From: an uncultured Bacteroidales bacterium
Lineage (GTDB): Bacteria; Bacteroidota; Bacteroidia; Bacteroidales; WCHB1-69
Assembly (NCBI GenBank): GCA_900315705.1
Contig: ONAB01000011.1
Coordinates: 62,001-126,000 of the forward strand
Direction of reading: 5' to 3'
DNA length: 64,000 nucleotides
The notes below the pieces were generated by a model. That model saw only the letters and a program-made list of their open reading frames with translations. It was not told the DNA's origin and ran no database searches. Of the stretch, positions 1 to 64,000 are shown in pieces (positions within the stretch are counted from its first letter, which is position 1; every line of letters starts with the position of its first letter). The position numbers and the translations under genes were made by a program.

Positions 1-1
1 A

Positions 2-685
2 CAGATCGAGCAAGAGATTGCCGAAATCGGTAAACGCACCTGCATCGACTTGGGCATCAACAATATGCCGCACGAACTGATGCGTCTCGTGGGCAAGATG
101 CGCTATCGTTCCTCTTACGGCCAGAACCTGTTGCAACACGCCAAGGAGGTGGCCAACCTGAGCGCCACGATGGCCTCCGAGCTGGGCCTCAACCCCAAGA
201 TCGCCCGCCGCGCCGGCTTGTTGCACGACATCGGCAAGGTGCCCGACACCGAGCCCGAAATGCCGCACGCCCTCTTCGGCGCCCGCCTGGCCGAACAGTA
301 CAAGGAACGCCCTGAAATCGTGAACGCCATCGGCGCCCACCACGACGAGATGGAGATGACCACCCTCATCGCCCCCATCGTGCAAGTGTGCGACGCCATC
401 TCCGGCGCACGTCCCGGTGCCCGCCGCGAAGTGGTGGAGGCCTATATGAAGCGCCTCAACGACCTCGAGAACCTCGCCCTCACCTACCCCGGCGTGGTCA
501 AGACCTACGCCATCCAGGCCGGCCGCGAACTGCGCGTCATCGTCGGCGCCGAGAAGGTAAGCGACTCCGAGGCCAACCAGATTTCTATGGACCTCTCCAA
601 GAAAATCCAGAACGAAATGACCTACCCGGGCCAAATCAAGATCACGGTCATCCGCGAGACCCGCTCGGTCAACTACGCCAGATAA
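2..685 (+). CDS. rny: Ribonuclease Y, C-terminal part (5' truncated by window)
   Basis: This is the C-terminal 227 residues of ribonuclease Y, the membrane-anchored endoribonuclease that starts mRNA decay. The reading frame is open from base 2 and continues upstream of the window, so the N-terminal membrane segment and most of the KH domain are missing. The segment [15 protein letters not shown] leads into the HD domain, where the metal-binding HD pair is seen in GLLHDIGK and further conserved histidines in AIGAHHDE. The C-terminal part, with KISMD-like and [10 protein letters not shown] segments, matches the family end. A septum-initiator gene follows 9 nt later, so the two are probably co-transcribed. 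Identification is firm because the visible segment is nearly collinear with known RNase Y proteins. Confidence 0.95.
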
Positions 686-694
686 CACACCACT

Positions 695-997
695 ATGGAA
701 GAGAAAGAGCCCCGCAAAAACCGCTTCCGCTTCTTCGCGGTCCTGTACGGTATCACTACCGTGCTCTTTCTCGTCTATTTCCTCTTCCTCTCCAACAACA
801 CGCTCAAGACGCATCGCGAGCTCAACCGCAAGATTGACAATTTGGAGAACAAGATCACCCATACGAAGAACCAGGTGGGCAACGTCCACACGTTCGATGA
901 AATCAACAGCGACTCCGTCCTGCTGGAGCAGTACGCCCGCGAGCAACTGAATATGCACAAGGAGAACGAAGATGTCTTCATACTCGTCCACGAATAG
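695..997 (+). CDS. Septum formation initiator (FtsB/DivIC-like)
   Basis: A 100-residue bitopic membrane protein of the FtsB/DivIC type, expected to act in the divisome as a partner of FtsL and FtsQ. It has a short basic cytoplasmic N-terminus (KEPRKNRFR), one transmembrane helix at about residues 13-34, and then a charged heptad-like stretch at about 40-65 (LNRKIDNLENKI) typical of the periplasmic coiled coil. The C-terminal part, EQYAREQLNMHKENEDVFI, is the usual end motif of this family. The gene lies 9 nt after rny and its last 26 nt overlap the start of aroQ, so the three genes form a tight unit. Which FtsB/DivIC name applies cannot be decided from sequence. Confidence 0.85.
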   Translation: MEEKEPRKNRFRFFAVLYGITTVLFLVYFLFLSNNTLKTHRELNRKIDNLENKITHTKNQVGNVHTFDEINSDSVLLEQYAREQLNMHKENEDVFILVHE

Positions 998-1448
998 CAC
1001 CCTACCCTGCCGGATACTGATAGTCAACGGCGTCAACCTCGGCCAGCTCGGCACGCGCGAGGTGGACATCTACGGGTGTGTCTCCTTCGAGGAGTACCTG
1101 CAGCAGTTGCGCACTGACTATCCCGACGTGGAGTTCGACTATGTGCAGGAGGACGACGAGACGCGCTTGGCGCATCACATCGCGCAGGCAAAAGATTACG
1201 AGGGCATCGTGCTCAACGCGGGGGCCTACACGCACACCTCGGTGGTGCTGGCCGACGCGGTGCGCGCCACGAGCTGTCCCGTGATGGAGGTGCACATCAG
1301 CAACCTCTTCGGCCGCGAGCAGTACCGGCGCACGTCGCCCCTCGCGGGAGCCTGCCGCGGACTCATCGCCGGCCTCGGCCTCGAAAGCTACCGCCTCGCC
1401 GTGGAGTTCTTCAGAAAAGAATTTTCAAAAAAAAATCAACCCCTTTAA
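972..1448 (+). CDS. aroQ: 3-dehydroquinate dehydratase, type II
   Basis: Type II dehydroquinase (158 aa), which converts 3-dehydroquinate to 3-dehydroshikimate in the shikimate pathway. The family motifs are visible: NGVNLGQLGTRE with the catalytic Arg, the catalytic Tyr in DIYG, NAGAYTHTSV with the substrate-binding Asn, and VEVHISNLFGREQYRR with the catalytic His and Arg. The usual QSNxEG segment is replaced by QEDDET, an unusual change near the lid and substrate region. The only ATG in frame ahead of the core overlaps the previous gene by 26 nt, giving an extra Ser/Thr-rich tail of about 12 residues; a non-ATG start inside it is possible. A second shikimate gene, aroC, lies at 57.7 kb. Confidence 0.9.
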   Translation: MSSYSSTNSTLPCRILIVNGVNLGQLGTREVDIYGCVSFEEYLQQLRTDYPDVEFDYVQEDDETRLAHHIAQAKDYEGIVLNAGAYTHTSVVLADAVRATSCPVMEVHISNLFGREQYRRTSPLAGACRGLIAGLGLESYRLAVEFFRKEFSKKNQPL

Positions 1449-1526
1449 ACCCTACACTTCTTAATCAGTCTTTGGATTCTGTTTTTCAAAAAGAAAAAAA
1501 ACATAACACTTTAAATAACACCTATT

Positions 1527-1979
1527 ATGAAAAAAGTATTCAGCTTATTGATCGTTATGGCTTTTGTGTTTTCCGCTGTAGCCCAAGATGCAAACGCTGA
1601 CAAACCCAAAAAGGTCAAAGAACCCGAAATCACCTTCGAGAACCTCGTGCACGACTACGGTGAGATTCAGCAGGGTGCCAACGGCACTTGCGAGTTCGTG
1701 TTCAAGAACACGGGCAAGGCCGACCTCATCCTGACCAACTGCCGTTCCAGTTGCGGCTGCACCGTTCCTGAATGGCCGAAGGACCCGATTCCTCCCGGCA
1801 AGAAGGCCGTCATCAAGGTGAGCTACAACACCAACCGTCTCGGCATTATTAACAAGAGCATCACCGTGGAGTCCAACGCTGTGAACAACCGTGTGATCCT
1901 CAACATCAAGGGCAACGTGTCTGCGAAACCAGCAGAGGCTGCTCCCACCAACGAAGGCGGTGCCGTGAAAGCCCAATAA
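1527..1979 (+). CDS. DUF1573 domain secreted protein
   Basis: A 150-residue exported protein. A clear signal peptide covers residues 1-20 and ends in VAQ. It is followed by one DUF1573 domain, an immunoglobulin-like fold common in Bacteroidota. The signature SSCGCTVPEW occurs in the middle, and KNTGKADLILTNC precedes it. The tail is Ala/Pro-rich and probably disordered. The gene is preceded by an A-rich stretch typical of Bacteroidota translation starts rather than a Shine-Dalgarno site. A second DUF1573 gene follows 34 nt downstream, so the two are probably a duplicated pair in one transcript. The biochemical role of the family is not established. Confidence 0.85.
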   Translation: MKKVFSLLIVMAFVFSAVAQDANADKPKKVKEPEITFENLVHDYGEIQQGANGTCEFVFKNTGKADLILTNCRSSCGCTVPEWPKDPIPPGKKAVIKVSYNTNRLGIINKSITVESNAVNNRVILNIKGNVSAKPAEAAPTNEGGAVKAQ

Positions 1980-2013
1980 CGAAGATTAATATTAACTCTA
2001 TAAAACAATACCG

Positions 2014-2433
2014 ATGAAAAAGATAATGATTCTCAGTTTGATACTTTGCCTCTTTGGCGCCACGCAGGCCCAAACGAGCAAGTCATCCACCGGCAAGAGC
2101 TCCTCTAAGAGCACCTACACCGGCACCGGCGCCGAAATCGAGTTCGACCGTTCCTACGTCAACTTCGGCACCCTGAAAGTCAAGGACGTGAAAGTGGTCA
2201 CCGTCACCTTCACCAACATCGGGAAAAAACCGTTGATTTTGGACGATGTGATTTCCTCCTGCGACTGCACCGAGGTGGAATGGTCGAAAGCTCCGGTGAT
2301 GCCTGGCAAGAAGGGCACCATCAAGCTCACCTACACAGCCAAGGACAAAGGCATCATCAGCAAGAGACTCACGGTGTTGTCCAACGCCAACACGGACAGA
2401 GTTATACTACAAATGAAGGGGGAGGTGCAATAA
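2014..2433 (+). CDS. DUF1573 domain secreted protein (paralogue)
   Basis: A 139-residue paralogue of the preceding gene. It has a signal peptide (about residues 1-19, ending in TQAQ), a Ser/Lys/Thr-rich linker at about 20-40, and one DUF1573 domain from about 45 to the C-terminus. The Cys motif is shorter than in its neighbour (SSCDCTEVEWS), so the GC pair is changed to DC. The domain keeps the family pattern of FTNIGKKPLILDDV and PGKKGTIKLTY. It ends 17 nt before the 5' end of tmRNA. The function is unknown. The tandem arrangement suggests the two proteins act together or in the same envelope process, which is inference only. Confidence 0.83.
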   Translation: MKKIMILSLILCLFGATQAQTSKSSTGKSSSKSTYTGTGAEIEFDRSYVNFGTLKVKDVKVVTVTFTNIGKKPLILDDVISSCDCTEVEWSKAPVMPGKKGTIKLTYTAKDKGIISKRLTVLSNANTDRVILQMKGEVQ

Positions 2434-2450
2434 CCTCTCCTTTTCCTCCT

Positions 2451-2837
2451 GGGGTCGTTTGGTTTTGACAGCGAGAACGGGGGGATGTAAGCAGGTCGGA
2501 ACTTGTGAGCCGATTCCGTTAACAGTCAACTCTCCAGCCAATAAACGGCGAAACTTCTTATGCATTCGCAGCGTAACCGCCGCGGATCCCGCCGCACGGA
2601 CAAGGTCCGCAGCCGCGGGCGTCTCCCCGGAAGTTCTTCCGTCCAACGTTCGGAACGAGGCGTCGTAAAAGGACAGATAGCGAGCGCAGGCTTCGATGCG
2701 TGAGCGAAACTTTAGAAGATAAGCTGCTGCAAGGTCGGTCTCGTACCATACAGCAGCCGACAACCAAACGAAGACTAAACTTGTAGAAAGCATCTCTGCG
2801 GCTTGTTTGGACGAGGGTTCGACTCCCTCCGGCTCCA
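2451..2837 (+). ncRNA. ssrA: tmRNA (transfer-messenger RNA)
   Basis: One-piece tmRNA for ribosome rescue. The 5' GGGGTCG pairs perfectly, allowing G-U, with the 3' CGGCTCC, followed by discriminator A. The T-arm GAGGG-TTCGACT-CCCTC is intact and the 5' part has the TTGACAGC tRNA-like segment. CCA is not encoded (CTG follows) and must be added. The tag reading frame at 2547-2576 is GGC GAA ACT TCT TAT GCA TTC GCA GCG TAA, giving the tag GETSYAFAA; it ends in AA as proteolysis tags do. A strong terminator follows at 2845-2882. Confidence 0.93.
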
Positions 2838-2844
2838 CTGGAAG

Positions 2845-2882
2845 AGACACCGGTAATCTGAGAATTGCCGGTGTCTTTTTTG
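2845..2882 (+). terminator. Rho-independent terminator of tmRNA
   Basis: A 13-bp hairpin: AGACACCGGTAAT pairs with ATTGCCGGTGTCT (one G-T pair) across a 6-nt loop and runs into T6. It lies 8 nt after the tmRNA acceptor stem. Confidence 0.9.
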
Positions 2883-2965
2883 TTTTATAAACTAATATTG
2901 CCGAACAAAAAAAAAGGAATTGACGCAGCAAAAACAGCAAAATATTTTATATCAAGAAAAAGCAC

Positions 2966-2993
2966 TTTGGTGCCCGAAAAATGCCTATTTTTG
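2966..2993 (+). promoter_or_regulatory. Bacteroidota-type promoter for the exonuclease gene
   Basis: TTTG at 2966-2969 and TATTTTTG at 2986-2993, matching the TTTG/TAnnTTTG pattern with a 16-bp spacer, slightly shorter than the usual 19. The start codon of the exonuclease gene lies 25 nt downstream. Confidence 0.6.
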
Positions 2994-3017
2994 CCGCCTG
3001 AAAACAAATAAAGAGAA

Positions 3018-3509
3018 ATGAAGGATTTTGTTGCCATTGACTTCGAATCGGCAAATGACCAGCGCGGCTCCATTTGCAGCGTAGGCATTGTTATTGTCAA
3101 GAACGGCGAAATTGTGGACAAGTTCTACTCTCTCATCCGGCCAAGACCGAACTATTACAATTACTGGCACTCCAAAATCCACGGGCTTCACAATAAAGAC
3201 ACCGACTTCGCCCCCTCATTCAAGGAGGTGTGGGGCAAGGTGTCAAAGCTGCTCGAGGGCCTGCCCTTGGTGGCGCACGACAAGAACATCGACGAGCTCC
3301 ACCTGAGAGCTGTGTTCCAGCTCCACGGGATGGAATACCCGGGGTACAAGTTCTACGACACGCTGGAGCCATCCCGCAAGGCATTCCCCAACCTGCCCAA
3401 CCACAAGCTCTGCACCGTGGCCGCCCAGTGCGGCTACCAGATGACCCAGGAGCACAACGCCCTCTGTGACGCGATGGCCTGCGCGTGGGTGGCCCGCGAG
3501 ATACTGTAA
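3018..3509 (+). CDS. DEDDh 3'-5' exonuclease (DnaQ-like)
   Basis: A 163-residue single-domain exonuclease of the DnaQ/PolC epsilon type. The DEDDh residues are visible: D and E in the N-terminal AIDFESA, the second Asp in VAHDKNIDELHL, and the His/Asp pair in EHNALCDAMA near the C-terminus. SKIHGLHNKDT with a following PSF segment is typical of the stand-alone Bacteroidota proteins. The usual AHN before the second Asp is AHD here. No polymerase domain or BRCT is attached. The gene has its own -7 box and stands alone between tmRNA and a small membrane protein gene. It probably trims DNA or RNA 3' ends; the real substrate is unknown. Confidence 0.85.
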   Translation: MKDFVAIDFESANDQRGSICSVGIVIVKNGEIVDKFYSLIRPRPNYYNYWHSKIHGLHNKDTDFAPSFKEVWGKVSKLLEGLPLVAHDKNIDELHLRAVFQLHGMEYPGYKFYDTLEPSRKAFPNLPNHKLCTVAAQCGYQMTQEHNALCDAMACAWVAREIL

Positions 3510-3589
3510 GGAAAATCCGTTTATTTTCCTTGTTGCACAATAAAACCCCTCTTTTTACGATATCCTTATGTTATTTCGTCGTTTTGCCT

Positions 3590-3964
3590 ATGCGCGATTT
3601 CAGACAACGTTTGAGAATATGGCTTCAGGGATTCTCACCCCAAACCGGCATCAATCTGCTGATTATATGCCTCATTCTCCATATTATCGCTTTTGGGCAA
3701 TTCGCACTCCCCTTCTTTCCCCCTTCCACCAAAAAGACCATTGGCGTGGTTGTGTTCAGTCTGGCCAAAGCCTTCCAATACACAGGGTTGGGCATTCTCG
3801 GCGTGGAGGGATACAAGAAACTCAAAGACCGCATCCTCAAACGGAACACCAGTTTCAGGATGCCGGCCAAACGGAGCAAGCGTCCCCACAACAAACATCG
3901 GTTAAAACGTATGCGCAAGGCCAATAGGAAGACAGACGCGCCCATTTCCCAAACCAAAGCTTAA
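3590..3964 (+). CDS. Small membrane protein of unknown function
   Basis: A 124-residue protein I do not recognise. It has a basic amphipathic N-terminus (MRDFRQRLRIW), two hydrophobic segments at about residues 19-42 (INLLIICLILHIIAFGQFAL) and 50-70 (TIGVVVFSLAKAFQYTGLGI), and a strongly basic tail rich in Lys and Arg from about residue 75. The ATG at 3590 is chosen because an upstream GTG at 3485 would overlap the exonuclease gene by 25 nt. The helicase gene begins 6 nt after its stop, so the two are probably translated from one mRNA. The basic tail could face the cytoplasm and touch nucleic acid, which is inference. Confidence 0.6.
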   Translation: MRDFRQRLRIWLQGFSPQTGINLLIICLILHIIAFGQFALPFFPPSTKKTIGVVVFSLAKAFQYTGLGILGVEGYKKLKDRILKRNTSFRMPAKRSKRPHNKHRLKRMRKANRKTDAPISQTKA

Positions 3965-3970
3965 CTTAGG

Positions 3971-5857
3971 ATGAAGTCCATCGAATCCTTACAACGACAG
4001 CTACAGCTTATCGGGTTGGAGAAAGCCTACGACGTGCGTGCTCTTGAGGAGTCGTTCCAGGCGGCCTTGCAGCACAGCCATCTCAACAGCGGATGCTGGT
4101 ATCCTTTGCGCGCGGGCAATTGCTTCTACAACGCCCTGAACCAGCTGGTGATGGAAGTGGAGTACACGGCCAGCCACGCCGTGGGGCCCGACAGCGAGTT
4201 CGAGCCCGGCAAGCGCGTCACCTTTTTCTACATCAGCCGGGATTCGCGCCGCAACGTGACACGGCTCACCGCCGGCGGCACCATCCAACACATCGAGGGG
4301 CGGCGGATGCAAATTGCCCTGGACGCCCCCGATACGACACTCCTGCTGCGACTGGCGCAGGAACAAGACCTCGGGGTGCGCCTCGACTTCGACGACACCA
4401 CCTACCAGGTGATGGAACAAGCCCTCTTGCGGGCCAAAAACCTGGAGAGCGACAAGGCCGTGCATCTGCGAGAGGTCCTCATAGGCACGCAGGATCCAGA
4501 ATTCCGCACCTTGCCCCGGATGGTGTTTCCCCATCTCAACCAGAGCCAGAACGAGGCCGTGCAGCGCATCCTGGAGGCGCGCGAGGTGGCCGTAGTGCAC
4601 GGTCCGCCTGGCACCGGCAAGACCACCACGCTGGTGGAGGCCATCATCGAGACCACCCGCCGCGAGCCGCAGGTGCTGGTCTGTGCCCCGAGCAACGCCG
4701 CCGTGGACTGGATCAGCGAGAAGCTCATCGAACGGGGCGTGCGTGTGGTGCGCATCGGCAACCCCCTACGCATCAGTCGCCCGCTGATGGAGCACACCTA
4801 CGAGCGACTCTACGCCGCCCGTCCCGACTATCCCGAGTTGTGGGGCATCCGCAAGCTGATTCGCGACATCCACGAGGGGAGCGCCCCCTCTCGGCAGCGC
4901 GCCCACCGGCTGCAACAACTCCTGCAGCGCCGCGACGAGCTCGAACTGAAAATCCACGAGGAGGTGTTCCAAGAGGCCGAGGTAGTGACCTGCACACTCA
5001 TCGGCAGCGCCCACCGGCTGCTCGACCACCGCCATTTCAGCACCCTCTTCATTGACGAGGCCACGCAGTCCATCGAGGCTGCCTGCTGGGCTGCCATCCT
5101 CAAGGCCGACCGAGTGATGTTTGCCGGCGACCACCAGCAGCTGCCGCCCACCATCCTTTGCCCGGAAGCCGAGCGCGGCGGACTCTCCGACACCCTGATG
5201 CAGAAGGTCGTGCACGGCAAGCCCACGTGTGTCACGTTATTGGACACGCAATACCGGATGAACAGGCAGATTATGGGATTCTCGTCGCAATGGTTCTACG
5301 AAGGGCGGCTGAAGGCAGCGCCCGAGGTGGCCAACCGCACATTAGCGCCCTGGGACGCGCCGTTGGTGTGGGTGGACACCGCCGGCAGCCACTTCGCCGA
5401 GCGTCTCAGCGCCTCGCAGAGTCGCTCCAACCGCGACGAGGCAGCGTTGGTGATGCAAATCCTCAAGAACTATGTCCGGCAGACGGCCATCGACCCTACG
5501 CTCTTCAACAACACCACCTACGGGGTCATCTCCCCATATAAGGCGCAGGTAGCCCTGTTGCGCAAACTCGTGGGACGCAGTCGCACGCTCGCGCCCATAC
5601 ACAGCCACATCACCGTCAACACCGTGGACGGCTTCCAAGGACAGGAACGCGATGTAATCCTCATCAGTATGGTGCGCGACAACGAGCGCGGCGCCATCGG
5701 CTTCCTGAAAGACCTCAGGCGGATGAACGTCGCCATCACCCGCGCCCGGATGAAACTCATCATCGTGGGCAGCAGCGAGACGCTTTGCAAGAACGATTTT
5801 TACGCTCAGCTATGGGAATATGTGAGCGAGAAGGGGATCGTGAAGGGGTGGAGTTGA
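3971..5857 (+). CDS. SF1B helicase, UPF1/IGHMBP2-like
   Basis: A 628-residue superfamily 1 DNA/RNA helicase of the UPF1/IGHMBP2/Dna2 group. An N-terminal OB-like domain (about residues 1-180) is followed by the Q-motif region NQSQNEAV. The helicase motifs come in order: Walker A GPPGTGKTT (about 210), motif Ia VCAPSNAAVD, motif II FIDEATQ (about 360), motif III GDHQQLPP, motif IV QYRMN (about 427), motif V VDGFQGQERD (about 553) and motif VI NVAITRAR (about 586). All catalytic residues appear intact. Such proteins are widespread in Bacteroidota but their cellular job is not settled. It follows a small membrane protein gene by 6 nt, and a hairpin-forming repeat occupies the space after it. Confidence 0.92.
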   Translation: MKSIESLQRQLQLIGLEKAYDVRALEESFQAALQHSHLNSGCWYPLRAGNCFYNALNQLVMEVEYTASHAVGPDSEFEPGKRVTFFYISRDSRRNVTRLTAGGTIQHIEGRRMQIALDAPDTTLLLRLAQEQDLGVRLDFDDTTYQVMEQALLRAKNLESDKAVHLREVLIGTQDPEFRTLPRMVFPHLNQSQNEAVQRILEAREVAVVHGPPGTGKTTTLVEAIIETTRREPQVLVCAPSNAAVDWISEKLIERGVRVVRIGNPLRISRPLMEHTYERLYAARPDYPELWGIRKLIRDIHEGSAPSRQRAHRLQQLLQRRDELELKIHEEVFQEAEVVTCTLIGSAHRLLDHRHFSTLFIDEATQSIEAACWAAILKADRVMFAGDHQQLPPTILCPEAERGGLSDTLMQKVVHGKPTCVTLLDTQYRMNRQIMGFSSQWFYEGRLKAAPEVANRTLAPWDAPLVWVDTAGSHFAERLSASQSRSNRDEAALVMQILKNYVRQTAIDPTLFNNTTYGVISPYKAQVALLRKLVGRSRTLAPIHSHITVNTVDGFQGQERDVILISMVRDNERGAIGFLKDLRRMNVAITRARMKLIIVGSSETLCKNDFYAQLWEYVSEKGIVKGWS

Positions 5858-5860
5858 GTT

Positions 5861-5943
5861 GTTGGCTGTTGGCTATTAGCCATTGTGTCAATGCATATCC
5901 TCTAACAGCTAATGGCTAATGGCTAACGGCTAACAGCTAACGG
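5861..5943 (+). repeat. gctaatggc-word repeat forming a long imperfect hairpin (copy 1)
   Basis: The segment consists of the words ttggcta and tggctaa. The left arm at about 5861-5884 is complementary to the right arm at about 5912-5941, with several registers possible because the word is repeated. A second copy lies at 22354-22433 after the AraC gene. It contains no gene. Confidence 0.75.
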
Positions 5944-6027
5944 CCGTCAAGCTTTAGCAGTACGAGTAAAAAAATCATTCTTCCTCTTTGCCCTTTTGGA
6001 TATTTCCGCATCGTACTTAAAGAGCGT

Positions 6028-7071
6028 ATGAAAAACACACAGGAATTCTGGACAGACAAATACCGCAAGAACATCGAAAGGATGATCGGATTATGCCGAC
6101 GGTATGTGCCCGACCCGCACGAAGCCGAGGATCTGGCCCACGAAGCCTTCCTGTCGGCCATTGAGAAGTCGCACACTTTCAAAGGATTGGGGGATTTTGA
6201 CGGCTGGATGATGCGTATCACGGTGAACACGGCGCTGCAGCATCTGCGAAAAGCAAAAAGCCTCGTCAGCCTTGACACCGCAGGCCCAGAGTTAGATTCC
6301 CTACAGGATGATGAAACCGAAGACCTGGAACGCACAGACTTCTCGAAGGAGGAAATACTATGTGCCATCGCGGCATTGCCGGTGCCCCAACGCACGGTGT
6401 TCAACCTTTTTGTCTTCGAGCGATACAGCCATCGCCAAATCGCCGGCACGCTTCACATAGCAGTACGCACCTCCAAGTTGCATCTGGCCCAAGCCCGACG
6501 GCAGTTGCAGCAACATCTGAAAGAGATAAAAAATGAAAAAAGATTGCTTATGATTCCATTTTTAACCGTTTTCAAAAAGGGGCATTCTGTGGACAACGTT
6601 TGCCGGCGCACTTTGTGCGATTTCAAGGTGGAGCCGACCGCCGAGCTTGACACCGCCGCCCTGTCGTGGGGCACCCTGCCCCCTGCCACTATCACGATGC
6701 AACTGTCCGGCATCATCAGGAAATTGCTGGCAGGCCTGCTGCTGTGCGCTGCGGCGGGGGTGGCATCCTACTTTGTGCTGTCGTCCCGCACTCCCGTCGC
6801 TCCGTTGCCAGCCCCGACGCCGGCTCCTAATCCCATCGCCGCTGCCATCGACACCATCCTCTCGGCGGAGACGGACACCCCGCAAGCCACTGTTACGGTG
6901 ACTTCCGTCGCGAGAAACGACCAAAGGGAGAACTTGGCACCGGAAAGCAGCACCGCCGACACCAGCCACGAAAAAGAGTATATCATCATTCACGACACCG
7001 TATATAAAACCGTGGTGAAAGTGGTTCACGACACGGTATATGCCCCGGCACCCCAAAAACATCAACAATAA
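6028..7071 (+). CDS. ECF-type sigma factor with membrane-spanning C-terminal extension
   Basis: A 347-residue protein whose first about 165 residues are an ECF sigma factor. Region 2 is at about 15-85 (HEAEDLAHEAF, FDGWMMRITVN) and region 4 at about 108-165 (LPVPQRTVFNLFVFERYSHRQIA). A linker of about 65 residues follows, then a hydrophobic segment at about 233-255 (LLAGLLLCAAAGVASYFVL), a Pro/Ala-rich stretch and a C-terminal segment with two HDTVY motifs. This topology would tether the sigma domain to the inner membrane with a periplasmic tail. The next gene starts 12 nt later and encodes an outer-membrane barrel whose mature N-terminus has the same DTVY/HDTIY words. No anti-sigma gene is adjacent. 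Ordinary ECF factors are about 180-200 aa, so the extension is clearly extra. Confidence 0.85.
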   Translation: MKNTQEFWTDKYRKNIERMIGLCRRYVPDPHEAEDLAHEAFLSAIEKSHTFKGLGDFDGWMMRITVNTALQHLRKAKSLVSLDTAGPELDSLQDDETEDLERTDFSKEEILCAIAALPVPQRTVFNLFVFERYSHRQIAGTLHIAVRTSKLHLAQARRQLQQHLKEIKNEKRLLMIPFLTVFKKGHSVDNVCRRTLCDFKVEPTAELDTAALSWGTLPPATITMQLSGIIRKLLAGLLLCAAAGVASYFVLSSRTPVAPLPAPTPAPNPIAAAIDTILSAETDTPQATVTVTSVARNDQRENLAPESSTADTSHEKEYIIIHDTVYKTVVKVVHDTVYAPAPQKHQQ

Positions 7072-7083
7072 AAAAACGACACT

Positions 7084-8640
7084 ATGCATAAAACCACATT
7101 TCTTCTTTTCGCCCTGCTTTTGTGCACCGGTTTGTACGGCCAGGCACGCGACACCATCTACATCCACGAGGAGCGGATAGTCTATGACACCGTCTATTTA
7201 CACGACACCATCTACCAATTCGCAGCCGCACAGTTAGACACGCCTGTAGTGTCAAAGCCGGCGGCGAAGTTCGTGCCCGATGTCTTCAAAGGGTTTCATT
7301 TCGCCTACACATCCCAATACAATATGACGCAAGTAGCGGTTTTCACCGCCGCCGACGGTACTTCCGGATCCCCCACAGCCAAGATGGGCAGCGGGTTCGC
7401 GGGAGGTTTCGAGTTCTCCTACCATTTCGCCAAGTATTTCGGGGTGGCCGCAGGGGTAGGCTTCGGCTCCCACTATGTGCTGCAGGTAAACTCCCCCAGC
7501 ACCAACCTGTATTGGGGACACAACCCCAACCACCACCGATTCAGCCAAGGCGCGTTTTTGTTTCCCCTCAAGTTTGAGTTCCACATACCCTTCAACGACA
7601 ACTTCTATTTCCTGGCGGACGCCGGCATCCGATTCAACGTCCCTTATTACAACTACGGCCATCTCAGTGCCCACTTTAACAATTGGGGTGACAACGCCAC
7701 AGAGTGTTCCTTGGAAATCAATCGCTCCATAGCCCATTCTATTCAGTCGGAACTGCTCCTTGACCTGGGATTCTACTACCGTCTGCCCAACAACGGTTTG
7801 CTGCGGTTTTCCATAGGCACCAACCTGTCGCTGTCGAAGCCTTGGCTGGGTCACTATGAAATCCACACCGGCAACGAGGTTTCGGAAAACGGAACCATCT
7901 CGCTGAAAAACAACTATTTCTATCCTCAAATAGCCTATGTCAACACCTTCCAGCGCTATAAAGAGAAAGAGTTCCACAAGGTACCCTGGTTTGACGAAGT
8001 TTACCCCAGCTGGTCCAACCAGAAACGCTATCTCCGTCACGAGTTGCAGCTGAACTTCGGGATACCGAATATGCAAAGCATCCATTCCAATATGGTGGAT
8101 GGGATGTTGCTTTACCAATGGTTCCCCAATCTGTTCGAAAACACCAGTTTCGAGCCCAACCTTCTGACCTCTTCCGACAGATACTATACCAATATGCATT
8201 TCACGCCGGTCATATCACTGAGTTACCATTACCGCGTGCAGAAATTTTTATGGTTCGGCGCCACCGCCAATTTCACGGAACTCCACAACCATTATTATGA
8301 CCGTACAACCGATCAGAGAATACAGGATATGTCGATGCGGTTTGTCGCCTTCAACTTGTTGGCGGACATCAGATTCTCCTACCTCAATTTGCCGCGCATC
8401 ACGCTATACTCTGAAATATCCGGAGGAATACAGCTTGGCCGGGAGACCATAAACCTGGCGAATGACGAATATGTGTCATCTCCCATAAACCAACCCAGGA
8501 AGACATTTGTTGGCAAATTCCCGACCTACCACCTCACGGCATTGGGCATCAAAGCGGGAGCCAAGGGATGGTTCGGCAATGTGGAGTTCGGCACTGGTTA
8601 TAAAGGATTTGTCAACGCCGGCGTGGGATACGAGTTTTAG
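7084..8640 (+). CDS. Outer-membrane beta-barrel protein paired with the sigma factor
   Basis: A 518-residue protein with a signal peptide (about 1-20, ending in LYGQ), a short periplasmic segment with repeated RDTIYIHEE, YDTVYLHDTIY words (about 21-42), and then alternating aromatic/polar strands to the end, as in outer-membrane barrels. It ends in GVGYEF; a terminal Phe is usual for barrel proteins. Glycine-rich strands such as GSGFAGGFEFSYHF and GVAAGVGFGSHYV support the barrel call. It sits 12 nt after the membrane-tethered sigma factor and shares its DTVY words, suggesting a functional pair. The ligand or transported compound, if any, is not evident. Confidence 0.75.
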   Translation: MHKTTFLLFALLLCTGLYGQARDTIYIHEERIVYDTVYLHDTIYQFAAAQLDTPVVSKPAAKFVPDVFKGFHFAYTSQYNMTQVAVFTAADGTSGSPTAKMGSGFAGGFEFSYHFAKYFGVAAGVGFGSHYVLQVNSPSTNLYWGHNPNHHRFSQGAFLFPLKFEFHIPFNDNFYFLADAGIRFNVPYYNYGHLSAHFNNWGDNATECSLEINRSIAHSIQSELLLDLGFYYRLPNNGLLRFSIGTNLSLSKPWLGHYEIHTGNEVSENGTISLKNNYFYPQIAYVNTFQRYKEKEFHKVPWFDEVYPSWSNQKRYLRHELQLNFGIPNMQSIHSNMVDGMLLYQWFPNLFENTSFEPNLLTSSDRYYTNMHFTPVISLSYHYRVQKFLWFGATANFTELHNHYYDRTTDQRIQDMSMRFVAFNLLADIRFSYLNLPRITLYSEISGGIQLGRETINLANDEYVSSPINQPRKTFVGKFPTYHLTALGIKAGAKGWFGNVEFGTGYKGFVNAGVGYEF

Positions 8641-8817
8641 TGAGGTCAACCTCGACCGCGGCAGCATCCACTCCTGCCACGAGTTCACAAATCCTAGGGG
8701 ACGTGAGTCGAACTGTTGTGTCAGACGAAGTGCTGTAATACAACAATTGTGCTACAAATAGCTGAAAAATGGGGGTTGGTGAAAAAAGGGAGTTGTTGTA
8801 TAGCTCTTCCTGTGATT
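8641..8817. other. Convergent intergenic region, no gene seen
   Basis: 177 bp between the convergent barrel and T9SS genes. I see no convincing hairpin terminator, RNA gene or coding frame; it ends in A/T-rich, G-runs-containing sequence before the T9SS stop. Confidence 0.4.
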
Positions 8818-10866
8818 TTAACGCTTGACAAACTTCGCGTAACGCACCCCTTTATCTGTAACTATACGGAACAAATAGAGTCCCGAGGGGAGATCTGAAA
8901 CGACCACATCATATTGTGTAGCGGTGCGAAGCAGGCGCCCCCCCATATCATAAACGGACACCTCTTGAAGGCAGGTCTCCTCACCCTCCAATTCAATGTA
9001 AACCGTATGGCTGCCGGGATTGGGATAAAGTTTCACGTCCATAGCCGGCTTCGTGTATGGAGACAACCCGACATTATAGGGGACGGCAAACTCATCGCGA
9101 TGATAGGCGCCGAAAACAGCCCTGCTGGTGGGCCCGGCAAAATAGAGAACGGAGTCAATCTGCATATTGCTCCAAACATCCAAGGCAACCAAAAGATCGC
9201 CATTCGGTTGCGGCTGGATCAGGTGCGTGTATTGAACCCTGTCAACCTGGAGCGGTATAGTGTCAATAAAAGTGCCGTCAATGCCCCATACTCCGATAAA
9301 GATCTTGTCGCTGTTTTCATCCTTAACCCAACCAGCAAGAGAAAACACGCGGTTTCCATAGACAAATTTCTGTGCGTGTCCATACGCAGCCAATAGCATC
9401 CCTCTCCAACCGTTGTAGTAGCATGTGCCATAATTGATGAAAGCACCCGACTGGCTGTTGTAACGGACCGTCAAGGGGAAATAATAGTGCGCCAGACCCT
9501 CCTGGGCGCCACCACGGTCAAACAACACTCCGTCGCCTAACAAAAGGGTGTCCTGATTGGAATCCGAGGTGACTGAACCAAGCACATAGACGGAATTGTC
9601 GGCGACAGCGATGCCTCCATAAGACACGCTGGCTCCTTTAAAATGGGGTTGCTGCACCCATGCCACATCGCCCTGAGGGGTCAGCTTCACCAAAAAAGGA
9701 TTGCCGCACGTCACCTCATCACCATTCGAACAATCGACCGAATGCAAACTATCCACAAACACTCTGGAAGGATATTGGGTAGGATGGCTACTGAGTTTGC
9801 CCGACAGATACAAATTGTCCTCCTCATCCGCAGCAAAACCTAATAATTCAAGTGTAAAAAAGGGTGCCCAGCCCTGCTCGGTAAGGGAATCCAAACTACC
9901 ATAATGGGCAAGATAATAATCCCTCATCAGCATCATATTCTCCGTATCTCTGAAGAGCAGTTTGTGGGAAAGCAGTCGCCCGTCAGGGGAGAACTTGTAA
10001 AACGCAGTCGATTGGAAAGAGCATATATGGCCTGTAGTGCCCGGCAGGTAAAGATCATATGTGCGGGTGCTGTCGCCGCAATAGACCACTATAGTGAAAG
10101 GGTCTTCCTCATTACCGTTATATTGAAACGGGGAGATAATACAAATTTTCCCTTCCGAATCCCGATGCAAGAGCGATGGATTGATAAAAAGGTTATTCTT
10201 GCCACGTGTTTGCGTACCGGGGTACATTGTCCTGTTGTAACTTTCAATAAAAATCTTGTTCAGCACCTGACCGTCCAAGTCAAGCGTGACAATAAAATCG
10301 TAATGGCCAGAACAGAAAGGCGGTTTTCGCAAGCTGGCAGGCAACGTATGGACATCGTGACCAGTCACCATCGTATCTATGAACCAGCACCATGGACCAT
10401 AACCCGAAGCGCCACCATAATCCATATAGCAATTACCCGCCACCAATATCTGGCCATCGCGCAACTCCATAGCCGCAGGATAGAGACGATTATAGCCATT
10501 TAGGCTGATAATGCGGTGCCAAACCTGATTTCCGAGAGTGTCGAACTTGGCTATCAGGAGATTATATGTGCCTAACGACACCACCTGGGAGCCCAGTTCT
10601 TCCGCCACATAACCTTCGGAGGGTGAATTTCCCCAACAGGCATCGCTCCCGAAAAAGCCGAAACAGTAGATATTGCCCTCGTCATCGGTCTCCATAGTGA
10701 TAATCCTGTTTTTAAAGGTTGGGGAATTTCCGTCGTGACCCATATAGGAACGGAACCACTTCCAATATCCTGCAGTATCCTGCGCCACGGCAGTAATCAT
10801 CAAGCCGACAAAACATATAACTGCATTTACGCGCAAGGCAAAAGAGAGGATTTGCTTTCTTTTCAT
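8818..10866 (-). CDS. T9SS type A sorting-domain secreted protein
   Basis: A 682-residue secreted protein. The N-terminus has a basic start and hydrophobic signal segment (about 1-29). The middle is made of beta-rich segments with repeated patterns such as GNIYCFGFFGSDACW, GQILVAGNCY, NNLFINPSLL and NSVYVLGSVTSD. These resemble beta-propeller (SBBP-like) blades that read out values over steps. The C-terminal about 75 residues are a type A sorting domain: VKLYPNPGSHTVYIELEG, EVSVYDMGGRLL, LPSGLYLFRI and a basic end KFVKR. The T9SS should export it across the outer membrane and remove the domain. It stands alone on the minus strand and faces fusA divergently. Its specific function is not recognisable. 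Confidence 0.85.
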   Translation of the reverse strand: MKRKQILSFALRVNAVICFVGLMITAVAQDTAGYWKWFRSYMGHDGNSPTFKNRIITMETDDEGNIYCFGFFGSDACWGNSPSEGYVAEELGSQVVSLGTYNLLIAKFDTLGNQVWHRIISLNGYNRLYPAAMELRDGQILVAGNCYMDYGGASGYGPWCWFIDTMVTGHDVHTLPASLRKPPFCSGHYDFIVTLDLDGQVLNKIFIESYNRTMYPGTQTRGKNNLFINPSLLHRDSEGKICIISPFQYNGNEEDPFTIVVYCGDSTRTYDLYLPGTTGHICSFQSTAFYKFSPDGRLLSHKLLFRDTENMMLMRDYYLAHYGSLDSLTEQGWAPFFTLELLGFAADEEDNLYLSGKLSSHPTQYPSRVFVDSLHSVDCSNGDEVTCGNPFLVKLTPQGDVAWVQQPHFKGASVSYGGIAVADNSVYVLGSVTSDSNQDTLLLGDGVLFDRGGAQEGLAHYYFPLTVRYNSQSGAFINYGTCYYNGWRGMLLAAYGHAQKFVYGNRVFSLAGWVKDENSDKIFIGVWGIDGTFIDTIPLQVDRVQYTHLIQPQPNGDLLVALDVWSNMQIDSVLYFAGPTSRAVFGAYHRDEFAVPYNVGLSPYTKPAMDVKLYPNPGSHTVYIELEGEETCLQEVSVYDMGGRLLRTATQYDVVVSDLPSGLYLFRIVTDKGVRYAKFVKR

Positions 10867-10946
10867 AATAATATGGCACTAAAGTGTAACATTTCGTATG
10901 GCAATGCATACATACCCATAACGAAAAACAAGGGGGCAACGTTGCA

Positions 10947-10977
10947 GTTGTCAGGAAAAAAAAAGGTTGTATCTTTG
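10947..10977 (+). promoter_or_regulatory. Bacteroidota-type promoter of the EF-G gene
   Basis: GTTG at 10947-10950, 19 bp, then TATCTTTG at 10970-10977: close to the canonical TTTG-N19-TAnnTTTG. The start codon is 49 nt after the box. Confidence 0.7.
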
Positions 10978-11026
10978 CCCGTTCCTTCAACGAAGGATGA
11001 ATTATTACATAACCAACTGATTTACA

Positions 11027-13081
11027 ATGCAAATATCCAAACTACGCAACATCGGAATCGCGGCACACATCGATGCCGGAAAGACTACCGTCTCAGAACG
11101 CATACTCTTTTTCACGGGCGTGAACCGCAAGGTAGGCGAGACCCACGACGGCCAGGCCACGATGGACTTTATGAAACAGGAGCAGGAGCGCGGCATCACC
11201 ATCGCCTCCGCCGCCATCACCGCCAACTGGAACGGGCACCAGATCAACCTCATCGACACGCCGGGCCACGTGGACTTCACCATCGAGGTGGAGCGCTCGC
11301 TGCGCGTCATCGACGGAATGGTGGCCGTGTTCTGTGCCGTGGGCGGCGTGGAGCCCCAGAGCGAGACCGTCTGGAACCAGGCCGACAAGTACCGCGTGCC
11401 CCGCATCGCGTTCGTCAACAAGATGGACCGCACGGGCGCCGACTTCAACGAAGTGGTTGGCCAGATGAACAAGTATTTGGGCGCCAACGCGATGCCCATC
11501 CATCTGCCCATCGGGGCGGAGAACGAGTTCCAGGGTATGATTGACCTGGTGACGATGCAGGCCATCACCTTCACGGACAAAGAGCGCTTGGTGGGCGACA
11601 TTCCCGCCGAACTGCTGCCTGCCGCACAGGAGGCGCGCCGTGCTATGATTGAGAAATTAGCCGACTTTGACGACGAAATCGCCGAACTCTATCTGGAGGA
11701 TGCCGAAATCGGCGAGGAGATGCTCAAGAAGTCCATCCGCCAGTCCACCCTCAAGCTGATGGTCACGCCAGTGTTGTGCGGCGCCGCCTACAAGAACAAG
11801 GGCATCCAGCTGCTGTTGGACGCCATCGTGGACTATCTCCCCTCCCCCACCGACCTCGGGGCGGTGATTGCCCAGGATCCGCTTGACGAGGAACATACCA
11901 TCCAGCGCAACCCCTCCAACAACGAGAAATTCTCGGCCTTGGCCTTTAAGCTCATCAACGACCCCTACGTGGGACAGCAGACTTTCATCCGCATCTTCAG
12001 CGGCAAGCTGATGAGCGGTATGAGCATACACAACACCAACAAAGGCAAAGACGAGCGCGTGGGGCGCATCTTCCGCATCAAGGCCAAGGAGCGTGAGGAG
12101 ATCAGCGAGGCCGGCTGCGGCGAGATTGTCGCCTTGGTGGGAATGAAGCACACCCGCACGGGCGACACCCTGTGCGATGAAAGCCAGCCCATCCTCTTAG
12201 AGTCCATCAACGTGCCCCCCGCCGTCATCGAGATGAAGGTGGAGTTGGAGGACAAGAAGAGCCGAGACAAGTTGGGCGAGGCTTTGGCCAAGCTCTGCAA
12301 CGAAGACCCATCCTTCCACGCCCATTTCGACGAGGAGACGGAGGAGACCATCATCGCCGGTATGGGCGAGTTGCATCTCGAGATCTTGGTGGAGCGTCTT
12401 CGCGACGAGTTCAAGGTGCCGGTCACGGTGGGCGAGCCGTCGGTGTCGTTCCGCGAGACCATCACCGCCGCAGTGGAGAACAACTACCGTCACGTCAAGC
12501 AGACGGGCGGCAAGGGCCAGTTTGCCCACACGGTCATCCGTTTCGAGCCGAACCCGGGCAAGGGCTTCGAGTTTGTGGACGTCACCAAGGGCGGCGTCAT
12601 CCCCAAGGAGTTCATCCCCTCGGTGGAGAAGGGTCTGAGAAAGGCTATGGAGAAGAGTCCCGTGGCAGGCTATCCCGTGGTGGATGTGAAGTGCGTGCTG
12701 GTGGATGGCGGCTTCCACCCTGTGGATTCCAGCGATATGGCCTTCCAACTGTGCGCCGCGCAGTGTTTCAAGCAGGCCTTCAAGAAGGCGGGGCCCATCA
12801 TTATGGAACCGGTGATGAAGATCGAGGTGAACACGCCCGACGACTACATCGGCAACGTGACCCGCGACATCACCAAGCGCCGCGGCCGCATCGAGAATAT
12901 GCGCCGTTTCCGCAAGGGTTCGCAAAAGTTGGACGGTTTCTGTCCGCTGATGGAGATGTTCGGCTACGCCACCGCGCTTCGCAACGTCACCTCCGGCAGA
13001 GCCAACTATTCGATGGAGTTCTACCAGTATATGCCGATGCCCGCCGCCAAACAGGAAGAAGTGATTAAGGCGAGACTTTAG
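11027..13081 (+). CDS. fusA: Elongation factor G
   Basis: A 684-residue translational GTPase that drives ribosomal translocation or recycling. G motifs are intact: AHIDAGKTT (G1, about 13-21), RGITI (G2), DTPGHVDF (G3) and NKMDR (G4). Domains II-V follow, with [20 protein letters not shown] and the domain V ITKRRGRI segment in order. At 684 residues it is shorter than canonical Bacteroidota FusA (about 700-720). It reads [20 protein letters not shown] where canonical EF-G has GExHDGxATMDWM. It is not next to rpsL, rpsG or tuf. It may therefore be a second EF-G paralogue rather than the main translocase; the sequence alone cannot settle this. A clear -7 box lies upstream. Confidence 0.9.
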
Positions 13082-13093
13082 ACTTTAGACTTT

Positions 13094-13171
13094 CCTTGAG
13101 CAGCCCCGTAGGGGCAAGAGCCCGGTAGCCCCGCACAAGGCGAAGCCGCAGTGTGGTGCCGTGACGAGGAG
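13094..13171 (+). repeat. Structured repeat family C, copy 1
   Basis: An 80-bp-class element that begins ccttgagcagccccgtag and ends gtgccgtgacgaggag. It contains hairpin 1 GCCCC-GTA-GGGGC and hairpin 2 with outer arms CCGCAC/GTGTGG and inner GGC-GAA-GCC. Related copies lie at 42935-43168, 44422-44604 and, reversed, 59690-59730. Confidence 0.8.
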
Positions 13172-13221
13172 CCTCGCACATCGCACATCGTAAATCGTAA
13201 ATCGTAAATCGTAAATCGCAA
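13172..13221 (+). repeat. Short tandem repeat, atcgtaaatcg words (family D)
   Basis: gcacatc twice, then taaatcg in four tandem copies. It directly follows a family C element, as it also does upstream of nadA at 43169-43198; the reverse-complement words occur at about 29740. Confidence 0.8.
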
Positions 13222-13224
13222 TAC

Positions 13225-13260
13225 AAAAAAAAAGACCGCCCGAAAGGACGGCCTTTTTTG
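13225..13260 (-). terminator. Terminator of the 2676-aa protein gene (minus strand)
   Basis: A GC-rich hairpin at 13234-13252 flanked by A9 and T6 runs. Read on the minus strand, two pairs are G-U wobbles; on the plus strand the same positions are A-C mismatches. The structure therefore works better for the minus-strand gene that stops at 13280 than for fusA. Confidence 0.75.
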
Positions 13261-13279
13261 TTTCATATCAATATTGGAA

Positions 13280-16200
13280 TTACCTCTTCACGAAGTTCTT
13301 GGTCACGATGCCATCCTCGGTCATCACGCGCACGAAGTACATACCGTCGGACAAGCCGGAGATGCTGATTTGCAACGGATTCTCGGCCACAACAAGCGTA
13401 TTGACCAACTGGCCATACACGTTGTACACCTCAACACCCGTGATCCGGATGCTGGCATCACTCACCGACACCACCACCTTGTCGGTGGCCGGGTTCGGGT
13501 AGAGCTTGACACTCTTCTCGAGATAGCTTTGGATACCCACTCCACCCGTGTGGAAGGAGACTGCATTTGACGGGTTGCTGGTCAAGCCGTTGGAGCAACG
13601 AGCCACCACAAAGGCTGCATATTCCGCGTCGGGAATCAAATCAGTAAGGGTGTAGGTTGTGGTATTGGCGATGACGGATTGCCAACCGCCCCCGGCCACA
13701 GCCTGGTAGCTGATTTCCCACTCGGTAGCCGTGTTAGGCTCCTGCTGCCAAGTCAACACCACGGAAGGCTCATTGGGATCCGCCGTGGCCGTCAGGTTGG
13801 TCGGAGCGGGACAGGTCTGCGTATCGTCGGGCAGCGTCTGGAAATAGACGTCAGCCGACCAGGCACTGGTCTCGTTCACATCGCAGACCGCCTGCACGTG
13901 CACCTGATAGTTGGTGTTGGGAGTGAGATTCTGCATCGTATAGGTGGGAGTGGTCACCACGGCAGACTGCCAGGTAGAAGATGAGACGGGCTTGTAGGCC
14001 ACATTCCAGCTGGTCTCCGCGCCGCCAGGTGTCCAGGTGGCGACTGCCGAGTTCTGCGTAATGCCCGCAGCGGCCACGGCCAGATTGGTGGGCGCGTCAC
14101 ACACAGAAGGCGTAATAGTGTCCAGAGAGACCTCAAGGTCGTCGATATACCAGGAGGTGAGGTCGGAGGAACCATTCACACGGATATAGCGGAAGGCGAT
14201 ACGAGTGGTGCTGGGCAGGCTCAATCCGGCGAGATCGGAGAAGGATCTGGTGGTCTGCGTGTAGGACTGGTCATACATACTCTGAAGGGACACGAAGGTT
14301 GAGGTGTCGTAGGGATCGGTCATATAGCCCAACTCGAGCACGGCATTCTGCACGGTCCAATGGTTGTTGTAGGCCCAGAAGGTCACCTTCAGCGTGCTGA
14401 TATCCTCCTGGAAGAGCGGCAAGGCAGTCACAATGTCGCCAAAAGCCACCTCCAGCGCGTGCGTGCCGGTGTGGGAAACGACAGCTGCAGGCTCGATATG
14501 CGGGTAGGTATAGCCATTGCGGGAGCCGGTGGAGGCAGAAATCCAGCAGGCAAGTTCACTATCATCGGTGCCTTCAAAGCCCGTGCTGTAAGGTGCAGCC
14601 GCCACAGAGATGGCGCCGCAAGCCGTATGGAAGGAGACAGGTCCCGTCCAGGCACTGTTGTCGCCAGGGCCACAGACAGAACGCACATACACATCGTACT
14701 GGGTGCTTGCGCTGAGATTCTGGATAGTGTAGCTCTGCGCCGTCAGAGAGGGCACGGTGGTACCGCTGCCCTGCACAAAGCCGTGGTAACCATATTCCAG
14801 TTCCCATTCCACAGCCGTGCCCACGGAAGTCCACGCCACATCGGCGCTGGTGGTGGTCACATTCGAGAAGGAGATGGTAGCGGGGGCAGGACAAGAGACC
14901 AACGTGGTGAAGGTCACCGTTTGGGTAGCATCAGGCACACTGTCGGTCACCGAGCAGTTGGTGATGACATACACCTGATACTCCGTGGAGCTGTTCAGAC
15001 CCGTGATCGTGACAGGGTTCTGGCTGGTCACTTCCGTCTGCCAGCTGCCGCCGCCAGTCGTGGGAGCGTAAAACACCGTCCAAGAGCTGTGCGTGGGATC
15101 GTTATCCGTCCAGCTCACATCGGCCGAATAGCTAGTGAGGTTGGTCACCGTCACACTGGTCTTCACCGGGGAGGGACAGTTGGGGATGATTTCCACCGTG
15201 AAGTCGTCGAGGTTCCAACCGGAGGAGGAGCCGGAACCGGTGAAGAGGATGGCGATTCTGCCTGAGACAGCCTGCACGCCGTTGAAGTCGAACGGTCCCA
15301 TAAAGTTACCATTGCCACCGGAGGCAGGGCCACGAGAGCCGGGAGTGCCGGCATTGCCCAGCACCTCGAAGGTGGCGGGATTGGTCACATCCGTAATTAC
15401 ACCGACAATAGCATTGGTGCCAGAACCGTAATGGGTAGCCCAGAAGGACATCCGCAGATCGTGGATGTCATTGGTGAATTCAGGCAGCACCAGCATATTG
15501 GTATCACCCTTGAACTCAATAGTGTTGCCGCCAGAGTGAGCAGCTTCACCATAATTTCTATAAACCATCGGGAAGACATTGCCGCTGTTGGTATAGGTGC
15601 GCGGAGTTTCCCAGCAAATCAGCGTGGAACCAGTGTAGTTCTCGAAGTTCTCAGTCCAAGGATTGCCCATAGAAATCGTCATCGCGCCGCAAGCGGTGGT
15701 GAAAGTGGCTTCCGTCCAGAAGCTGTACTCACCCGAGCCGCAATCGGAACGCATACGCACTTTGTAGGTCGTGTTGGGGTTCAGTCCGGTAAGCATCTCC
15801 GACAGGGAATAGACAGTGCCGAGGCTCACCCAGTTGGTGTCGGAGAGAGGTCTGTATTCGAGTTCCCAAGCCGATTCGGTATAACCGGCCACCCAGTTCA
15901 CCGTTGCACCGTCGTTGGTGATGGCGGAAATGGCAATGGAAGGAGCCACACAAGGTGAGAGCGTATCGCACGGAGAACCGAAAATGACATTGTTGCGGGA
16001 TGTGGAGGTCGAGCCCGAGGTGGGCATCGAGGTGGTGCTGTAGAGCGTAGTGCTACTATAAGCATAGCGAGTAGCCGTGAACGGGGCCGTATGCGTGCGC
16101 CAAGTGTTTCCACTGACAGAGTTGCCGGTTGTGTCCACTATAATCAACAGCAGATTGTCGGAACCATTGTAGAGGAACGGGGTGGAGAACTGGAAGGTGT

Positions 16201-19200
16201 TCAAACCGGTGTTGAGCGATTGAGTGCCACTATAGACCAGCTGGGCGTTCGAAGCATTTATCCAGCTGGAGCTGCTGGTGGCCGACGTATGCATCATATA
16301 AATCAGGAAAGTACGGTCAGACGTATGAGCGTTCATATCAAGAGTCAGCGCCTCAATGCTTCTGGGCGTGCCCAATTCGGAGGCGAGGAACAACTGCTGG
16401 GAATAGGCATACTTGTAGTAGCCGTAAGAGGGAATGTAGCTGCTGGTGGAGGTGCCGTTGCCCACAACCATATCGCCGCCCACCAGACACTCGGTGCGGA
16501 AGGTCGCCACCGTCCAATCGCTGCTTTCGGAGTTGTCGCAATTCGTCATCACGCGGACATCATATTGGGTAGTCTGGTCCAAGCCGCCCAGGAGGTAGGA
16601 GGTTCCGGTAACGTTGCCCACCGACATCCAGTTGTTCATTCCAGCCTCGGAGTATTCCAGCGTATAGCTGTCGGCGGTGCCGAAATGGCCCGCGCCCCAG
16701 GTAATCATAGCGGAAGAGCCGGTGACGTCGGAAACGGTCAGATTAGACACAGGGGAGCACAAAGGCATATAGTCGATGACCACGTCATCCACATAATAGC
16801 CGCTACTGGGAGCGTTGGAGACACGGAAGGCGATGAATTTGCCCGTACCCTGATAGTTGGCGAAGCCCACGAATTGCTCTGCGTAAGCATAGTTGGCCAT
16901 CGCTGACAGGTCAATGGTGTCAACGGGGACAAATGTAGTGCCATCAGAGGGGTTGGTCATCACACCCACCTCCAGCAAACCGGCAGTGCCGCTCTTGCAA
17001 GCCCAGAAGTTCACCATCAACTGACTGAGGTCAAGGGTCTGGTCCAATTCGGGAGCAATGGCAATGTTGTAGCAGCTGGGAGTCCAGTGGAAATCCAGAT
17101 AGTGAGAACCGCTGTGGGAATAGGAGGTGCTGTTCGGGATATAGACATTGTGGCTGTGGTCGGAGGCGAAACGGTTCCAGCAGATGATATAATCGCGCTG
17201 GTTCGACTGGTTGTCCACGCCCGTGTCATAGATGCCCGTCTCAAAATCCTCGGAGTAGGGCAAGTTCACAATCGCGCCGCAGGAAGTGCGGAAGTTGGTG
17301 CTGATGGTGGTGCTGTAGAAGTTGCCGCCACAGTCGGAAAGCACATAGATGTCGTATTCCGTGTTCGGGGTCAGACCGGAAATGGTAAGCGTGGTGTCCG
17401 TAACGGTTTGGGTGGTGCCGTTGCCGGGAACGAAACCGGCGGGACCGTATTCCACCACCCAGGAGGTGGCGTAAGCGGGCTCGGTCCAGTGCACCGTCAC
17501 CGTCTCAGAGGAGACATTGTCCACGACAAGATCGACGGGATGCTGACATACGGGAATGTAATCCAGCACCAGGTCATCCACACGGATGGCATTGTTGCTG
17601 GTACCATTGGTCACCCGGAAGGCGATGTATTGGCCGCTGCCCGTGTAGTTTTCCAGAGAACGCTCAATCAAAGCCCAGTCGCCCGTAGGAATGGTGTCCA
17701 CCACTTCAAAAGTGGTAAGGTCGTTCTTGTCGCTCATCACACCCAGTTCCACAATGGCGGTGGAAGAGGCTTCGGTCTTGCGCACCCAGAAGGAAATTTG
17801 CAGTTGGTTCAAGCTGATGGACGGATCCACCTGCGGCATAATGGCCAGCGAGGTAACACCAGGTCCGTCATAGAAGCGGAGCGCGTTGGGGGTGGAGTGC
17901 GCCGCCGAGGTGTTGTACACATAAACCGGCTTGGAAGGATCGGAAGTGTAGCGGTCCCAGCAATAGACGTATGCATCCGTTCCGGAACCGTAAGTGTCGG
18001 TGTCGAAATTCTGCGTGTAGGGAATATGGGTGATATTCTCGCATTCCGTGCGGAATGTGAAGACTTGAGACCAATCACTGTAGTCGTTGGTGCCACAGAC
18101 CGCACGTACTCGCACTTGGTATTGGGTGTTAGCGTTCAGGCCAGCCAGCAGATGGGAGGTGCCGGAGGAGGCGCTCATCGTGGTCCACACGCTGTCGGCA
18201 AGTTCCTTGTACTCCACCTCGCAGCCCTGTGCATTGTTGGGGTTCACCCAATGAATCTCGGCAGAGTAGGCATCCGAATAGCCCAATGACAAAGTGTTCG
18301 GGGTGATACAGGAGACGTTGTCGCAAGCCGTCAGACGGATGTTGTTCACCTGGGTGTGCAGTGTGCCCGTAGTGGGCATATTGGTGATGCTCCAGTGGGT
18401 GTTTGCATCATTGTCGTACACGCACTGCGAACGGTTTACATTGGTATTCTGCGTGTAGAACTTCGCATTGGAGTTGTTGTAGCTGCTGCCCGTTATATCG
18501 TTCACAATCAGCAACAGGTTGTCATAACCATTATAATAGAAATTGGTATCGAAAGCGATATCGACCCAGCGGTCTTGACCATTGTAGTTGAACGACACCG
18601 GACCAGAATAGACGTGCACGTAGCTGTCGAGAGGTGTAGCCCACACATTCTGCGTGAACACGGAGTCAGCGGTGTGCGCCATATAGATATCCAGTGTACG
18701 GGTAATGACCGTGGAGATGTTGTATTGGAAGGACATTCCGCTGAAATTGGCGGAAGTGTTGTTGAAATCACTGGGCAGGTAAATCTGCTCCGTGAAAGAG
18801 TTGAGGTAATGGTTCGACATCGGGAAGTGGTTGCCTTCAGTCGAGTATGTGGAGGAGGGATAGCTGTTGTTGGACACCTCTATCGGGGCGATACACGGGG
18901 TGTTGAAGTTGACAGTCACCGCAGTGCCGAGGTCGCCGCCGCCGCAATCGGGCTGCACCGAGACGGTATAAGAGGTTTGCTCGTCCAAGCCCATCAGGAC
19001 ATAAGAGGTCTCGGTGGTGGAGAAAGTGCTTGTGGTCTGCGTGCCGTTGTCGGTCAGCAGAATGTTATAGGCAGTGGCCGTTCCCACCACATTGGGATCC
19101 CAGCTCAGCGAGGCATTCGTGCCATAGATGTCGCTGACCTGAAGGTTCATCACCGGAGAGCAGGTGGGGGCAACATCAATCACCACATCGTCGAGATAGC

Positions 19201-21310
19201 AGCTGCCGGAAGAGGAGCCCGACCAGCGGAAGGCGATGTGCTTGCCAGTGCCGCCATAGTAGCCCAGATAGACTGTATGCGGCTGCATCACACCCGTGGC
19301 CGTGTTGGCGACAGTGGCCAGCGTGGTGAAGGTGGAGGCGTCGGCAGGATTGGTCATCACACCGATTTGCAGTTGGTTGTTCAACGTGCTGAATTGGGCG
19401 TTGAAACTCACCTGCAGGTCGCCGATCTGATAGGGAAGATTGTCCATCAGGGCCGGCAGGGCCGCCATCGTATAGGTGCTGGAGGTCGTGTAGAAATAGA
19501 GACGGCTGGAGGATATGGAGGGATAGGAACTGCTGTAGGTGGAGTTCTTATACCAGCACTCGGAGAAGCCGTTGGAGAAGTCTTCCGCGAAGGGCAACGA
19601 GAAGATACCGCAGCTGTCGGCGTAGGTCACCACAATGCTATGGGTCTGGTTCAGCGCGATGAACGTGTAGGAGGGGACAACCCCATACGAGGCGCCGTCA
19701 ATCTCCACATCGGTGACGTGGTAACGGGCGGAGTTGCTGAAAGTATAGGTCAGGTCATTGCCTGCCGTAGCTGCATAGACGCCATTGGTACCCCACGGGG
19801 AGACAAGACTCGACAGGGAAATCGGAGACCCGTCGGTCAGTTTCTGGGTAACGGTAACATTATAGAGGTTGTCGAAATAGACGCGCACATCGGCCAGGGT
19901 TCCCTGGGGATCGATGGTGTAGGTAACGACAGAGCCGTCGGTGGGGTCATCTTCGCGCAGCACCACGCCATCCTGCTCGATGCGGGCGATATGCCAGTTC
20001 GCGTCGGGGGTGATGGTGAGCGTCACGGTCTGCGTGCTGCCGCACGGGACAGTGGAGGAGCCCGGCGTCACGGTGCCGTGCACCTGGCCGTCGGAGGAGG
20101 GCATCGCCGTGGCGGTAATCACCGCCTGCGGGAAGACCGTGACAGTGGAGGTCTGCACCTGCGTGCTGCCGTTGGCGCTGGTGCCCGTCATCGTATAGGT
20201 AGTCGTGGTGGTGGGCGACACCGTGATGCTCTCGGTGGTGGCACCCGTGCTCCACAGATAGGAGCTGTAGCCGAAAGCCGTCAGCGTGACAGACTCGCCC
20301 AGGCAGATGTCAGCAGCAACAGGGTCCACACCGGCCATAAACGACATTATGGGATAGCCGTCGTTGACGCCATTGTCCATTTTGAAGGCGCTGCCCAAAA
20401 GGGTAATCATATTGGAAGAGCGCATCTCGGTCTGCGTGACTGCAATACCGTCGGAGGAGGCAGAGCTTTGGGTAGTGGAGCTCAGCACATTGGTGTAGGA
20501 GTAGCAGTTGGTGAAATTGCCGCCGTGGCCGGCCATACCGCCGAAGTTGGTGCCATAAGAGTAGAGTGTGCCAGCAAAATAGCAGTTGGTAAAATAGCCG
20601 CGTTCGGCATTGCCCGACATACCGGCAGGATAGTAACCACGAACATAGCCCGTGGAGCCCAAGTTCTGGAAATAGATGGAGCCGCTGCTCGGATAGGTGG
20701 CGCCGCAGATGGCACCGATGTTGTTGCTGCCGGAGGAGTTGACACCCTCAATGCGGACGTTGACCACCAGACAGTTGCGAATATAGACACTGCCGCTGCC
20801 GCGCACATAACCCGTGATGCAGCCCATCATACCGCGCGACTTCAGGACCGGGTTGATCAGCACCAGCGAGTCGATGGTACAGGGAGACTCCAGCGCGCAG
20901 AAAAGGCCGGCGTGGAAGGTGTTCCCCTTGTCGCAGTAAAGGTTGTAGATGCTATGGCCGTGGCCATTGAAGTTGCCCTTGAAGGGGTTGCCGGTGCTCG
21001 GTGATTCCGATGTCGGGGATCCACCGCCGATGGGGATCCAGTTGTTGGTGGAGTCGCCCGTGCTGTTGAGCCAGATGTCGGCCGTCAGGTTCAGCGTCAC
21101 ACCGTTGAAATTGGTCGTGCCGTTGTTCACCAGCTGGGCCACACCCGCCAATTGCTCCGGCGTGGAAATGTCAAAAGCTGTCTGGGATGCATCGTACCAG
21201 GAGACATCGGACGTGCCGTTCCAAACCGTTTGTGCTTGCAGTGATGTTCCAAAGCCCATCAAAAGGGCAAAGACGACCAATGCAAGAATGTAAAATCTTT
21301 TCATAAGCAT
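13280..21310 (-). CDS. Giant multi-domain T9SS surface protein (FN3/jelly-roll repeats)
   Basis: A 2676-residue secreted adhesin-like protein. After a signal peptide (about 1-27) comes a glycine/asparagine-rich region to about residue 330 with GLUG-like FDISTPEQLAGVAQLVN and FNGHGHSIYNLY motifs, likely a beta-helix. Next are a PKD-like segment (GESVTLTAFGYSSYLWSTGA) and a GxVTPxGxxxVPCG bacterial-repeat domain. About nine Cys-initiated fibronectin type III domains then alternate with MAM/jelly-roll modules of the FxxDDVVIDYxPxC type. The C-terminus is a type A sorting domain (YPNPATDKVVV, VEVYNVYGQLV, GMYFVRV, basic KNFVKR). Its N-terminal third is strongly similar to the 2387-aa protein at 22537. 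Start: two in-frame ATGs 6 nt apart (21310 and 21304) are possible. The ligand is unknown. Confidence 0.88.
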   Translation of the reverse strand: MLMKRFYILALVVFALLMGFGTSLQAQTVWNGTSDVSWYDASQTAFDISTPEQLAGVAQLVNNGTTNFNGVTLNLTADIWLNSTGDSTNNWIPIGGGSPTSESPSTGNPFKGNFNGHGHSIYNLYCDKGNTFHAGLFCALESPCTIDSLVLINPVLKSRGMMGCITGYVRGSGSVYIRNCLVVNVRIEGVNSSGSNNIGAICGATYPSSGSIYFQNLGSTGYVRGYYPAGMSGNAERGYFTNCYFAGTLYSYGTNFGGMAGHGGNFTNCYSYTNVLSSTTQSSASSDGIAVTQTEMRSSNMITLLGSAFKMDNGVNDGYPIMSFMAGVDPVAADICLGESVTLTAFGYSSYLWSTGATTESITVSPTTTTTYTMTGTSANGSTQVQTSTVTVFPQAVITATAMPSSDGQVHGTVTPGSSTVPCGSTQTVTLTITPDANWHIARIEQDGVVLREDDPTDGSVVTYTIDPQGTLADVRVYFDNLYNVTVTQKLTDGSPISLSSLVSPWGTNGVYAATAGNDLTYTFSNSARYHVTDVEIDGASYGVVPSYTFIALNQTHSIVVTYADSCGIFSLPFAEDFSNGFSECWYKNSTYSSSYPSISSSRLYFYTTSSTYTMAALPALMDNLPYQIGDLQVSFNAQFSTLNNQLQIGVMTNPADASTFTTLATVANTATGVMQPHTVYLGYYGGTGKHIAFRWSGSSSGSCYLDDVVIDVAPTCSPVMNLQVSDIYGTNASLSWDPNVVGTATAYNILLTDNGTQTTSTFSTTETSYVLMGLDEQTSYTVSVQPDCGGGDLGTAVTVNFNTPCIAPIEVSNNSYPSSTYSTEGNHFPMSNHYLNSFTEQIYLPSDFNNTSANFSGMSFQYNISTVITRTLDIYMAHTADSVFTQNVWATPLDSYVHVYSGPVSFNYNGQDRWVDIAFDTNFYYNGYDNLLLIVNDITGSSYNNSNAKFYTQNTNVNRSQCVYDNDANTHWSITNMPTTGTLHTQVNNIRLTACDNVSCITPNTLSLGYSDAYSAEIHWVNPNNAQGCEVEYKELADSVWTTMSASSGTSHLLAGLNANTQYQVRVRAVCGTNDYSDWSQVFTFRTECENITHIPYTQNFDTDTYGSGTDAYVYCWDRYTSDPSKPVYVYNTSAAHSTPNALRFYDGPGVTSLAIMPQVDPSISLNQLQISFWVRKTEASSTAIVELGVMSDKNDLTTFEVVDTIPTGDWALIERSLENYTGSGQYIAFRVTNGTSNNAIRVDDLVLDYIPVCQHPVDLVVDNVSSETVTVHWTEPAYATSWVVEYGPAGFVPGNGTTQTVTDTTLTISGLTPNTEYDIYVLSDCGGNFYSTTISTNFRTSCGAIVNLPYSEDFETGIYDTGVDNQSNQRDYIICWNRFASDHSHNVYIPNSTSYSHSGSHYLDFHWTPSCYNIAIAPELDQTLDLSQLMVNFWACKSGTAGLLEVGVMTNPSDGTTFVPVDTIDLSAMANYAYAEQFVGFANYQGTGKFIAFRVSNAPSSGYYVDDVVIDYMPLCSPVSNLTVSDVTGSSAMITWGAGHFGTADSYTLEYSEAGMNNWMSVGNVTGTSYLLGGLDQTTQYDVRVMTNCDNSESSDWTVATFRTECLVGGDMVVGNGTSTSSYIPSYGYYKYAYSQQLFLASELGTPRSIEALTLDMNAHTSDRTFLIYMMHTSATSSSSWINASNAQLVYSGTQSLNTGLNTFQFSTPFLYNGSDNLLLIIVDTTGNSVSGNTWRTHTAPFTATRYAYSSTTLYSTTSMPTSGSTSTSRNNVIFGSPCDTLSPCVAPSIAISAITNDGATVNWVAGYTESAWELEYRPLSDTNWVSLGTVYSLSEMLTGLNPNTTYKVRMRSDCGSGEYSFWTEATFTTACGAMTISMGNPWTENFENYTGSTLICWETPRTYTNSGNVFPMVYRNYGEAAHSGGNTIEFKGDTNMLVLPEFTNDIHDLRMSFWATHYGSGTNAIVGVITDVTNPATFEVLGNAGTPGSRGPASGGNGNFMGPFDFNGVQAVSGRIAILFTGSGSSSGWNLDDFTVEIIPNCPSPVKTSVTVTNLTSYSADVSWTDNDPTHSSWTVFYAPTTGGGSWQTEVTSQNPVTITGLNSSTEYQVYVITNCSVTDSVPDATQTVTFTTLVSCPAPATISFSNVTTTSADVAWTSVGTAVEWELEYGYHGFVQGSGTTVPSLTAQSYTIQNLSASTQYDVYVRSVCGPGDNSAWTGPVSFHTACGAISVAAAPYSTGFEGTDDSELACWISASTGSRNGYTYPHIEPAAVVSHTGTHALEVAFGDIVTALPLFQEDISTLKVTFWAYNNHWTVQNAVLELGYMTDPYDTSTFVSLQSMYDQSYTQTTRSFSDLAGLSLPSTTRIAFRYIRVNGSSDLTSWYIDDLEVSLDTITPSVCDAPTNLAVAAAGITQNSAVATWTPGGAETSWNVAYKPVSSSTWQSAVVTTPTYTMQNLTPNTNYQVHVQAVCDVNETSAWSADVYFQTLPDDTQTCPAPTNLTATADPNEPSVVLTWQQEPNTATEWEISYQAVAGGGWQSVIANTTTYTLTDLIPDAEYAAFVVARCSNGLTSNPSNAVSFHTGGVGIQSYLEKSVKLYPNPATDKVVVSVSDASIRITGVEVYNVYGQLVNTLVVAENPLQISISGLSDGMYFVRVMTEDGIVTKNFVKR

Positions 21311-21484
21311 ATTTTTATGTTATTAAATGAATAAATTATATCAGTAATAATAAGACGAAAAAAGATCTATAAATAACTACATTATTTCGGTTATAATTTT
21401 TTTATACAAGGGCCGCAAAGAAACAATTTTTTCCACATTGCCTCGTTATCCTGAGTATTGCAAAAATGTTCCAATACAACGATT

Positions 21485-22351
21485 ATGGTCAAGGAGATAA
21501 AAGAAATCACTCTGAAAAGTATGGGCCAGATGGCCGGCAAAGAGCACGGGGAATACCTCGACAATCAGTTCCTGATGGTGATGAGTGCCATCCAATTCGG
21601 CAAGAATTTTATGCGGGACGGCCAGCCCTACCGAGTTGAGGACGGGAGAGTGATACGGGTGGTTTCGGGCCACGCCAAGATCTTCATCAATATGAAGCCC
21701 TATCCTGTTTCAAGAGGAACGATGTTGGTGTTCCCGGCAGGTTCCATTATGGTAATTGAGGAGAAGGATGAGAAGTTCGACTTCCAGATTTTCTCATTCC
21801 GCGACCTGCCCGACGATATCACGTTCAAGGAGTGCACCATTTTTCGCCTTTCCGAGGATGATTGGAGTCTTATGGACGAATATTACCAGCTGTTACGGCA
21901 TACGGTCAAGCGCCTGCCGTTCTCTATGAAATCAATTCGGGCCCTGCAGACCGCGCTGATGGGTGAGCTTCGAAGCATTCTCAAAAAGGAAGAGGAAGAC
22001 GAGTCTCAGCAGGCCCTTGGGCGGAAGGAGGCTGTCTTCCACCAGTTTGCAGCGTTGGTCAACCAGTATGCGGACAAGGAGCACAGCATCGTATTCTACG
22101 CAGACCAGCTGTGCCTGACTCCAAACCATCTAGGCGCCACCATCCGGGAAGTCAGCGGAATGACCGTGTTGGACTGGATACACCGCCGCATCATCCAACA
22201 AGCCAAACTGCTCCTGATGTACAGTGATTTGCCTGTCGGGGAAGTCTCCGAACAGTTGAATTTCTCCTCCCCCTCCTCTTTCTGCAAGTTTTTCAAAAAG
22301 AAAACCGGCATTACGCCCCTGCAATACCGCGAAGAGCGTGAAATGCGATGA
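21485..22351 (+). CDS. AraC-family transcriptional regulator
   Basis: A 288-residue regulator. The N-terminal part, about residues 1-150, is a cupin-like sensing domain (RVEDGRVIRVVSGHAKIFI, GTMLVFPAGSIMVI). The C-terminal about 100 residues are a double helix-turn-helix AraC domain: FYADQLCLTPNHLGATIREVSGMTV for the first, and SDLPVGEVSEQLNFSSPSSFCKFFKKKTGITPLQYR for the second, with the family signature intact. The ATG at 21485 is taken as start; an upstream TTG at 21458 would add nine residues without domain support. It lies between two giant T9SS paralogue genes, divergent from the first and codirectional with the second, so it is a natural candidate for their regulator (inference). The inducer is unknown. 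Confidence 0.88.
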   Translation: MVKEIKEITLKSMGQMAGKEHGEYLDNQFLMVMSAIQFGKNFMRDGQPYRVEDGRVIRVVSGHAKIFINMKPYPVSRGTMLVFPAGSIMVIEEKDEKFDFQIFSFRDLPDDITFKECTIFRLSEDDWSLMDEYYQLLRHTVKRLPFSMKSIRALQTALMGELRSILKKEEEDESQQALGRKEAVFHQFAALVNQYADKEHSIVFYADQLCLTPNHLGATIREVSGMTVLDWIHRRIIQQAKLLLMYSDLPVGEVSEQLNFSSPSSFCKFFKKKTGITPLQYREEREMR

Positions 22352-22353
22352 TG

Positions 22354-22433
22354 TTGGCTATTGGCCATTAGCAATTAGCTATTGGCTAAAGGCTAAGGGC
22401 TAAGGGCCAACGGCTAATGGCTAACAGCTAACC
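22354..22433 (+). repeat. gctaatggc-word repeat (copy 2)
   Basis: Words ttggcta, ggctaa and ggctaatggctaac as in 5861-5943, with self-complementary left and right halves. It fills the start of the gap between the AraC gene and the 2387-aa protein gene. Confidence 0.75.
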
Positions 22434-22536
22434 GACTTATCAAAAGTTATTAACAGCAGACATTTCACAACTTTGATTTTTGTACTTTTACCGCCCTTAT
22501 TTGAAAATTAATCTTATTCACTAAAATACTTAAAAA

Positions 22537-25500
22537 ATGAGACAATTTTACCTTTTCGCGACAGCACTTCTGGCGTTTGCATTGAGTTTTCTGATGCCGG
22601 CGCAAGTGCAAGCACAGAACGTTTGGGACGGTTCCATCGACCTCACCTGGTACGATGCCGACCAAAATTCCTTTGACATCTCCACGCCCGGGCAACTGGC
22701 CGGCGTGGCCCAACTGGTCAACGGCGGCATCGCGTCTTTCAGCGGCAAGACCCTGAATCTGACCGATGACATCTGGTTGAACTACACGGGCGACTCCACC
22801 AACAACTGGGTACCCATTGGCGGTGGTGCCACCCCCACGGGCGAGTCCACCTCCTCGGGCTACAGCTTCAAAGGAACCTTCAACGGCCACGGCCACACCA
22901 TCTACAACCTTTATTGCGACAAGACCAACTATTTCCACGCCGGTCTGTTCGGATGTATTGAAACCCCCTGTACCATTGACTCCTTAGTGATGATTAATCC
23001 CATCCTGAAATCCTGCGGTATGATGGGCAGCATTACCGGTTTCGTCCGGGGCAGCGGCAATGTTTACATCCGCTACTGTCTGGTCGTCAATGCGACTATC
23101 GTAGGCACTCCCGCAGGCGCTTCCGGCTCCCCCTCGGCCGAACACAACAATATCGGCGGTATTATCGGAGCCTGCTACCCCATCAGTTCCAGTTACACCA
23201 TTAACATTCAAAACTGCGGCGTCACGGGCCAGATGAGTGGCCGCTACATCGGTGGCATAGCTGGTAACGCCGAGCGTTCCAACATCACCAACTGCTACTT
23301 TGCTGGTGATATGACCCCTCTGAACGGCAATTTCGGCGGTATGACCTCCCACGGTGGCAACCGCACCAACTGTTACTCCTACGTCAACCAACTGAACAGC
23401 CAGTCACAATCCTCCGCATCCTCCCACGGCACATCCGTCACCCAATCCTATATGCAGTCCGACTCCATTATCGCAGACTTGGGCTCTGCCTTCAAGATGG
23501 ACAACGGCATCAACAACGGCTACCCGGTGCTGTCCTTTATGGCGGGTGTGGATCCCACTGAGATCAGCATCTGTTCCGGCGAATACGCCACCCTCACCGC
23601 TTTCGGCTATGATTCATACGTGTGGAGCAACGGGGCCACCACGGCCACCATCACCGTGAATCCCACCACCACCACCGTCTATACGGTGACGGGTACCGCC
23701 CTTTCCGGTGCCACTGGCATACACTCCTCCACCGTCACAGTCTTCCCGCAGGCCACGATCACGGCCACGGCAATGCCTTCTCCCGACGGACAGACGCACG
23801 GCACCGTGACCCCGTCACCCGCCGCCGTGCCCTGCGGCAGCTCGCAAACGGTCACCCTGACCATCACCCCCGACGCCAACTGGCATATCGCCCAGATCAC
23901 CCTCAACGGCACCGTGGTTCGCGGCGAGGACCCGACCGACGGTTCGGTGGTTACCTACGTGATTGACCCGCAGGGAACAATGGCCGATGTCAGGGTGTTC
24001 TTCTCCAACATTTACCATATCACCGCCTCCACGATTCTCGACGACGGCACTCCGCTCAACGTCAGCGGACTGGTATCCCCGTGGGGCTCCAACGGTGTGT
24101 ATAACGCCACCCAAGGTGCCGATGTGGCCTACACCTTCAACGAGACGGCTCGTTACCATCTGATGGACGTGGAGATTGACAACGCCTCCCAGGGCATCGT
24201 CAACAGTTACACCTTCAACAATGTTCAAGAGTCTCACACCATCGTGGTGACATACGGCGACTGCGCTCCCGTGACCAACCTGACCGTATCGCAAGTGTCG
24301 GGCACCTCCGCCTTGATTTCCTGGGCTGACGGCTCCGCCGGTGCCGCACAGGACTATGTTCTGGAATGGCGTGACACCACAATGGGCAACAGCTGGATTG
24401 CCGAGCCCACCATCACGGGCACCAGCTACCTGTTAGGCGGCCTCTCCCCGCTCACCAACTATGAGGTGCGCGTGAAGAGCAACTGCAGCAACGGCCTCGA
24501 GGGCGGCTGGGTGAACAAGAGCTTCAGCACCCCCTGCCTCGTGGGTGGCGACATCCAGATTGGCGAGGGCACCAGCACCACATACTATTTGCCTTCTTAC
24601 AGTTATTATAAATACTCTTTAACGGAGCAAATCTTCACCGCTGCCGAATTGGGTGGAGCCAACACATTCCACTCCATCTCATTCCAGGTATCCAGTGTGG
24701 GAGCCGCCAACCGAACCTGGGACATCTATCTGATGCCCACCACGGAACCTTCCCTGTCCTCTTTTATAAACGTGGATGCCACAGCACAGAAAGTCTTCAG
24801 CGGAGCTGTCAATATCACCCAAGGTTGGTTCACCATCAATTTCGACAGCAACTATGTGTATGACGGCAGCACCAACCTGATGCTCATCGTGGACGACAAC
24901 ACTGGCGACTATGTCAGTAGCAACTATTACTATTATACGAACAACCCCAACGGAAACTCGGTGCGTGTGTACAGCGACGGCACCAACTACGACCCGACGA
25001 ATGCCACCAGTTATACCGCCACCACCCACAACTACCGCAACAATGTCATCTTCGGCGGTATGTGCGACAGCACCACCACCTGTGTGGCCCCGAATATGAT
25101 GGTCGCCGGCGTCACCGAGAGCTCGGTCGATGTCTCCTGGGTCCCCGGCTACAGCGAGACCAGCTGGAACCTAGAATACAAGGAAGCCTCCGATTCCATC
25201 TGGAACACCATTTCCGGACTTACCGGCAACAGCTACACCATCACGGGACTGAACGCCAACACGGTGTATGACATCCGTCTGCAAGCCTTCTGCGGCAGCG
25301 ATTGGAGAATGGTGCAAGCCCGCACGGATTGCGGTGCCATCACCATCCCGTACAGCGAAGACTTCGAGGACGGCATCATTTCCACCAGTCAAGACGGCTA
25401 CATCCTGTGCTGGAGCCGTTTGGCCAACAGCACCTCCCACTGGGCCTACGTGGCAAGCGGTTCCAACGCCCACGGTGGCACCCGTTATATGGACTTCCAC

Positions 25501-28500
25501 TACACTCCCGACTGCTACACAATGGCCATCACCCCGACGATTGACAACAGCTATCCTGTAAGCTCCCTGATGGCAGAATTCTATGCCCGCCACAACGGTG
25601 CTTCCGGCATTATGGAAGTGGGTGTCATCAGCGACATCAACGACGGCACCACTTTCGAAGTTGTTGACACGCTGGAGTTCACCGCCACCAGCACATACGA
25701 GCATTTCATCGTCTCTTTCGAAAACTACACCGGCAGCGGCCAGAACATCGCTTTCCGCGCCTCCAATGGCGTCAGTGTCAGCTTTATGATGGACGACCTC
25801 ATCATCACGGAAATCCCGACCTGTATGCATCCCAACAACCTGGTCTCCACCGGCACAGGCAGCGATAATATCACAGTCAACTGGACCGAGATGGGCGATG
25901 CCACCTCCTGGATCTTGGAATACGGTCCCTCCGGCTTCACGCCCGGCCAGGGCACCGGCACCACCGAAACGGCCACCGCACATCCCTACACCATCCAGAA
26001 CCTCACCAGCGGCGTCAGCTACGACATTTATGTGCAATCAGACTGCGGCTCTATGACCAGCGACCTTGTCGGACCCGTCACGGTAGTGACCGGCCAGTAT
26101 ATTATGAATAATGCCGTTGACACGCTGACCACTTGCGGTGCTGTCATTTACGACAACGGCGGCCCCAACGGTGACTACAGCACATACAGCAACAACATTC
26201 TGGTGCTCTATCCTGAGACTCCGGGGTCTATGATGATGCTGCAGGGCACCTGCAATGTGGAGAACAGCTACGACCATCTCTACATTTACGACGGTGTAGG
26301 CACCGGCGGCACCCAGTTGGGTTCCTTCGGCAACAGCAACGACCAGAACGTTTCCGTGCTTTCCACCACCGGTCCACTCACCATTGTATTCACCTCCGAC
26401 GGCTCAGTGCAGAAGTGGGGCTTCCAGCTGTTCGCCTCCTGCCAGACCTGTTTCCCGCCGAGCGGCATTATGGCCTCCAATATCACCACCAACTCCGCCG
26501 ACCTCTCCTGGAGCGGTATTTCCAACGAATACATCGTGGTGGTTATGGGTCCTGACACCAACGAATATGTGGTGTATGACACCACCACCACTCTGGCCAA
26601 CCTGGCCAGCAGTTCCAGCTACAGGGTCAAGATCTATTCCGTTTGCGGTTCCGACACCTCTTTGGCATCATCCACCTACAGCTTTATGACCTCCTGCGGT
26701 GCCATCAACATCACTGAGTCCACTCCTTGGACGGAGAATTTCGATGGTTACAGCGGCAACGACGCCCAACCCTTCATCTGCTGGAGCACGCCCGTCACCT
26801 ACTCGGCCAGCAACGGCACAGCGCCTTTCGTCTATTGCGGATACGCTCCTTCCTGTCACTCGGGTGCTAATTCTGCTGAATTCAAAGGTAATATAAACAT
26901 ATTGGTCTTACCTGAATTCACCAACGACATTCACGACCTGCGTCTCTCCTTCTGGGCCACGGCTTGCAACTCCAACGGCGGCCATACGGACAACGGCACC
27001 TTGGAAGTGGGGGTAATGACCAACCCTGCTGACACCAGCACCTTCGAATTTGTGGCTTTCACCACCAGACCTTCCGACAGAAACGGAGTGGGCAACTATC
27101 TGGGACCGTTCGACTTCAACGGTGTGACGGCCACCAGCGGACGCATCGCCCTGCGTTACACCAGCACGGCCGCTGCCGAGTCCTGGAACCTTGACGACTT
27201 CACCGTGCAAATCGCCCCGAACTGTCCGTCACCGGTCAAGAACAGTGTTACGGTCACTCCGGGCACATACGACGCCACCGTGGCTTGGACCGACACAGAT
27301 CCCACGCACACCTCCTGGACGGTTTACTACAAAGAGAGCACCGACAGCGTCTGGCTCTCTGACGTTGCCAGCACCAACCCGACGCAGATTTACGGTCTCA
27401 GCGCCGAGACCTCTTACGATGTGTATGTGGTCACCAACTGCGCAATAGGCGATCTTGTGCCTGACGCCACCTTCACAACCTCTTTCACTACCCTGCCGTC
27501 TTGTCCGGCTCCTACCGGCCTGAACGTCACGACGGCCACTCCGACCAGCGTAACGCTTGCCTGGACGGAACCTGGCACAGCCAACGAGTGGGAGATTGAG
27601 TATGGTCCCTCCAACTTCACCCACGGCAACGGCACCACTGTGATTGCCAACACCAACCCGTTTGATGTGACGGGCCTCACCGCTGGCAACACCTATAAGT
27701 TCTATGTGCGCGGCATTTGCAGCGTTGGCGACACCAGTGCCTACAGTTCCAGCACCACCTATATGGTACCGCTCTGCGACGCCATCGACCAGTGCAACTA
27801 TGTGTTCAATCTCACCGACAGCTGGGGCGACGGTTGGAACGGTAATGCCATCAACATCTATTCTAATGGCGTACAAGTGGCGACTGCAACCATCTCCACA
27901 GGCAATTCAGCTACCGTCACTGTACCCTTGTGCGACAACTCGGCATTGAGCTTGAGTTGGAACACGGGATCTTACCCTTCTGAAACCTCCTTCACGGTGG
28001 AAGACCCATTTGGCAATGTGATTTACACCTGCACGGACGGCAGCACGATCTCCGGCACGTTCTTCAACGACACGGTGAGTTGCACACCGCCCTCTTGCCC
28101 GAAACCGCAGAACCTGACCGCCACGACAAGCACCACCACCAGCGTGACGCTCTCCTGGATGGAGATGGGCTCCGCCACGGGATGGGAAATTGAATACGGC
28201 ACTCCCGGATTCACCCACGGCAGCGGCACCACGGAGCAGGCCACCACGAATCCGTTCACGGTGACCGGTCTCACCAGCGGCACCGAATACCAGTTCTATG
28301 TGCGCGCTGTATGCTCCCCCACCGATATGTCTGACTGGTCTAATCCCACGATAGCCGCTACGCTCTGTGATGCGATTACGGTCACCAGCACCACCCCCTA
28401 CACGGAGAACTTTGACAATGTCACCGGCAGTCTGCCCACTTGCTGGACCAACATCAACGATGCCGGCAGCACCAACTGGACAGTGACCAGTTCCTTCAAC

Positions 28501-29700
28501 GGCGGTGTCTCTTCTGCCCATTCCGGCAGCAAGGTGATGCAATTCTACCAAGGCGGCAGAAATGATGTGAGCTCGCTTGAGTCGCCCGTCTTCGACCTCT
28601 CCGGTCTTACCAACCCGACGCTGACCTACTGGTTCACCAACCAAGCGTGGAGCAGCGACCAGGATGAGTTGGAGGTGTACTACAGAACCTCTCCGACCGA
28701 CACGTGGACGACACTCGCCACCCACAACACCAGCGTCTCCTCCTGGACCCTTGACTCCCTGAGTCTGCCGAGTCCGAGCGCCACCTATCAGATCAAGTTC
28801 AAGGCCACCTCTAACTATGGTTACGGCATCAACCTTGATGACATCACCATCTCGGATGGCAACGGTTCCCCGTCCATCGTGACGCCGACCGTTACCACCC
28901 AGGCTGCCGACAACATTGGCCAGACCTCAGCCACGCTGCACGGCACGGTAACGGCAGGCACGGAGACCATCACGGCCCAGGGCTTCCAGTGGAAGAACAC
29001 CATCGGCGGCAGTTACACCAGCGTGAACGCCACGGGTACCACGATGAGCTACAACCTCACGGGCCTGACGGCGAACACGAACTACACCTTCCGCGCATTC
29101 GCCACCACGGCCAGCGGCACCGTTTACGGCAACGAGATGACCTTCAACACGCTTAACCAGCAGGGCGAGACCTGCGAGGCTCCGACCAACGTGGCCGCCA
29201 CCAACATCGGACAAACCACCGCCGACATCTCCTGGACTCAGCCTGGAAACAGTGCCTCCTCCTGGGATATCCAGTACAAGGAGAACGGCGCCTCCGGCTG
29301 GAACACAGTGGCTACATCCAGCAATCCTCACACGCTGACCGGCCTCACCCCGGAGACCACCTATCTCCTGCAGGTGATTGCACACTGCTCGAACGGTCAG
29401 AACAGTGAACCCTCCACCCTCATCACCTTCACTACCCTTCCTGACGGCATCAACAATTACACCCTGGACAACACCGTGACCGTGTTCCCGAACCCGACCA
29501 CCGGCATCATTCTAATTAAGAATGAAGAATTAAGAATTAAGAATGTGGAAGTGTATGATGCTTACGGCAAGCTTCTGAATGCGATGAGTGTGAATGATCA
29601 CACCGCCACCCTCAACCTGAACGGCTACGCCAAGGGCACCTACTTCGTGCGCGTGACAACCGACAAGGGCGTCGTGACAAAACGGGTGGTGAAGAACTAA
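22537..29700 (+). CDS. Giant multi-domain T9SS surface protein (paralogue, with CUB domain)
   Basis: A 2387-residue paralogue of the 2676-aa protein. Signal peptide about 1-27 (ending VQAQ). The beta-helix-like N-terminal region (about 28-330), PKD-like segment and VTPSPAAVPCG repeat domain match the paralogue closely. The later part differs: Cys-initiated FN3 domains and jelly-roll modules are interrupted by a CUB-like domain at about residues 1190-1305 (CGAVIYDNGG, YDHLYIYDG, LTIVFTSDGS) and by a DSWGDGWNG module near 1760. The end is a type A sorting domain (VFPNPTTGIIL, VEVYDAYGKLL, GTYFVRV, basic RVVKN). Its NEELRIKN segment is encoded by the same ttaagaat words that occur as intergenic repeats. 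Probably a surface adhesin or glycan-binding protein. Confidence 0.88.
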   Translation: MRQFYLFATALLAFALSFLMPAQVQAQNVWDGSIDLTWYDADQNSFDISTPGQLAGVAQLVNGGIASFSGKTLNLTDDIWLNYTGDSTNNWVPIGGGATPTGESTSSGYSFKGTFNGHGHTIYNLYCDKTNYFHAGLFGCIETPCTIDSLVMINPILKSCGMMGSITGFVRGSGNVYIRYCLVVNATIVGTPAGASGSPSAEHNNIGGIIGACYPISSSYTINIQNCGVTGQMSGRYIGGIAGNAERSNITNCYFAGDMTPLNGNFGGMTSHGGNRTNCYSYVNQLNSQSQSSASSHGTSVTQSYMQSDSIIADLGSAFKMDNGINNGYPVLSFMAGVDPTEISICSGEYATLTAFGYDSYVWSNGATTATITVNPTTTTVYTVTGTALSGATGIHSSTVTVFPQATITATAMPSPDGQTHGTVTPSPAAVPCGSSQTVTLTITPDANWHIAQITLNGTVVRGEDPTDGSVVTYVIDPQGTMADVRVFFSNIYHITASTILDDGTPLNVSGLVSPWGSNGVYNATQGADVAYTFNETARYHLMDVEIDNASQGIVNSYTFNNVQESHTIVVTYGDCAPVTNLTVSQVSGTSALISWADGSAGAAQDYVLEWRDTTMGNSWIAEPTITGTSYLLGGLSPLTNYEVRVKSNCSNGLEGGWVNKSFSTPCLVGGDIQIGEGTSTTYYLPSYSYYKYSLTEQIFTAAELGGANTFHSISFQVSSVGAANRTWDIYLMPTTEPSLSSFINVDATAQKVFSGAVNITQGWFTINFDSNYVYDGSTNLMLIVDDNTGDYVSSNYYYYTNNPNGNSVRVYSDGTNYDPTNATSYTATTHNYRNNVIFGGMCDSTTTCVAPNMMVAGVTESSVDVSWVPGYSETSWNLEYKEASDSIWNTISGLTGNSYTITGLNANTVYDIRLQAFCGSDWRMVQARTDCGAITIPYSEDFEDGIISTSQDGYILCWSRLANSTSHWAYVASGSNAHGGTRYMDFHYTPDCYTMAITPTIDNSYPVSSLMAEFYARHNGASGIMEVGVISDINDGTTFEVVDTLEFTATSTYEHFIVSFENYTGSGQNIAFRASNGVSVSFMMDDLIITEIPTCMHPNNLVSTGTGSDNITVNWTEMGDATSWILEYGPSGFTPGQGTGTTETATAHPYTIQNLTSGVSYDIYVQSDCGSMTSDLVGPVTVVTGQYIMNNAVDTLTTCGAVIYDNGGPNGDYSTYSNNILVLYPETPGSMMMLQGTCNVENSYDHLYIYDGVGTGGTQLGSFGNSNDQNVSVLSTTGPLTIVFTSDGSVQKWGFQLFASCQTCFPPSGIMASNITTNSADLSWSGISNEYIVVVMGPDTNEYVVYDTTTTLANLASSSSYRVKIYSVCGSDTSLASSTYSFMTSCGAINITESTPWTENFDGYSGNDAQPFICWSTPVTYSASNGTAPFVYCGYAPSCHSGANSAEFKGNINILVLPEFTNDIHDLRLSFWATACNSNGGHTDNGTLEVGVMTNPADTSTFEFVAFTTRPSDRNGVGNYLGPFDFNGVTATSGRIALRYTSTAAAESWNLDDFTVQIAPNCPSPVKNSVTVTPGTYDATVAWTDTDPTHTSWTVYYKESTDSVWLSDVASTNPTQIYGLSAETSYDVYVVTNCAIGDLVPDATFTTSFTTLPSCPAPTGLNVTTATPTSVTLAWTEPGTANEWEIEYGPSNFTHGNGTTVIANTNPFDVTGLTAGNTYKFYVRGICSVGDTSAYSSSTTYMVPLCDAIDQCNYVFNLTDSWGDGWNGNAINIYSNGVQVATATISTGNSATVTVPLCDNSALSLSWNTGSYPSETSFTVEDPFGNVIYTCTDGSTISGTFFNDTVSCTPPSCPKPQNLTATTSTTTSVTLSWMEMGSATGWEIEYGTPGFTHGSGTTEQATTNPFTVTGLTSGTEYQFYVRAVCSPTDMSDWSNPTIAATLCDAITVTSTTPYTENFDNVTGSLPTCWTNINDAGSTNWTVTSSFNGGVSSAHSGSKVMQFYQGGRNDVSSLESPVFDLSGLTNPTLTYWFTNQAWSSDQDELEVYYRTSPTDTWTTLATHNTSVSSWTLDSLSLPSPSATYQIKFKATSNYGYGINLDDITISDGNGSPSIVTPTVTTQAADNIGQTSATLHGTVTAGTETITAQGFQWKNTIGGSYTSVNATGTTMSYNLTGLTANTNYTFRAFATTASGTVYGNEMTFNTLNQQGETCEAPTNVAATNIGQTTADISWTQPGNSASSWDIQYKENGASGWNTVATSSNPHTLTGLTPETTYLLQVIAHCSNGQNSEPSTLITFTTLPDGINNYTLDNTVTVFPNPTTGIILIKNEELRIKNVEVYDAYGKLLNAMSVNDHTATLNLNGYAKGTYFVRVTTDKGVVTKRVVKN
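29514..29546 (+). repeat. Family E (attaagaat) repeat inside a coding region
   Basis: Tandem attaagaatga/attaagaat words, identical in style to intergenic runs at 42893, 44117 and 58628, here read in frame as LIKNEELRIKN within the sorting domain of the giant protein. Confidence 0.75.
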
Positions 29701-29806
29701 GACGGAAGACGTTAGACGGAAGACGTTAGACGGAAGACGATTTACGATTTACAAAATAAAGTCTCAAGTCTCACGTCTTCAGTCTTAAGTCTAACGTCTC
29801 TGATCC
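29701..29806 (+). repeat. Intergenic repeat, gacggaagacgtta words with inverted copy
   Basis: A 14-bp unit gacggaagacgtta occurs almost three times, then gatttac twice (family D reversed), then gtctcaagtctcacgtcttcag words. AGACGTTAGAC on the left is exactly complementary to GTCTAACGTCT on the right, so a large hairpin is possible. It separates the convergent giant-protein and TonB-domain genes. Confidence 0.75.
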
Positions 29807-29826
29807 AATCGTAATCTAACACACAG

Positions 29827-30258
29827 TTAAAACTCAATCGTATAGGAATAACCGCCGCCCGAGGGCTTGGAGGGCTTTTGGGGTTTGGGGGAAGAGGTCA
29901 CCGTGTAAGTGATGGTATTGGGCGGGGGCGTCGGGGCAAGATGGAAGTTGATGTTGACCTTGCAGTTGACCTTCAGGCGCACGCCACGGTTGCGGGCAGG
30001 GTCGTACTGGAGGAGCTGCACCAACCGCAGGGCCTCCTCGTCGCAGGAGGGCGAGAGGCTCTTGACCACCACCGGATTCTCCACAAAGCCGTCGTCATTC
30101 ACCTGGTAGCTGACCGAGACGGTGCCCTCAAGGCGTTGTTCCATCGCATCTTGTGGATACTGCAGGTGGGCGACCAGAAAATCGCGCAAGGCCTTGGCCC
30201 CGCCGGGATACTGGGGCTTCTCCAAAAAACGTTTGCTCTTTTTCTTCTTTTCTTCCAT
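29827..30258 (-). CDS. TonB C-terminal domain protein without membrane anchor
   Basis: A 143-residue protein with a TonB C-terminal fold: PQYPGGAKALRDFL, YPQDAMEQRLEGTVSVSYQVNDDG, and EEALRLVQLLQYDPARNRG with KVNCKVNINF. A lysine-rich start (MEEKKKKSKRFLEKP) replaces the usual transmembrane helix, and no signal peptide is seen. The tail is Pro/Gly/Ser-rich. Without an anchor it would stay in the cytoplasm or be a partner domain; it could also be a remnant of a longer TonB gene. It has its own -7 box on the minus strand (30293-30300) and faces the giant-protein gene convergently. Confidence 0.75.
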   Translation of the reverse strand: MEEKKKKSKRFLEKPQYPGGAKALRDFLVAHLQYPQDAMEQRLEGTVSVSYQVNDDGFVENPVVVKSLSPSCDEEALRLVQLLQYDPARNRGVRLKVNCKVNINFHLAPTPPPNTITYTVTSSPKPQKPSKPSGGGYSYTIEF

Positions 30259-30292
30259 AAAACGCCTTTAATGACTCATTTTTAAAACGCCG

Positions 30293-30300
30293 CAAAAGTA
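30293..30300 (-). promoter_or_regulatory. -7 box of the TonB-domain gene
   Basis: TACTTTTG on the minus strand, 34 nt before the start codon at 30258. Confidence 0.55.
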
Positions 30301-30340
30301 TGAAAAAAAATATTGAAACGAATAATTATGTGTTTTTCCT

Positions 30341-30427
30341 CTGTTATTCGCCAAGACGGGGCACGTCCCGTCTCTACGCAAGGCAATAACATCGTGTCAT
30401 CATATATTCAAAATTTATGTACATTTG
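30341..30427 (+). repeat. Promoter-bearing repeat F, copy 1
   Basis: gttattcg, then the inverted repeat agacggggcacgtcccgtct, then ctacgcaaggcaataa, a variable gap, and tattcaaaatttatgtacatttgca. The last part contains the -7 box TACATTTG at 30420-30427, 22 nt before the start codon at 30450. The second copy is at 56376-56460 on the other strand. Confidence 0.75.
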
Positions 30428-30449
30428 CAAACTGTAAAACATACAGACT

Positions 30450-31118
30450 ATGTCCATCAAAACCATACACGAATTTGACGACCTGTCGGGACTCATCCGC
30501 CAATTGGGGTTTCTGCCGCTGCTCGACAGCCCTATAGCAGGCTTCTCCGCCGAGGAGATGGCGGCGGAAGAGTGCCGTTACCATCACTACCGTGACGGCA
30601 GCTGGAGCTGGCCGCTGTGGGACTGGAAAGGTCCTGCCATCCAGAACACGCCCTGCGTGTATGGCAAGTTTTTCGGCGGGAAGGCAGGGTTTGTCAGTAT
30701 GGAGTGGTGGCCCGACCTGATGAACTACCGTCAGGGCAAGCACCCCTATCCGGCAGAGAACAGTGTGGAACGCGCGATTCTGGACATTTTGCAGCTGAAC
30801 GGCGCGATGATCACGCGCGAGCTGCGCAGCGCCTGCGGCTTCACCGGCGGCAAGATGCGCAGCCGCTTCGACCACTACATCACCCGCCTCCAGATGGAGT
30901 GCCGCATTGTGACAGAAGACTTTGTCTATCCCAAAGACAAGCACGGCGAACGCTACGGCTTCGGATGGGCCCTGCTCAACACCCCGGAGAACACGGTGGG
31001 GCGGCCCGCCTGCCACTGCGAGCGCACCCCGGAGGAGTCCTTCCAAAGGATGCTGCAACATCTTCACCAGCAACTTCCGCAAGCCCACGAAAAGGCCCTC
31101 CGCAAACTGATTGAATAA
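30450..31118 (+). CDS. Conserved Bacteroidota protein, AlkZ-related type
   Basis: A 222-residue cytoplasmic protein. No signal or membrane segment. It resembles Bacteroidota proteins named AlkZ-related (winged-helix, linked by name to DNA glycosylases) through the pattern WPLWDWKGPAIQNTPCVYGKFFGGKAGF and, later, NGAMITRELRSACGFTGGKMRSRFDHYITRLQM, which looks like a winged helix. The recollection of that family is from memory, not a search. It has its own promoter inside repeat F and precedes the CotH gene by 23 nt. If it is a DNA-repair protein, no partner gene is nearby to confirm this. Confidence 0.6.
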   Translation: MSIKTIHEFDDLSGLIRQLGFLPLLDSPIAGFSAEEMAAEECRYHHYRDGSWSWPLWDWKGPAIQNTPCVYGKFFGGKAGFVSMEWWPDLMNYRQGKHPYPAENSVERAILDILQLNGAMITRELRSACGFTGGKMRSRFDHYITRLQMECRIVTEDFVYPKDKHGERYGFGWALLNTPENTVGRPACHCERTPEESFQRMLQHLHQQLPQAHEKALRKLIE

Positions 31119-31141
31119 TAACCTTTGTGCCTCATTCCGAT

Positions 31142-33190
31142 ATGGATTCAGTGATCAAAAAAGTCTTTCTTCTGGGCATCTGCCTTTGGATGATGACCGC
31201 GCAAGCACAATGGCTCACTTCGTCCAATCTGCCCATCGTCATCATCACCACGGACCTCATACCGGGCACCAACGAGCACTACTCTATTCCTGACGAGCCC
31301 AAGGTGCCCGCCACAATGAAGATATTGTATGTGGACGACACCACCCGCAACTACCTGTCGAACCAGGACGACACCGCCTTCCTGAACTATGTGGGCCGCA
31401 TCGGCATCGAGCTGCGGGGGTCCACCTCCCAGGGGCACAACAAGAAGCCCTACGGCTTTGAGACGCGAATGGACGATGACGTGACCAACCGGAACGTCTC
31501 CCTCCTCGGGATGCCGGCCGAGAACGACTGGATTCTGAACCCTATGAACGACGACCCCTCCTTCCTGCGCGACTGTCTCTCCTACAACCTCTACAGCGCC
31601 TTGGGGCACTACGCACCGCGCACCCGCTACTGCGAGGTCATCGTCAACGGCAACTACCGCGGACTCTATTTTCTGACGGAGAAAATCAAGATTGACAAAA
31701 ATCGCGTGGACATTGTGGCGATGGACAGCACCGACACCGGCCTGCCCGAGGTCAGCGGAGGCTACATCGTGAAGGCCGACAAGCTCACCGGCGGTGACGT
31801 GGCCGCCTGGTCCACCCCCGCCCACGACTTCTGGGAGGATGTCTATTACATCTATCACGACCCTAAACCGGAGGCCATCACCCCTGAGCAGGGCCATTAC
31901 ATCGAGCAGTACTTCAACTCGGTTTTTGCGGCCGTTGACCATCAGGACGAGAATGTCAGCACCGGGTTTCCCGCGCTCATCGACATCCCCTCCTTCATCG
32001 ACTTTATGATTATCGGGGAGTTCTCCTCCAACGTGGATATCTACCAGAAGAGCACCTTCTTCCACAAAGACCGCGGCGGCAAATTGCGCGCCGGGCCGGC
32101 GTGGGACTTCAACCTGTCATACGGCTACGACTTCGGTTCCGTGGGACGGTCGGGGTACAACGTGCTGCAATTCGACAACAGCGACAACACCGGCTCCGAT
32201 TTCTGGCACCAGTTGTATGAAAACGACACCTACCGTTGCTACCTCTATGAGCGATGGAACAAAGTGAAAGGTGGGGGCGGCGCCCTGAATCTCAACCGAG
32301 TGTACGGCATCATCGACAGTCTGGTCGGCGTCATCCAGGAGGCCTTGCCCCGGGAGCGCTCGAGATGGAACCGCACCTACAACTACACCAACCACATCAA
32401 CACGATGAAGAATTGGCTGACATACCGTCTCTACTGGCTTGACAACACCTTCAGCCAGGTGCAGAACTGCCCCGATATGACAACCCCGCCCTTGGTCATC
32501 TCCACCATCAACTACCATCCCCCGATACTGAACGGGCACACCTCCGACGACCTGGAGTTCATCGGCATCACTAATAACGGTGACGACACCCTGGACATTT
32601 CCGGCGTCTATTTCAGGGAACTGGGCGTCACGTACATATTCCCGGCGGGCTCCATCATTCTTCCGCATCAGGAGATCTTCCTCGCCTCCAATATGGATGC
32701 CTTCCTCGACTGTTTCCACATCAGCGCATACGGTCAATACTCCCGGCATCTGTCCAACAAATCCGAAGCGCTCGTCTTAGCCACCGCCTGGGGCTCCATC
32801 ATCGACAAGGTCACCTACGCCGACACCCTCCCGTGGCCCACCACCGCCGATGGTTTTGGCGATTATCTTGTCCTACGGGACCTCAACTCCGACAACAACC
32901 GGGGCGAGAACTGGAGCACCGCCTCTCTGTTCGCGGGCATTGATGACCACAGGGCACTCCCGACCTTGACGGTGGCGCCCAACCCCACCACCGGGCAGGT
33001 CCGTGTACATCTGGACAGACCTATGCGCACCGTCACGGTGACGGACCTTTGTGGCCGGAGGCTCTTCAGCGGAGCGGCAGAGGGCTATGATTTCACATTG
33101 GACCTCTCCCCCTACCCTTCCGGCGTCTATTTCCTGCAGATAATCACCAACCGTCAGGAGCGCATTTCCGCCAAGGTGGTGAAACAATAG
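31142..33190 (+). CDS. CotH kinase family protein with lamin-tail and T9SS domains
   Basis: A 682-residue secreted protein. Signal peptide about 1-23 (ending AQAQ). The CotH domain spans about 30-440: LRGSTSQGHNKKPYGFETR, DWILNPMNDDPSFLRDCLSYNLY, GLYFLTEKIKIDKNRVDI and the catalytic-loop-like PAWDFNLSYGYD. CotH proteins are protein-kinase-like and can phosphorylate secreted proteins. A lamin-tail-like domain follows (about 455-590; DDLEFIGITNNGDDTLDISGVYF), then a type A sorting domain (VAPNPTTGQVRV, VTVTDLCGRRLF, PSGVYFLQI). The ATG at 31142 is preferred over a GTG at 31127 because the signal peptide begins there. It converges on the AbiE locus with only 4 nt between the stops. Confidence 0.88.
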   Translation: MDSVIKKVFLLGICLWMMTAQAQWLTSSNLPIVIITTDLIPGTNEHYSIPDEPKVPATMKILYVDDTTRNYLSNQDDTAFLNYVGRIGIELRGSTSQGHNKKPYGFETRMDDDVTNRNVSLLGMPAENDWILNPMNDDPSFLRDCLSYNLYSALGHYAPRTRYCEVIVNGNYRGLYFLTEKIKIDKNRVDIVAMDSTDTGLPEVSGGYIVKADKLTGGDVAAWSTPAHDFWEDVYYIYHDPKPEAITPEQGHYIEQYFNSVFAAVDHQDENVSTGFPALIDIPSFIDFMIIGEFSSNVDIYQKSTFFHKDRGGKLRAGPAWDFNLSYGYDFGSVGRSGYNVLQFDNSDNTGSDFWHQLYENDTYRCYLYERWNKVKGGGGALNLNRVYGIIDSLVGVIQEALPRERSRWNRTYNYTNHINTMKNWLTYRLYWLDNTFSQVQNCPDMTTPPLVISTINYHPPILNGHTSDDLEFIGITNNGDDTLDISGVYFRELGVTYIFPAGSIILPHQEIFLASNMDAFLDCFHISAYGQYSRHLSNKSEALVLATAWGSIIDKVTYADTLPWPTTADGFGDYLVLRDLNSDNNRGENWSTASLFAGIDDHRALPTLTVAPNPTTGQVRVHLDRPMRTVTVTDLCGRRLFSGAAEGYDFTLDLSPYPSGVYFLQIITNRQERISAKVVKQ

Positions 33191-33194
33191 TACT

Positions 33195-34253
33195 CTATCT
33201 GTTTCCAATCGCTTTACACCAATAAAAGAATGCCTCCGTATTGGTTTTCTTTAGTCTATTAAGTTTGTTGTATTCCGAATTGGTAATTGACCAATCTTTC
33301 ACTTGCATTGGGTCGGTGTACTTTTCTATTTTCTCCACGTTCGTTGAAATCAAAGTGGACAAATAGGCCGCTTTGGATGCTGATACTATTGCGTCCTCAA
33401 TATTGTATAACTCTGAAAAAATAAAACCTTTCACCCGTTTTATACCGTTCTGTAGTTCTTCGAAGTTGCCTTTGCCCATAGCACCTCGAGTACTGATGCA
33501 TAGCGAAGTCTGGAAAATATCTTCCAACACATCGGCAACAACCATTGTCTTGCCTCGGTATCCAATTTCTTTCTGCGCAATCCGCTCAAACGTTTTTTTG
33601 GCAATGTTCATATCGCTGCTTAGGTCGAACAAGCAGCCTACATCGTATAGCTGTTTGATGATTTCCATACTCATACTATTGCCATTCTTATAGTAGGGTA
33701 TGCCAGTTGTATTGGGAGCAAAAGCTGTTAGTTTGTCACCAAGCAAATCCTCTGCACTTGGAACAAAAACATCTACCGAAGAATTTTTCAAGGGTATAAA
33801 CCTTGATTCGATTGGCTTTCCCGAAACATTTGCATAAGGTGTCTGTTCAAATAATATATCTAACAATATATATTCTTCTTCCTGCGACGTTTTATGGATG
33901 GGATTATAGAAAAACTTATAATGTTTTTTGGGAACAAGTGTGGAAAGGGCTCTATCTTGTGGTTCGACACGGATAAATCCTTGTGTGGGAGCAATTTGCT
34001 CCAATCTCACGTCAAGACCGTCCATTGATTCTGGAATAATAATGTCAATATCAACAGACAGACGACTGTTGGAATTGGTCAACAACATCAATGAAGTTCC
34101 GCCTTTGAAAACAAAAGGAATGTCGGACAAAGCCAGGCCTTCAAGCAAAAGAAACGCACGGATAGCCTTTTCCACAAGGATCTTGTCGGCATTTCGGTTC
34201 GCTTTCGAGACCTTCTCAATCCAATCAATATTTAAGAATCTTTTGTCAATCAT
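33195..34253 (-). CDS. AbiEii-type nucleotidyltransferase toxin
   Basis: A 352-residue DUF1814 (AbiEii) nucleotidyltransferase, the toxin of type IV AbiE toxin-antitoxin systems. The key motif is clear: FVFKGGTSLMLL with SRLSVDIDIII, the G-G-T-S and D-x-D of the fold. A further GDKLTAFAP segment with a Lys lies in the C-terminal half. It follows its antitoxin gene by 12 nt and is in the same transcript. Base composition is visibly more AT-rich than the flanking CotH and peptidase genes, which suggests transfer. Related enzymes modify tRNA or other RNA acceptor ends with nucleotides; the substrate here is unknown. Confidence 0.85.
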   Translation of the reverse strand: MIDKRFLNIDWIEKVSKANRNADKILVEKAIRAFLLLEGLALSDIPFVFKGGTSLMLLTNSNSRLSVDIDIIIPESMDGLDVRLEQIAPTQGFIRVEPQDRALSTLVPKKHYKFFYNPIHKTSQEEEYILLDILFEQTPYANVSGKPIESRFIPLKNSSVDVFVPSAEDLLGDKLTAFAPNTTGIPYYKNGNSMSMEIIKQLYDVGCLFDLSSDMNIAKKTFERIAQKEIGYRGKTMVVADVLEDIFQTSLCISTRGAMGKGNFEELQNGIKRVKGFIFSELYNIEDAIVSASKAAYLSTLISTNVEKIEKYTDPMQVKDWSITNSEYNKLNRLKKTNTEAFFYWCKAIGNR

Positions 34254-34265
34254 ACTTATTCAAAT

Positions 34266-35018
34266 TTATGGCAATAATCGTTGAATATTGCCGTTAATTT
34301 GCAATATTATGTTTTGAATTTCCTCCTTTTTGCCTCTTCGACTTGCATATCTCAAAAGCTTTCCTTGATTAATGGAGTATTGCGAGAAAGCATTAGTGTA
34401 GATCAAAAACAGTTCATTACCTTGATAAGCCTGAAAAATATTCGTGTCACAATATACATCCACCAATATTTTTTCAATAGATGAAGTGACAATGTCATTA
34501 ATTGATACGGTTGGAGCTTCTGTAATAAGGTTTTTTATTATGAAAGGTTTGGCACTTTCCGATTGTACGTAATTGTTCACGATGCTTTCAGCAGGATTGA
34601 GGTATACCGCTTTCTTTTTTTCTTGCAGGAAATGGAAAATTGTTTCAACCGCATCTTTTTCAGCTTCTATGATATAGAAACATTTATTGGATAAATGTTG
34701 GGCGAGTGAATTTAGGACAGACGAATCCCATACAGAGCAAGATACAAAAGGAAATTGTTTGCTGATCTGTTTGGCAACTGTTGAAAGATTCTTGTCCAAA
34801 ACAGGCGAAAAGGATTTCTTGTTTCCTATTCTGAAATGTCCTCTCGAAGTCCGTACAATGACTGAGTCCTGAATCATTTTGTACACCCGCCAGTTGATGG
34901 TCATCTGCTTTATTTCAGGTTCTTCTTTCCGAAAAAAAGCGGCAATATCAGCTGTGCTAAAGGATTCCAAAGTGCTGAATGCATTTACAAATTCTGTTCT
35001 TTTGTCGTTTTTAATCAT
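34266..35018 (-). CDS. AbiEi-type antitoxin/regulator (DUF6577-like)
   Basis: A 250-residue partner of the AbiEii toxin. The N-terminal about 80 residues are a winged helix (FSTADIAAFFRKEEPEIKQMTINWRVYKMIQDSVIVRTSRGHFRI), followed by an about 170-residue domain with QFPFVSCSVWDSSVLN and IEKILVDVYCDTN, the pattern of AbiEi/DUF6577 antitoxins. The start at 35018 is preferred: the minus -7 box at 35033-35040 puts transcription start just ahead of it. Starts at 35054 or 35024 would lie in the promoter. A perfect 14-bp inverted repeat upstream is a likely autoregulatory operator. The exact DUF is not certain. Confidence 0.75.
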   Translation of the reverse strand: MIKNDKRTEFVNAFSTLESFSTADIAAFFRKEEPEIKQMTINWRVYKMIQDSVIVRTSRGHFRIGNKKSFSPVLDKNLSTVAKQISKQFPFVSCSVWDSSVLNSLAQHLSNKCFYIIEAEKDAVETIFHFLQEKKKAVYLNPAESIVNNYVQSESAKPFIIKNLITEAPTVSINDIVTSSIEKILVDVYCDTNIFQAYQGNELFLIYTNAFSQYSINQGKLLRYASRRGKKEEIQNIILQINGNIQRLLP

Positions 35019-35032
35019 CAACATTTTTTTTG

Positions 35033-35040
35033 CAAAAATA
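35033..35040 (-). promoter_or_regulatory. -7 box of the AbiE operon
   Basis: TATTTTTG on the minus strand; the start at 35018 is 14 nt further on, so the leader is very short. Confidence 0.65.
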
Positions 35041-35080
35041 CAAATTTTTGGCAAAAATTACAAATATTGCCAAAAATTTG
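35041..35080 (-). promoter_or_regulatory. Inverted-repeat operator of the AbiE operon
   Basis: CAAATTTTTGGCAA at 35041-35054 and its exact complement TTGCCAAAAATTTG at 35067-35080, separated by 12 bp. It abuts the -7 box. AbiEi proteins are known to bind inverted repeats in their own promoter. Confidence 0.75.
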
Positions 35081-35093
35081 TTTTTCTAATCTT

Positions 35094-35129
35094 CTAAAAA
35101 AAAGGCGCGACCCACAATAGGATCGCGCC
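35094..35129 (-). terminator. Terminator of the S46 peptidase gene
   Basis: Minus-strand hairpin GGCGCGA/TCGCGCC (35104-35110 and 35123-35129) followed by a T9-10 run, 13 nt after the peptidase stop. Confidence 0.85.
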
Positions 35130-35141
35130 CGAAAGAGGTCT

Positions 35142-37286
35142 TTATTCCACAATTTTCAGTTCCTGCATCAAGTTCTGGGCGTTGGCCATCTTGTCGATGA
35201 TGAAGAGCAAATAGCGCATATCCATACAGATGGTGCGCTGCACCTCGTTCTCAAACGCGATGTCGCCGCTCATTGCTTCCCAGTTGCCATCGAAGGCCAG
35301 ACCGATAAGGTTGCCGTTGGCGTCGATGACGGGACTGCCGGAGTTGCCGCCCGTGATGTCGTTGGTGGTGATGAAGTTCACAACCAGGTCGCCGTTCTGG
35401 TCAGCATAACGGCCGTAGTCGTGTTTCTCCCACAGCTTGATCAGGTCTTGCGGCACGTCGAACTCCCAGTTGCCGGGTTTGTACTTGGCCATCACGCCAT
35501 CCAGGGTGGTGATGTAGTTGTAGGTGATAGCATCAGCCGGCTTGCAATCCTGCACGCTGCCGTAAGTGAGACGCATCGTGAAGTTGGCATCGGGATAGAA
35601 GTTGCGGTCCTTCTGCATCTCCATCAAGCCTTGCATATAAAGGCGGTCGGCGCGATTGCAGTTCACCTCGTCGGCCTTGTCACCCAAATCCCAATAGGAT
35701 TCCAGAATGTTGTACATCAAGGCGTAAATCGGGTCTTTCGACAGGGATTTTGGATTCTCCAACCACGCATACAACTTATCGGGATCCACAAAGATGGACT
35801 TGGCAAAGGCATTGTCCACAAATGCGGTGAAATCGCCGTGTGCCTTGTCGCCGACCTTCCTGATGATGGAGGGAAGTTGGTCGTGATTCACATCCTTGTA
35901 GAAGAGGTTCAGCAGAGCGATGGTCACGTCGCGGTCCAGCGCCTTGTTGTAATCCTTGAAGTAATCCTGGACACTGGCTTTCATATTTTTCGCGTAAGCG
36001 GTAAGATTGGCCATCGGGGCGGCTTTGGTCTCAATGGCATTGTTCAGCGATCTGAATCTCAGGGCAAACGCCACAGCTTCGCCGCCGCGCAAACCCGCCT
36101 CACGGTGATAAATCAACGCCTTGGTGTATTTGTTCTGGTTCTCCCAGTACTTGTCCATCTCATTAAATATGCCATCGTACTGGGCCTTGCGGTCCTTGTC
36201 CTGACCAGCCCACTGGCGGAAGGCTTTTTCCTGATCCATTCGTTTCTCCACCACTTTGTTGCGCTTCAGTTGCTTCACCTGGCCGATGTAATACTTCCAG
36301 TAGTTACTGACGCTGGCCTGCTTGGAGGCATATTGGATGAAGACGGCGGGGTCGGCGTCCATATGCTTGCGGTACTGCTCCAGTTTGGTGGTGCGGCAGT
36401 CCACAATGGCCGGGCCCTCCAACTCGATGATGTTCTTCACTGCACCGGAATAGGAGTAGCGGTCGGTGGAACCGGGATAGCCCAGAATCATCGTGTAGTC
36501 GCCCGGCTGCACGCCCTTGAGCGAGATGGGCAGGAAGTGTTTGGATTTCATCGGGATGTTCTTCTTGCTATACTTCGCAGGAGAGCCATCGGGGGCTGTA
36601 TAGACGCGGAAGATGCAGAAATCGCCCTTGTGGCGCGGCCAGGTCCAGTTGTCGGTGTCAGCCCCGAACTTGCCAATGCCCCAGGGCGGACAAGCCACCA
36701 GACGCACGTCTTTATACACATCATACACAAAGAGGATATACTGGTTGCCGTGGTAGAAGGGCACAATCTCCACCTCCACATCGCGCTCGCCCTTGGTTTC
36801 CTTCTCGAGCTGTTCGCAGTTCTGCTTGATCAGTTTGGCGCGCTCGTCCTCCGTCATCTCATTGGTAACGCCTTTCAAAACGGCTTTCGTCACATCTTCA
36901 ATGTAGTTGAGGAAAGAGACGGTGAGGCCCTCATTGGGAAGTTCCTCATCCTTGCTGCGAGCCCAGAAGCCGTCCTGCAGGTAGTCGTGCTCCACGGAGG
37001 CGTGCGACTGCACATAGGAGAGGCCGCAGTGGTGGTTGGTGAGCAGGAGGCCTTCAGCGGAGATCAGCTCGCCGGTGCAGCCGCCACCGAACTGCACGAT
37101 AGCGTCCTTCAAGCTGGGCTGGTTAAAGCTGAAAATCTGCTCGGCGGTGAGCTTGCAGCCAAGCCGCTGCATTTCAGCCAGATTCTGACCGTTAATGGAA
37201 TACGGAAGCCACATACCCTCGTCGGCACGGGCCCCGAAAACAAACAGCATCATCAAGATGCACAAAAAGTTGATTTTCTGTTTCAT
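35142..37286 (-). CDS. S46 family dipeptidyl-peptidase, DPP7-like
   Basis: A 714-residue periplasmic serine exopeptidase of family S46 that removes dipeptides from oligopeptides for amino-acid growth. Signal peptide about 1-21. The catalytic triad is visible: His in TNHHCG (about 84-85), Asp in PRHKGDFCIFRVYT (about 222) and Ser in GGNSGSP (about 647). The residue 18 positions after the catalytic Ser is Gly (AFDGNWEA). In the known family, Gly here goes with DPP7 (hydrophobic P1) and Arg with DPP11 (acidic P1). So DPP7-type preference is inferred. The start at 37286 is chosen because the signal peptide begins there; an upstream ATG at 37358 would add 24 residues lying ahead of the -7 box. Confidence 0.9.
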   Translation of the reverse strand: MKQKINFLCILMMLFVFGARADEGMWLPYSINGQNLAEMQRLGCKLTAEQIFSFNQPSLKDAIVQFGGGCTGELISAEGLLLTNHHCGLSYVQSHASVEHDYLQDGFWARSKDEELPNEGLTVSFLNYIEDVTKAVLKGVTNEMTEDERAKLIKQNCEQLEKETKGERDVEVEIVPFYHGNQYILFVYDVYKDVRLVACPPWGIGKFGADTDNWTWPRHKGDFCIFRVYTAPDGSPAKYSKKNIPMKSKHFLPISLKGVQPGDYTMILGYPGSTDRYSYSGAVKNIIELEGPAIVDCRTTKLEQYRKHMDADPAVFIQYASKQASVSNYWKYYIGQVKQLKRNKVVEKRMDQEKAFRQWAGQDKDRKAQYDGIFNEMDKYWENQNKYTKALIYHREAGLRGGEAVAFALRFRSLNNAIETKAAPMANLTAYAKNMKASVQDYFKDYNKALDRDVTIALLNLFYKDVNHDQLPSIIRKVGDKAHGDFTAFVDNAFAKSIFVDPDKLYAWLENPKSLSKDPIYALMYNILESYWDLGDKADEVNCNRADRLYMQGLMEMQKDRNFYPDANFTMRLTYGSVQDCKPADAITYNYITTLDGVMAKYKPGNWEFDVPQDLIKLWEKHDYGRYADQNGDLVVNFITTNDITGGNSGSPVIDANGNLIGLAFDGNWEAMSGDIAFENEVQRTICMDMRYLLFIIDKMANAQNLMQELKIVE

Positions 37287-37308
37287 TATACTTTCTTTTT
37301 TTGGTTTG

Positions 37309-37316
37309 CAAAGATA
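37309..37316 (-). promoter_or_regulatory. -7 box of the S46 peptidase gene
   Basis: TATCTTTG on the minus strand, between the purF stop and the peptidase start at 37286. Confidence 0.65.
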
Positions 37317-37323
37317 GCATTTT

Positions 37324-39048
37324 TTATGATTGGCGCATATACTCCACAAATGCCTCATTCACCAGCCGGGTACCTCCGGGAGTGGGATAATTGCCCGTGA
37401 AGTACCAGTCGCCGGGATGGCGTGGACAAGCCTCGTGCAAGCCCTCAATGCTCTGGAATACCAGATCTACGGGCGACCTCATCCCTTCGGGACGGAGCAT
37501 CTCCACAATCTTCCGGTTGATTTCCTCCACCGTGAAGGGGGCATAGATGGCTCTGACGTGGTTCTCCGAGGCCGGTTCCTCCACGCACAGACGGTACGTG
37601 TCGGCAATGAGCTGTTCCATTCCTCGCTCCTTAATCAGGGCAATGGCAGCGCGAAAAGCGCAAAGTTCCTCCAAATGCGACATATCGATGCCATAATAAT
37701 CCGGATACCGGATTTGCGGGGAGCTCGACACCATCACTATCTTCTTGGGATGCAGACGGTCCAGCATCTTAAAGATGCTCTCGCGCAGGGTGGTGCCCCG
37801 CACAATGCTGTCGTCGATAATCACGAGGTTGTCGATGTCGGCCCGCAGACTGCCATAGCTGATGTCATAGACGTGTGCGGCAAGGTCGTTGCGCTCGGCC
37901 CCCTCGGTGATGAAGGTGCGCAGCTTGATGTCCTTCCACACCACCTTCTCAATCCGCACATCGTAATTGAGTCTGCGAAAGCCGTCGGTGATGCCGTAGA
38001 AGGCCACCTCGGCGGTGTTGGGGATATAGGAGAAGACCGTATTAGCCACGTCACCGTCTATCGACTGCATTATAGGCTGTATCAGCTGTTCGCCCAGACG
38101 CTTGCGCTCCTGATAGATGTCGCGGTCGGAGCCGCGGCTGAAGTAGATGCGCTCAAACGAGCAGGCGCTCAGTTGTTGCGGGGGAAGAATTTGTTCCAGA
38201 CTTATCTTCCCGTTCTTATGGACAATGATGGCCTGTCCGGGCTGGAGTTCGGTGATGTCGTCTGTGGAGAGATTGAAGGTGGTCTGAATCACTGGCCGCT
38301 CGCTGGCGAGCACCATCACTTCATCGTCGCAATAATAGAAGGCCGGACGGATGCCCCACGGGTCGCGCACGGCGAACATCTCGCCCGAGCCAGTCATCCC
38401 GCACATCACATAACCGCCGTCAAAGTGGGGCATCGTGGTGCGCAGCACGTTGGCCATCGAGATGTTATCCTCAATATAGTGGGTGATGTCCGTGTCTTGC
38501 AGTCCCTGGTCCTCGGCCTCCCGGAAGAGCCGCTCAGTCTCGCGGTCGAGGCGGTGGCCCATCAGCTCCAGAGTGATGTATGAGTCGCCGTAAATACGGG
38601 GCGACTGGCCCTGTTTGACTAGCAGCTGGAAGATCTCGTCGATATTGGTCATATTGAAATTGCCGCAAAGGCAGAGATTCTTGGCCCGCCAGTTGTTGCG
38701 GCGCAGGAAGGGATGCACATAGGATAGGCCGCTCTTGCCCGTGGTGGAGTAGCGAAGATGGCCCATATAGAGTTGCCCGACAAAGGATTTGTCCACCCGC
38801 TTGAAGATCTCAGTGATGGCATTGGTGCCTTCTGCCCGTTCGCGGTGCATATATTCCGTGCCGACGGGTGCCTCCATATCGACACAGGCCACGCCAGCGC
38901 CCTCTTGGCCACGGTTGTGCTGCTTTTCCATCATCAGGTAAAGCTTGTCCAAACCATAGCGCGTCATTCCATACTTTTTCTCATAATAGTCTGCCGGCTT
39001 CAAAAGGCGAATCATCGCCACGCCGCACTCGTGTTTTAACGGTTCCAT
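37324..39048 (-). CDS. purF: Amidophosphoribosyltransferase-like class II glutamine amidotransferase
   Basis: A 574-residue enzyme of the PurF family, which transfers glutamine ammonia to PRPP in the first step of purine synthesis. The N-terminal Ntn-hydrolase nucleophile is the Cys in MEPLKHECGVAM, exposed after removal of a short propeptide. MGHLRYSTTGKSG and CGNFNMTN follow from the glutaminase half. The PRTase motif is VIIDDSIVRGTTL (about residues 420-432). It is longer than usual (about 470-510). The start at 39048 is chosen because the catalytic Cys must be near the N-terminus; extending upstream to 39198 would bury it. Its first 13 nt overlap pyrG, so purF is probably translated by coupling to it. 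Confidence 0.88.
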   Translation of the reverse strand: MEPLKHECGVAMIRLLKPADYYEKKYGMTRYGLDKLYLMMEKQHNRGQEGAGVACVDMEAPVGTEYMHRERAEGTNAITEIFKRVDKSFVGQLYMGHLRYSTTGKSGLSYVHPFLRRNNWRAKNLCLCGNFNMTNIDEIFQLLVKQGQSPRIYGDSYITLELMGHRLDRETERLFREAEDQGLQDTDITHYIEDNISMANVLRTTMPHFDGGYVMCGMTGSGEMFAVRDPWGIRPAFYYCDDEVMVLASERPVIQTTFNLSTDDITELQPGQAIIVHKNGKISLEQILPPQQLSACSFERIYFSRGSDRDIYQERKRLGEQLIQPIMQSIDGDVANTVFSYIPNTAEVAFYGITDGFRRLNYDVRIEKVVWKDIKLRTFITEGAERNDLAAHVYDISYGSLRADIDNLVIIDDSIVRGTTLRESIFKMLDRLHPKKIVMVSSSPQIRYPDYYGIDMSHLEELCAFRAAIALIKERGMEQLIADTYRLCVEEPASENHVRAIYAPFTVEEINRKIVEMLRPEGMRSPVDLVFQSIEGLHEACPRHPGDWYFTGNYPTPGGTRLVNEAFVEYMRQS

Positions 39049-40655
39049 ATACAAGCTTTTATAAAGTTCATAAACAAAGGATGCGGGTGCAGTACCGTGG
39101 ACGAGTACTCGGGATGGAACTGCGTGCCGATGTACCATCGCAGCGAAGGTATCTCGACGATTTCCACCAAGTTGGCGGCAGGGTTCACGCCCACGCACTT
39201 CATACCGTGTTGCTCAAACTCCTCCTGATAGCGGTTGTTGAACTCATAGCGGTGGCGATGGCGCTCACGGATGGATGTTGCCTCGCCGTATGCCTCACAG
39301 GTGCGGCTGCCTTTCACCAGCTCGCAGTCGTAGGCCCCCAGCCGCATCGTGCCGCCCATCTGCGTGATGTTCTTCTGCTCTTCCATCATATCGATGACAT
39401 TGTGCGGGGTGCGACTGTCCATCTCGCTGCTGTTGGCGTCGGCGTAGCCCAGCACGTTGCGGGCAAACTCGATGACCATCATCTGCATACCAAGGCAGAT
39501 GCCAAACGTCGGGATGTCGTGGGTGCGCGTGTATTCAGCGGCCAGAATTTTGCCCTCGATGCCGCGCTGGCCGAAGCCCGGGCAGATGACAATGCCCGCC
39601 ATACCCGACAGCTTCTCCGCCACATTCTCGCGGGTGAGGTACTCGCTGTTGATGAAGGTGGTCTTCACCTTGCGGTTGTTATAGGTGCCGGCGTGGGCCA
39701 GACTCTCCAGGATGCTCTTGTAGGCGTCCTGCAGGTCGTACTTGCCCACCAACCCGATTTGTACGATTTCGGTGGCCTGCTCGCGGCGTTCCAGGAAATT
39801 GTGCCACGGGGCCATCCCCACCGTCTGTGCGGCATTCGTGCCCTCTGGGTCCATTCCCAACTTCTTGAGACAGATGGCGTCCAATCCCTGGCGCTGCATA
39901 TTGATAGGCACCTCATAGATGCTCGGCAGGTCCTGGCTTTGGATGACGGCCTCCACATCCACGTTGCAGAAGTGGGCCACCTTGCGGCGAAGTTCGTCAT
40001 TCAGGGTATGCTCCGTGCGCAATACCAGCACCTCCGGCTGGATGCCCAGTCCCTGCAGCTGCTTCACGCTCGTCTGCGTGGGCTTGGTCTTCAGCTCGCC
40101 CGCGGCCGCCAGATAGGGCACGTAGGTGAGGTGCACGTTCAGCGACTGGTTTGAGCCCAGTTCCCAGCGCAACTGACGGATAGCCTCCAGAAAAGGCTGT
40201 CCCTCAATGTCGCCGATGGTGCCGCCAATCTCAGTGATCACGAAGTCGAAATGCTCCTTGGTGGCGTTGAGCAGAATCCGGCGCTTGATCTCGTCGGTGA
40301 TGTGCGGCACCACCTGAATGGTCTTGCCGAGATAGTCGCCGCGTCGCTCGCGCTCGATGACACTCAAGTAGATGCGCCCTGTGGTAACGCTGTTGTCGCG
40401 GGTGGTCTCAATGCCCGTGAACCGCTCGTAGTGACCAAGGTCGAGGTCAGTCTCCTGTCCGTCGGCGGTCACATAGCATTCGCCGTGTTCGTAGGGATTG
40501 AGCGTGCCCGGGTCAATGTTGATGTACGGGTCGAATTTCTGGATAGTGATTTTGTAGCCCCTTGCCTGAAGCAGTTTTCCAAGGGAGGCGGAGATGATGC
40601 CTTTTCCCAATGAGGAGGCCACGCCGCCGGTGATAAAGATGTACTTAGTTTGCAT
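39036..40655 (-). CDS. pyrG: CTP synthase
   Basis: A 539-residue CTP synthase, which aminates UTP to CTP using ATP and glutamine. The N-terminal synthetase domain carries FITGGVASSLGKGI (P-loop) and KFDPYINIDPGTLNPYEHGE. The C-terminal class I glutaminase has the nucleophile in GICLGMQMM and the His/Glu pair in FHPEYSS. All are at the usual spacing, and the length is normal. It is the first gene of a two-gene unit with purF, overlapping it by 13 nt, linking pyrimidine and purine synthesis. A minus -7 box (40672-40679) lies about 17 nt upstream of the start, implying a very short leader. Confidence 0.95.
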   Translation of the reverse strand: MQTKYIFITGGVASSLGKGIISASLGKLLQARGYKITIQKFDPYINIDPGTLNPYEHGECYVTADGQETDLDLGHYERFTGIETTRDNSVTTGRIYLSVIERERRGDYLGKTIQVVPHITDEIKRRILLNATKEHFDFVITEIGGTIGDIEGQPFLEAIRQLRWELGSNQSLNVHLTYVPYLAAAGELKTKPTQTSVKQLQGLGIQPEVLVLRTEHTLNDELRRKVAHFCNVDVEAVIQSQDLPSIYEVPINMQRQGLDAICLKKLGMDPEGTNAAQTVGMAPWHNFLERREQATEIVQIGLVGKYDLQDAYKSILESLAHAGTYNNRKVKTTFINSEYLTRENVAEKLSGMAGIVICPGFGQRGIEGKILAAEYTRTHDIPTFGICLGMQMMVIEFARNVLGYADANSSEMDSRTPHNVIDMMEEQKNITQMGGTMRLGAYDCELVKGSRTCEAYGEATSIRERHRHRYEFNNRYQEEFEQHGMKCVGVNPAANLVEIVEIPSLRWYIGTQFHPEYSSTVLHPHPLFMNFIKACIWNR

Positions 40656-40671
40656 TTTTCAAAAAAAAATG

Positions 40672-40679
40672 CAAAGATA
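40672..40679 (-). promoter_or_regulatory. -7 box of the pyrG-purF unit
   Basis: TATCTTTG on the minus strand, 16 nt before the pyrG start codon. Confidence 0.65.
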
Positions 40680-40744
40680 CGCAAAATCGAAAACTTTGGG
40701 CAAATAAAAATTATACCAATTGAAAAGAAAAAAAATCCAGAAAA

Positions 40745-41428
40745 TTATGGGAGCGGAGCCATATCCGACGATTCGGCCAAGCGCTCGAACTGGGTGTTGG
40801 GATGGATGGAATAGACGCGGCCGCCCGACTGCAACAGATAGCCGTTCTTATAGCTGTAAATCTTTATATTGTCAGGATTCAGTCCCTTGATTTTCAAAAT
40901 ATTGCCCGACAGATGGTAGGAAATCTTGTTACGGATAGGGGTAGTCCATTGCTGCACCTGCAGGGTGGCCGGCTTCTGTTCCGGAGTGGCCACAAACTGC
41001 TTGTTGGCATCCAAATAGAGGATTTTCACGTTGGATTTGGCCAGCATCCTGTCGGCGGCCACGGCATCCTGTTCCTCCTGGTCTCCCGCCATATAGAGTT
41101 CCTCGTAATCCATTGTCAGGTCCTCGGTCTCGTCCATCACCGTAAGCGAGTCGGAGGCTAAGGTATCGAGGTCTTGCCGGTCGAAGGCCACGCGGGCCGG
41201 CGATTCGTACTTGTGTATGACATATTTCACCACGGTGTCGGAGTTGGAGGGGCCGACATCTTCGGGGCGGATCATATTGACGACAGTGGGATGATGGTAG
41301 CCGGTAATGTCAATAACCAGCAGGGTAACCAGCGCGCCGAGGAGCAGTCCTATGAGGACGGCTATGAAGAACCACGTGCCTTTGGAGGGCGTTTTAGGGG
41401 CTTTTTTGCTGTTATCCTGTGCTTCCAT
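40745..41428 (-). CDS. Single-pass membrane protein of unknown function
   Basis: A 227-residue protein I do not recognise. The N-terminus is basic and Ser/Lys/Pro-rich (about 1-18), then one strong transmembrane helix at about 20-42 (TWFFIAVLIGLLLGALVTLLVI). The rest is acidic and extracytoplasmic: many Asp/Glu at about 75-120 (DETEDLTMDYEELY) and a C-terminal beta-rich stretch with repeated Tyr (NIKIYSYKNGYLL). The ATG at 41428 is chosen because a minus -7 box (41449-41456) lies 20 nt ahead and extending further upstream would run antisense through rseP. It is divergent from rseP, the two promoters lying about 20 bp apart. Confidence 0.65.
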   Translation of the reverse strand: MEAQDNSKKAPKTPSKGTWFFIAVLIGLLLGALVTLLVIDITGYHHPTVVNMIRPEDVGPSNSDTVVKYVIHKYESPARVAFDRQDLDTLASDSLTVMDETEDLTMDYEELYMAGDQEEQDAVAADRMLAKSNVKILYLDANKQFVATPEQKPATLQVQQWTTPIRNKISYHLSGNILKIKGLNPDNIKIYSYKNGYLLQSGGRVYSIHPNTQFERLAESSDMAPLP

Positions 41429-41448
41429 TTCAGTACCAAAAGAGAGTG

Positions 41449-41479
41449 CAAAAATACAAATTTTTTTTTCGTATTTTTG
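41449..41479. promoter_or_regulatory. Divergent -7 boxes between the membrane-protein gene and rseP
   Basis: Minus-strand TATTTTTG at 41449-41456 (for the gene starting 41428) and plus-strand TATTTTTG at 41472-41479 (for rseP at 41504), separated by a T-rich stretch. Confidence 0.65.
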
Positions 41480-41503
41480 CGGCCCTAAAAAATACTGCAA
41501 CCT

Positions 41504-42892
41504 ATGGGCGTAGCTACACAAATATTGGGACTGATAGCCAGTCTCTCCTTCCTCATCATCACCCACGAGCTGGGTCATTTCACCTTCGCCAAGATCTTCA
41601 AGACGCGGGTGGACCAGTTCTATCTTTTCTTCAACCCGGGATTCTCCTTCATCCGCTTCAAGCGTTATGATGGCAAGAACCATTTCAGCTTCTTCTCCGG
41701 CAGGGCGCCCAAGGAGTGGGCCGACCATCCGGAGAGCACCGAATGGGGCCTGGGGTGGCTGCCGTTGGGCGGCTACTGCGCCATCAACGGAATGGTGGAC
41801 GAGACCACTAAGGCCTCTGACCTGAGCGATGAGGTACACGAGTGGGAGTTCCGTGCCAAGCCCGCCTGGCAGCGTTTCTTCATCATCATCGGCGGCGTGC
41901 TGGTCAATTTCCTCTCCGCCATCATCATCTACATCGCCCTCTGCTTCACCTACGGCCGCGAGTATATCCCCCTCGAGAACGCCAAGTACGGCCTCGAGTT
42001 CTCCCAGGAAATGCAGGACGCCGGCTTCCGCAACGGCGACAAGATACTCCTGCTCAACGACTACAAGCCGCAGACGCTGAGCGACTTCGCCAACGACATT
42101 CTCCTCGACGACATCAAGACCGTGACCGTGGAGCGCGACGGCGAGCAAAAAGTCATCCGCATACCCAAGTCGCTGCCCCGCAAGGTGGTGGGCGCCGGCA
42201 CCAACAGTGCTTTCTGCAACTACCGCATCCCGTTTGTCATCGACAGCGTGTTGCCCGCCACGCCCGCTGCGCGCGCCGGCCTGATGCGCGGCGACTCCCT
42301 CGTGGCCGTCAACGACTCCGCCACCTTCTGCTTCTTCGACTACAAGAAGGTCTTCAACGAGAACAAGGGCCAGCCCGTGGAACTCGCCTACTACCGCGGC
42401 GACAGCCTCTGCCGCAGCACCGTCACCCTCGACTCGCTCGGCAACATCGGCGTCTCCTACAAGCTGCCCTACGACTATTTCGGCAGCGTGAAAGAGGAGT
42501 ATGGCTTCTTCGAGTCCATACCCAAAGGCATCGTGATGGGCTTCCAGACCCTCGCCGACTATGTGAAGCAGTTCAAGATCGTCTTCACCAAGGAAGGCTC
42601 CACCCAGCTGGGCAGCTTCCTGACCATCGGCAGCATCTTCCCGAAGACGTGGGATTGGGAGCGTTTCTGGAATATGACCGCCCTGTTGGGCATCATCCTC
42701 GCCTTTATGAACATCATCCCCATCCCCGCCCTTGACGGCGGCTACATCCTCTTCATCCTCGTGGAGATGATCACCGGCAAGAAACCCAGCGACAAGTTCC
42801 TCGGCATCGCCAACACCATAGGATTCATCCTGCTCATCCTGCTGATGGTCTATGCGTTGGGGTTGGATTTCAGGAGGTTCTTTTTTAAATAA
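41504..42892 (+). CDS. rseP: RIP metalloprotease RseP (site-2 protease family)
   Basis: A 462-residue intramembrane zinc metalloprotease that performs regulated proteolysis of membrane-bound factors such as anti-sigma proteins. The first helix carries the zinc motif HELGH (about 21-25); the second conserved motif NIIPIPALDGG lies at about 405. PDZ-like segments lie between (DAGFRNGDKILLLN and AGLMRGDSLVAVND), with transmembrane helices at about 125-148, 390-405 and 435-457. The start has an AU-rich upstream and a -7 box at 41472. In this window a membrane-tethered sigma factor occurs at 6 kb, but no anti-sigma target is adjacent, so a direct link is speculative. Confidence 0.9.
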   Translation: MGVATQILGLIASLSFLIITHELGHFTFAKIFKTRVDQFYLFFNPGFSFIRFKRYDGKNHFSFFSGRAPKEWADHPESTEWGLGWLPLGGYCAINGMVDETTKASDLSDEVHEWEFRAKPAWQRFFIIIGGVLVNFLSAIIIYIALCFTYGREYIPLENAKYGLEFSQEMQDAGFRNGDKILLLNDYKPQTLSDFANDILLDDIKTVTVERDGEQKVIRIPKSLPRKVVGAGTNSAFCNYRIPFVIDSVLPATPAARAGLMRGDSLVAVNDSATFCFFDYKKVFNENKGQPVELAYYRGDSLCRSTVTLDSLGNIGVSYKLPYDYFGSVKEEYGFFESIPKGIVMGFQTLADYVKQFKIVFTKEGSTQLGSFLTIGSIFPKTWDWERFWNMTALLGIILAFMNIIPIPALDGGYILFILVEMITGKKPSDKFLGIANTIGFILLILLMVYALGLDFRRFFFK

Positions 42893-42928
42893 CTAAGAAA
42901 TTAAGAAGTTAAGAAATTAAGAAATTAT
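42893..42928 (+). repeat. Family E short repeat (ttaagaa words)
   Basis: Repeated aagaaattaag/aagttaag words between rseP and the structured repeat array. Confidence 0.75.
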
Positions 42929-42934
42929 AGTTTT

Positions 42935-43168
42935 ACCTTAAGCAGTCCCGAAGGGACAAAATTCTAGTAACCCCGCACCAGCGACGAAGTCGCGCAGTGT
43001 GGAGCCGTGAAGAGGAGATACCTTAAACAGTCCCGAAGGGACAAAATTCTAGTAACCCCGCACCAGCGACGAAGTCGCGCAGTGTGGAGCCGTGAAGAGG
43101 AGATACCTCTAGTAACCCCGCACCAGCGACGAAGTCGCGCAGTGTGGAGCCGTGACGAGGAGACCCAC
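42935..43168 (+). repeat. Structured repeat family C, tandem array of 2.7 units
   Basis: Two near-identical 85-bp units start at 42936 and 43021; a third copy, from 43109, lacks the first hairpin. Each full unit has hairpin 1 GTCCC-GAA-GGGAC and hairpin 2 with CGAC-GAA-GTCG inside CCGCAC/GTGTGG. The array is part of the 307-bp gap between rseP and nadA, which otherwise holds only short repeats. Confidence 0.85.
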
Positions 43169-43198
43169 CGCAAATCGCAAATCGCAAATCGCATATCG
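43169..43198 (+). repeat. Family D short repeat (cgcaaatcg words) at the nadA start
   Basis: cgcaaat in tandem then cgcatatcgt, running right up to the nadA ATG. The same order, family C then D, occurs at 13094-13221. Confidence 0.75.
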
Positions 43199-43199
43199 T

Positions 43200-44120
43200 A
43201 TGAACACCGCAGAACTCAAAACCGAAATCGCTCGCCTCAAGCGCGAGAAGAACGCCATCATCCTGGCACATTACTATACACTTCCTGAAGTGCAGGAGGT
43301 GGCCGACTATGTAGGCGACAGTCTGGGGCTGGCCCGCAAGGCCGCCGCCACGGACGCCGACATCATCCTCTTCGCCGGCGTGCATTTTATGGCCGAGACC
43401 GCCAAAATCCTCAACCCCACCAAGAAGGTGCTGGTGCCGGATATGAGCGCGGGTTGCTCCTTGGCAAACAGCTGCAAGGCCGAAAAGCTTGCCGAATTCA
43501 AGGCGAAGCACCCCGACCACAAGGTGCTGGCCTACGTCAACTGCACGGCCGCGGTGAAAGCCCAGTGCGACCTGATCGTCACCTCCGGCAACGCCCTGAA
43601 GCTGGTGAACCAGCTGCCCCAGGACGAGAAGATCATCTTCGTGCCCGACGGCAACCTCGGCGACTACATCAACCGGATGACGGGCCGCCAGATGCTTCTC
43701 TGGGATGGTGCCTGCTGCGTGCACGACCATTATGAGGTGGAGGATTTGGAGAAGGCCAAGGCCGAGCATCCTAACGCTTTGGTGGTGGCGCATCCCGAGT
43801 GCCGCCGCGAGTTGTTGGAGAAGGTGGATTTCATCGGCTCCACCGCCGCGATGCTCAACTTCATCGGCGAGAGCGAGGCCAAGGAGTTCATCGTCGTCAC
43901 CGAGAGCGGCATCCTCTACGAGATGCAGAAGCGCAACCCCGACAAGAAGCTCTACACGCTCTACAACGGCGCCGTCAAGCACGACTGCGTGAATATGAAG
44001 AAGAACAACCTGCTGAACATCTACGCCGCCCTGCTCGAGGAGCAGCCGGAGCTCGTTATGGATGAGGAATTGAGAAAGAAGGCGCTGGTGCCGATCCAGA
44101 GGATGCTTGATCTGAGTTAA
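43200..44120 (+). CDS. nadA: Quinolinate synthase
   Basis: A 306-residue Fe-S enzyme that condenses iminoaspartate with dihydroxyacetone phosphate to quinolinate in NAD synthesis. Motifs present: ADIILFAGVHFMAETAKIL, the first cluster Cys in DMSAGCSLANSC, NCTAAVKAQCD, VTSGNALK, PDGNLGDYI, HPECRRELLEKVDFIGSTAAML with the second Cys, and the last cluster Cys near NGAVKHDCVNM. Length and order are normal. The ATG at 43200 is chosen because the conserved N-terminus (LKTEIARLKREKNAIILAHYY) follows it directly; a start at 43152 would lie in the repeat. No nadB or nadC gene is adjacent. The sequence just ahead of the ATG is a tandem repeat, so the leader is repeat-derived. Confidence 0.92.
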   Translation: MNTAELKTEIARLKREKNAIILAHYYTLPEVQEVADYVGDSLGLARKAAATDADIILFAGVHFMAETAKILNPTKKVLVPDMSAGCSLANSCKAEKLAEFKAKHPDHKVLAYVNCTAAVKAQCDLIVTSGNALKLVNQLPQDEKIIFVPDGNLGDYINRMTGRQMLLWDGACCVHDHYEVEDLEKAKAEHPNALVVAHPECRRELLEKVDFIGSTAAMLNFIGESEAKEFIVVTESGILYEMQKRNPDKKLYTLYNGAVKHDCVNMKKNNLLNIYAALLEEQPELVMDEELRKKALVPIQRMLDLS

Positions 44121-44151
44121 GAATGAAGAATTAAGAATGAAGAATTATTAA
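44117..44151 (+). repeat. Family E short repeat (ttaagaatgaagaa words)
   Basis: Tandem ttaagaatgaagaa words just past the nadA stop and before a small membrane-protein gene. Confidence 0.75.
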
Positions 44152-44174
44152 CGAACACGAAATCATAATTACCT

Positions 44175-44411
44175 ATGAAAGATGGATGGGGCGGGGGCTG
44201 CTACCAGATTTTCGAGTTCATAGGATTGTATGTCCGATATTTCATCTCCAAATTGTTGCGGATGGACATCTCCCTCACGGAATTGTCAGGCGAGAAGGAT
44301 TACCCGTACATTGACACGCGCCAGCGCATCAAGTGCCTCGTAGTGGGGATTTTGACAGTCGTGGCCTTATTTGCAGGGATAGTATTTATAATTTACAAAA
44401 TGGAGCAGTGA
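44175..44411 (+). CDS. Small membrane protein, unknown function
   Basis: A 78-residue open frame, 54 nt after nadA. Two hydrophobic stretches are visible at about 12-27 (IFEFIGLYVRYFISKLL) and 55-75 (LVVGILTVVALFAGIVFII); the second is a clear transmembrane helix. An acidic polar stretch joins them. I do not recognise the family. It is followed at once by two family C repeat units. It could be a genuine co-transcribed small protein or a chance frame; the strong C-terminal helix with a charged end (YKMEQ) makes the former more likely. Confidence 0.5.
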   Translation: MKDGWGGGCYQIFEFIGLYVRYFISKLLRMDISLTELSGEKDYPYIDTRQRIKCLVVGILTVVALFAGIVFIIYKMEQ

Positions 44412-44421
44412 GTATTTTGCT

Positions 44422-44604
44422 CCTTGAGCAGCCTCGAAGAGGCAAAACGCGCGAAGCGCAAGTAACCCCACACAAGCGACAAAGGAGCGCAGTGTGGTGC
44501 CGTAAGGAGGAGACATCTTCCTCGAGCAGCCTCGAAGAGGCAAAACGCGCGAAGCACAATTAACCCCGCACAAGCGACGAAGGAGCGCAGTGTGGGGCAT
44601 AGCG
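44422..44604 (+). repeat. Structured repeat family C, two units
   Basis: Two units 98 bp apart (gagcagcc at 44426 and 44524). Each has hairpin 1 GCCTC-GAA-GAGGC, an added aaaacgcgcgaag insert, and hairpin 2 with arms CCACAC/GTGTGG or CCGCAC/GTGTGG. The sequence differs from the 43-kb copies but the pairing is kept. Confidence 0.85.
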
Positions 44605-44655
44605 GCAACCCGCGATGCAAGCGTGTCGGAGACACGCCACTACAATCAAAAATCG
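44605..44655. repeat. Hairpin-bearing intergenic element
   Basis: atagcggcaacccgcgatgc followed by the perfect hairpin GCGTGTC-GGA-GACACGC and cactacaat. It looks like another dispersed intergenic element, similar in style to repeat F; only one copy is in this window. Confidence 0.45.
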
Positions 44656-44661
44656 CGACAC

Positions 44662-45612
44662 TCACCGCCAAAACCGCACTGGCACTTGATAAAAACACCG
44701 TACCGGGACACCGTTCACAGTCGCCGGTTCCCATTTGGGCATCAATTGTATCACACGAAAGGCCTCCTTGTCGCAGTCTGGATACAGCGGGACTATGACT
44801 TGCGGCAGAGTGACACTGCCATCCTTCTCGACCAAAAATTGTACCACTACAGTTCCTGTAACATCCAAAAACGGGTCGTTCGGGTACTGGGTCTCGCGAA
44901 GCAAAAAGGCATTCAAGGAATCTATTCCGCCAGGAAACCTCGGGAAATATTCGGGAAAACGACAAATTGTGTCACCATCCACGATTTCGGAATCAAACAT
45001 AAAATCTGAATCATCTGGTTCCAATGGCGAATCGACGACAAACTTTGTATCTAACACTACGAGCGTATCCTTCCCTTGGATCTGAATCGTGCGGGAATAA
45101 TACAGTCCGCACTCGATAATATTCAACACAACCTCTTCCTGATCCGCGTACGAATTCCACTTCTTGACAAACTTCTGCAACGACTTAGTCCAATCTTTCC
45201 CAAACTTCGCATCGATAGGCAATGTATTGCCCCAGTCGCGTCTATAGATTATTGGCGCATATTGGGGTACAAAACTGGAATACCAATCAAACAATTCCAT
45301 TGTATATTTTTTCCCTTTTGGTAAAGAAAAAATCAAATAGGTGTTATGTAAGAAACTATACCAAGAATCTTGGTCGTCATAGTTATGAATACATTTTATG
45401 TTTCGAAACGTGATGGAATCCTCCGTCAACACAATATCCCCATATTTGAATTGGCAGAGTGTGTCAAACTCGTAACACCTATAGCACTTCTCATGGACAA
45501 GCACGGCGGAGGGCATCGTTTGCCGTTTTTGTGCGGAAACGACAAAAAGCATCGCACAGAAAGCGACGGTCAAGGCCAGTGGCAGCACCCTATTTCGATT
45601 ACGGGATATCAT
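44662..45612 (-). CDS. Secreted protein with C-terminal TonB domain
   Basis: A 316-residue protein. Signal peptide about 1-26 (LPLALTVAFCAMLFVVSAQ). The middle (about 30-200) is an unfamiliar domain with Cys residues (EKCYRCYEFDTLCQF) and many Tyr/Trp. The C-terminal about 100 residues are a TonB C-terminal domain: FPRFPGGIDSLNAFLLRE, YPNDPFLDVTGTVVVQFLVEKDGS and EAFRVIQLMPKWEPATVNG. So it is a periplasmic TonB-fold protein without the usual N-terminal anchor. The start at 45612 is preferred for the signal peptide; an alternative ATG at 45639 adds nine residues. The minus -7 box at 45617-45624 lies only 4 nt before 45612, so the transcript may be leaderless. Confidence 0.78.
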   Translation of the reverse strand: MISRNRNRVLPLALTVAFCAMLFVVSAQKRQTMPSAVLVHEKCYRCYEFDTLCQFKYGDIVLTEDSITFRNIKCIHNYDDQDSWYSFLHNTYLIFSLPKGKKYTMELFDWYSSFVPQYAPIIYRRDWGNTLPIDAKFGKDWTKSLQKFVKKWNSYADQEEVVLNIIECGLYYSRTIQIQGKDTLVVLDTKFVVDSPLEPDDSDFMFDSEIVDGDTICRFPEYFPRFPGGIDSLNAFLLRETQYPNDPFLDVTGTVVVQFLVEKDGSVTLPQVIVPLYPDCDKEAFRVIQLMPKWEPATVNGVPVRCFYQVPVRFWR

Positions 45613-45616
45613 AGCG

Positions 45617-45624
45617 CAAAGATA
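45617..45624 (-). promoter_or_regulatory. -7 box of the TonB-domain protein gene
   Basis: TATCTTTG on the minus strand, 4 nt from the ATG at 45612, which implies little or no 5' leader if used. Confidence 0.5.
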
Positions 45625-45742
45625 CGTTTTTTTAGTCATTAAAATAAATGGCAAAGTTATACATCTTTAGATTCTTGAAGACACACTCTTCGGCACACCG
45701 TTTTTGTGTTAGAACAAATATGTAACATACCGGTTATTTCTT

Positions 45743-45750
45743 TATCTTTG
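45743..45750 (+). promoter_or_regulatory. -7 box of the GIY-YIG fusion gene
   Basis: TATCTTTG, 32 nt before the ATG at 45783. Confidence 0.6.
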
Positions 45751-45782
45751 CAGCCGTAAATTGACACCCGCAGAAGAGAGTG

Positions 45783-47522
45783 ATGCGGGGTATTTTCATC
45801 AGATTACTGAACACCAATCGGTTCCACATAGAACGACACACAACAACCGACCACGAACTTTATTCGCAACAATTTATACAAAAACGAGTTAGACAAAGTC
45901 TCCAATCTATTATATACCCAATCATTACTAATATGATAAAAGTTAGACTTGACGCAAAGACCATAAACCAAATTGACAATAATATTAACCCAAATATCGG
46001 GAATTGGATACTCGACAGTTGGCTTGTATCTAATGATACCTTTGTTGAACAAGACACCCCAGTATGCAAAGTGTTTTACACGTTAACAGAACATTATTAC
46101 ACCATATGCAGTCCGGTAAAAGGATATCTTAAATATTCTATTGATGTTGAAAGAGGGGAACATCATACATCCGGAGATTTTCTTAGAGAAAACGACGGTG
46201 TAATAGATGGATTGGGTGATGATGTATTGAATGATTATGGATTGATTTATGATATCTGTTATATTTTTGAAAACCCGATTTTTTTCCATATTCAAGATGT
46301 TATCGACAATAATTCTGGCGATTCTGTTTCATTTGACAATTATTTACAAAGGGCCGATGTTCGTTACTGTTGGAAAGTGAAAGATGGTGATTATGTGGAG
46401 AAGGGGGATGTCCTGCTACAAATAGGACGAGACGAGAAATCGTATGGTGAACCTCTTTCTAAAACGTACTTCTGCGAAGAAGATACTATTGATTTTGAAA
46501 TAGCAGCACCAAGCAATGGTTATGTTAATATCAACAATATCTTCGGCGAGTATGGCGAATTACTGCGCGATTACGATTCAAGTGCGCCATTCTTGACCGA
46601 AGGAAGGGTGCTGTGTGAAATTTTACAGAAACCTTTAATCAAGCCCAAATGGATTACTCTTTGTGGCAAAAAAGATCTCTTCAATAAAGAACTAAGTATT
46701 TATCGCACAGAGGATGACATTTTTTGGAAAAGAATGTCTTTATTTTCTGTTCCTTTTGGTTTAATACATTTAGCTTTTCTTTATCATCACTACCAATTGT
46801 CATTGTTTATTGAATACTGCAAAAAATCAGTTACAATAAAAAAGACAGACACAATACAATTTGCCTTTTACAACAACAAAACTCTCACATTAGATTTACA
46901 AACAAAGAGTCACAAATTACCTATTGAGAACAGCAAATTCTATCACGTCGACCACTTCAGATCCCTGCTGTTAGGCCACAAATCATCTATTGAGAGCAAT
47001 AAAGGCTATTATTTCATTGAATTACCCATAACCACCTCGGATTTAGAACTCTTCACAGACAGTTTAGTGAAGATTTGCAGAATATCATCGAAAACAAGAC
47101 TGGAACCTATTGAGTGCTTACCACCGTTTACTAAAACTGACACCATTTTACTCAGAGATTATGCCATTGCAATGTATGAGAAACTCCGTGAAAGCAATTT
47201 GTTAGATCAACCTTTGCAAGAGGAAACAAAGTCCAATAAAAATGAATCCGACGAAGATGAATGCTATGTGTATATAATGGAAGATACAGTAAATCATTAC
47301 TTCAAGATTGGTATTTCGAACAAACCAGAATATCGTGAAAAGACGCTACAAAGTGAAAAGCCCACAATTGAACTGTTACGGTGCAAGCAATATCCTTCAA
47401 GAAAAATCGCCAAAGCCATTGAATCAGCACTTCACGAGAGTTTCTCGAATAAACATTTAAGAGGCGAATGGTTTGAACTAGATGAATTAGAAGTTAATCA
47501 AATCATCAAAACATTATCATAG
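45783..47522 (+). CDS. Lipoyl-like/GIY-YIG (T5orf172-type) fusion protein
   Basis: A 579-residue protein with an unusual build. Two segments, about 75-145 and 190-265, have the hammerhead pattern of biotinyl/lipoyl-like domains (VSNDTFVEQDTPVCKVFY, then VKDGDYVEKGDVLLQIGRD with EIAAPSNGYV) but lack the modified Lys. About residues 310-345 are hydrophobic and aromatic. The last about 90 residues form a GIY-YIG-like nuclease of the T5orf172/MUG113 type: CYVYIMEDT, FKIGISNKPEYRE, AKAIESALHESF and GEWFEL. The gene is strongly AT-rich compared with its neighbours, so it is probably acquired. It precedes an Abi_2 gene on the opposite strand. The start is uncertain: ATG 45783 fits the promoter, while ATG 45933 begins at the first recognisable domain. 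Confidence 0.65.
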   Translation: MRGIFIRLLNTNRFHIERHTTTDHELYSQQFIQKRVRQSLQSIIYPIITNMIKVRLDAKTINQIDNNINPNIGNWILDSWLVSNDTFVEQDTPVCKVFYTLTEHYYTICSPVKGYLKYSIDVERGEHHTSGDFLRENDGVIDGLGDDVLNDYGLIYDICYIFENPIFFHIQDVIDNNSGDSVSFDNYLQRADVRYCWKVKDGDYVEKGDVLLQIGRDEKSYGEPLSKTYFCEEDTIDFEIAAPSNGYVNINNIFGEYGELLRDYDSSAPFLTEGRVLCEILQKPLIKPKWITLCGKKDLFNKELSIYRTEDDIFWKRMSLFSVPFGLIHLAFLYHHYQLSLFIEYCKKSVTIKKTDTIQFAFYNNKTLTLDLQTKSHKLPIENSKFYHVDHFRSLLLGHKSSIESNKGYYFIELPITTSDLELFTDSLVKICRISSKTRLEPIECLPPFTKTDTILLRDYAIAMYEKLRESNLLDQPLQEETKSNKNESDEDECYVYIMEDTVNHYFKIGISNKPEYREKTLQSEKPTIELLRCKQYPSRKIAKAIESALHESFSNKHLRGEWFELDELEVNQIIKTLS

Positions 47523-47626
47523 GGAACAATTATCTTTTTTTGAGACTTCAAAAGGCGGTTTTATTCTGCGAACTATCTACAACCCGCTAAAGCACTAACC
47601 GTCACAAAGAAACGAAGTTGAGAAGA

Positions 47627-48523
47627 TCAATTCCACAACAATTCCTGTTGCCAATTACTAGGAAAACCAAGGGCTCCAGGATTGACATCAGGATAGTTTT
47701 CAAACAAATTTATAAGGTCTTGTGGCAATGTATTATCTGGGGCAATGATGTTCAGCCAATAGCGTATGATAGCTAGAACGAAATAGACACGTTGAGTGTT
47801 GGTGACAGACTGTGTGATAAAGGTGTTGCGCGGATGGCGAGGCACCAATGGACGAACTCCCAGGGTACGATTCCACAAGCGGGCGTGGTGAGCACAAATG
47901 TTTCGGATATAAACCAGTGTATGAAGCCACGAGGCAAACACCGTGTCACTTACGCCAAAGGCAGCGGCAACATCTCTCCTTGGAAGCCCCGGTTTCAAGT
48001 TCTGATATAAAATGGACATAGTACCAAACGAAGTGATTTCCAGCGTAATCCAACTGGGTGGCAAAGGATTGGAATATTTCCACCGGAAGGATCTGACAAA
48101 CTGCTCATCACTACGCAAATATTCATCCTGGATACTGACAATCGTTTTGGTGTGTTTAGCCTGATGGCAGAAAAGACTTGCATTCTCGAACCAGTACCCG
48201 TCATATGCCATTGACATCACATAAGCCATTTGTGTACGAATAGCCACTTCAATAGGTTCAATACACGAAAGCACGATTTTACGCAAATGGCTATCAAACT
48301 CGTAAAGCATTCGAGCTTGTTCAAACGTGCTACCTGTCTTAAAAATATGATTCTCCCTGTCGGCCAAGAGTGGATACCAGTAGCCACTCATCCGATAATA
48401 GCTTACTCTGCGAAGCCAAGCTTCAGCATCGTTTTCGTTGGCGATCACCATTCCGCGCTGCTTCAAAATGCTTATCTGGCCGGCAAATGTCTGTATTTGT
48501 TTAGAATAAGGTATTTTCTTCAT
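47627..48523 (-). CDS. Abi_2 family HEPN protein (AbiF/AbiD-like)
   Basis: A 298-residue abortive-infection protein of the Abi_2 (PF07751) family. N-terminal YSKQIQTFAGQISILKQRGMVI and WLRRVSYYRMSGYWYPL are family signatures. The HEPN RNase motif R-x4-H is visible as RNICAHHARLWNR at about 205-217. Members act as RNA-cutting toxins that stop phage growth. Recent work links AbiF-type proteins to upstream structured non-coding RNAs and proposes them as relatives of the Cas13 ancestor. Here a promoter and a stable hairpin with a T-run lie just upstream, in line with that layout. The gene is convergent with the GIY-YIG fusion gene and more AT-rich than the surrounding core genes. Confidence 0.85.
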   Translation of the reverse strand: MKKIPYSKQIQTFAGQISILKQRGMVIANENDAEAWLRRVSYYRMSGYWYPLLADRENHIFKTGSTFEQARMLYEFDSHLRKIVLSCIEPIEVAIRTQMAYVMSMAYDGYWFENASLFCHQAKHTKTIVSIQDEYLRSDEQFVRSFRWKYSNPLPPSWITLEITSFGTMSILYQNLKPGLPRRDVAAAFGVSDTVFASWLHTLVYIRNICAHHARLWNRTLGVRPLVPRHPRNTFITQSVTNTQRVYFVLAIIRYWLNIIAPDNTLPQDLINLFENYPDVNPGALGFPSNWQQELLWN

Positions 48524-48532
48524 AACTTTAGT

Positions 48533-48587
48533 AAAAAAAAAGGCTTACCCTAAGCGCGCTGTTCTCTGGGAAGCGGGGTAAGCTTGT
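48533..48587 (-). ncRNA. Putative short structured RNA/attenuator upstream of the Abi gene
   Basis: Between a minus-strand -7 box (48594-48601) and the Abi start codon (48523) lies a hairpin: GCTTACCC (48576-48583) pairs with GGGTAAGC (48543-48550) on the minus strand, an inner CGC/GCG can extend it, and T8-9 follows. Transcription would start near 48587 and could stop at about 48533, giving an RNA of about 55 nt. It may be the RNA partner of the Abi protein or an attenuator. Boundaries are approximate. Confidence 0.55.
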
Positions 48588-48593
48588 TGGGTG

Positions 48594-48601
48594 CAAAAAT
48601 A
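48594..48601 (-). promoter_or_regulatory. -7 box for the structured RNA and Abi gene
   Basis: TATTTTTG on the minus strand, followed within about 10 nt by the hairpin RNA. Confidence 0.65.
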
Positions 48602-48683
48602 CACTTTTTTTTAATTGTTCATTATTCTTTTGAAAAAAAATACCCCACATTCCAAATCGTAGGATATTTGCTAGGACAGATAA

Positions 48684-48722
48684 ACTTCTTAATTTCTTAA
48701 CTCCTTAATTTCTTAACTCCCC
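48684..48722 (-). repeat. Family E short repeat (reverse orientation)
   Basis: Repeated cttaatttcttaactcc words, the reverse complement of the ttaagaa repeats, up to the hslR stop. Confidence 0.7.
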
Positions 48723-49115
48723 TTAATCCTCTTCTTCCGCATACCGGTTCTTGATGTACTCCAGCTGGCGGCGGTCGCGTTTGGTGGGACGACCCAGTCC
48801 ACGGGGACGGTATTCGGCGGTGCGGAGGGTCTTCTGGCGGTCGTACTCCTCCTGCGGGGTCTGGTCCTCCATATATTGCGGCACGAGCGGCGCCCCCACC
48901 CTGCTCTTGGGTGTGCCGAGCACCTTCACCGTCTTGTTCAGCGAGCCGATGTGCACCTCGTACACCTCCTCGGTGCGCACCTCACGCGAGGGCTTCACGT
49001 TGGTGCCATCCAACTTCACCTTGCCCGCATTGCAGGCCTCCGTGGCCAACGAGCGCGTCTTGAAAAGACGCACCATCCAGAGCCACTTGTCAATTCTCAC
49101 ATCCAGTTTTTCCAT
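48723..49115 (-). CDS. hslR: S4-domain RNA-binding protein (Hsp15-like)
   Basis: A 130-residue protein with an N-terminal S4 RNA-binding domain: VRIDKWLWMVRLFKTRSLATEACNAGKVKLDGTNVKPSREV. This is the pattern of Hsp15, which binds free 50S subunits carrying stalled nascent chains. The C-terminal about 50 residues are charged and Arg/Lys-rich (GRPTKRDRRQLEYIK), as in Hsp15. It begins 3 nt after the DUF2147 stop, so it is the third gene of a DUF349-DUF2147-hslR unit on the minus strand. E. coli Hsp15 is about the same size. Confidence 0.85.
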   Translation of the reverse strand: MEKLDVRIDKWLWMVRLFKTRSLATEACNAGKVKLDGTNVKPSREVRTEEVYEVHIGSLNKTVKVLGTPKSRVGAPLVPQYMEDQTPQEEYDRQKTLRTAEYRPRGLGRPTKRDRRQLEYIKNRYAEEED

Positions 49116-49118
49116 ACA

Positions 49119-49589
49119 CTATCCGATCTTTTTCCATTTCATTGTACGGCCCAACGCAGGCACGCCGATGTAGCCACGCACCCGCAATGTCTTGTCATCC
49201 TCAAACCACATCCGGCTCTTGTAGAACTTGCCGTGCACGGGGTCATAAATCTCCCCGTCCACCCACTTGTTCTCCTTGGCATCGTAACGGAAATGGAACA
49301 GCAACTTGATCTTGTCGCCCGGCGTGTTGCGCTTCTTGGGGTCGGGGTTCATAATGTCGCGCTTGGGCGACCCGTCCTTGAAGGTCGGATTCTTCACCCA
49401 GATGATCTGCCCCTCGTACTTGCCGTCGGCAGTCTTCACAATCCGGATCTTGCAGTCCTCGTCCGACTGGTCGTCAGAGATGTAATATACACCTAAAATT
49501 TTATCTGCGGCCGACTGTGCGACCGCAGATAAAACGGGTGTTGACAAACTGATTGCCAATACTATTTTCAAAAATGTTCTTTGCATCAT
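49119..49589 (-). CDS. DUF2147 secreted protein
   Basis: A 156-residue exported protein. Signal peptide about 1-25 (MMQRTFLKIVLAISLSTPVL, ending AVAQ). The rest is a DUF2147 domain: ILGVYYISDDQSDEDCKIRIVK, GKYEGQIIWVKNP and GYIGVPALGRTMKWKK. Members are periplasmic proteins of unknown function, often found with stress or envelope genes. It lies 6 nt from the DUF349 stop upstream and 3 nt from hslR, so all three are probably one operon. Either of two adjacent ATGs (49589 or 49586) could start translation. Confidence 0.88.
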   Translation of the reverse strand: MMQRTFLKIVLAISLSTPVLSAVAQSAADKILGVYYISDDQSDEDCKIRIVKTADGKYEGQIIWVKNPTFKDGSPKRDIMNPDPKKRNTPGDKIKLLFHFRYDAKENKWVDGEIYDPVHGKFYKSRMWFEDDKTLRVRGYIGVPALGRTMKWKKIG

Positions 49590-49595
49590 CAGGCA

Positions 49596-51788
49596 CTATG
49601 CCTCGGGGGTCTCGGCGGGGGCATCAGTCGCCTCAGGGGCGGCGTCAGCGACCGGGGTCTCCTCGGACTTCGGTTTCGGGTTGTTCATCATCCGGATCTT
49701 GTACTCCAGTTCCTTGACCTCCTCCTTGGCGGATTCAATCTTCTTGCGGAACTCGGCCGTGATCAGGTCGGCATTCTTGGAGTTGGAGAAGAAGCCCAGA
49801 TTGTTTTCCCAGAGCACAATGTCCTCCTTGAGTTGCGTGAGCTTGTTCTTCAGGAAGTTCTTCTCCTTGTCGATCAGCTTGTCGGCGTTGGGGTTGTTGA
49901 GGATGTTGTCGATGCGCGACTGATAACGGTTGTGTTTCATATCGGAGGCGCTGATCTTCAACTCGGCGAAACGCTTGTCGAGGGCGGCACGGTACTCGGC
50001 ATAGATTCTGTCCTTCTCTTTCTTGGGCACGAATCCGATGGCGATCCACTCGTTCTGGTAGGCCTTCATCACGTCCATATTGGCGTTGCGGTCGTCGCCG
50101 AACTCGTGGGTGAGTATCTTCTGGATGAGTTCCTCTTTCTTCTGGAGGTTCTCGTTCTCCTTGTCCTGGATATTGTTGAAATAGTTGGACTTAGCCTCGA
50201 AGAACTTGTCGCAAGCGGCGCGGAAGCGCTTCCAGATTTGGTCGGAATACTTGCGCGGCGTGGCGCCTATGTTCTTCCACTCGGTCTGCAGGCTGAGAAT
50301 GTCGGCCGTGGCCTGTTTCCAGTCGGTGCGGTCAGCGATGCCCTCGGCTTGGATGACGAGGTTGAGCTTCTGGTTGTAGTTCTGCATCTGCGTGTCCTTG
50401 ATCTGCTGGAAATACTCCTTCTTCTGGGTGAAGAACTTGTCGAGCGTGCCCTTGAAGCGGGCCCAGATCTCGTCGTTGAGCTTGGCAGGGGCCGGTCCGA
50501 GGGTCTTCCACATATTGAGCAGCTCGGTCAGCTTGTCGCTGATATCGTTGAAATGCTTGACGCTGTCGGACGTGTTGGCCGTGATCTCCTCAGCCTGTTC
50601 GCAAAGCACCACCTTGGCGTTGTAGTTGTTCTGCTCTTCGGCGAACAGCTTGTCGTAATGCTCCTTGCGTCTCTGGTTGATTTGGTCGGAAGCGGCCTTG
50701 AAGCGTTCCCAAACCTCCTCTTTCTTCTCTTCAGCCACGGGTCCGATCTCCTTCCACTGCTCGTGCAGGCTCTGGAGTTCCTTGAAGGATTGGTTGATGG
50801 AGTCGAGCAGCAGCAGCGATTCGGCCTTCTCGCAAAGTTCGAGTTTGCTCTCCAGGTTCTTCTTGTAGTCCATCTCGCGGGCCTCCTTGTTGAGGCGGAG
50901 GATGTCGAAGAATTTCTCCACATAGAAGTGGTAGTTCTGCCAGAGGTTGGTGGACTCGGTTTGCGGCACGGGGCCGATGGTCTTCCATTGCTCCTGGAAC
51001 TCTTTGAACTTATCGTTGAGCACCTTGAGGTTGGATTCGGTTTCAATGAGGTTCTTGAGTCCTTCTATGATTTTGTTCTTGGCATTGAGATTGTCTTGTT
51101 TTTGGGCTTCGAGGGCCTCGATGAACTTGGCCTTGGAGTCCTTATATTGTTGGAAAGCCTTGTTGAAACGCACTTCCACCTCGTCGGGCTCGTTGGTCGG
51201 GGCCTGCGGCTCCTCGGCGTTGGCCTCGGGGTTCTCGGCGGCAGCGGCCTTGGCGGCCTCGAAAGCCTGCTGGGCAGCGCGTCTTCTTTCTCTGAAAAAG
51301 TCTAAAATTCTGGCACGGAGCACACCCACGCGCATCTTGATGAGGTTGAAGTTCGGTTCTTTCACCAAACGCTCCAACTCGGCGACGCACTTTTCGAGGT
51401 CGAAGGCGGCATACTCAGCCTCCACCTGCTCGAGGGTCTCCTCCGGGGCAGTTTCGGGGGCGGCTTCAGCTTCAGCCTCGGCCACGGGTTCCTCAGTGGT
51501 CTGCTGGGCGTCCATCTCCGCCATCATCTCCTCCGCCGACTGCGGGGCGGGTGCTTCGGCCACGGGCTGTTCTTCGGCAGCGGGTTCCTCTGCCTTCGGC
51601 TCTTCGGCGGCAGGCTCCTCGGCCACGGGTGCTTCAGCCACGGGCTCGGCAATTGGGGTTTCAGTTTCCTCTGCAGGTGCGGAAGATTCTTGAGTCGTAA
51701 TGTTTTGGGCTTCCACAGAAGCGCCAGAGTTCATCTCTTGATTCTGCATTTCTGCATTCTCTTGAGGAAGAAGGTCTTGTTGTTCCAT
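49596..51788 (-). CDS. DUF349 repeat protein
   Basis: A 730-residue cytoplasmic protein. The first about 115 residues are low-complexity Ala/Glu/Pro-rich (repeated EEPAAEEP). Then come several DUF349 repeats of about 70 residues, each with a W-pattern such as WKEIGPVAEEKKEEVWERFKAASDQI and WKTLGPAPAKLNDEIWARFKGTLDKF, predicted as long helices. The end is again acidic. DUF349 proteins are common in Bacteroidota but their function is unsettled. It has its own minus -7 box (51836-51843), 47 nt before the start, and leads the DUF2147-hslR operon. The low-complexity DNA makes a long plus-strand frame appear opposite it. Confidence 0.88.
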   Translation of the reverse strand: MEQQDLLPQENAEMQNQEMNSGASVEAQNITTQESSAPAEETETPIAEPVAEAPVAEEPAAEEPKAEEPAAEEQPVAEAPAPQSAEEMMAEMDAQQTTEEPVAEAEAEAAPETAPEETLEQVEAEYAAFDLEKCVAELERLVKEPNFNLIKMRVGVLRARILDFFRERRRAAQQAFEAAKAAAAENPEANAEEPQAPTNEPDEVEVRFNKAFQQYKDSKAKFIEALEAQKQDNLNAKNKIIEGLKNLIETESNLKVLNDKFKEFQEQWKTIGPVPQTESTNLWQNYHFYVEKFFDILRLNKEAREMDYKKNLESKLELCEKAESLLLLDSINQSFKELQSLHEQWKEIGPVAEEKKEEVWERFKAASDQINQRRKEHYDKLFAEEQNNYNAKVVLCEQAEEITANTSDSVKHFNDISDKLTELLNMWKTLGPAPAKLNDEIWARFKGTLDKFFTQKKEYFQQIKDTQMQNYNQKLNLVIQAEGIADRTDWKQATADILSLQTEWKNIGATPRKYSDQIWKRFRAACDKFFEAKSNYFNNIQDKENENLQKKEELIQKILTHEFGDDRNANMDVMKAYQNEWIAIGFVPKKEKDRIYAEYRAALDKRFAELKISASDMKHNRYQSRIDNILNNPNADKLIDKEKNFLKNKLTQLKEDIVLWENNLGFFSNSKNADLITAEFRKKIESAKEEVKELEYKIRMMNNPKPKSEETPVADAAPEATDAPAETPEA

Positions 51789-51835
51789 AAAATTTTAATG
51801 TTTTAGAATAATTGATTAGGTTAAAAATTCAGGGC

Positions 51836-51843
51836 GGCAAAAG
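51836..51843 (-). promoter_or_regulatory. -7 box of the DUF349 operon
   Basis: TACTTTTG on the minus strand, 47 nt before the DUF349 gene start. Confidence 0.55.
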
Positions 51844-51935
51844 TACAAAAAAAAGCATACACAACGCCCGCCCTGAAAAAAACAAAAGTAACAGGAAGGT
51901 TGTATTTTTAAGTACATACTTTCATTAATTTTATG

Positions 51936-51943
51936 TATGTTTG
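51936..51943 (+). promoter_or_regulatory. -7 box of glyA
   Basis: TATGTTTG, 52 nt before the glyA start at 51996. Confidence 0.65.
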
Positions 51944-51995
51944 CAGCACATTTCGTTGAAAATACAAAACAATTAATAATCAATAAGTTATATCT

Positions 51996-53276
51996 ATGAA
52001 AAGAGACGAACAAATCTTCAATCTTATCGAACAGGAGCGTCAACGCCAGACCAACGGCATCGAGTTGATCGCTTCCGAGAACTTTGTGAGCCCCCAAGTG
52101 ATGGAAGCTATGGGGTCTGTGATGACCAACAAATACGCCGAAGGTCTTCCGGGCAAGCGCTATTATGGCGGTTGTCAGATCGTGGACCAGAGCGAGCAGA
52201 TCGCCATTGACCGCGTGAAGGAGCTTTTCGGCGCAGAATGGGCCAACGTGCAGCCGCACTCCGGCGCCCAGGCCAATATGGCCGTGCTGCTGGCCTGCCT
52301 GCAGCCGGGCGACACCTTTATGGGTCTCGACCTCAACCACGGCGGTCACCTTTCCCACGGCTCCCCCGTCAACTCCTCCGGCATTCTCTACCACCAGGTG
52401 GCCTACCAGGTGGAAGAAGCCACGGGCTGCATCAACTACGACACGATGGAAGAGGTGGCTCTCCGCGAGCGTCCGAAGCTGATCATCGGCGGCGCCTCCG
52501 CCTACAGCCGTGACTGGGACTGGGCTCGTATGCGCAAGATCGCTGACGAGATCGGCGCCATCCTGCTGGCCGACATCTCCCACCCCGCCGGCCTCATCGC
52601 CAAGGGACTGCTCAATAACGCCGTGGCACATTGCCACATCGTGACCACCACCACCCACAAGACCCTGCGCGGACCGCGCGGCGGCCTCATTATGATGGGC
52701 AAGGACTTTGAGAACCCGTGGGGCAAGACCACCCCGAAGGGTGTCGTCAAGATGATGTCACAGCTGCTCGACTCCGCCGTCTTCCCGGGCGTGCAGGGCG
52801 GTCCGCTGGAGCACGTCATCGCCGCCAAGGCCGTCGCTTTCGGCGAGGCCCTGACCGACGAGTACGCCCAGTACATCAAGCAGGTGAAACTCAACGCCGC
52901 CGCTATGGCTGAGGCCTTCAACAAGAGAGGCTACAAAATCATCTCCAACGGCACCGACAACCACCTGATGCTCATCGACCTCCGCACCAAGTTCCCCGAA
53001 ATGACCGGCAAGGTCGCCGAGAACACCCTCGTGAAGGCCGACATCACCATCAACAAGAATATGGTCCCGTTCGACACCCGCTCCGCATTCCAGACCTCCG
53101 GTCTGCGCGTCGGCACCCCCGCCATCACCACCCGCGGCCTGAAAGAGGCTGATATGGACGGCATCGTCGAAATGATCGACAACGTGCTCTGTGACGTCGA
53201 GAACGAAGCACTCATCGCCAAGACCCGCAAGATGGTCAACGATATGATGCACGACAGACCGCTCTTCGCCTGGTAA
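51996..53276 (+). CDS. glyA: Serine hydroxymethyltransferase
   Basis: A 426-residue PLP enzyme that interconverts serine and glycine with tetrahydrofolate, supplying one-carbon units. Motifs: [10 protein letters not shown] at the N-terminus, [22 protein letters not shown], and the PLP Lys in [13 protein letters not shown] at about 224-236. Length and C-terminal region (GTPAITTRG) are normal. It has a clear -7 box and its own terminator at 53291-53326, so it is a single-gene unit. The next gene, a CoA-transferase subunit, is separate. Confidence 0.96.
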
Positions 53277-53290
53277 AAACAACCTTAAGT

Positions 53291-53326
53291 CCCGGGGTCC
53301 TGGCCCTACAGGACTCCGGGCTTTTG
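53291..53326 (+). terminator. Rho-independent terminator of glyA
   Basis: CCCGGgGTCCTG pairs with CAGGACtCCGGG (one G-T pair) across a 6-nt loop, then CTTTTG. Confidence 0.85.
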
Positions 53327-53351
53327 TTTCATCATAAAAACAAACACAACA

Positions 53352-53996
53352 ATGAGTAAACTGATCACGATAGAAGAAGCCGTCTCCCACATCAAAGACG
53401 GTATGACCATTATGTATGGCGGATTCCTCGGCTGCGGCTCGGCCGTCAAACTCATCGAGGCCATTGCCCAGAAGGGCGTGAAGGACCTCACCCTCATCGG
53501 CAACGACACGGCCTACCAGAACAAGGCCATCGGTATGCTGATCGCCAACAAGCAGGTCAAGAAACTCTATGCCTCCCATATCGGCACCAACCCCGACACC
53601 ATCCAGCAGTTCAACGAAAAGACCCTCGACATCGAGTTCTGCCCGCAGGGCACTCTGGCCGAGCGTATCCGTTGCGGCGGCGCAGGCCTCGGCGGCGTGC
53701 TCACCAAGACCGGCCTCGGCACCGTCGTGGCTGAAGGCAAGCAGACTGTGATGGTGGACGGCGAGGAGTACCTCCTCGAGAAACCCCTCCACGCGGACGT
53801 GGCCCTCATCGGCGCCAGCATCTGCGACACGATGGGTAACTCCATCTACAAGGGCACGACCCAGAACTTCAACCCGATGATGGCTATGGCCGCTGACCTG
53901 GTCATCGTGGAGACCAAGGAACTCGTGGAAGTGGGCCAGATCCCGATGGAGCAGATCCACACCCCGGGCATCTACGTCAACTACATCGTAAAGTAA
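53352..53996 (+). CDS. CoA-transferase subunit A (AtoD/ScoA-like)
   Basis: A 214-residue family I CoA-transferase alpha subunit. The signature DGMTIMYGGFLGCGSA is close to the family pattern, but the usual final Pro is Ala. GNDTAYQNKAIG, GTLAERIRCGGAGLGGVLTKTG and the C-terminal TPGIYVNYIV are typical. In the active enzyme it joins a beta subunit with the catalytic Glu to move CoA between acids such as acetate, butyrate and acetoacetate. No beta-subunit gene is adjacent: the next gene, 25 nt away, encodes an unrelated secreted protein. The partner must lie elsewhere or be absent. The product can be called the A subunit only; the acid pair is unknown. Confidence 0.85.
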   Translation: MSKLITIEEAVSHIKDGMTIMYGGFLGCGSAVKLIEAIAQKGVKDLTLIGNDTAYQNKAIGMLIANKQVKKLYASHIGTNPDTIQQFNEKTLDIEFCPQGTLAERIRCGGAGLGGVLTKTGLGTVVAEGKQTVMVDGEEYLLEKPLHADVALIGASICDTMGNSIYKGTTQNFNPMMAMAADLVIVETKELVEVGQIPMEQIHTPGIYVNYIVK

Positions 53997-54021
53997 CGGA
54001 CCCTGACCGAACAGGCAAAGA

Positions 54022-55431
54022 ATGAGATGTCTTGGCGCTATACTCTGCCTCTGCCTCTTCGCCAACGGACTGTTCGCCCAAAGCAACAAGCCCGTCCGTT
54101 TGGAGTTTCCCTCCGAGCAATACTCCACGGAGCTGCAGTGCGTGCTCTGCGACGCGCAAGGGCTGTGCCTCCTCTACCCTACATACGAGGCAGACACCAC
54201 CATCGCGCACATCGCCCACTACAACACCGACCTCAGCCTCGTGGCCGATACTTTCCTACGCCTTCCTATACATTATATATATATAGCCTCCGCCTACAAC
54301 GACGGGGGCTTATATGTTCTGTATCAGGAAAAACTGAAAAAGAAGAAAACGCCCGCCGGACTGCTGGTGCATTTGGACATTGTCAATCACCGTGCCGACA
54401 CCCTGCACCTCCGCAACCTGCCCACCGACGATATCACCCGTCTTAGGGCCTACCGCGGACAGCTGCTTTTCACCTGTCCCACGGGCAAGGATAACACCAA
54501 CCTTTTCTTTATGCACGCCGACCAGCCTTTCGTGCAGGGACTTTACCTGAAAGATGCCCCCAGCTACACCATCGACGATTTTTGGGTGGACACCCTCGGG
54601 CAACGGATCGTGACGTGCGCCAATCTCTCGTCCAGCACCAAGGACAATGTAATCTGGCTCTGCGAAAGCGACCTGGAAGGAAACGTGCTGCGCATTGTGG
54701 ATATGCCCGACACGGGGGCCTTCCGGTTCCAAAACGCCCGCATCACGCAGGTGGACACCAGCCGGATGCTGATTGCCGGCACCTACCAGCTCCGCAAGGG
54801 CAATCAGGGCAACACCGCCACGGGGGTGTACAGCATACTCTACGAAAACGGGGCTTTCTCCGAGGTGGAGTTACTGCCTTACGAACCCGCGACCAAGAGC
54901 CAGTCGGAAGTGCTTTATCTTCCCGGACGGCTGTTCCGCGACAGCACGCACGTGGCTTTCGTCACCGAGTCATTTTATCCCGAATACCGCTATTCCACCA
55001 CCTACTCTTACGGCGTGCCCACCACAGAGCCCATCTTTATGGGCTACCGCTTCCTGAACGCTGAGGTGCACATCTTCGACAAGGAGGGGCATCTGGCCGG
55101 CAAATACAGTTTCCCCTTCGACAATATGCTGGTCACCAACCTGACCTCGCACCTGCGCGTTGCCTTCACCAAGGCGGGGATACTGTTTTACCACCTGCAA
55201 AGCGAATACCTGGTCACGATGCTGACCGACAGAGAGCTGAACGTCATCGATCCCATCCGTTCATCGGCCCTGTTCCCGCAGCAGAACAAGGAGAACCCGG
55301 TTGTGTACACCACGGCGCTATGGCCTTGGTACGAGGACTATTACCTGCTATCGGGGTACCGTTTCCGCAACACGGGGAGCACTAAGACCCGCCGGCCGGT
55401 CTATTTCATCAACAAATTAAGGTATCAGTAA
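54022..55431 (+). CDS. Secreted protein of unknown function
   Basis: A 469-residue protein with a signal peptide (about 1-19, MRCLGAILCLCLFANGLFAQ). The mature part has repeated beta-rich segments with D-T and Y-L patterns (LCLLYPTYEADTTIAHIAHYNTD, GLYVLYQEKLKKKKTPAG, GVYSILYENG). These suggest a beta-propeller-like fold, but no family is recognised. There is no sorting domain and no membrane anchor, so it is probably periplasmic. It starts 25 nt after the CoA-transferase subunit gene and may be co-transcribed, although no functional link is obvious. It ends 56 nt before the tRNA genes, which lie on the opposite strand. Confidence 0.6.
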   Translation: MRCLGAILCLCLFANGLFAQSNKPVRLEFPSEQYSTELQCVLCDAQGLCLLYPTYEADTTIAHIAHYNTDLSLVADTFLRLPIHYIYIASAYNDGGLYVLYQEKLKKKKTPAGLLVHLDIVNHRADTLHLRNLPTDDITRLRAYRGQLLFTCPTGKDNTNLFFMHADQPFVQGLYLKDAPSYTIDDFWVDTLGQRIVTCANLSSSTKDNVIWLCESDLEGNVLRIVDMPDTGAFRFQNARITQVDTSRMLIAGTYQLRKGNQGNTATGVYSILYENGAFSEVELLPYEPATKSQSEVLYLPGRLFRDSTHVAFVTESFYPEYRYSTTYSYGVPTTEPIFMGYRFLNAEVHIFDKEGHLAGKYSFPFDNMLVTNLTSHLRVAFTKAGILFYHLQSEYLVTMLTDRELNVIDPIRSSALFPQQNKENPVVYTTALWPWYEDYYLLSGYRFRNTGSTKTRRPVYFINKLRYQ

Positions 55432-55453
55432 AAATTTGTCCACGAATGCCAAA

Positions 55454-55480
55454 CAAAAAAGCCCCTGCATCTGCAAGGGC
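55454..55480 (-). terminator. Terminator of the tRNA unit
   Basis: Minus-strand GCCCTTGCA-GA-TGCAGGGGC then T6, just after tRNA-Val. Confidence 0.85.
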
Positions 55481-55486
55481 TTCTTG

Positions 55487-55564
55487 TGGTGATCTGTACA
55501 AGATTTGAACTTGTGACCTCTTGCCTGTCAAGCAAGCGCTCTAAACCAACTGAGCTAACAGATC
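55487..55564 (-). tRNA. tRNA-Val (GAC)
   Basis: On the minus strand GATCTGT/ACAGATC acceptor, TAGCTCAGTTGGTTTAGA D-arm, anticodon loop TTGACAG within CTTGC/GCAAG giving anticodon GAC, and the T-arm loop TTCAAAT within ACAAG/CTTGT. The 3' ACCA is encoded. It is 78 nt with CCA. Confidence 0.93.
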
Positions 55565-55576
55565 ATTCTGTCTTTG

Positions 55577-55667
55577 TGGCGGAGAGACTGGGATTCGAAC
55601 CCAGGAGGCGCTTTTGGCGCCTACACGCTCTCCAGGCGTGCGCCTTCGACCACTCGGCCATCTCTCC
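55577..55667 (-). tRNA. tRNA-Ser (GGA)
   Basis: On the minus strand GGAGAGA/TCTCTCC acceptor, D-arm GGCCGAGTGGTCGAAGGC, anticodon loop CTGGAGA in CACGC/GCGTG giving GGA, a long variable arm (GGCGC/GCGCC), T-arm CTGGG-TTCGAAT-CCCAG, and encoded GCCA. It precedes tRNA-Val in the same transcript. Confidence 0.93.
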
Positions 55668-55789
55668 TCTTCAAAAGAGGGTGCAAAAATACATTTTTTT
55701 TCAATATATCCAAAAATAAAAATGCAAACTGGCGATTTTAATTTTATATTATTGATAATGAGCATTATAAAATAACACCCATCACGGCT

Positions 55790-56356
55790 CTAGCGCATCA
55801 CCACCGCTGTAGAGAGCACCTGTTCGCGCACAAAAGCCTCCAGTTTCTTGGAAAGTTCCTGCACACGGACGCGCCATTCGTCGATGGTGACGTCCAAGTT
55901 GTCCGACACAATCTTGAAGGAAGAGTACGGGATGCCGTAGCATTTGGCCACGGTGAAGAGCGCCGACGACTCCATATCGAAGCAATCGACCTCCTTCTTG
56001 AGGCTGTCGAGATACTTTGCGGTGAACACCTCCGGGGAGACAAAGCAGTCGGAGGAGTAGAGCACAGCATCCTCCACGCCGGGAAAGTGTCCGGGCAGCA
56101 GGTCGGGCAGCATCGGGTGCTCGTTGAAGGGCTTTCCGGCGGAGACTATCTCCTTGATGCGCAAGATGGTGCCCACGGGCTTGTCGTGCGAGCCCACCGT
56201 GCCGATGTTAAGGATGTGGAACGGCGTGCCGCGGTGTTTTTCGATAAACTGGATCATCTTGCGCGTGGCGTTCTCACGCCCGATGCCGGTGAAGTGTGTC
56301 TGGTCGGCCAAGGTGCCCACCTCGTCGGGCACTGCCGCAAATAAAGCCAATTGCAT
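55790..56356 (-). CDS. Nucleoside phosphorylase superfamily protein (nucleosidase)
   Basis: A 188-residue protein of the PNP/UDP superfamily (PF01048). The diagnostic C-terminal part FDMESSALFTVAKCYGIPYSSFKIVSDNLD has the conserved ME motif and the SD(N) pair with the general-acid Asp. An NIGTVGS segment matches the phosphate/ribose loop. It is shorter than typical MTA/SAH nucleosidase (about 230) and could be such an enzyme, a futalosine hydrolase or another nucleosidase; the substrate cannot be assigned. The ATG at 56356 is used because repeat F, with its -7 box, ends 19 nt upstream; a start at 56407 would lie inside that promoter. It is the last gene before the tRNAs on this strand. Confidence 0.8.
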   Translation of the reverse strand: MQLALFAAVPDEVGTLADQTHFTGIGRENATRKMIQFIEKHRGTPFHILNIGTVGSHDKPVGTILRIKEIVSAGKPFNEHPMLPDLLPGHFPGVEDAVLYSSDCFVSPEVFTAKYLDSLKKEVDCFDMESSALFTVAKCYGIPYSSFKIVSDNLDVTIDEWRVRVQELSKKLEAFVREQVLSTAVVMR

Positions 56357-56375
56357 AGTCGTAGTTTTTAATGTG

Positions 56376-56460
56376 CAAATGTACATAAATTTTGAATATA
56401 CACACATACCGTTTATTGCCGTGTGTAGAGACGGGGCGTGCCCCGTCTACGAATAACATA
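56376..56460 (-). repeat. Promoter-bearing repeat F, copy 2
   Basis: Read on the minus strand: gttattcgtagacggggcac then gccccgtctctaca, cacggcaataaac, a short gap, and tattcaaaatttatgtacatttgca with -7 box TACATTTG at 56376-56383. It matches 30341-30427 in order and in the last 25 nt exactly. Confidence 0.8.
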
Positions 56461-56467
56461 GGAACAC

Positions 56468-56503
56468 AAAAAAAGGCCGTACCCGACAAGGGCGCGGCCT
56501 TTT
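56468..56503 (-). terminator. Terminator of argF
   Basis: Minus-strand GGCCG/CGGCC outer and CCC/GGG inner hairpin followed by T7; it lies about 25 nt after the argF stop. Confidence 0.8.
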
Positions 56504-56528
56504 CCATATTGAATTGATGTAATGTCAA

Positions 56529-57530
56529 TTAGTCGCCGAGGGTGGCCACCATCACAGCCTTGATGGTGTGCATACGGTTCTCGGCCTCGTCGAAGACGAT
56601 GGAGTTCTCGGATTCGAAGACATCTTCGGTCACCTCGATGCCGTCCAGACCGAACTGTTTGTTGACGTCGCGGCCCACTTGGGTTTCGAGGTTGTGGTAA
56701 GCGGGCAGGCAGTGCATAAACTTGCACTTGGGGTTGCCCGTGAGTTTCATCGTTTCCTTGTTCACCTGGTAGGGTTTGAGCAGTTTGATACGCTCTTTCC
56801 AGACCTCAACGGGCTCGCCCATCGACACCCACACGTCGGTGTAGAGGAAGTCGCAGCCCTTGACGCCCTTCTTGACGTCGTCGGTGACGGTGACGGTAGC
56901 GCCGGTCTCTTTGGCAATTTCCTTACATTTCTTGACGAGTTCCTTGTCGGGTTGCAGAGCCTTCGGGGCGATGATGCGCACATCCATACCCATCTTGGCG
57001 CCACCCACCATCAGAGAGTTGCCCATATTGAAGCGGGCATCGCCGAGGTAAGCGTAAGTGACTTGGTTGAGGGGCTTGTCCACGTGCTCGCTCATCGTGA
57101 GGAAGTCGGCCAGCACTTGGGTCGGGTGGAATTCGTTGGTAAGGCCGTTCCAGACGGGCACGCCGGCGAACTTGGCGAGTTCCTCGACGGTGGTCTGCTT
57201 GAAGCCGCGGTATTCGATGCCGTCGAACATACGTCCGAGCACGCGGGCGGTGTCGGCCATCGACTCCTTAATGCCGATCTGGGAGCCGCTGGGGCCCAGA
57301 TAGGTGACGTGAGCACCCTGGTCGTAAGCGGCCACTTCGAAGGCGCAACGGGTACGGGTGGAGGTCTTTTCGAAAATCAGAGCGATGTTCTTGCCCTTGA
57401 GGCGGGGTTGCTCCGTGCCGGCGTATTTGGCGCGTTTGAGGTCGCGCGCGAGGTCCAGCATATATTGAATTTCTTTCGGGGTGAAGTCCAACAACTTCAA
57501 AAAGCTTCTGTTTCTTAAATTAAAGGCCAT
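56529..57530 (-). CDS. argF: Ornithine carbamoyltransferase
   Basis: A 333-residue catalytic subunit that makes citrulline from ornithine and carbamoyl phosphate in arginine synthesis (or in the reverse catabolic route). Motifs: carbamoyl-phosphate site [16 protein letters not shown] in [11 protein letters not shown], the ornithine loop DVWVSMGE and HCLPAYH near the end. Length is normal for the E. coli-like type. It has a minus -7 box TATGTTTG at 57619-57626 giving a leader of about 80 nt, and a terminator after the stop. No other arg genes are adjacent, so biosynthetic or catabolic use cannot be told from context. Confidence 0.95.
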
Positions 57531-57618
57531 TTTTTGTATTATTTAAGGTTAATAAATGAAAAAATCAAAGCATCAAAGCCTTTATTGACGGCGTTTTTAT
57601 CCCTCGGCAAAGGCGGTG

Positions 57619-57626
57619 CAAACATA
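57619..57626 (-). promoter_or_regulatory. -7 box of argF
   Basis: TATGTTTG on the minus strand, about 89 nt before the argF start, leaving a leader of about 80 nt that shows no clear structure. Confidence 0.5.
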
Positions 57627-57679
57627 CACAAAATTTCGCAATCTTCCATATCATCGGAATCAAAAGCGCGAAAAAGTCT

Positions 57680-58624
57680 TCAACGCCCCTCCGCCAGCCA
57701 GAAGTCCATCACCACCATCGCGGCCATTGCCTCCACCACGGGCAGCACGCGCGGGGCCACGCAGAGGTCGTTGCGGTCGGAGCCTTTGAGCACGGCGGGG
57801 GTTCCGTCGAAGTCCACCGTGGGCTGGTCGAAACGCACGGAGGGAATGGGTTTGAAAGCAACAGAAAAAACGACCTCCTGGCCGTTGGTAATGCCGGCCT
57901 GGACGCCCCCGTCGTGGTTGGAGCGGAAGACGAATCCAGAATTCAGGAGATCGTTGTATTGGGAACCCGCCATCTGGGCAGCGCGAAAGCCCTCCCCTAT
58001 TTCAAAGCCCTTGGCGGCGTTGATGGAGAGCATCGCATAGGCGAGACGGGCGGAGAATTTGTCATATAGAGGTTCACCCAAGCCGGCGGGCAGGCCCGTG
58101 ATGCGCCCGCGCACGAGCGCCCCCACGCTGTCGCCTTCGCGGCAGGGCGTGCCGGTGGCGACCACCTCGGAGGAGAAAGCCACGCCGGAAGGCTGGAGAA
58201 AACACTTGGCCACGGCGCCCGCCACCACCCGGCAGGCGGTTTGCCGTGCCGAGGCGCGCCCGCACAGCTCATTGTCGGCATAGCCGTACTTCTTGAAATA
58301 GGTGTAGGAGCTGTGCGAAGGTCTCACCACATAGCGGTTCGCCTCATTGGGCTGACCGTCGCGGTTGGGGATGCGGAAGCGGATGGGCTCGCCCGTGGTG
58401 CAGTGATGGTCGTCAAGGCCGGAGAGAAACTCCACGACATCGTCCTCCACGCGGCGGGTGGAGAGCAAATGCCGCGACGGGGCGCGCCGCGCCATCTCCT
58501 CCGCCACAAAGGCGGGAGGCACGGCCACCCCCGCGGGGCATCCCTCTATCACCCCCTCCAAGAAAGGGCCGTGGGTGTCACCCCAATCGGTGAGCGTGTA
58601 ATATGTTCCAAAAGTATCAGGCAA
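57680..58624 (-). CDS. aroC: Chorismate synthase
   Basis: A 314-residue flavin-dependent enzyme that converts EPSP to chorismate, the last shikimate step. Family motifs: WGDTHGPFLEGVIEGCPAG (catalytic His in GDTHG), RPSHSSYTYFKKYG (second His), GRASARQTACRVVAGAVAK, NAAKGFEIGEGF and NHDGGVQAGITNG. It is shorter than most members (about 350-360), with several loops trimmed, but the essential residues appear present. The C-terminal VMDFWLAEG ends early. It stands alone on the minus strand between argF and a lipoprotein gene. Together with aroQ at 1 kb it supplies two steps of the same pathway. Confidence 0.9.
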   Translation of the reverse strand: MPDTFGTYYTLTDWGDTHGPFLEGVIEGCPAGVAVPPAFVAEEMARRAPSRHLLSTRRVEDDVVEFLSGLDDHHCTTGEPIRFRIPNRDGQPNEANRYVVRPSHSSYTYFKKYGYADNELCGRASARQTACRVVAGAVAKCFLQPSGVAFSSEVVATGTPCREGDSVGALVRGRITGLPAGLGEPLYDKFSARLAYAMLSINAAKGFEIGEGFRAAQMAGSQYNDLLNSGFVFRSNHDGGVQAGITNGQEVVFSVAFKPIPSVRFDQPTVDFDGTPAVLKGSDRNDLCVAPRVLPVVEAMAAMVVMDFWLAEGR

Positions 58625-58627
58625 AGA

Positions 58628-58663
58628 ATAATTAAGAATTAAGAATTAAGAATGGAGAATTAT
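58628..58663 (+). repeat. Family E short repeat (attaagaat words)
   Basis: Tandem aattaagaattaagaat words then ggagaatta, in the gap between the lipoprotein and aroC genes. Confidence 0.75.
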
Positions 58664-58741
58664 GAGTTAAAAGTTGTAGCGGGGTGTAGTATTATGATTG
58701 TTGAAGACAAAAGCAAATCTAAACAAAAACAATTTCACATA

Positions 58742-59158
58742 TTATCTTTCTTTTTCTATACAAGACAACTTACAAATGAGCCATCCTCCCACAGAGTCAC
58801 ACCCACCTGGAACTCCAGCCCATTGGTTATGCCCACAAGGATGATATGGTTTCACAGAAATGTTGGCCTCAATGATTTCGCCGGTCTGATACTCTTTAGG
58901 AACAAAGCCACAAACTTTAAGATGTGAATATGGACTTCTCCAATTATGATCGTGAATGATACTGTCTGGCACATTTTCTGGAATCAAATGTGCCACTATA
59001 GTGTAATATTGCTTGTTACACCAGTTTTGATAGCGATAGGGTTCTTCTAAATACACAATTTTATAAGAATCAGCAAGTTCGCAGTTTGTTTTGACACACG
59101 ACACCAGTCCTATCCCCGCCAATAGCAGCCATACAATTGCAATGATTTTCATTCTCAT
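58742..59158 (-). CDS. Small putative lipoprotein
   Basis: A 138-residue protein. The N-terminus is a lipoprotein signal: basic start, a hydrophobic core (IIAIVWLLLAGIGLV), and a lipobox-like GLVSC with the Cys at about residue 21. The mature part is short, with several Cys, Trp and Tyr (NWCNKQYYTIV, CGHNQWAGVPGGCDSVGGW), and no family is recognised. The ATG at 59158 is used because the lipoprotein signal begins there; longer frames to 59245 would run back to the minus -7 box at 59251. The gene stands alone. It could be a pathway accessory or a cargo protein, which is undetermined. Confidence 0.6.
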   Translation of the reverse strand: MRMKIIAIVWLLLAGIGLVSCVKTNCELADSYKIVYLEEPYRYQNWCNKQYYTIVAHLIPENVPDSIIHDHNWRSPYSHLKVCGFVPKEYQTGEIIEANISVKPYHPCGHNQWAGVPGGCDSVGGWLICKLSCIEKER

Positions 59159-59250
59159 ATCTTTGTTTTTTAGGGAAATCTTTTTAGTATATGACAAAAA
59201 ATGTTTTTCTAGCACCTCAATTCCGTCACCACGAGCAATCATCACGGCCG

Positions 59251-59258
59251 CAAAAATA
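59251..59258 (-). promoter_or_regulatory. -7 box of the lipoprotein gene
   Basis: TATTTTTG on the minus strand, about 90 nt before the ATG at 59158. Confidence 0.5.
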
Positions 59259-59346
59259 ACAAATTATCCGACACCAAATCTTCTGATTGAAAATTCGACG
59301 GGAATTATATACCTGATTGCACAAATCAGGGCTTTTGCATCTTTTT

Positions 59347-59735
59347 TTTATTTGGGCGTGCCGGCGCGGCGGCGCGAAATCACGTTACATTCGCATACAG
59401 CATAAAATACCGCCGCGCCGTCGGGCTTTCCGCTCTAATGATTTTGGCTTAGAACCCACCACCATTCCGCGAAACGCGAAGCGTCAAGCGGAACCTCCGT
59501 CTCGCAGGGAACGCATTCCCGCCAAAATCATTCCCGCTTCAATCCCTCACGCAGGCTCGTTGAACCTCACACCCGTTTCGCGGCGAGCAACGAACACCCT
59601 CGTCTCAACCTTCTCCCGCGCCGCGATTTTCCCGCGCACGCATCCCATCCCAGGGGTTACAGCGCTCGTTCCTCACGCTTCAACCCCTGGCTACCGAGCT
59701 CTTGCCCCTACCGGGGCTGCTCAAGGAAAACTATT
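59347..59735. other. Structured GC-rich non-coding region with many inverted repeats
   Basis: Part of a 640-bp gap without a convincing gene. Exact complementary arms: GGCGCGGCGG 59363-59372 with CCGCCGCGCC 59410-59419; AATGATTTTGGC 59437-59448 with GCCAAAATCATT 59521-59532; CCGCGAAACG 59467-59476 with CGTTTCGCGG 59574-59583; GGGAA/TTCCC 59507-59520; CCAGGGGTT 59650-59658 with AACCCCTGG 59682-59690. Some pairs cross, so they are alternative structures. The end contains a reversed family C hairpin. Confidence 0.55.
59690..59735 (-). repeat. Structured repeat family C, partial copy (reverse)
   Basis: On the minus strand ccttgagcagccccggtagg then ggcaagagctcggtagcc; hairpin 1 is GCCCC-GGTA-GGGGC. 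The second hairpin of the family is missing. Followed by a reversed family E run at about 59746-59761. Confidence 0.7.
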
Positions 59736-59768
59736 ATCTATTATCTCTTAATTCTTAACTAAAAAACG

Positions 59769-59776
59769 TATCTTTG
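59769..59776 (+). promoter_or_regulatory. -7 box of the PNGase F-like gene
   Basis: TATCTTTG, 24 nt before the ATG at 59801. Confidence 0.65.
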
Positions 59777-59800
59777 CCCCCGTTTTCAATCCTTCCGAAT

Positions 59801-61498
59801 ATGAAGAGAATCCTCCTGCCACTCCTTGTCTTATGGATGACCGGCGCAAGCGCCCAGCACCAACTGCTCTATCGTGCCTTCACCCTCGGCGGCGACGGCG
59901 ACACCTCCCTGACCAAAGTCCTGGTGGAGGGCGAGCGCGTGCGGATAGAGTCGGGCAACGCCCCCGTGGCGAACCCCGTCCCCGGCACGGCCACCCACTA
60001 CACCTACATCGACTACGCCGCCGACACCATTGTCAGCCAGTTGGTCTATTCTCCCAAAGAGCAATACTGCTGCGGCAGCGGACTGCCCACCAACGAATAC
60101 AGCGAAGAGGGCACGGAGAAGATCAACGGCTACCGGTGCACCAAATACAAGATCGTGCTCTTCTCCAACACCATAGAGCTGTGGGTCACCCAGGACCTGA
60201 AGCTCCGGGCCACGCCCATCGCCTCGTTCGCCGACCTGCCCGGCACGTTAGTGCAGTACCGGCGCAACGGCAACGCCGTGATGCAGCTCGCCGGAGCGCA
60301 GAAGCTGCGTCCCTTCAAGGAGCCGCTCTTCCCGGGCAACGACCTTCACCACTTCGGGGAGGTGCTCACCCGCGCACAACTCAACAATCTGGAAAAGGAG
60401 AAGTTAGTGATCACCGTGCCGGTGTTCAACGAGGCACAGATCTGCTTCAACCCCAAGATCACCGTGCCGCAGACGGTTGATTTCGACACCACCCTGTCGT
60501 TTGCCAACGGCACGGTCGTCCTCAAACGCCTGCACTGGCGGCAGCTGCCCGCCCACTACCGGCTCTTCGCCGAGGTGACGCAGTACTCCAACGGCGACGC
60601 CTACGACCGCACGGGCTCCATCTTCCTCATCCCCACCGGCCGGCAGCAGAGCTTCCTCGACGCCCTCAAAGCCAACAGCGCCGATGTGCTGCCCCACTTC
60701 ACCGACAAGAAGGGCGGCACCTACCAAGGCATCACAATGACCGACCGTTACCTGCCCCTGGTAGAGCTCGTCCGCTTCTTCACCCCCTTCGGCATCCGCC
60801 ACTACAACCAGTACCGGTCGCTCGACGACCGCGAGTGGGCCACCGAGACCCGCTACAAGCAGGACATCAGCGACTTGCAGCCCATCGTCGGCGACGAGGT
60901 GCTCATCGGCGCCTTCATCGGCAACTACGACGGGGGCGGCCACAAGCTCTCGCTCACCCTGAAGGCCTATCCCGAGAGCGACGTCTGGGACACGTCCGAG
61001 ATGGACAAGCAGTTTGTGCTCCCGCTCTTCAACACCTGCAACGTGATGGAGATGGCGGGACAGAACTACGGCCGTTTCTTCGGCACCGACTCGCTGACGG
61101 TCAGCTTTGACGTGCCCGAGGGGACGGAGCAGCTCACCTTGCGGTACATCACCACCGGGCACGGGGGCTGGGACACCGGCGACGAGTTCGTGCCCAAGGC
61201 CAACACCATCCTCATCGATGGGGAGCCGCGGTTCATCTACACGCCGTGGCGCTGCGACTGCGGCACCTACCGCACGCTGAACCCCGCCTCCGGAAACTTC
61301 TGGAACGGGATGTCCTCGTCCGATTACTCGCGTTCGGGCTGGTGTCCGGGCACCGCCACACAGCCCACCTATTTCGACCTCTCCGACCTGAAGCCCGGCC
61401 GGCACACCATCACGGTCGCCATCCCGCAGGGCGCGCCCGAGGGGGGCAGCTTCAGCTCGTGGAACGTGTCTGGGGCGCTGGTGGGGGTGAAGAGATAA
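59801..61498 (+). CDS. Secreted PNGase F-like protein with extra N-terminal domain
   Basis: A 565-residue exported protein. Signal peptide about 1-19 (ending ASAQ). Residues about 20-190 resemble a GLPGLI/DUF-like domain (INGYRCTKYKIVLFSNTIELWVTQDL, FADLPGTLVQY). The rest resembles peptide-N4-glycosidase F: DRTGSIFLIPTG, TTGHGGWDTGDEFVPKANTI, WRCDCGTYRTLNPASG, SSDYSRSGWCPGT and LKPGRHTITVAIPQ, as two jelly-roll domains. PNGase F removes N-glycans from Asn of glycoproteins, a useful trait for a host-associated bacterium. I base this on memory of the family pattern; the catalytic residues cannot be checked here. The ATG at 59801 starts the signal peptide. Confidence 0.75.
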   Translation: MKRILLPLLVLWMTGASAQHQLLYRAFTLGGDGDTSLTKVLVEGERVRIESGNAPVANPVPGTATHYTYIDYAADTIVSQLVYSPKEQYCCGSGLPTNEYSEEGTEKINGYRCTKYKIVLFSNTIELWVTQDLKLRATPIASFADLPGTLVQYRRNGNAVMQLAGAQKLRPFKEPLFPGNDLHHFGEVLTRAQLNNLEKEKLVITVPVFNEAQICFNPKITVPQTVDFDTTLSFANGTVVLKRLHWRQLPAHYRLFAEVTQYSNGDAYDRTGSIFLIPTGRQQSFLDALKANSADVLPHFTDKKGGTYQGITMTDRYLPLVELVRFFTPFGIRHYNQYRSLDDREWATETRYKQDISDLQPIVGDEVLIGAFIGNYDGGGHKLSLTLKAYPESDVWDTSEMDKQFVLPLFNTCNVMEMAGQNYGRFFGTDSLTVSFDVPEGTEQLTLRYITTGHGGWDTGDEFVPKANTILIDGEPRFIYTPWRCDCGTYRTLNPASGNFWNGMSSSDYSRSGWCPGTATQPTYFDLSDLKPGRHTITVAIPQGAPEGGSFSSWNVSGALVGVKR

Positions 61499-61607
61499 CT
61501 GGGAGTAGCGTTCCACTGACAGCTTTGCGAAAAAAAATCTCACCTCATTGTAACAAAACGAAAAAAATCATACATCATATTGTCTCAATGTGATGAATAA
61601 AAAAATG

Positions 61608-61615
61608 TATATTTG
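61608..61615 (+). promoter_or_regulatory. -7 box of the second AbiE operon
   Basis: TATATTTG, in AT-rich sequence, 61 nt before the start at 61677. No obvious long inverted repeat like the first AbiE locus is seen here. Confidence 0.55.
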
Positions 61616-61676
61616 CATTGTTTAAATTTTTCACATAAAGACACTCTTTTTGTGAAAAAAATTATTCAAAATACAA

Positions 61677-62285
61677 ATGGAAAGTATTGATTATAAAATA
61701 TTAAAAAGTTTAAGAAAACGCGGGAGAGGAACTGTGTTTTATGCTGACGAGTATGCGCACTATGCCAACCCTGACAGAGTGCGGAAGGCATTGGAACAAC
61801 TGACCAAAGCTGGAGAGATCATTCGGGTGGCGAGAGGGATATATTGTTTCCCCAAAAAAGACAAACTATTTGGCACGGGATACTTGTTGCCTTCTTTTGA
61901 TGATGTTGCGGCTGCTATTGCAAAACGGGATGGTGCAAGAATTGTACCGACAGGTGTCCACGCGTTGAATCGCGTCGGATTGAGCACCCAACTGCCTATG
62001 AACTTTGTATATCTAACTGACGGGAAATCGCGCAAGGTGACATTGCTGGATGGTCATAGCCTGCAGTTCATTCACACTTCCCCTAAAAATCTGCAATTCC
62101 ATAACCAGCAGGCTATGATCATCACTTTTGCATTGAAAGAAATCGGCAAAAATAATTTAACCAACGAACAGACCGCACATATTGTAAGATTACTCAAAAC
62201 AGAAGGGAAGAACAAAATTATGCAGGATATTGCGCTGATGCCCGATTGGATTCAAAATATTGTTCAACAAGCTTATTATGATTGA
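61677..62285 (+). CDS. AbiEi-type antitoxin (DUF6088-like)
   Basis: A 202-residue antitoxin and transcriptional regulator of the type IV AbiE family. The N-terminal winged helix is SLRKRGRGTVFYADEYAHYANPDRVRKALEQLTKAGEIIRVARGIYCFPK; the C-terminal part (PTGVHALNRVGLSTQLPMNFVYLTDG) is the DUF6088/AbiEi C domain. It is unlike the AbiEi-type gene at 34.3 kb in length and order, so the two loci are different subfamilies. Its last 8 nt overlap the toxin start (ATGATTGA), typical of coupled translation. The gene is AT-rich relative to its neighbours, suggesting acquisition. Confidence 0.82.
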   Translation: MESIDYKILKSLRKRGRGTVFYADEYAHYANPDRVRKALEQLTKAGEIIRVARGIYCFPKKDKLFGTGYLLPSFDDVAAAIAKRDGARIVPTGVHALNRVGLSTQLPMNFVYLTDGKSRKVTLLDGHSLQFIHTSPKNLQFHNQQAMIITFALKEIGKNNLTNEQTAHIVRLLKTEGKNKIMQDIALMPDWIQNIVQQAYYD

Positions 62286-63288
62286 TTTTCTGAATTATTC
62301 TCCACAACAACAGCGACAAGCTTTGCTCATTGTCTCTCGCAAACGCGGGCTGCCCGAACCTATTATAGAAAAAGACTGGTGGGTTAGTAATATCCTGAAG
62401 GTCGTTTTCAGTATGCCTATCGCTGACAAGATGATTTTCAAGGGAGGGACATCCCTAAGTAAAGCTTGGAAAATGATAGAGCGTTTTTCCGAGGACATTG
62501 ACCTAGCCATCGACCCAGAGTATTTCGGAGCAAGCAAGGTTCCAACAAAAAAGCAAATAAAGCATCTTCGCAAAGCGTCATCGCTCTATGTTGCAAATGA
62601 ATTTGCAGCTATGTTAAACAAAGCTCTTTCCGACTTCGGGTTGCTTCCATATTGTAATATCACCGTACAACCCGATGGCACCGGTGACAACACATACCCC
62701 GAGCCCAGAACCATCAGTGTGTCCTACCCAACATTGTACAAAGGCACAATGTCTTATATACTTCCTGTCGTTCAACTGGAAATAGGATCGCGTTCGCTGA
62801 TTGAACCTGCCGAACCCTTTATGTGCAAAAGCTTTTTAGCAGAAGACCTCCCCGTGAATGATGTTAAAGATGTTAACATACCAGTAGCATCTCCATCAAA
62901 AACCTTTTTGGAGAAAGTGTTTCTGTTGCACGAGCTGTTTTCTGTTCCACGGGGTTCCTTATCCGCCAACCGTCGTTCACGCCACCTGTATGATTTGGAA
63001 CGGATGATGGATAATCCATTGACAATTCCTGCCGTTTCCGATGCTAACCTTTGGAATCACATCAAAGAGCACCGCAAAGCCTTCACAGCGATACAAGGTG
63101 TTGATTACGAATGTGACATACGGGAGCATCTCGTGCTAACCCCACCACGCCCGTGGGTAGAAGATTGGCGAAAAGACTACGACCGTATGTGCCAAACTAT
63201 GATTTATGGCGAAAAGGTTCCGTTTGACCAGTTGCTGGAAAGAATGCACGAGTTGGAGACGCGCTTCCACCGCGTTGCTGAACCATAA
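62278..63288 (+). CDS. AbiEii-type nucleotidyltransferase toxin (second locus)
   Basis: A 336-residue DUF1814 nucleotidyltransferase. The core motif is FKGGTSLSKAWKMIERFSEDIDLAI, with GGTS and D-x-D intact, and EKVFLLHE later. The ATG at 62278 overlaps the antitoxin stop by 8 nt; a TTG at 62260 would lengthen the overlap without support. It is a different subfamily from the toxin at 33.2 kb (SKAW...SEDIDLAI against MLL...SVDIDIII). Both loci therefore encode separate type IV toxin-antitoxin systems, probably against phage or for element stability. Confidence 0.87.
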   Translation: MIDFLNYSPQQQRQALLIVSRKRGLPEPIIEKDWWVSNILKVVFSMPIADKMIFKGGTSLSKAWKMIERFSEDIDLAIDPEYFGASKVPTKKQIKHLRKASSLYVANEFAAMLNKALSDFGLLPYCNITVQPDGTGDNTYPEPRTISVSYPTLYKGTMSYILPVVQLEIGSRSLIEPAEPFMCKSFLAEDLPVNDVKDVNIPVASPSKTFLEKVFLLHELFSVPRGSLSANRRSRHLYDLERMMDNPLTIPAVSDANLWNHIKEHRKAFTAIQGVDYECDIREHLVLTPPRPWVEDWRKDYDRMCQTMIYGEKVPFDQLLERMHELETRFHRVAEP

Positions 63289-63376
63289 CCTCTTCACGCA
63301 TATTGCGAATTAAAATCGGCCTTGTCAAGAAGGGCTTTTTGGCAACAACCTGCAAAATTCATATTTCAAAAAAATG

Positions 63377-63384
63377 TACTTTTG
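63377..63384 (+). promoter_or_regulatory. -7 box of the CCA-adding enzyme gene
   Basis: TACTTTTG, 35 nt before the ATG at 63419. Confidence 0.55.
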
Positions 63385-63418
63385 CAGCGATTTTGGCATC
63401 CCTGAAAATGACCTCACG

Positions 63419-64000
63419 ATGACCTACGAAAAGTATCTGACACACCCCATCTACGCCATTGTGGCGAAGGCCGCCGACCAGCTCGGGCTGACCGCCTACG
63501 TGGTGGGCGGTGTGGTGCGCGACATCTTGCTGCGCCGCCACAACACCGACATCGACATCGTCACCGTGGGCAGCGGCATCCAGCTGGCCAAAGCCACCGC
63601 CGCCCTCATCTCCCCCGACCTGCACGTCAACGTCTATAAGAACTTCGGCACCGCCCAGTTCCCCTACGAGGAGTGCGACGTGGAATTCGTGGGCGCCCGC
63701 CGCGAATCGTACAGCCACGACTCCCGCAAGCCCGTGGTCGAGGACGGCACCCTGGAGGACGACCAGCTGCGCCGCGACTTCACCATCAACGCCCTGGCCA
63801 TCGCCCTCAACGGCGAGCAGGCCTTCCAGCTCATCGACCCCTTCGACGGCATCAGCGACCTGCACGCCAAGATCATCCGCACCCCCTGCGACCCCGACAA
63901 AACTTTCTCCGACGACCCGCTGCGGATGATGCGCGCCGTGCGCTTCGCCACCCAGCTCAACTTCGACATACACCCCGTCACCTTCGAGTCCATCAAGCGC
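63419..64000 (+). CDS. CCA tRNA nucleotidyltransferase (3' truncated by window)
   Basis: The first 194 residues of a class II CCA-adding/polyA-polymerase-type tRNA nucleotidyltransferase, which completes or repairs tRNA 3' CCA ends. Visible: YVVGGVVRDILLRRHNTDIDIV (GGxxRD with the catalytic DxD), GARRESY, EDDQLRRDFTINALAI, and FSDDPLRMMRAVRFATQLNFDI. The C-terminal part lies outside the window, where Bacteroidota members often carry an HD domain. The encoded tmRNA lacks CCA while both tRNAs here carry it, so the enzyme is needed at least for tmRNA and repair. The start at 63419 is the first ATG with domain support. Confidence 0.92.
   Translation, partial: MTYEKYLTHPIYAIVAKAADQLGLTAYVVGGVVRDILLRRHNTDIDIVTVGSGIQLAKATAALISPDLHVNVYKNFGTAQFPYEECDVEFVGARRESYSHDSRKPVVEDGTLEDDQLRRDFTINALAIALNGEQAFQLIDPFDGISDLHAKIIRTPCDPDKTFSDDPLRMMRAVRFATQLNFDIHPVTFESIKR

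Follow-up and report, generated by a model that had tools for sequence, protein, structure and literature searches.

An AbiF homologue and its leader

The minus strand of the window (by which we mean the whole 64,000-nucleotide stretch of DNA from an uncultured Bacteroidales bacterium that was analysed here) carries an open reading frame (ORF) whose predicted product is an AbiF homologue, and the sequence just upstream of its start codon is predicted to form a structured leader (Table 1). The product matches the Pfam family PF07751 (Abi_2) over residues 36-218 (5.4e-56; 190.2 bits against a cut-off of 25.6), PADLOC assigns it to AbiD (8.7e-73), and a phmmer search with the 298-aa protein finds a single related PDB sequence, 8VZ6 (1e-63, residues 3-297). 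In the alignment with 8VZ6, RNICAHH of the window protein falls on RNSCCHH, so that the HEPN motif R-x4-H is present, as RNICAH at residues 207-212; the preliminary description of this DNA, which had named an Abi_2 family protein with an intact HEPN motif, was right on both points. By identity, the closest homologues are those of rumen Prevotella and Bacteroidales MAGs (71-81%). A whole-genome search finds two abiF genes in total in the window's own genome, the second being a paralogue with 35% identity (G000:C11).

Table 1. Features of the abiF locus, in window positions
Feature	Position	Strand	Evidence
-7 box TATTTTTG, TAnnTTTG	48594..48601	-	box in 18/19 homologous leaders
Predicted abiF-type antitoxin RNA (AbiFr) of about 55 nt, with both ends predicted	48533..48587	-	alignment, covariation, R1 score
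Outer stem, 5' arm GCTTACCC, 8 bp	48576..48583	-	complementarity, covariation, fold
Inner stem, 5' side CGC	48573..48575	-	covariation, fold; CCC/GGG replaces CGC/GCG in L041 and L042
Loop TTCCCAGAGAACA, 13 nt	48560..48572	-	TTC.C...GA.CA invariant across 19 leaders
Inner stem, 3' side GCG	48557..48559	-	covariation, fold
3' bulge CGCTTA, 6 nt	48551..48556	-	leader alignment
Outer stem, 3' arm GGGTAAGC	48543..48550	-	complementarity, covariation, fold
T9, intrinsic terminator-like site with hairpin (attenuator), before abiF	48533..48541	-	T-run in 19/19 leaders
abiF ORF, Abi_2/AbiF HEPN protein, 298 aa	47627..48523	-	Pfam, PADLOC and PDB matches
HEPN motif codons, RNICAH (R207, H212; residues 207-212)	47888..47905	-	alignment with 8VZ6

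Read along the minus strand, the leader consists of TATTTTTG, 10 nt, the series GCTTACCC CGC TTCCCAGAGAACA GCG CGCTTA GGGTAAGC, a single C, T9, nine bases and the ATG (48523). The box has the form TAnnTTTG, which we take to be the -7 promoter box of the Bacteroidota type. The hairpin comprises 11 bp and is bipartite: an 8-bp outer stem encloses a 3-bp CGC/GCG stem, with the bulge CGCUUA on the 3' side. Its fold z-score is -2.66, and equal stability was reached by 2 of 200 shuffled sequences. The layout put forward earlier, namely a box, a hairpin about 10 nt further on, a T-run and the start codon, is found on the minus strand in every part (TATTTTTG at 48601-48594, T9 at 48541-48533). The stable stem that had been proposed is likewise there, but the hairpin is not a plain one, since the 3-bp inner stem and the 6-nt bulge lie inside it.

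Convergent with abiF, on the plus strand at 45780-47522, is a 580-aa ORF with a C-terminal T5orf172/MUG113 domain and, in Pfam, a weak biotinyl/lipoyl-like stretch; near the corresponding place in genome G003 there is a different ORF, of 379 aa. Short additional BLAST matches further show that short stretches of the window at about 44000-44650 recur in genomes G003 and G032.

Conservation and covariation of the leader RNA

We found the element directly upstream of the start codon in many homologues' leaders, which were drawn from homologues in genome contigs and from family genomes. Alignment A2 holds 19 leaders of the window's class out of a wider set of 27, the eight left out being seven in which a bulged A precedes the inner stem and one (L055) with an extra stem base. 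In A2, 99.5% of stem cells pair and both partners are changed in 5 of the 11 pairs; none of 500 shuffles (mean 0.143) reached the observed covariation score, 0.268. The covariance model that the preliminary description had called for was built from homologous leaders (R1), and its stems covary as just described; the window RNA, which is itself an R1 training sequence, scores 77.2 bits. The TAnnTTTG box was found in 18 of the 19 leaders when 22 nt upstream and the first 3 nt were searched, compared with 107 of 7800 random windows of the same 25 nt, and a T-run lies 3' of the element in all 19.

To follow the element across the wider family, 111 Abi_2 loci were collected, of which 103 were usable (in the other 8 the gene was truncated or too little upstream sequence was available) and 101 non-identical. 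A structural descriptor, composed post hoc when the leaders had already been inspected and altered after an earlier version had been satisfied in 34 of the 101, was satisfied upstream of 60 of these 101 genes and missed 41. Divided by identity, it was satisfied in 12 of 12 loci at 50% or more (the window included), 10 of 13 at 40-50%, 17 of 39 at 35-40% and 21 of 37 below that; among controls, it was satisfied by 19 of 1985 random windows taken from these loci and by 3 of 1010 leaders after resampling. The presence of the hairpin upstream of close homologues, on which the earlier reading had been staked, thus held in all 12 loci of the highest identity group. Together, these results support a conserved, predicted abiF-type RNA with a promoter box and a terminator-like T-run in many Bacteroidota.

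The leader might be merely a transcription attenuator or terminator that limits abiF in cis, its RNA having no role as a partner, because a hairpin with T9 just before a start codon looks like an intrinsic terminator and the T-run is found in 19/19 leaders. A terminator, however, needs no invariant letters in loop or bulge, and many loop and bulge positions are invariant across the 19 leaders of A2, which counts against this account. So do the presence of the same element in phages that have no Abi_2 to attenuate (120 of 124 viral records, see below) and the homologous RNA of C. difficile, which works in trans (PMC12373285). We therefore give a bare terminator hardly any credence. The leader hairpin is an abiF-type RNA that, by homology, would be both antitoxin and attenuator of AbiF, and the window RNA would act as the antitoxin of the window AbiF.

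Relation to Rfam family RF03085

The Rfam model of the abiF RNA, RF03085, did not report the window leader at E<=1 in 6 kb, nor at E<=10 when the 161 bases were searched alone. The window RNA is thus not among sequences scoring at least 37 bits and, as it is not listed by RF03085, we do not class it as a member. Its architecture is nevertheless that of the RF03085 RNA: it precedes Abi_2 and is made up of an outer helix, a 3-bp inner helix, a loop and a bulge of 6 nt on the 3' side. The two differ in the loop, which is of the CUCUCA...AUG type in RF03085 and UUCCC...GAACA in the window. The leader of the paralogue (L002) is intermediate: it reaches 26.6 bits with RF03085, below the cut-off of 37, and has CGCTTCCCA...AGAACAGCGC in common with the window leader. 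The module in the window is of a published kind, and its RNA belongs to a class that Rfam does not report.

Toxin-free copies in bacterial genomes

With R1 we obtained 21 matches in 16 of 105 family genomes. Within the fetched stretches (about 1.5 kb on each side), 16 of these 21 lie near an Abi_2 ORF or trace, counting a weak trace in G003 (E 0.024), and 5 do not, so that the RNA is not tied to abiF. A scan of the phylum with the same model matched 41 of 395 genomes; among 29 further loci fetched from it, 9 had no Abi_2 trace. The window's own genome contains one such free-standing class-A RNA (G000:C44:4410-4463; L153, L302), which scores 70.6 bits and is provided with a TACTTTTG box and a T-run of its own. 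The stretch fetched around it contains no Abi_2, and the genome's two abiF genes are on other contigs. Genome G034 shares its flanking sequence, with an adjacent ORF that is equally long (293 aa). In the window's genome, where phage-type genes were sought, one for a phage-type amidase is found some 2.4 kb from the G000:C44 RNA. Class-A RNAs also occur in tandem in one genome (L303; G051:C54, contig positions 10371 and 10273, 98 nt apart), with no Abi_2 trace in the fetched stretches; this arrangement resembles the two-motif layout of RCd22 in C. difficile.

In two genomes the toxin gene has been reduced beside the RNA. The abiF gene of G003 is internally deleted, with positions corresponding to about 47682-48466 of the window absent, which is most of the toxin gene, while the RNA region is kept (L112; G003:C20, about 2160-2420) and still scores 71.3 bits with R1. 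Retention of the RNA after loss of the toxin is expected of an antitoxin. Two loop bases of this RNA are altered, one of them invariant in A2, as is the promoter box, and the RNA may therefore be decaying. In G089, the RNA is followed by a C-terminal Abi_2 remnant. Such cases, in which the toxin is lost or truncated and the RNA remains, lend substance to the idea that orphan RNAs, both phage and chromosomal, are relics of AbiF modules that have shed their toxin and now lack a function; the viral copies described below bear on it.

Viral copies without Abi_2

Motif scans of IMG/VR recovered 124 viral contigs in all: a class-A core was found in 18 contigs, a relaxed form in 28 (including those 18), an inner-stem variant in 7 and an RF03085-type core in 89. 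When these contigs were searched whole, a PF07751 gene was present in 4 (128-198 bits), one in each of the batches of 18, 26, 40 and 40 records, and 120 of 124 had no match at E<=1, so that nearly all of these records carry the RNA without the cognate protein, as would be expected of a counter-defence element. Because viral records may be fragments, this absence holds per record; the control genomes had no match above the cut-off and thus provide no positive control. In two viral contigs without Abi_2 (L248, L256), an RF03085-type motif is followed by a second one at a distance of about 40 nt. A BLAST search of the window RNA against named phages gave no match. A weak BLAST match of the L037 RNA in an Erythrobacter phage (L301) was rejected: Rfam reports no abiF RNA there, and the flanks form no outer helix.

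Since the loop and bulge were set by the search patterns, their conservation in the viral orphans is not independent evidence; pairs outside the patterns covary. Of the 119 orphan elements whose record extends far enough on either side, 102 form an outer helix of at least 6 bp, whereas shuffling of the flanks in 50 rounds gave a mean of 2.3 and a maximum of 6. Among RF03085-type orphans, 94.5% of cells are paired in the best-pairing register (64 distinct elements), compared with 68.9% (maximum 74.2%) when the 3' letters were re-dealt, and 85.2% in a fixed register (59 distinct), compared with 64.1% (maximum 70.8%); for 30 distinct class-A orphans the values are 85.3% and 56.4% (maximum 65.3%). 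The covariation score of 15 class-A orphans (0.432) was equalled by none of 500 shuffles, while their number of both-side pair changes was equalled by 50 of 500. R1 gives at least 42 bits to 29 of the 34 class-A orphan records. Five elements found with the relaxed pattern (L186, L187, L188, L192 and L193) score 21-35 bits and are probably chance or degenerate matches, included in the totals. In 20 class-A orphans picked from the 34, the TAnnTTTG box lies just upstream in 5 and a T-run is present in 14.

Genomic setting of the viral copies

We examined the surroundings of 130 orphans, comprising 120 viral contigs and 10 named phages; of these, L301 is false and Redno2 is also present as viral contig L261. 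The named isolates yielded 19 and 62 matching records, partly overlapping, of which 9 were opened, the Erythrobacter phage making the tenth. The RF03085 cut-off was passed in 8 of the 10 (Redno2, S-SZBM1, S-SRM01, PZL-Ah8, CGphi29, S-CREM1, Lolly9 and MrMagoo), and PF07751 had no match at E<=1 in any of the ten genomes. An orphan touches a tRNA gene or lies within 10 nt of one in 30 of 130 cases (30 of 128 without L301 and the doubled Redno2), whereas 500 draws of random places in the same stretches gave a mean of 5.2 and a maximum of 12. All 33 orphans with a tRNA within 150 nt are on the strand of that tRNA. When orphans with shared flanks were merged, 94 contexts resulted, and in 18 of them a tRNA lies no more than 20 nt away. 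Among the isolates, the element adjoins tRNAs in S-SZBM1, S-CREM1 and Lolly9, and in MrMagoo it fills the gap that separates tRNA-Gly from tRNA-Val; in two phages assigned to the Autographiviridae, PZL-Ah8 and Pasto, it lies between structural or lysis genes. The orphan midpoint falls inside an ORF of at least 150 aa in 6 of 94 contexts, compared with 1050 of 1880 random positions.

These settings allow three further accounts of the viral RNAs to be weighed. The first is that the element serves the maturation or stability of tRNA arrays, as a spacer or processing signal, and that its likeness to AbiFr is secondary. The 30 of 130 orphans within 10 nt of a tRNA and the filled gap in MrMagoo would fit such a role, but 100 of 130 have no tRNA within that distance in the fetched stretch, and the search found the full antitoxin loop, for which a spacer has no need, the reversed RF03085-type pattern having returned 0 contigs. 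We regard this account as improbable, and think equally little of a second one, in which the RNAs would partner an unrecognised phage protein rather than host AbiF: although many ORFs adjoining the phage RNAs are annotated as hypothetical, clustering of all ORFs of at least 80 aa within 1.5 kb gave no protein family present in more than 4 of 94 contexts. The third is the relic account raised by G003 and G089. It sits poorly with the outer helix retained in 102 of 119 viral copies and the covarying pairs beyond the search pattern, with the placement of 30 of 130 copies at 0-10 nt from a tRNA and of 33 of 33 copies within 150 nt on its strand, with the location of other copies between structural genes in phages assigned to the Autographiviridae, and with the finding that 120 of 124 viral records have no PF07751 match at E<=1; the G003 remnant, in contrast, has changes in loop and promoter. 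As a general explanation we consider it unlikely, though less so than the other two; some phage copies could be relics.

An abiF sRNA of cyanophage S-CREM1, a phage described as lytic, is already in print, where three phage genomes in Rfam are also mentioned, and the portion of that paper devoted to the sRNA offers no counter-defence reading (PMC9964418). Our search of the open-licence PMC literature brought up no proposal that abiF RNAs of phages inhibit AbiF.

We also followed a lead from lactococcal phages. A region of phage sk1 is said to protect phage 712 from AbiF (reportedly the work of Rince, in 2000). RF03085 has no match in either sk1 or 712, comparison of both with the leader of the AbiF-like gene of the lactococcal phage TP712 gave short matches at chance level only, and a 511-base stretch of sk1 gave only short matches to plasmids. 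This lead gives no support to mimicry of the antitoxin by phages. In TP712 (L313, about 450-520), the AbiF-like gene is preceded by promoter-like and terminator-like sequence with a quite different loop, which perhaps represents another RNA class.

A proposed role in defence and counter-defence

At the locus itself, the protein family and its motif, the predicted RNA structure with its covariation and conservation, the box and the T-run are all in evidence, and we consider it very probable that together they constitute an AbiF-AbiFr module, a type III-like toxin-antitoxin or abortive-infection unit with an RNA of a Bacteroidota class. The statement in the preliminary description that AbiF-type proteins are paired with upstream RNAs and linked to the ancestor of Cas13 agrees with published work (PMC12373285, PMC12737573), in which AbiF is reported as that ancestor. 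Published homologues suggest how such a module would work. From a single promoter, transcription would usually stop at the T-run of the hairpin and yield an RNA of about 55 nt, and occasional read-through past the T-run would give the abiF mRNA, so that the RNA would outnumber the toxin. The RNA would bind the AbiF dimer and block its HEPN RNase, and a phage-induced loss of the balance between RNA and toxin would free the RNase. RNA-protein binding, inhibition and read-through all have counterparts in the C. difficile RNA RCd22. Transcribed from the abiF promoter and mostly terminated ahead of abiF, it neutralises AbiF whether supplied in cis or in trans, and the two co-purify (PMC12373285). 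In the same system, substitutions of the HEPN R and H abolish toxicity (PMC12373285). For AbiD1, a longer transcript is attributed to terminator read-through (PMC2661086). In PbAbiF, whose structure with the ncRNA is 8VZ6 according to a figure legend in a review, one RNA is bound per monomer and the RNase is inhibited by nucleotides of the bulge (PMC12737573); the bulge CGCTTA of the window would correspond to that bulge.

Outside the window, the likeliest reading of the phage copies is RNA mimicry of the AbiF antitoxin, in which an RNA without abiF would most likely act in trans and keep the host AbiF inhibited. We favour it because inhibition in trans is expected by homology, the RNAs occur in phages of several families, their structure is mostly intact, and part of them are placed beside tRNAs or behind a promoter-like box; phage RNAs of this kind also have precedents in pseudo-ToxI of PhiTE (PMC3475682) and in Racrs (PMC10651486). 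On balance, it seems rather probable that free-standing AbiFr-type RNAs serve many phages, among them S-CREM1 with its lytic description, as dedicated inhibitors of host AbiF, and that some of these RNAs would probably be released from tRNA arrays by tRNA processing. This would amount to a widespread counter-defence against a reported Cas13-ancestor family, perhaps matched in class (Bacteroidota-type or RF03085-type) to the host AbiF.

By itself, the window locus adds one more example to a kind of module already published. More surprising than the pairing of AbiF with an RNA is the RNA without the protein, which the first reading of this DNA had not seen. Phage evasion of AbiF, the reported ancestor of Cas13, is hardly known so far, and if our reading is true, free-standing phage antitoxin RNAs are an RNA counter-defence that gene-finding has overlooked, because they encode no protein and one of their classes is not reported by Rfam. 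Toxin-free abiF RNAs should accordingly not be taken as evidence of an AbiF system, and the question of what restrains and what releases AbiF becomes testable in laboratory strains.

Comparison with known systems

Among the closest known systems is PbAbiF-AbiFr (8VZ6; Zilberzwige-Tal et al., as cited in PMC12373285 and PMC12737573), whose protein sequence, which was the one compared, is homologous over residues 3-297 and has the HEPN R-x4-H. AbiFCd-RCd22 of C. difficile phi027 is similar to the window in having an RNA upstream of abiF with its own promoter and terminator, an Abi_2 protein and the motif RNQCAH (PMC12373285). RCd22 contains two RF03085 abiF motifs, whereas the window RNA is one motif of a class unreported by Rfam, and details may therefore differ (PMC12373285). 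As in type III systems, the predicted antitoxin RNA gene of the window lies upstream with a terminator-like site between it and the toxin gene, as far as the DNA itself can tell. Tandem repeats are called a key feature of type III antitoxins (PMC12373285), and R1 gives one strong match in the window; we therefore call the module type III-like.

For the phage RNAs, two known systems offer a comparison. Pseudo-ToxI, carried by phage PhiTE, copies the antitoxin RNA of a type III system and suppresses abortive infection by ToxIN (PMC3475682). It differs in that toxin and RNA are others and that its repeat was expanded in escape mutants, whereas the copies described here are mostly complete single ones in many phages. 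The RNA anti-CRISPRs, or Racrs, are likewise solitary phage RNAs that imitate the RNA partner of a defence system; their target is CRISPR-Cas (PMC10651486), whereas in the present reading it would be AbiF.
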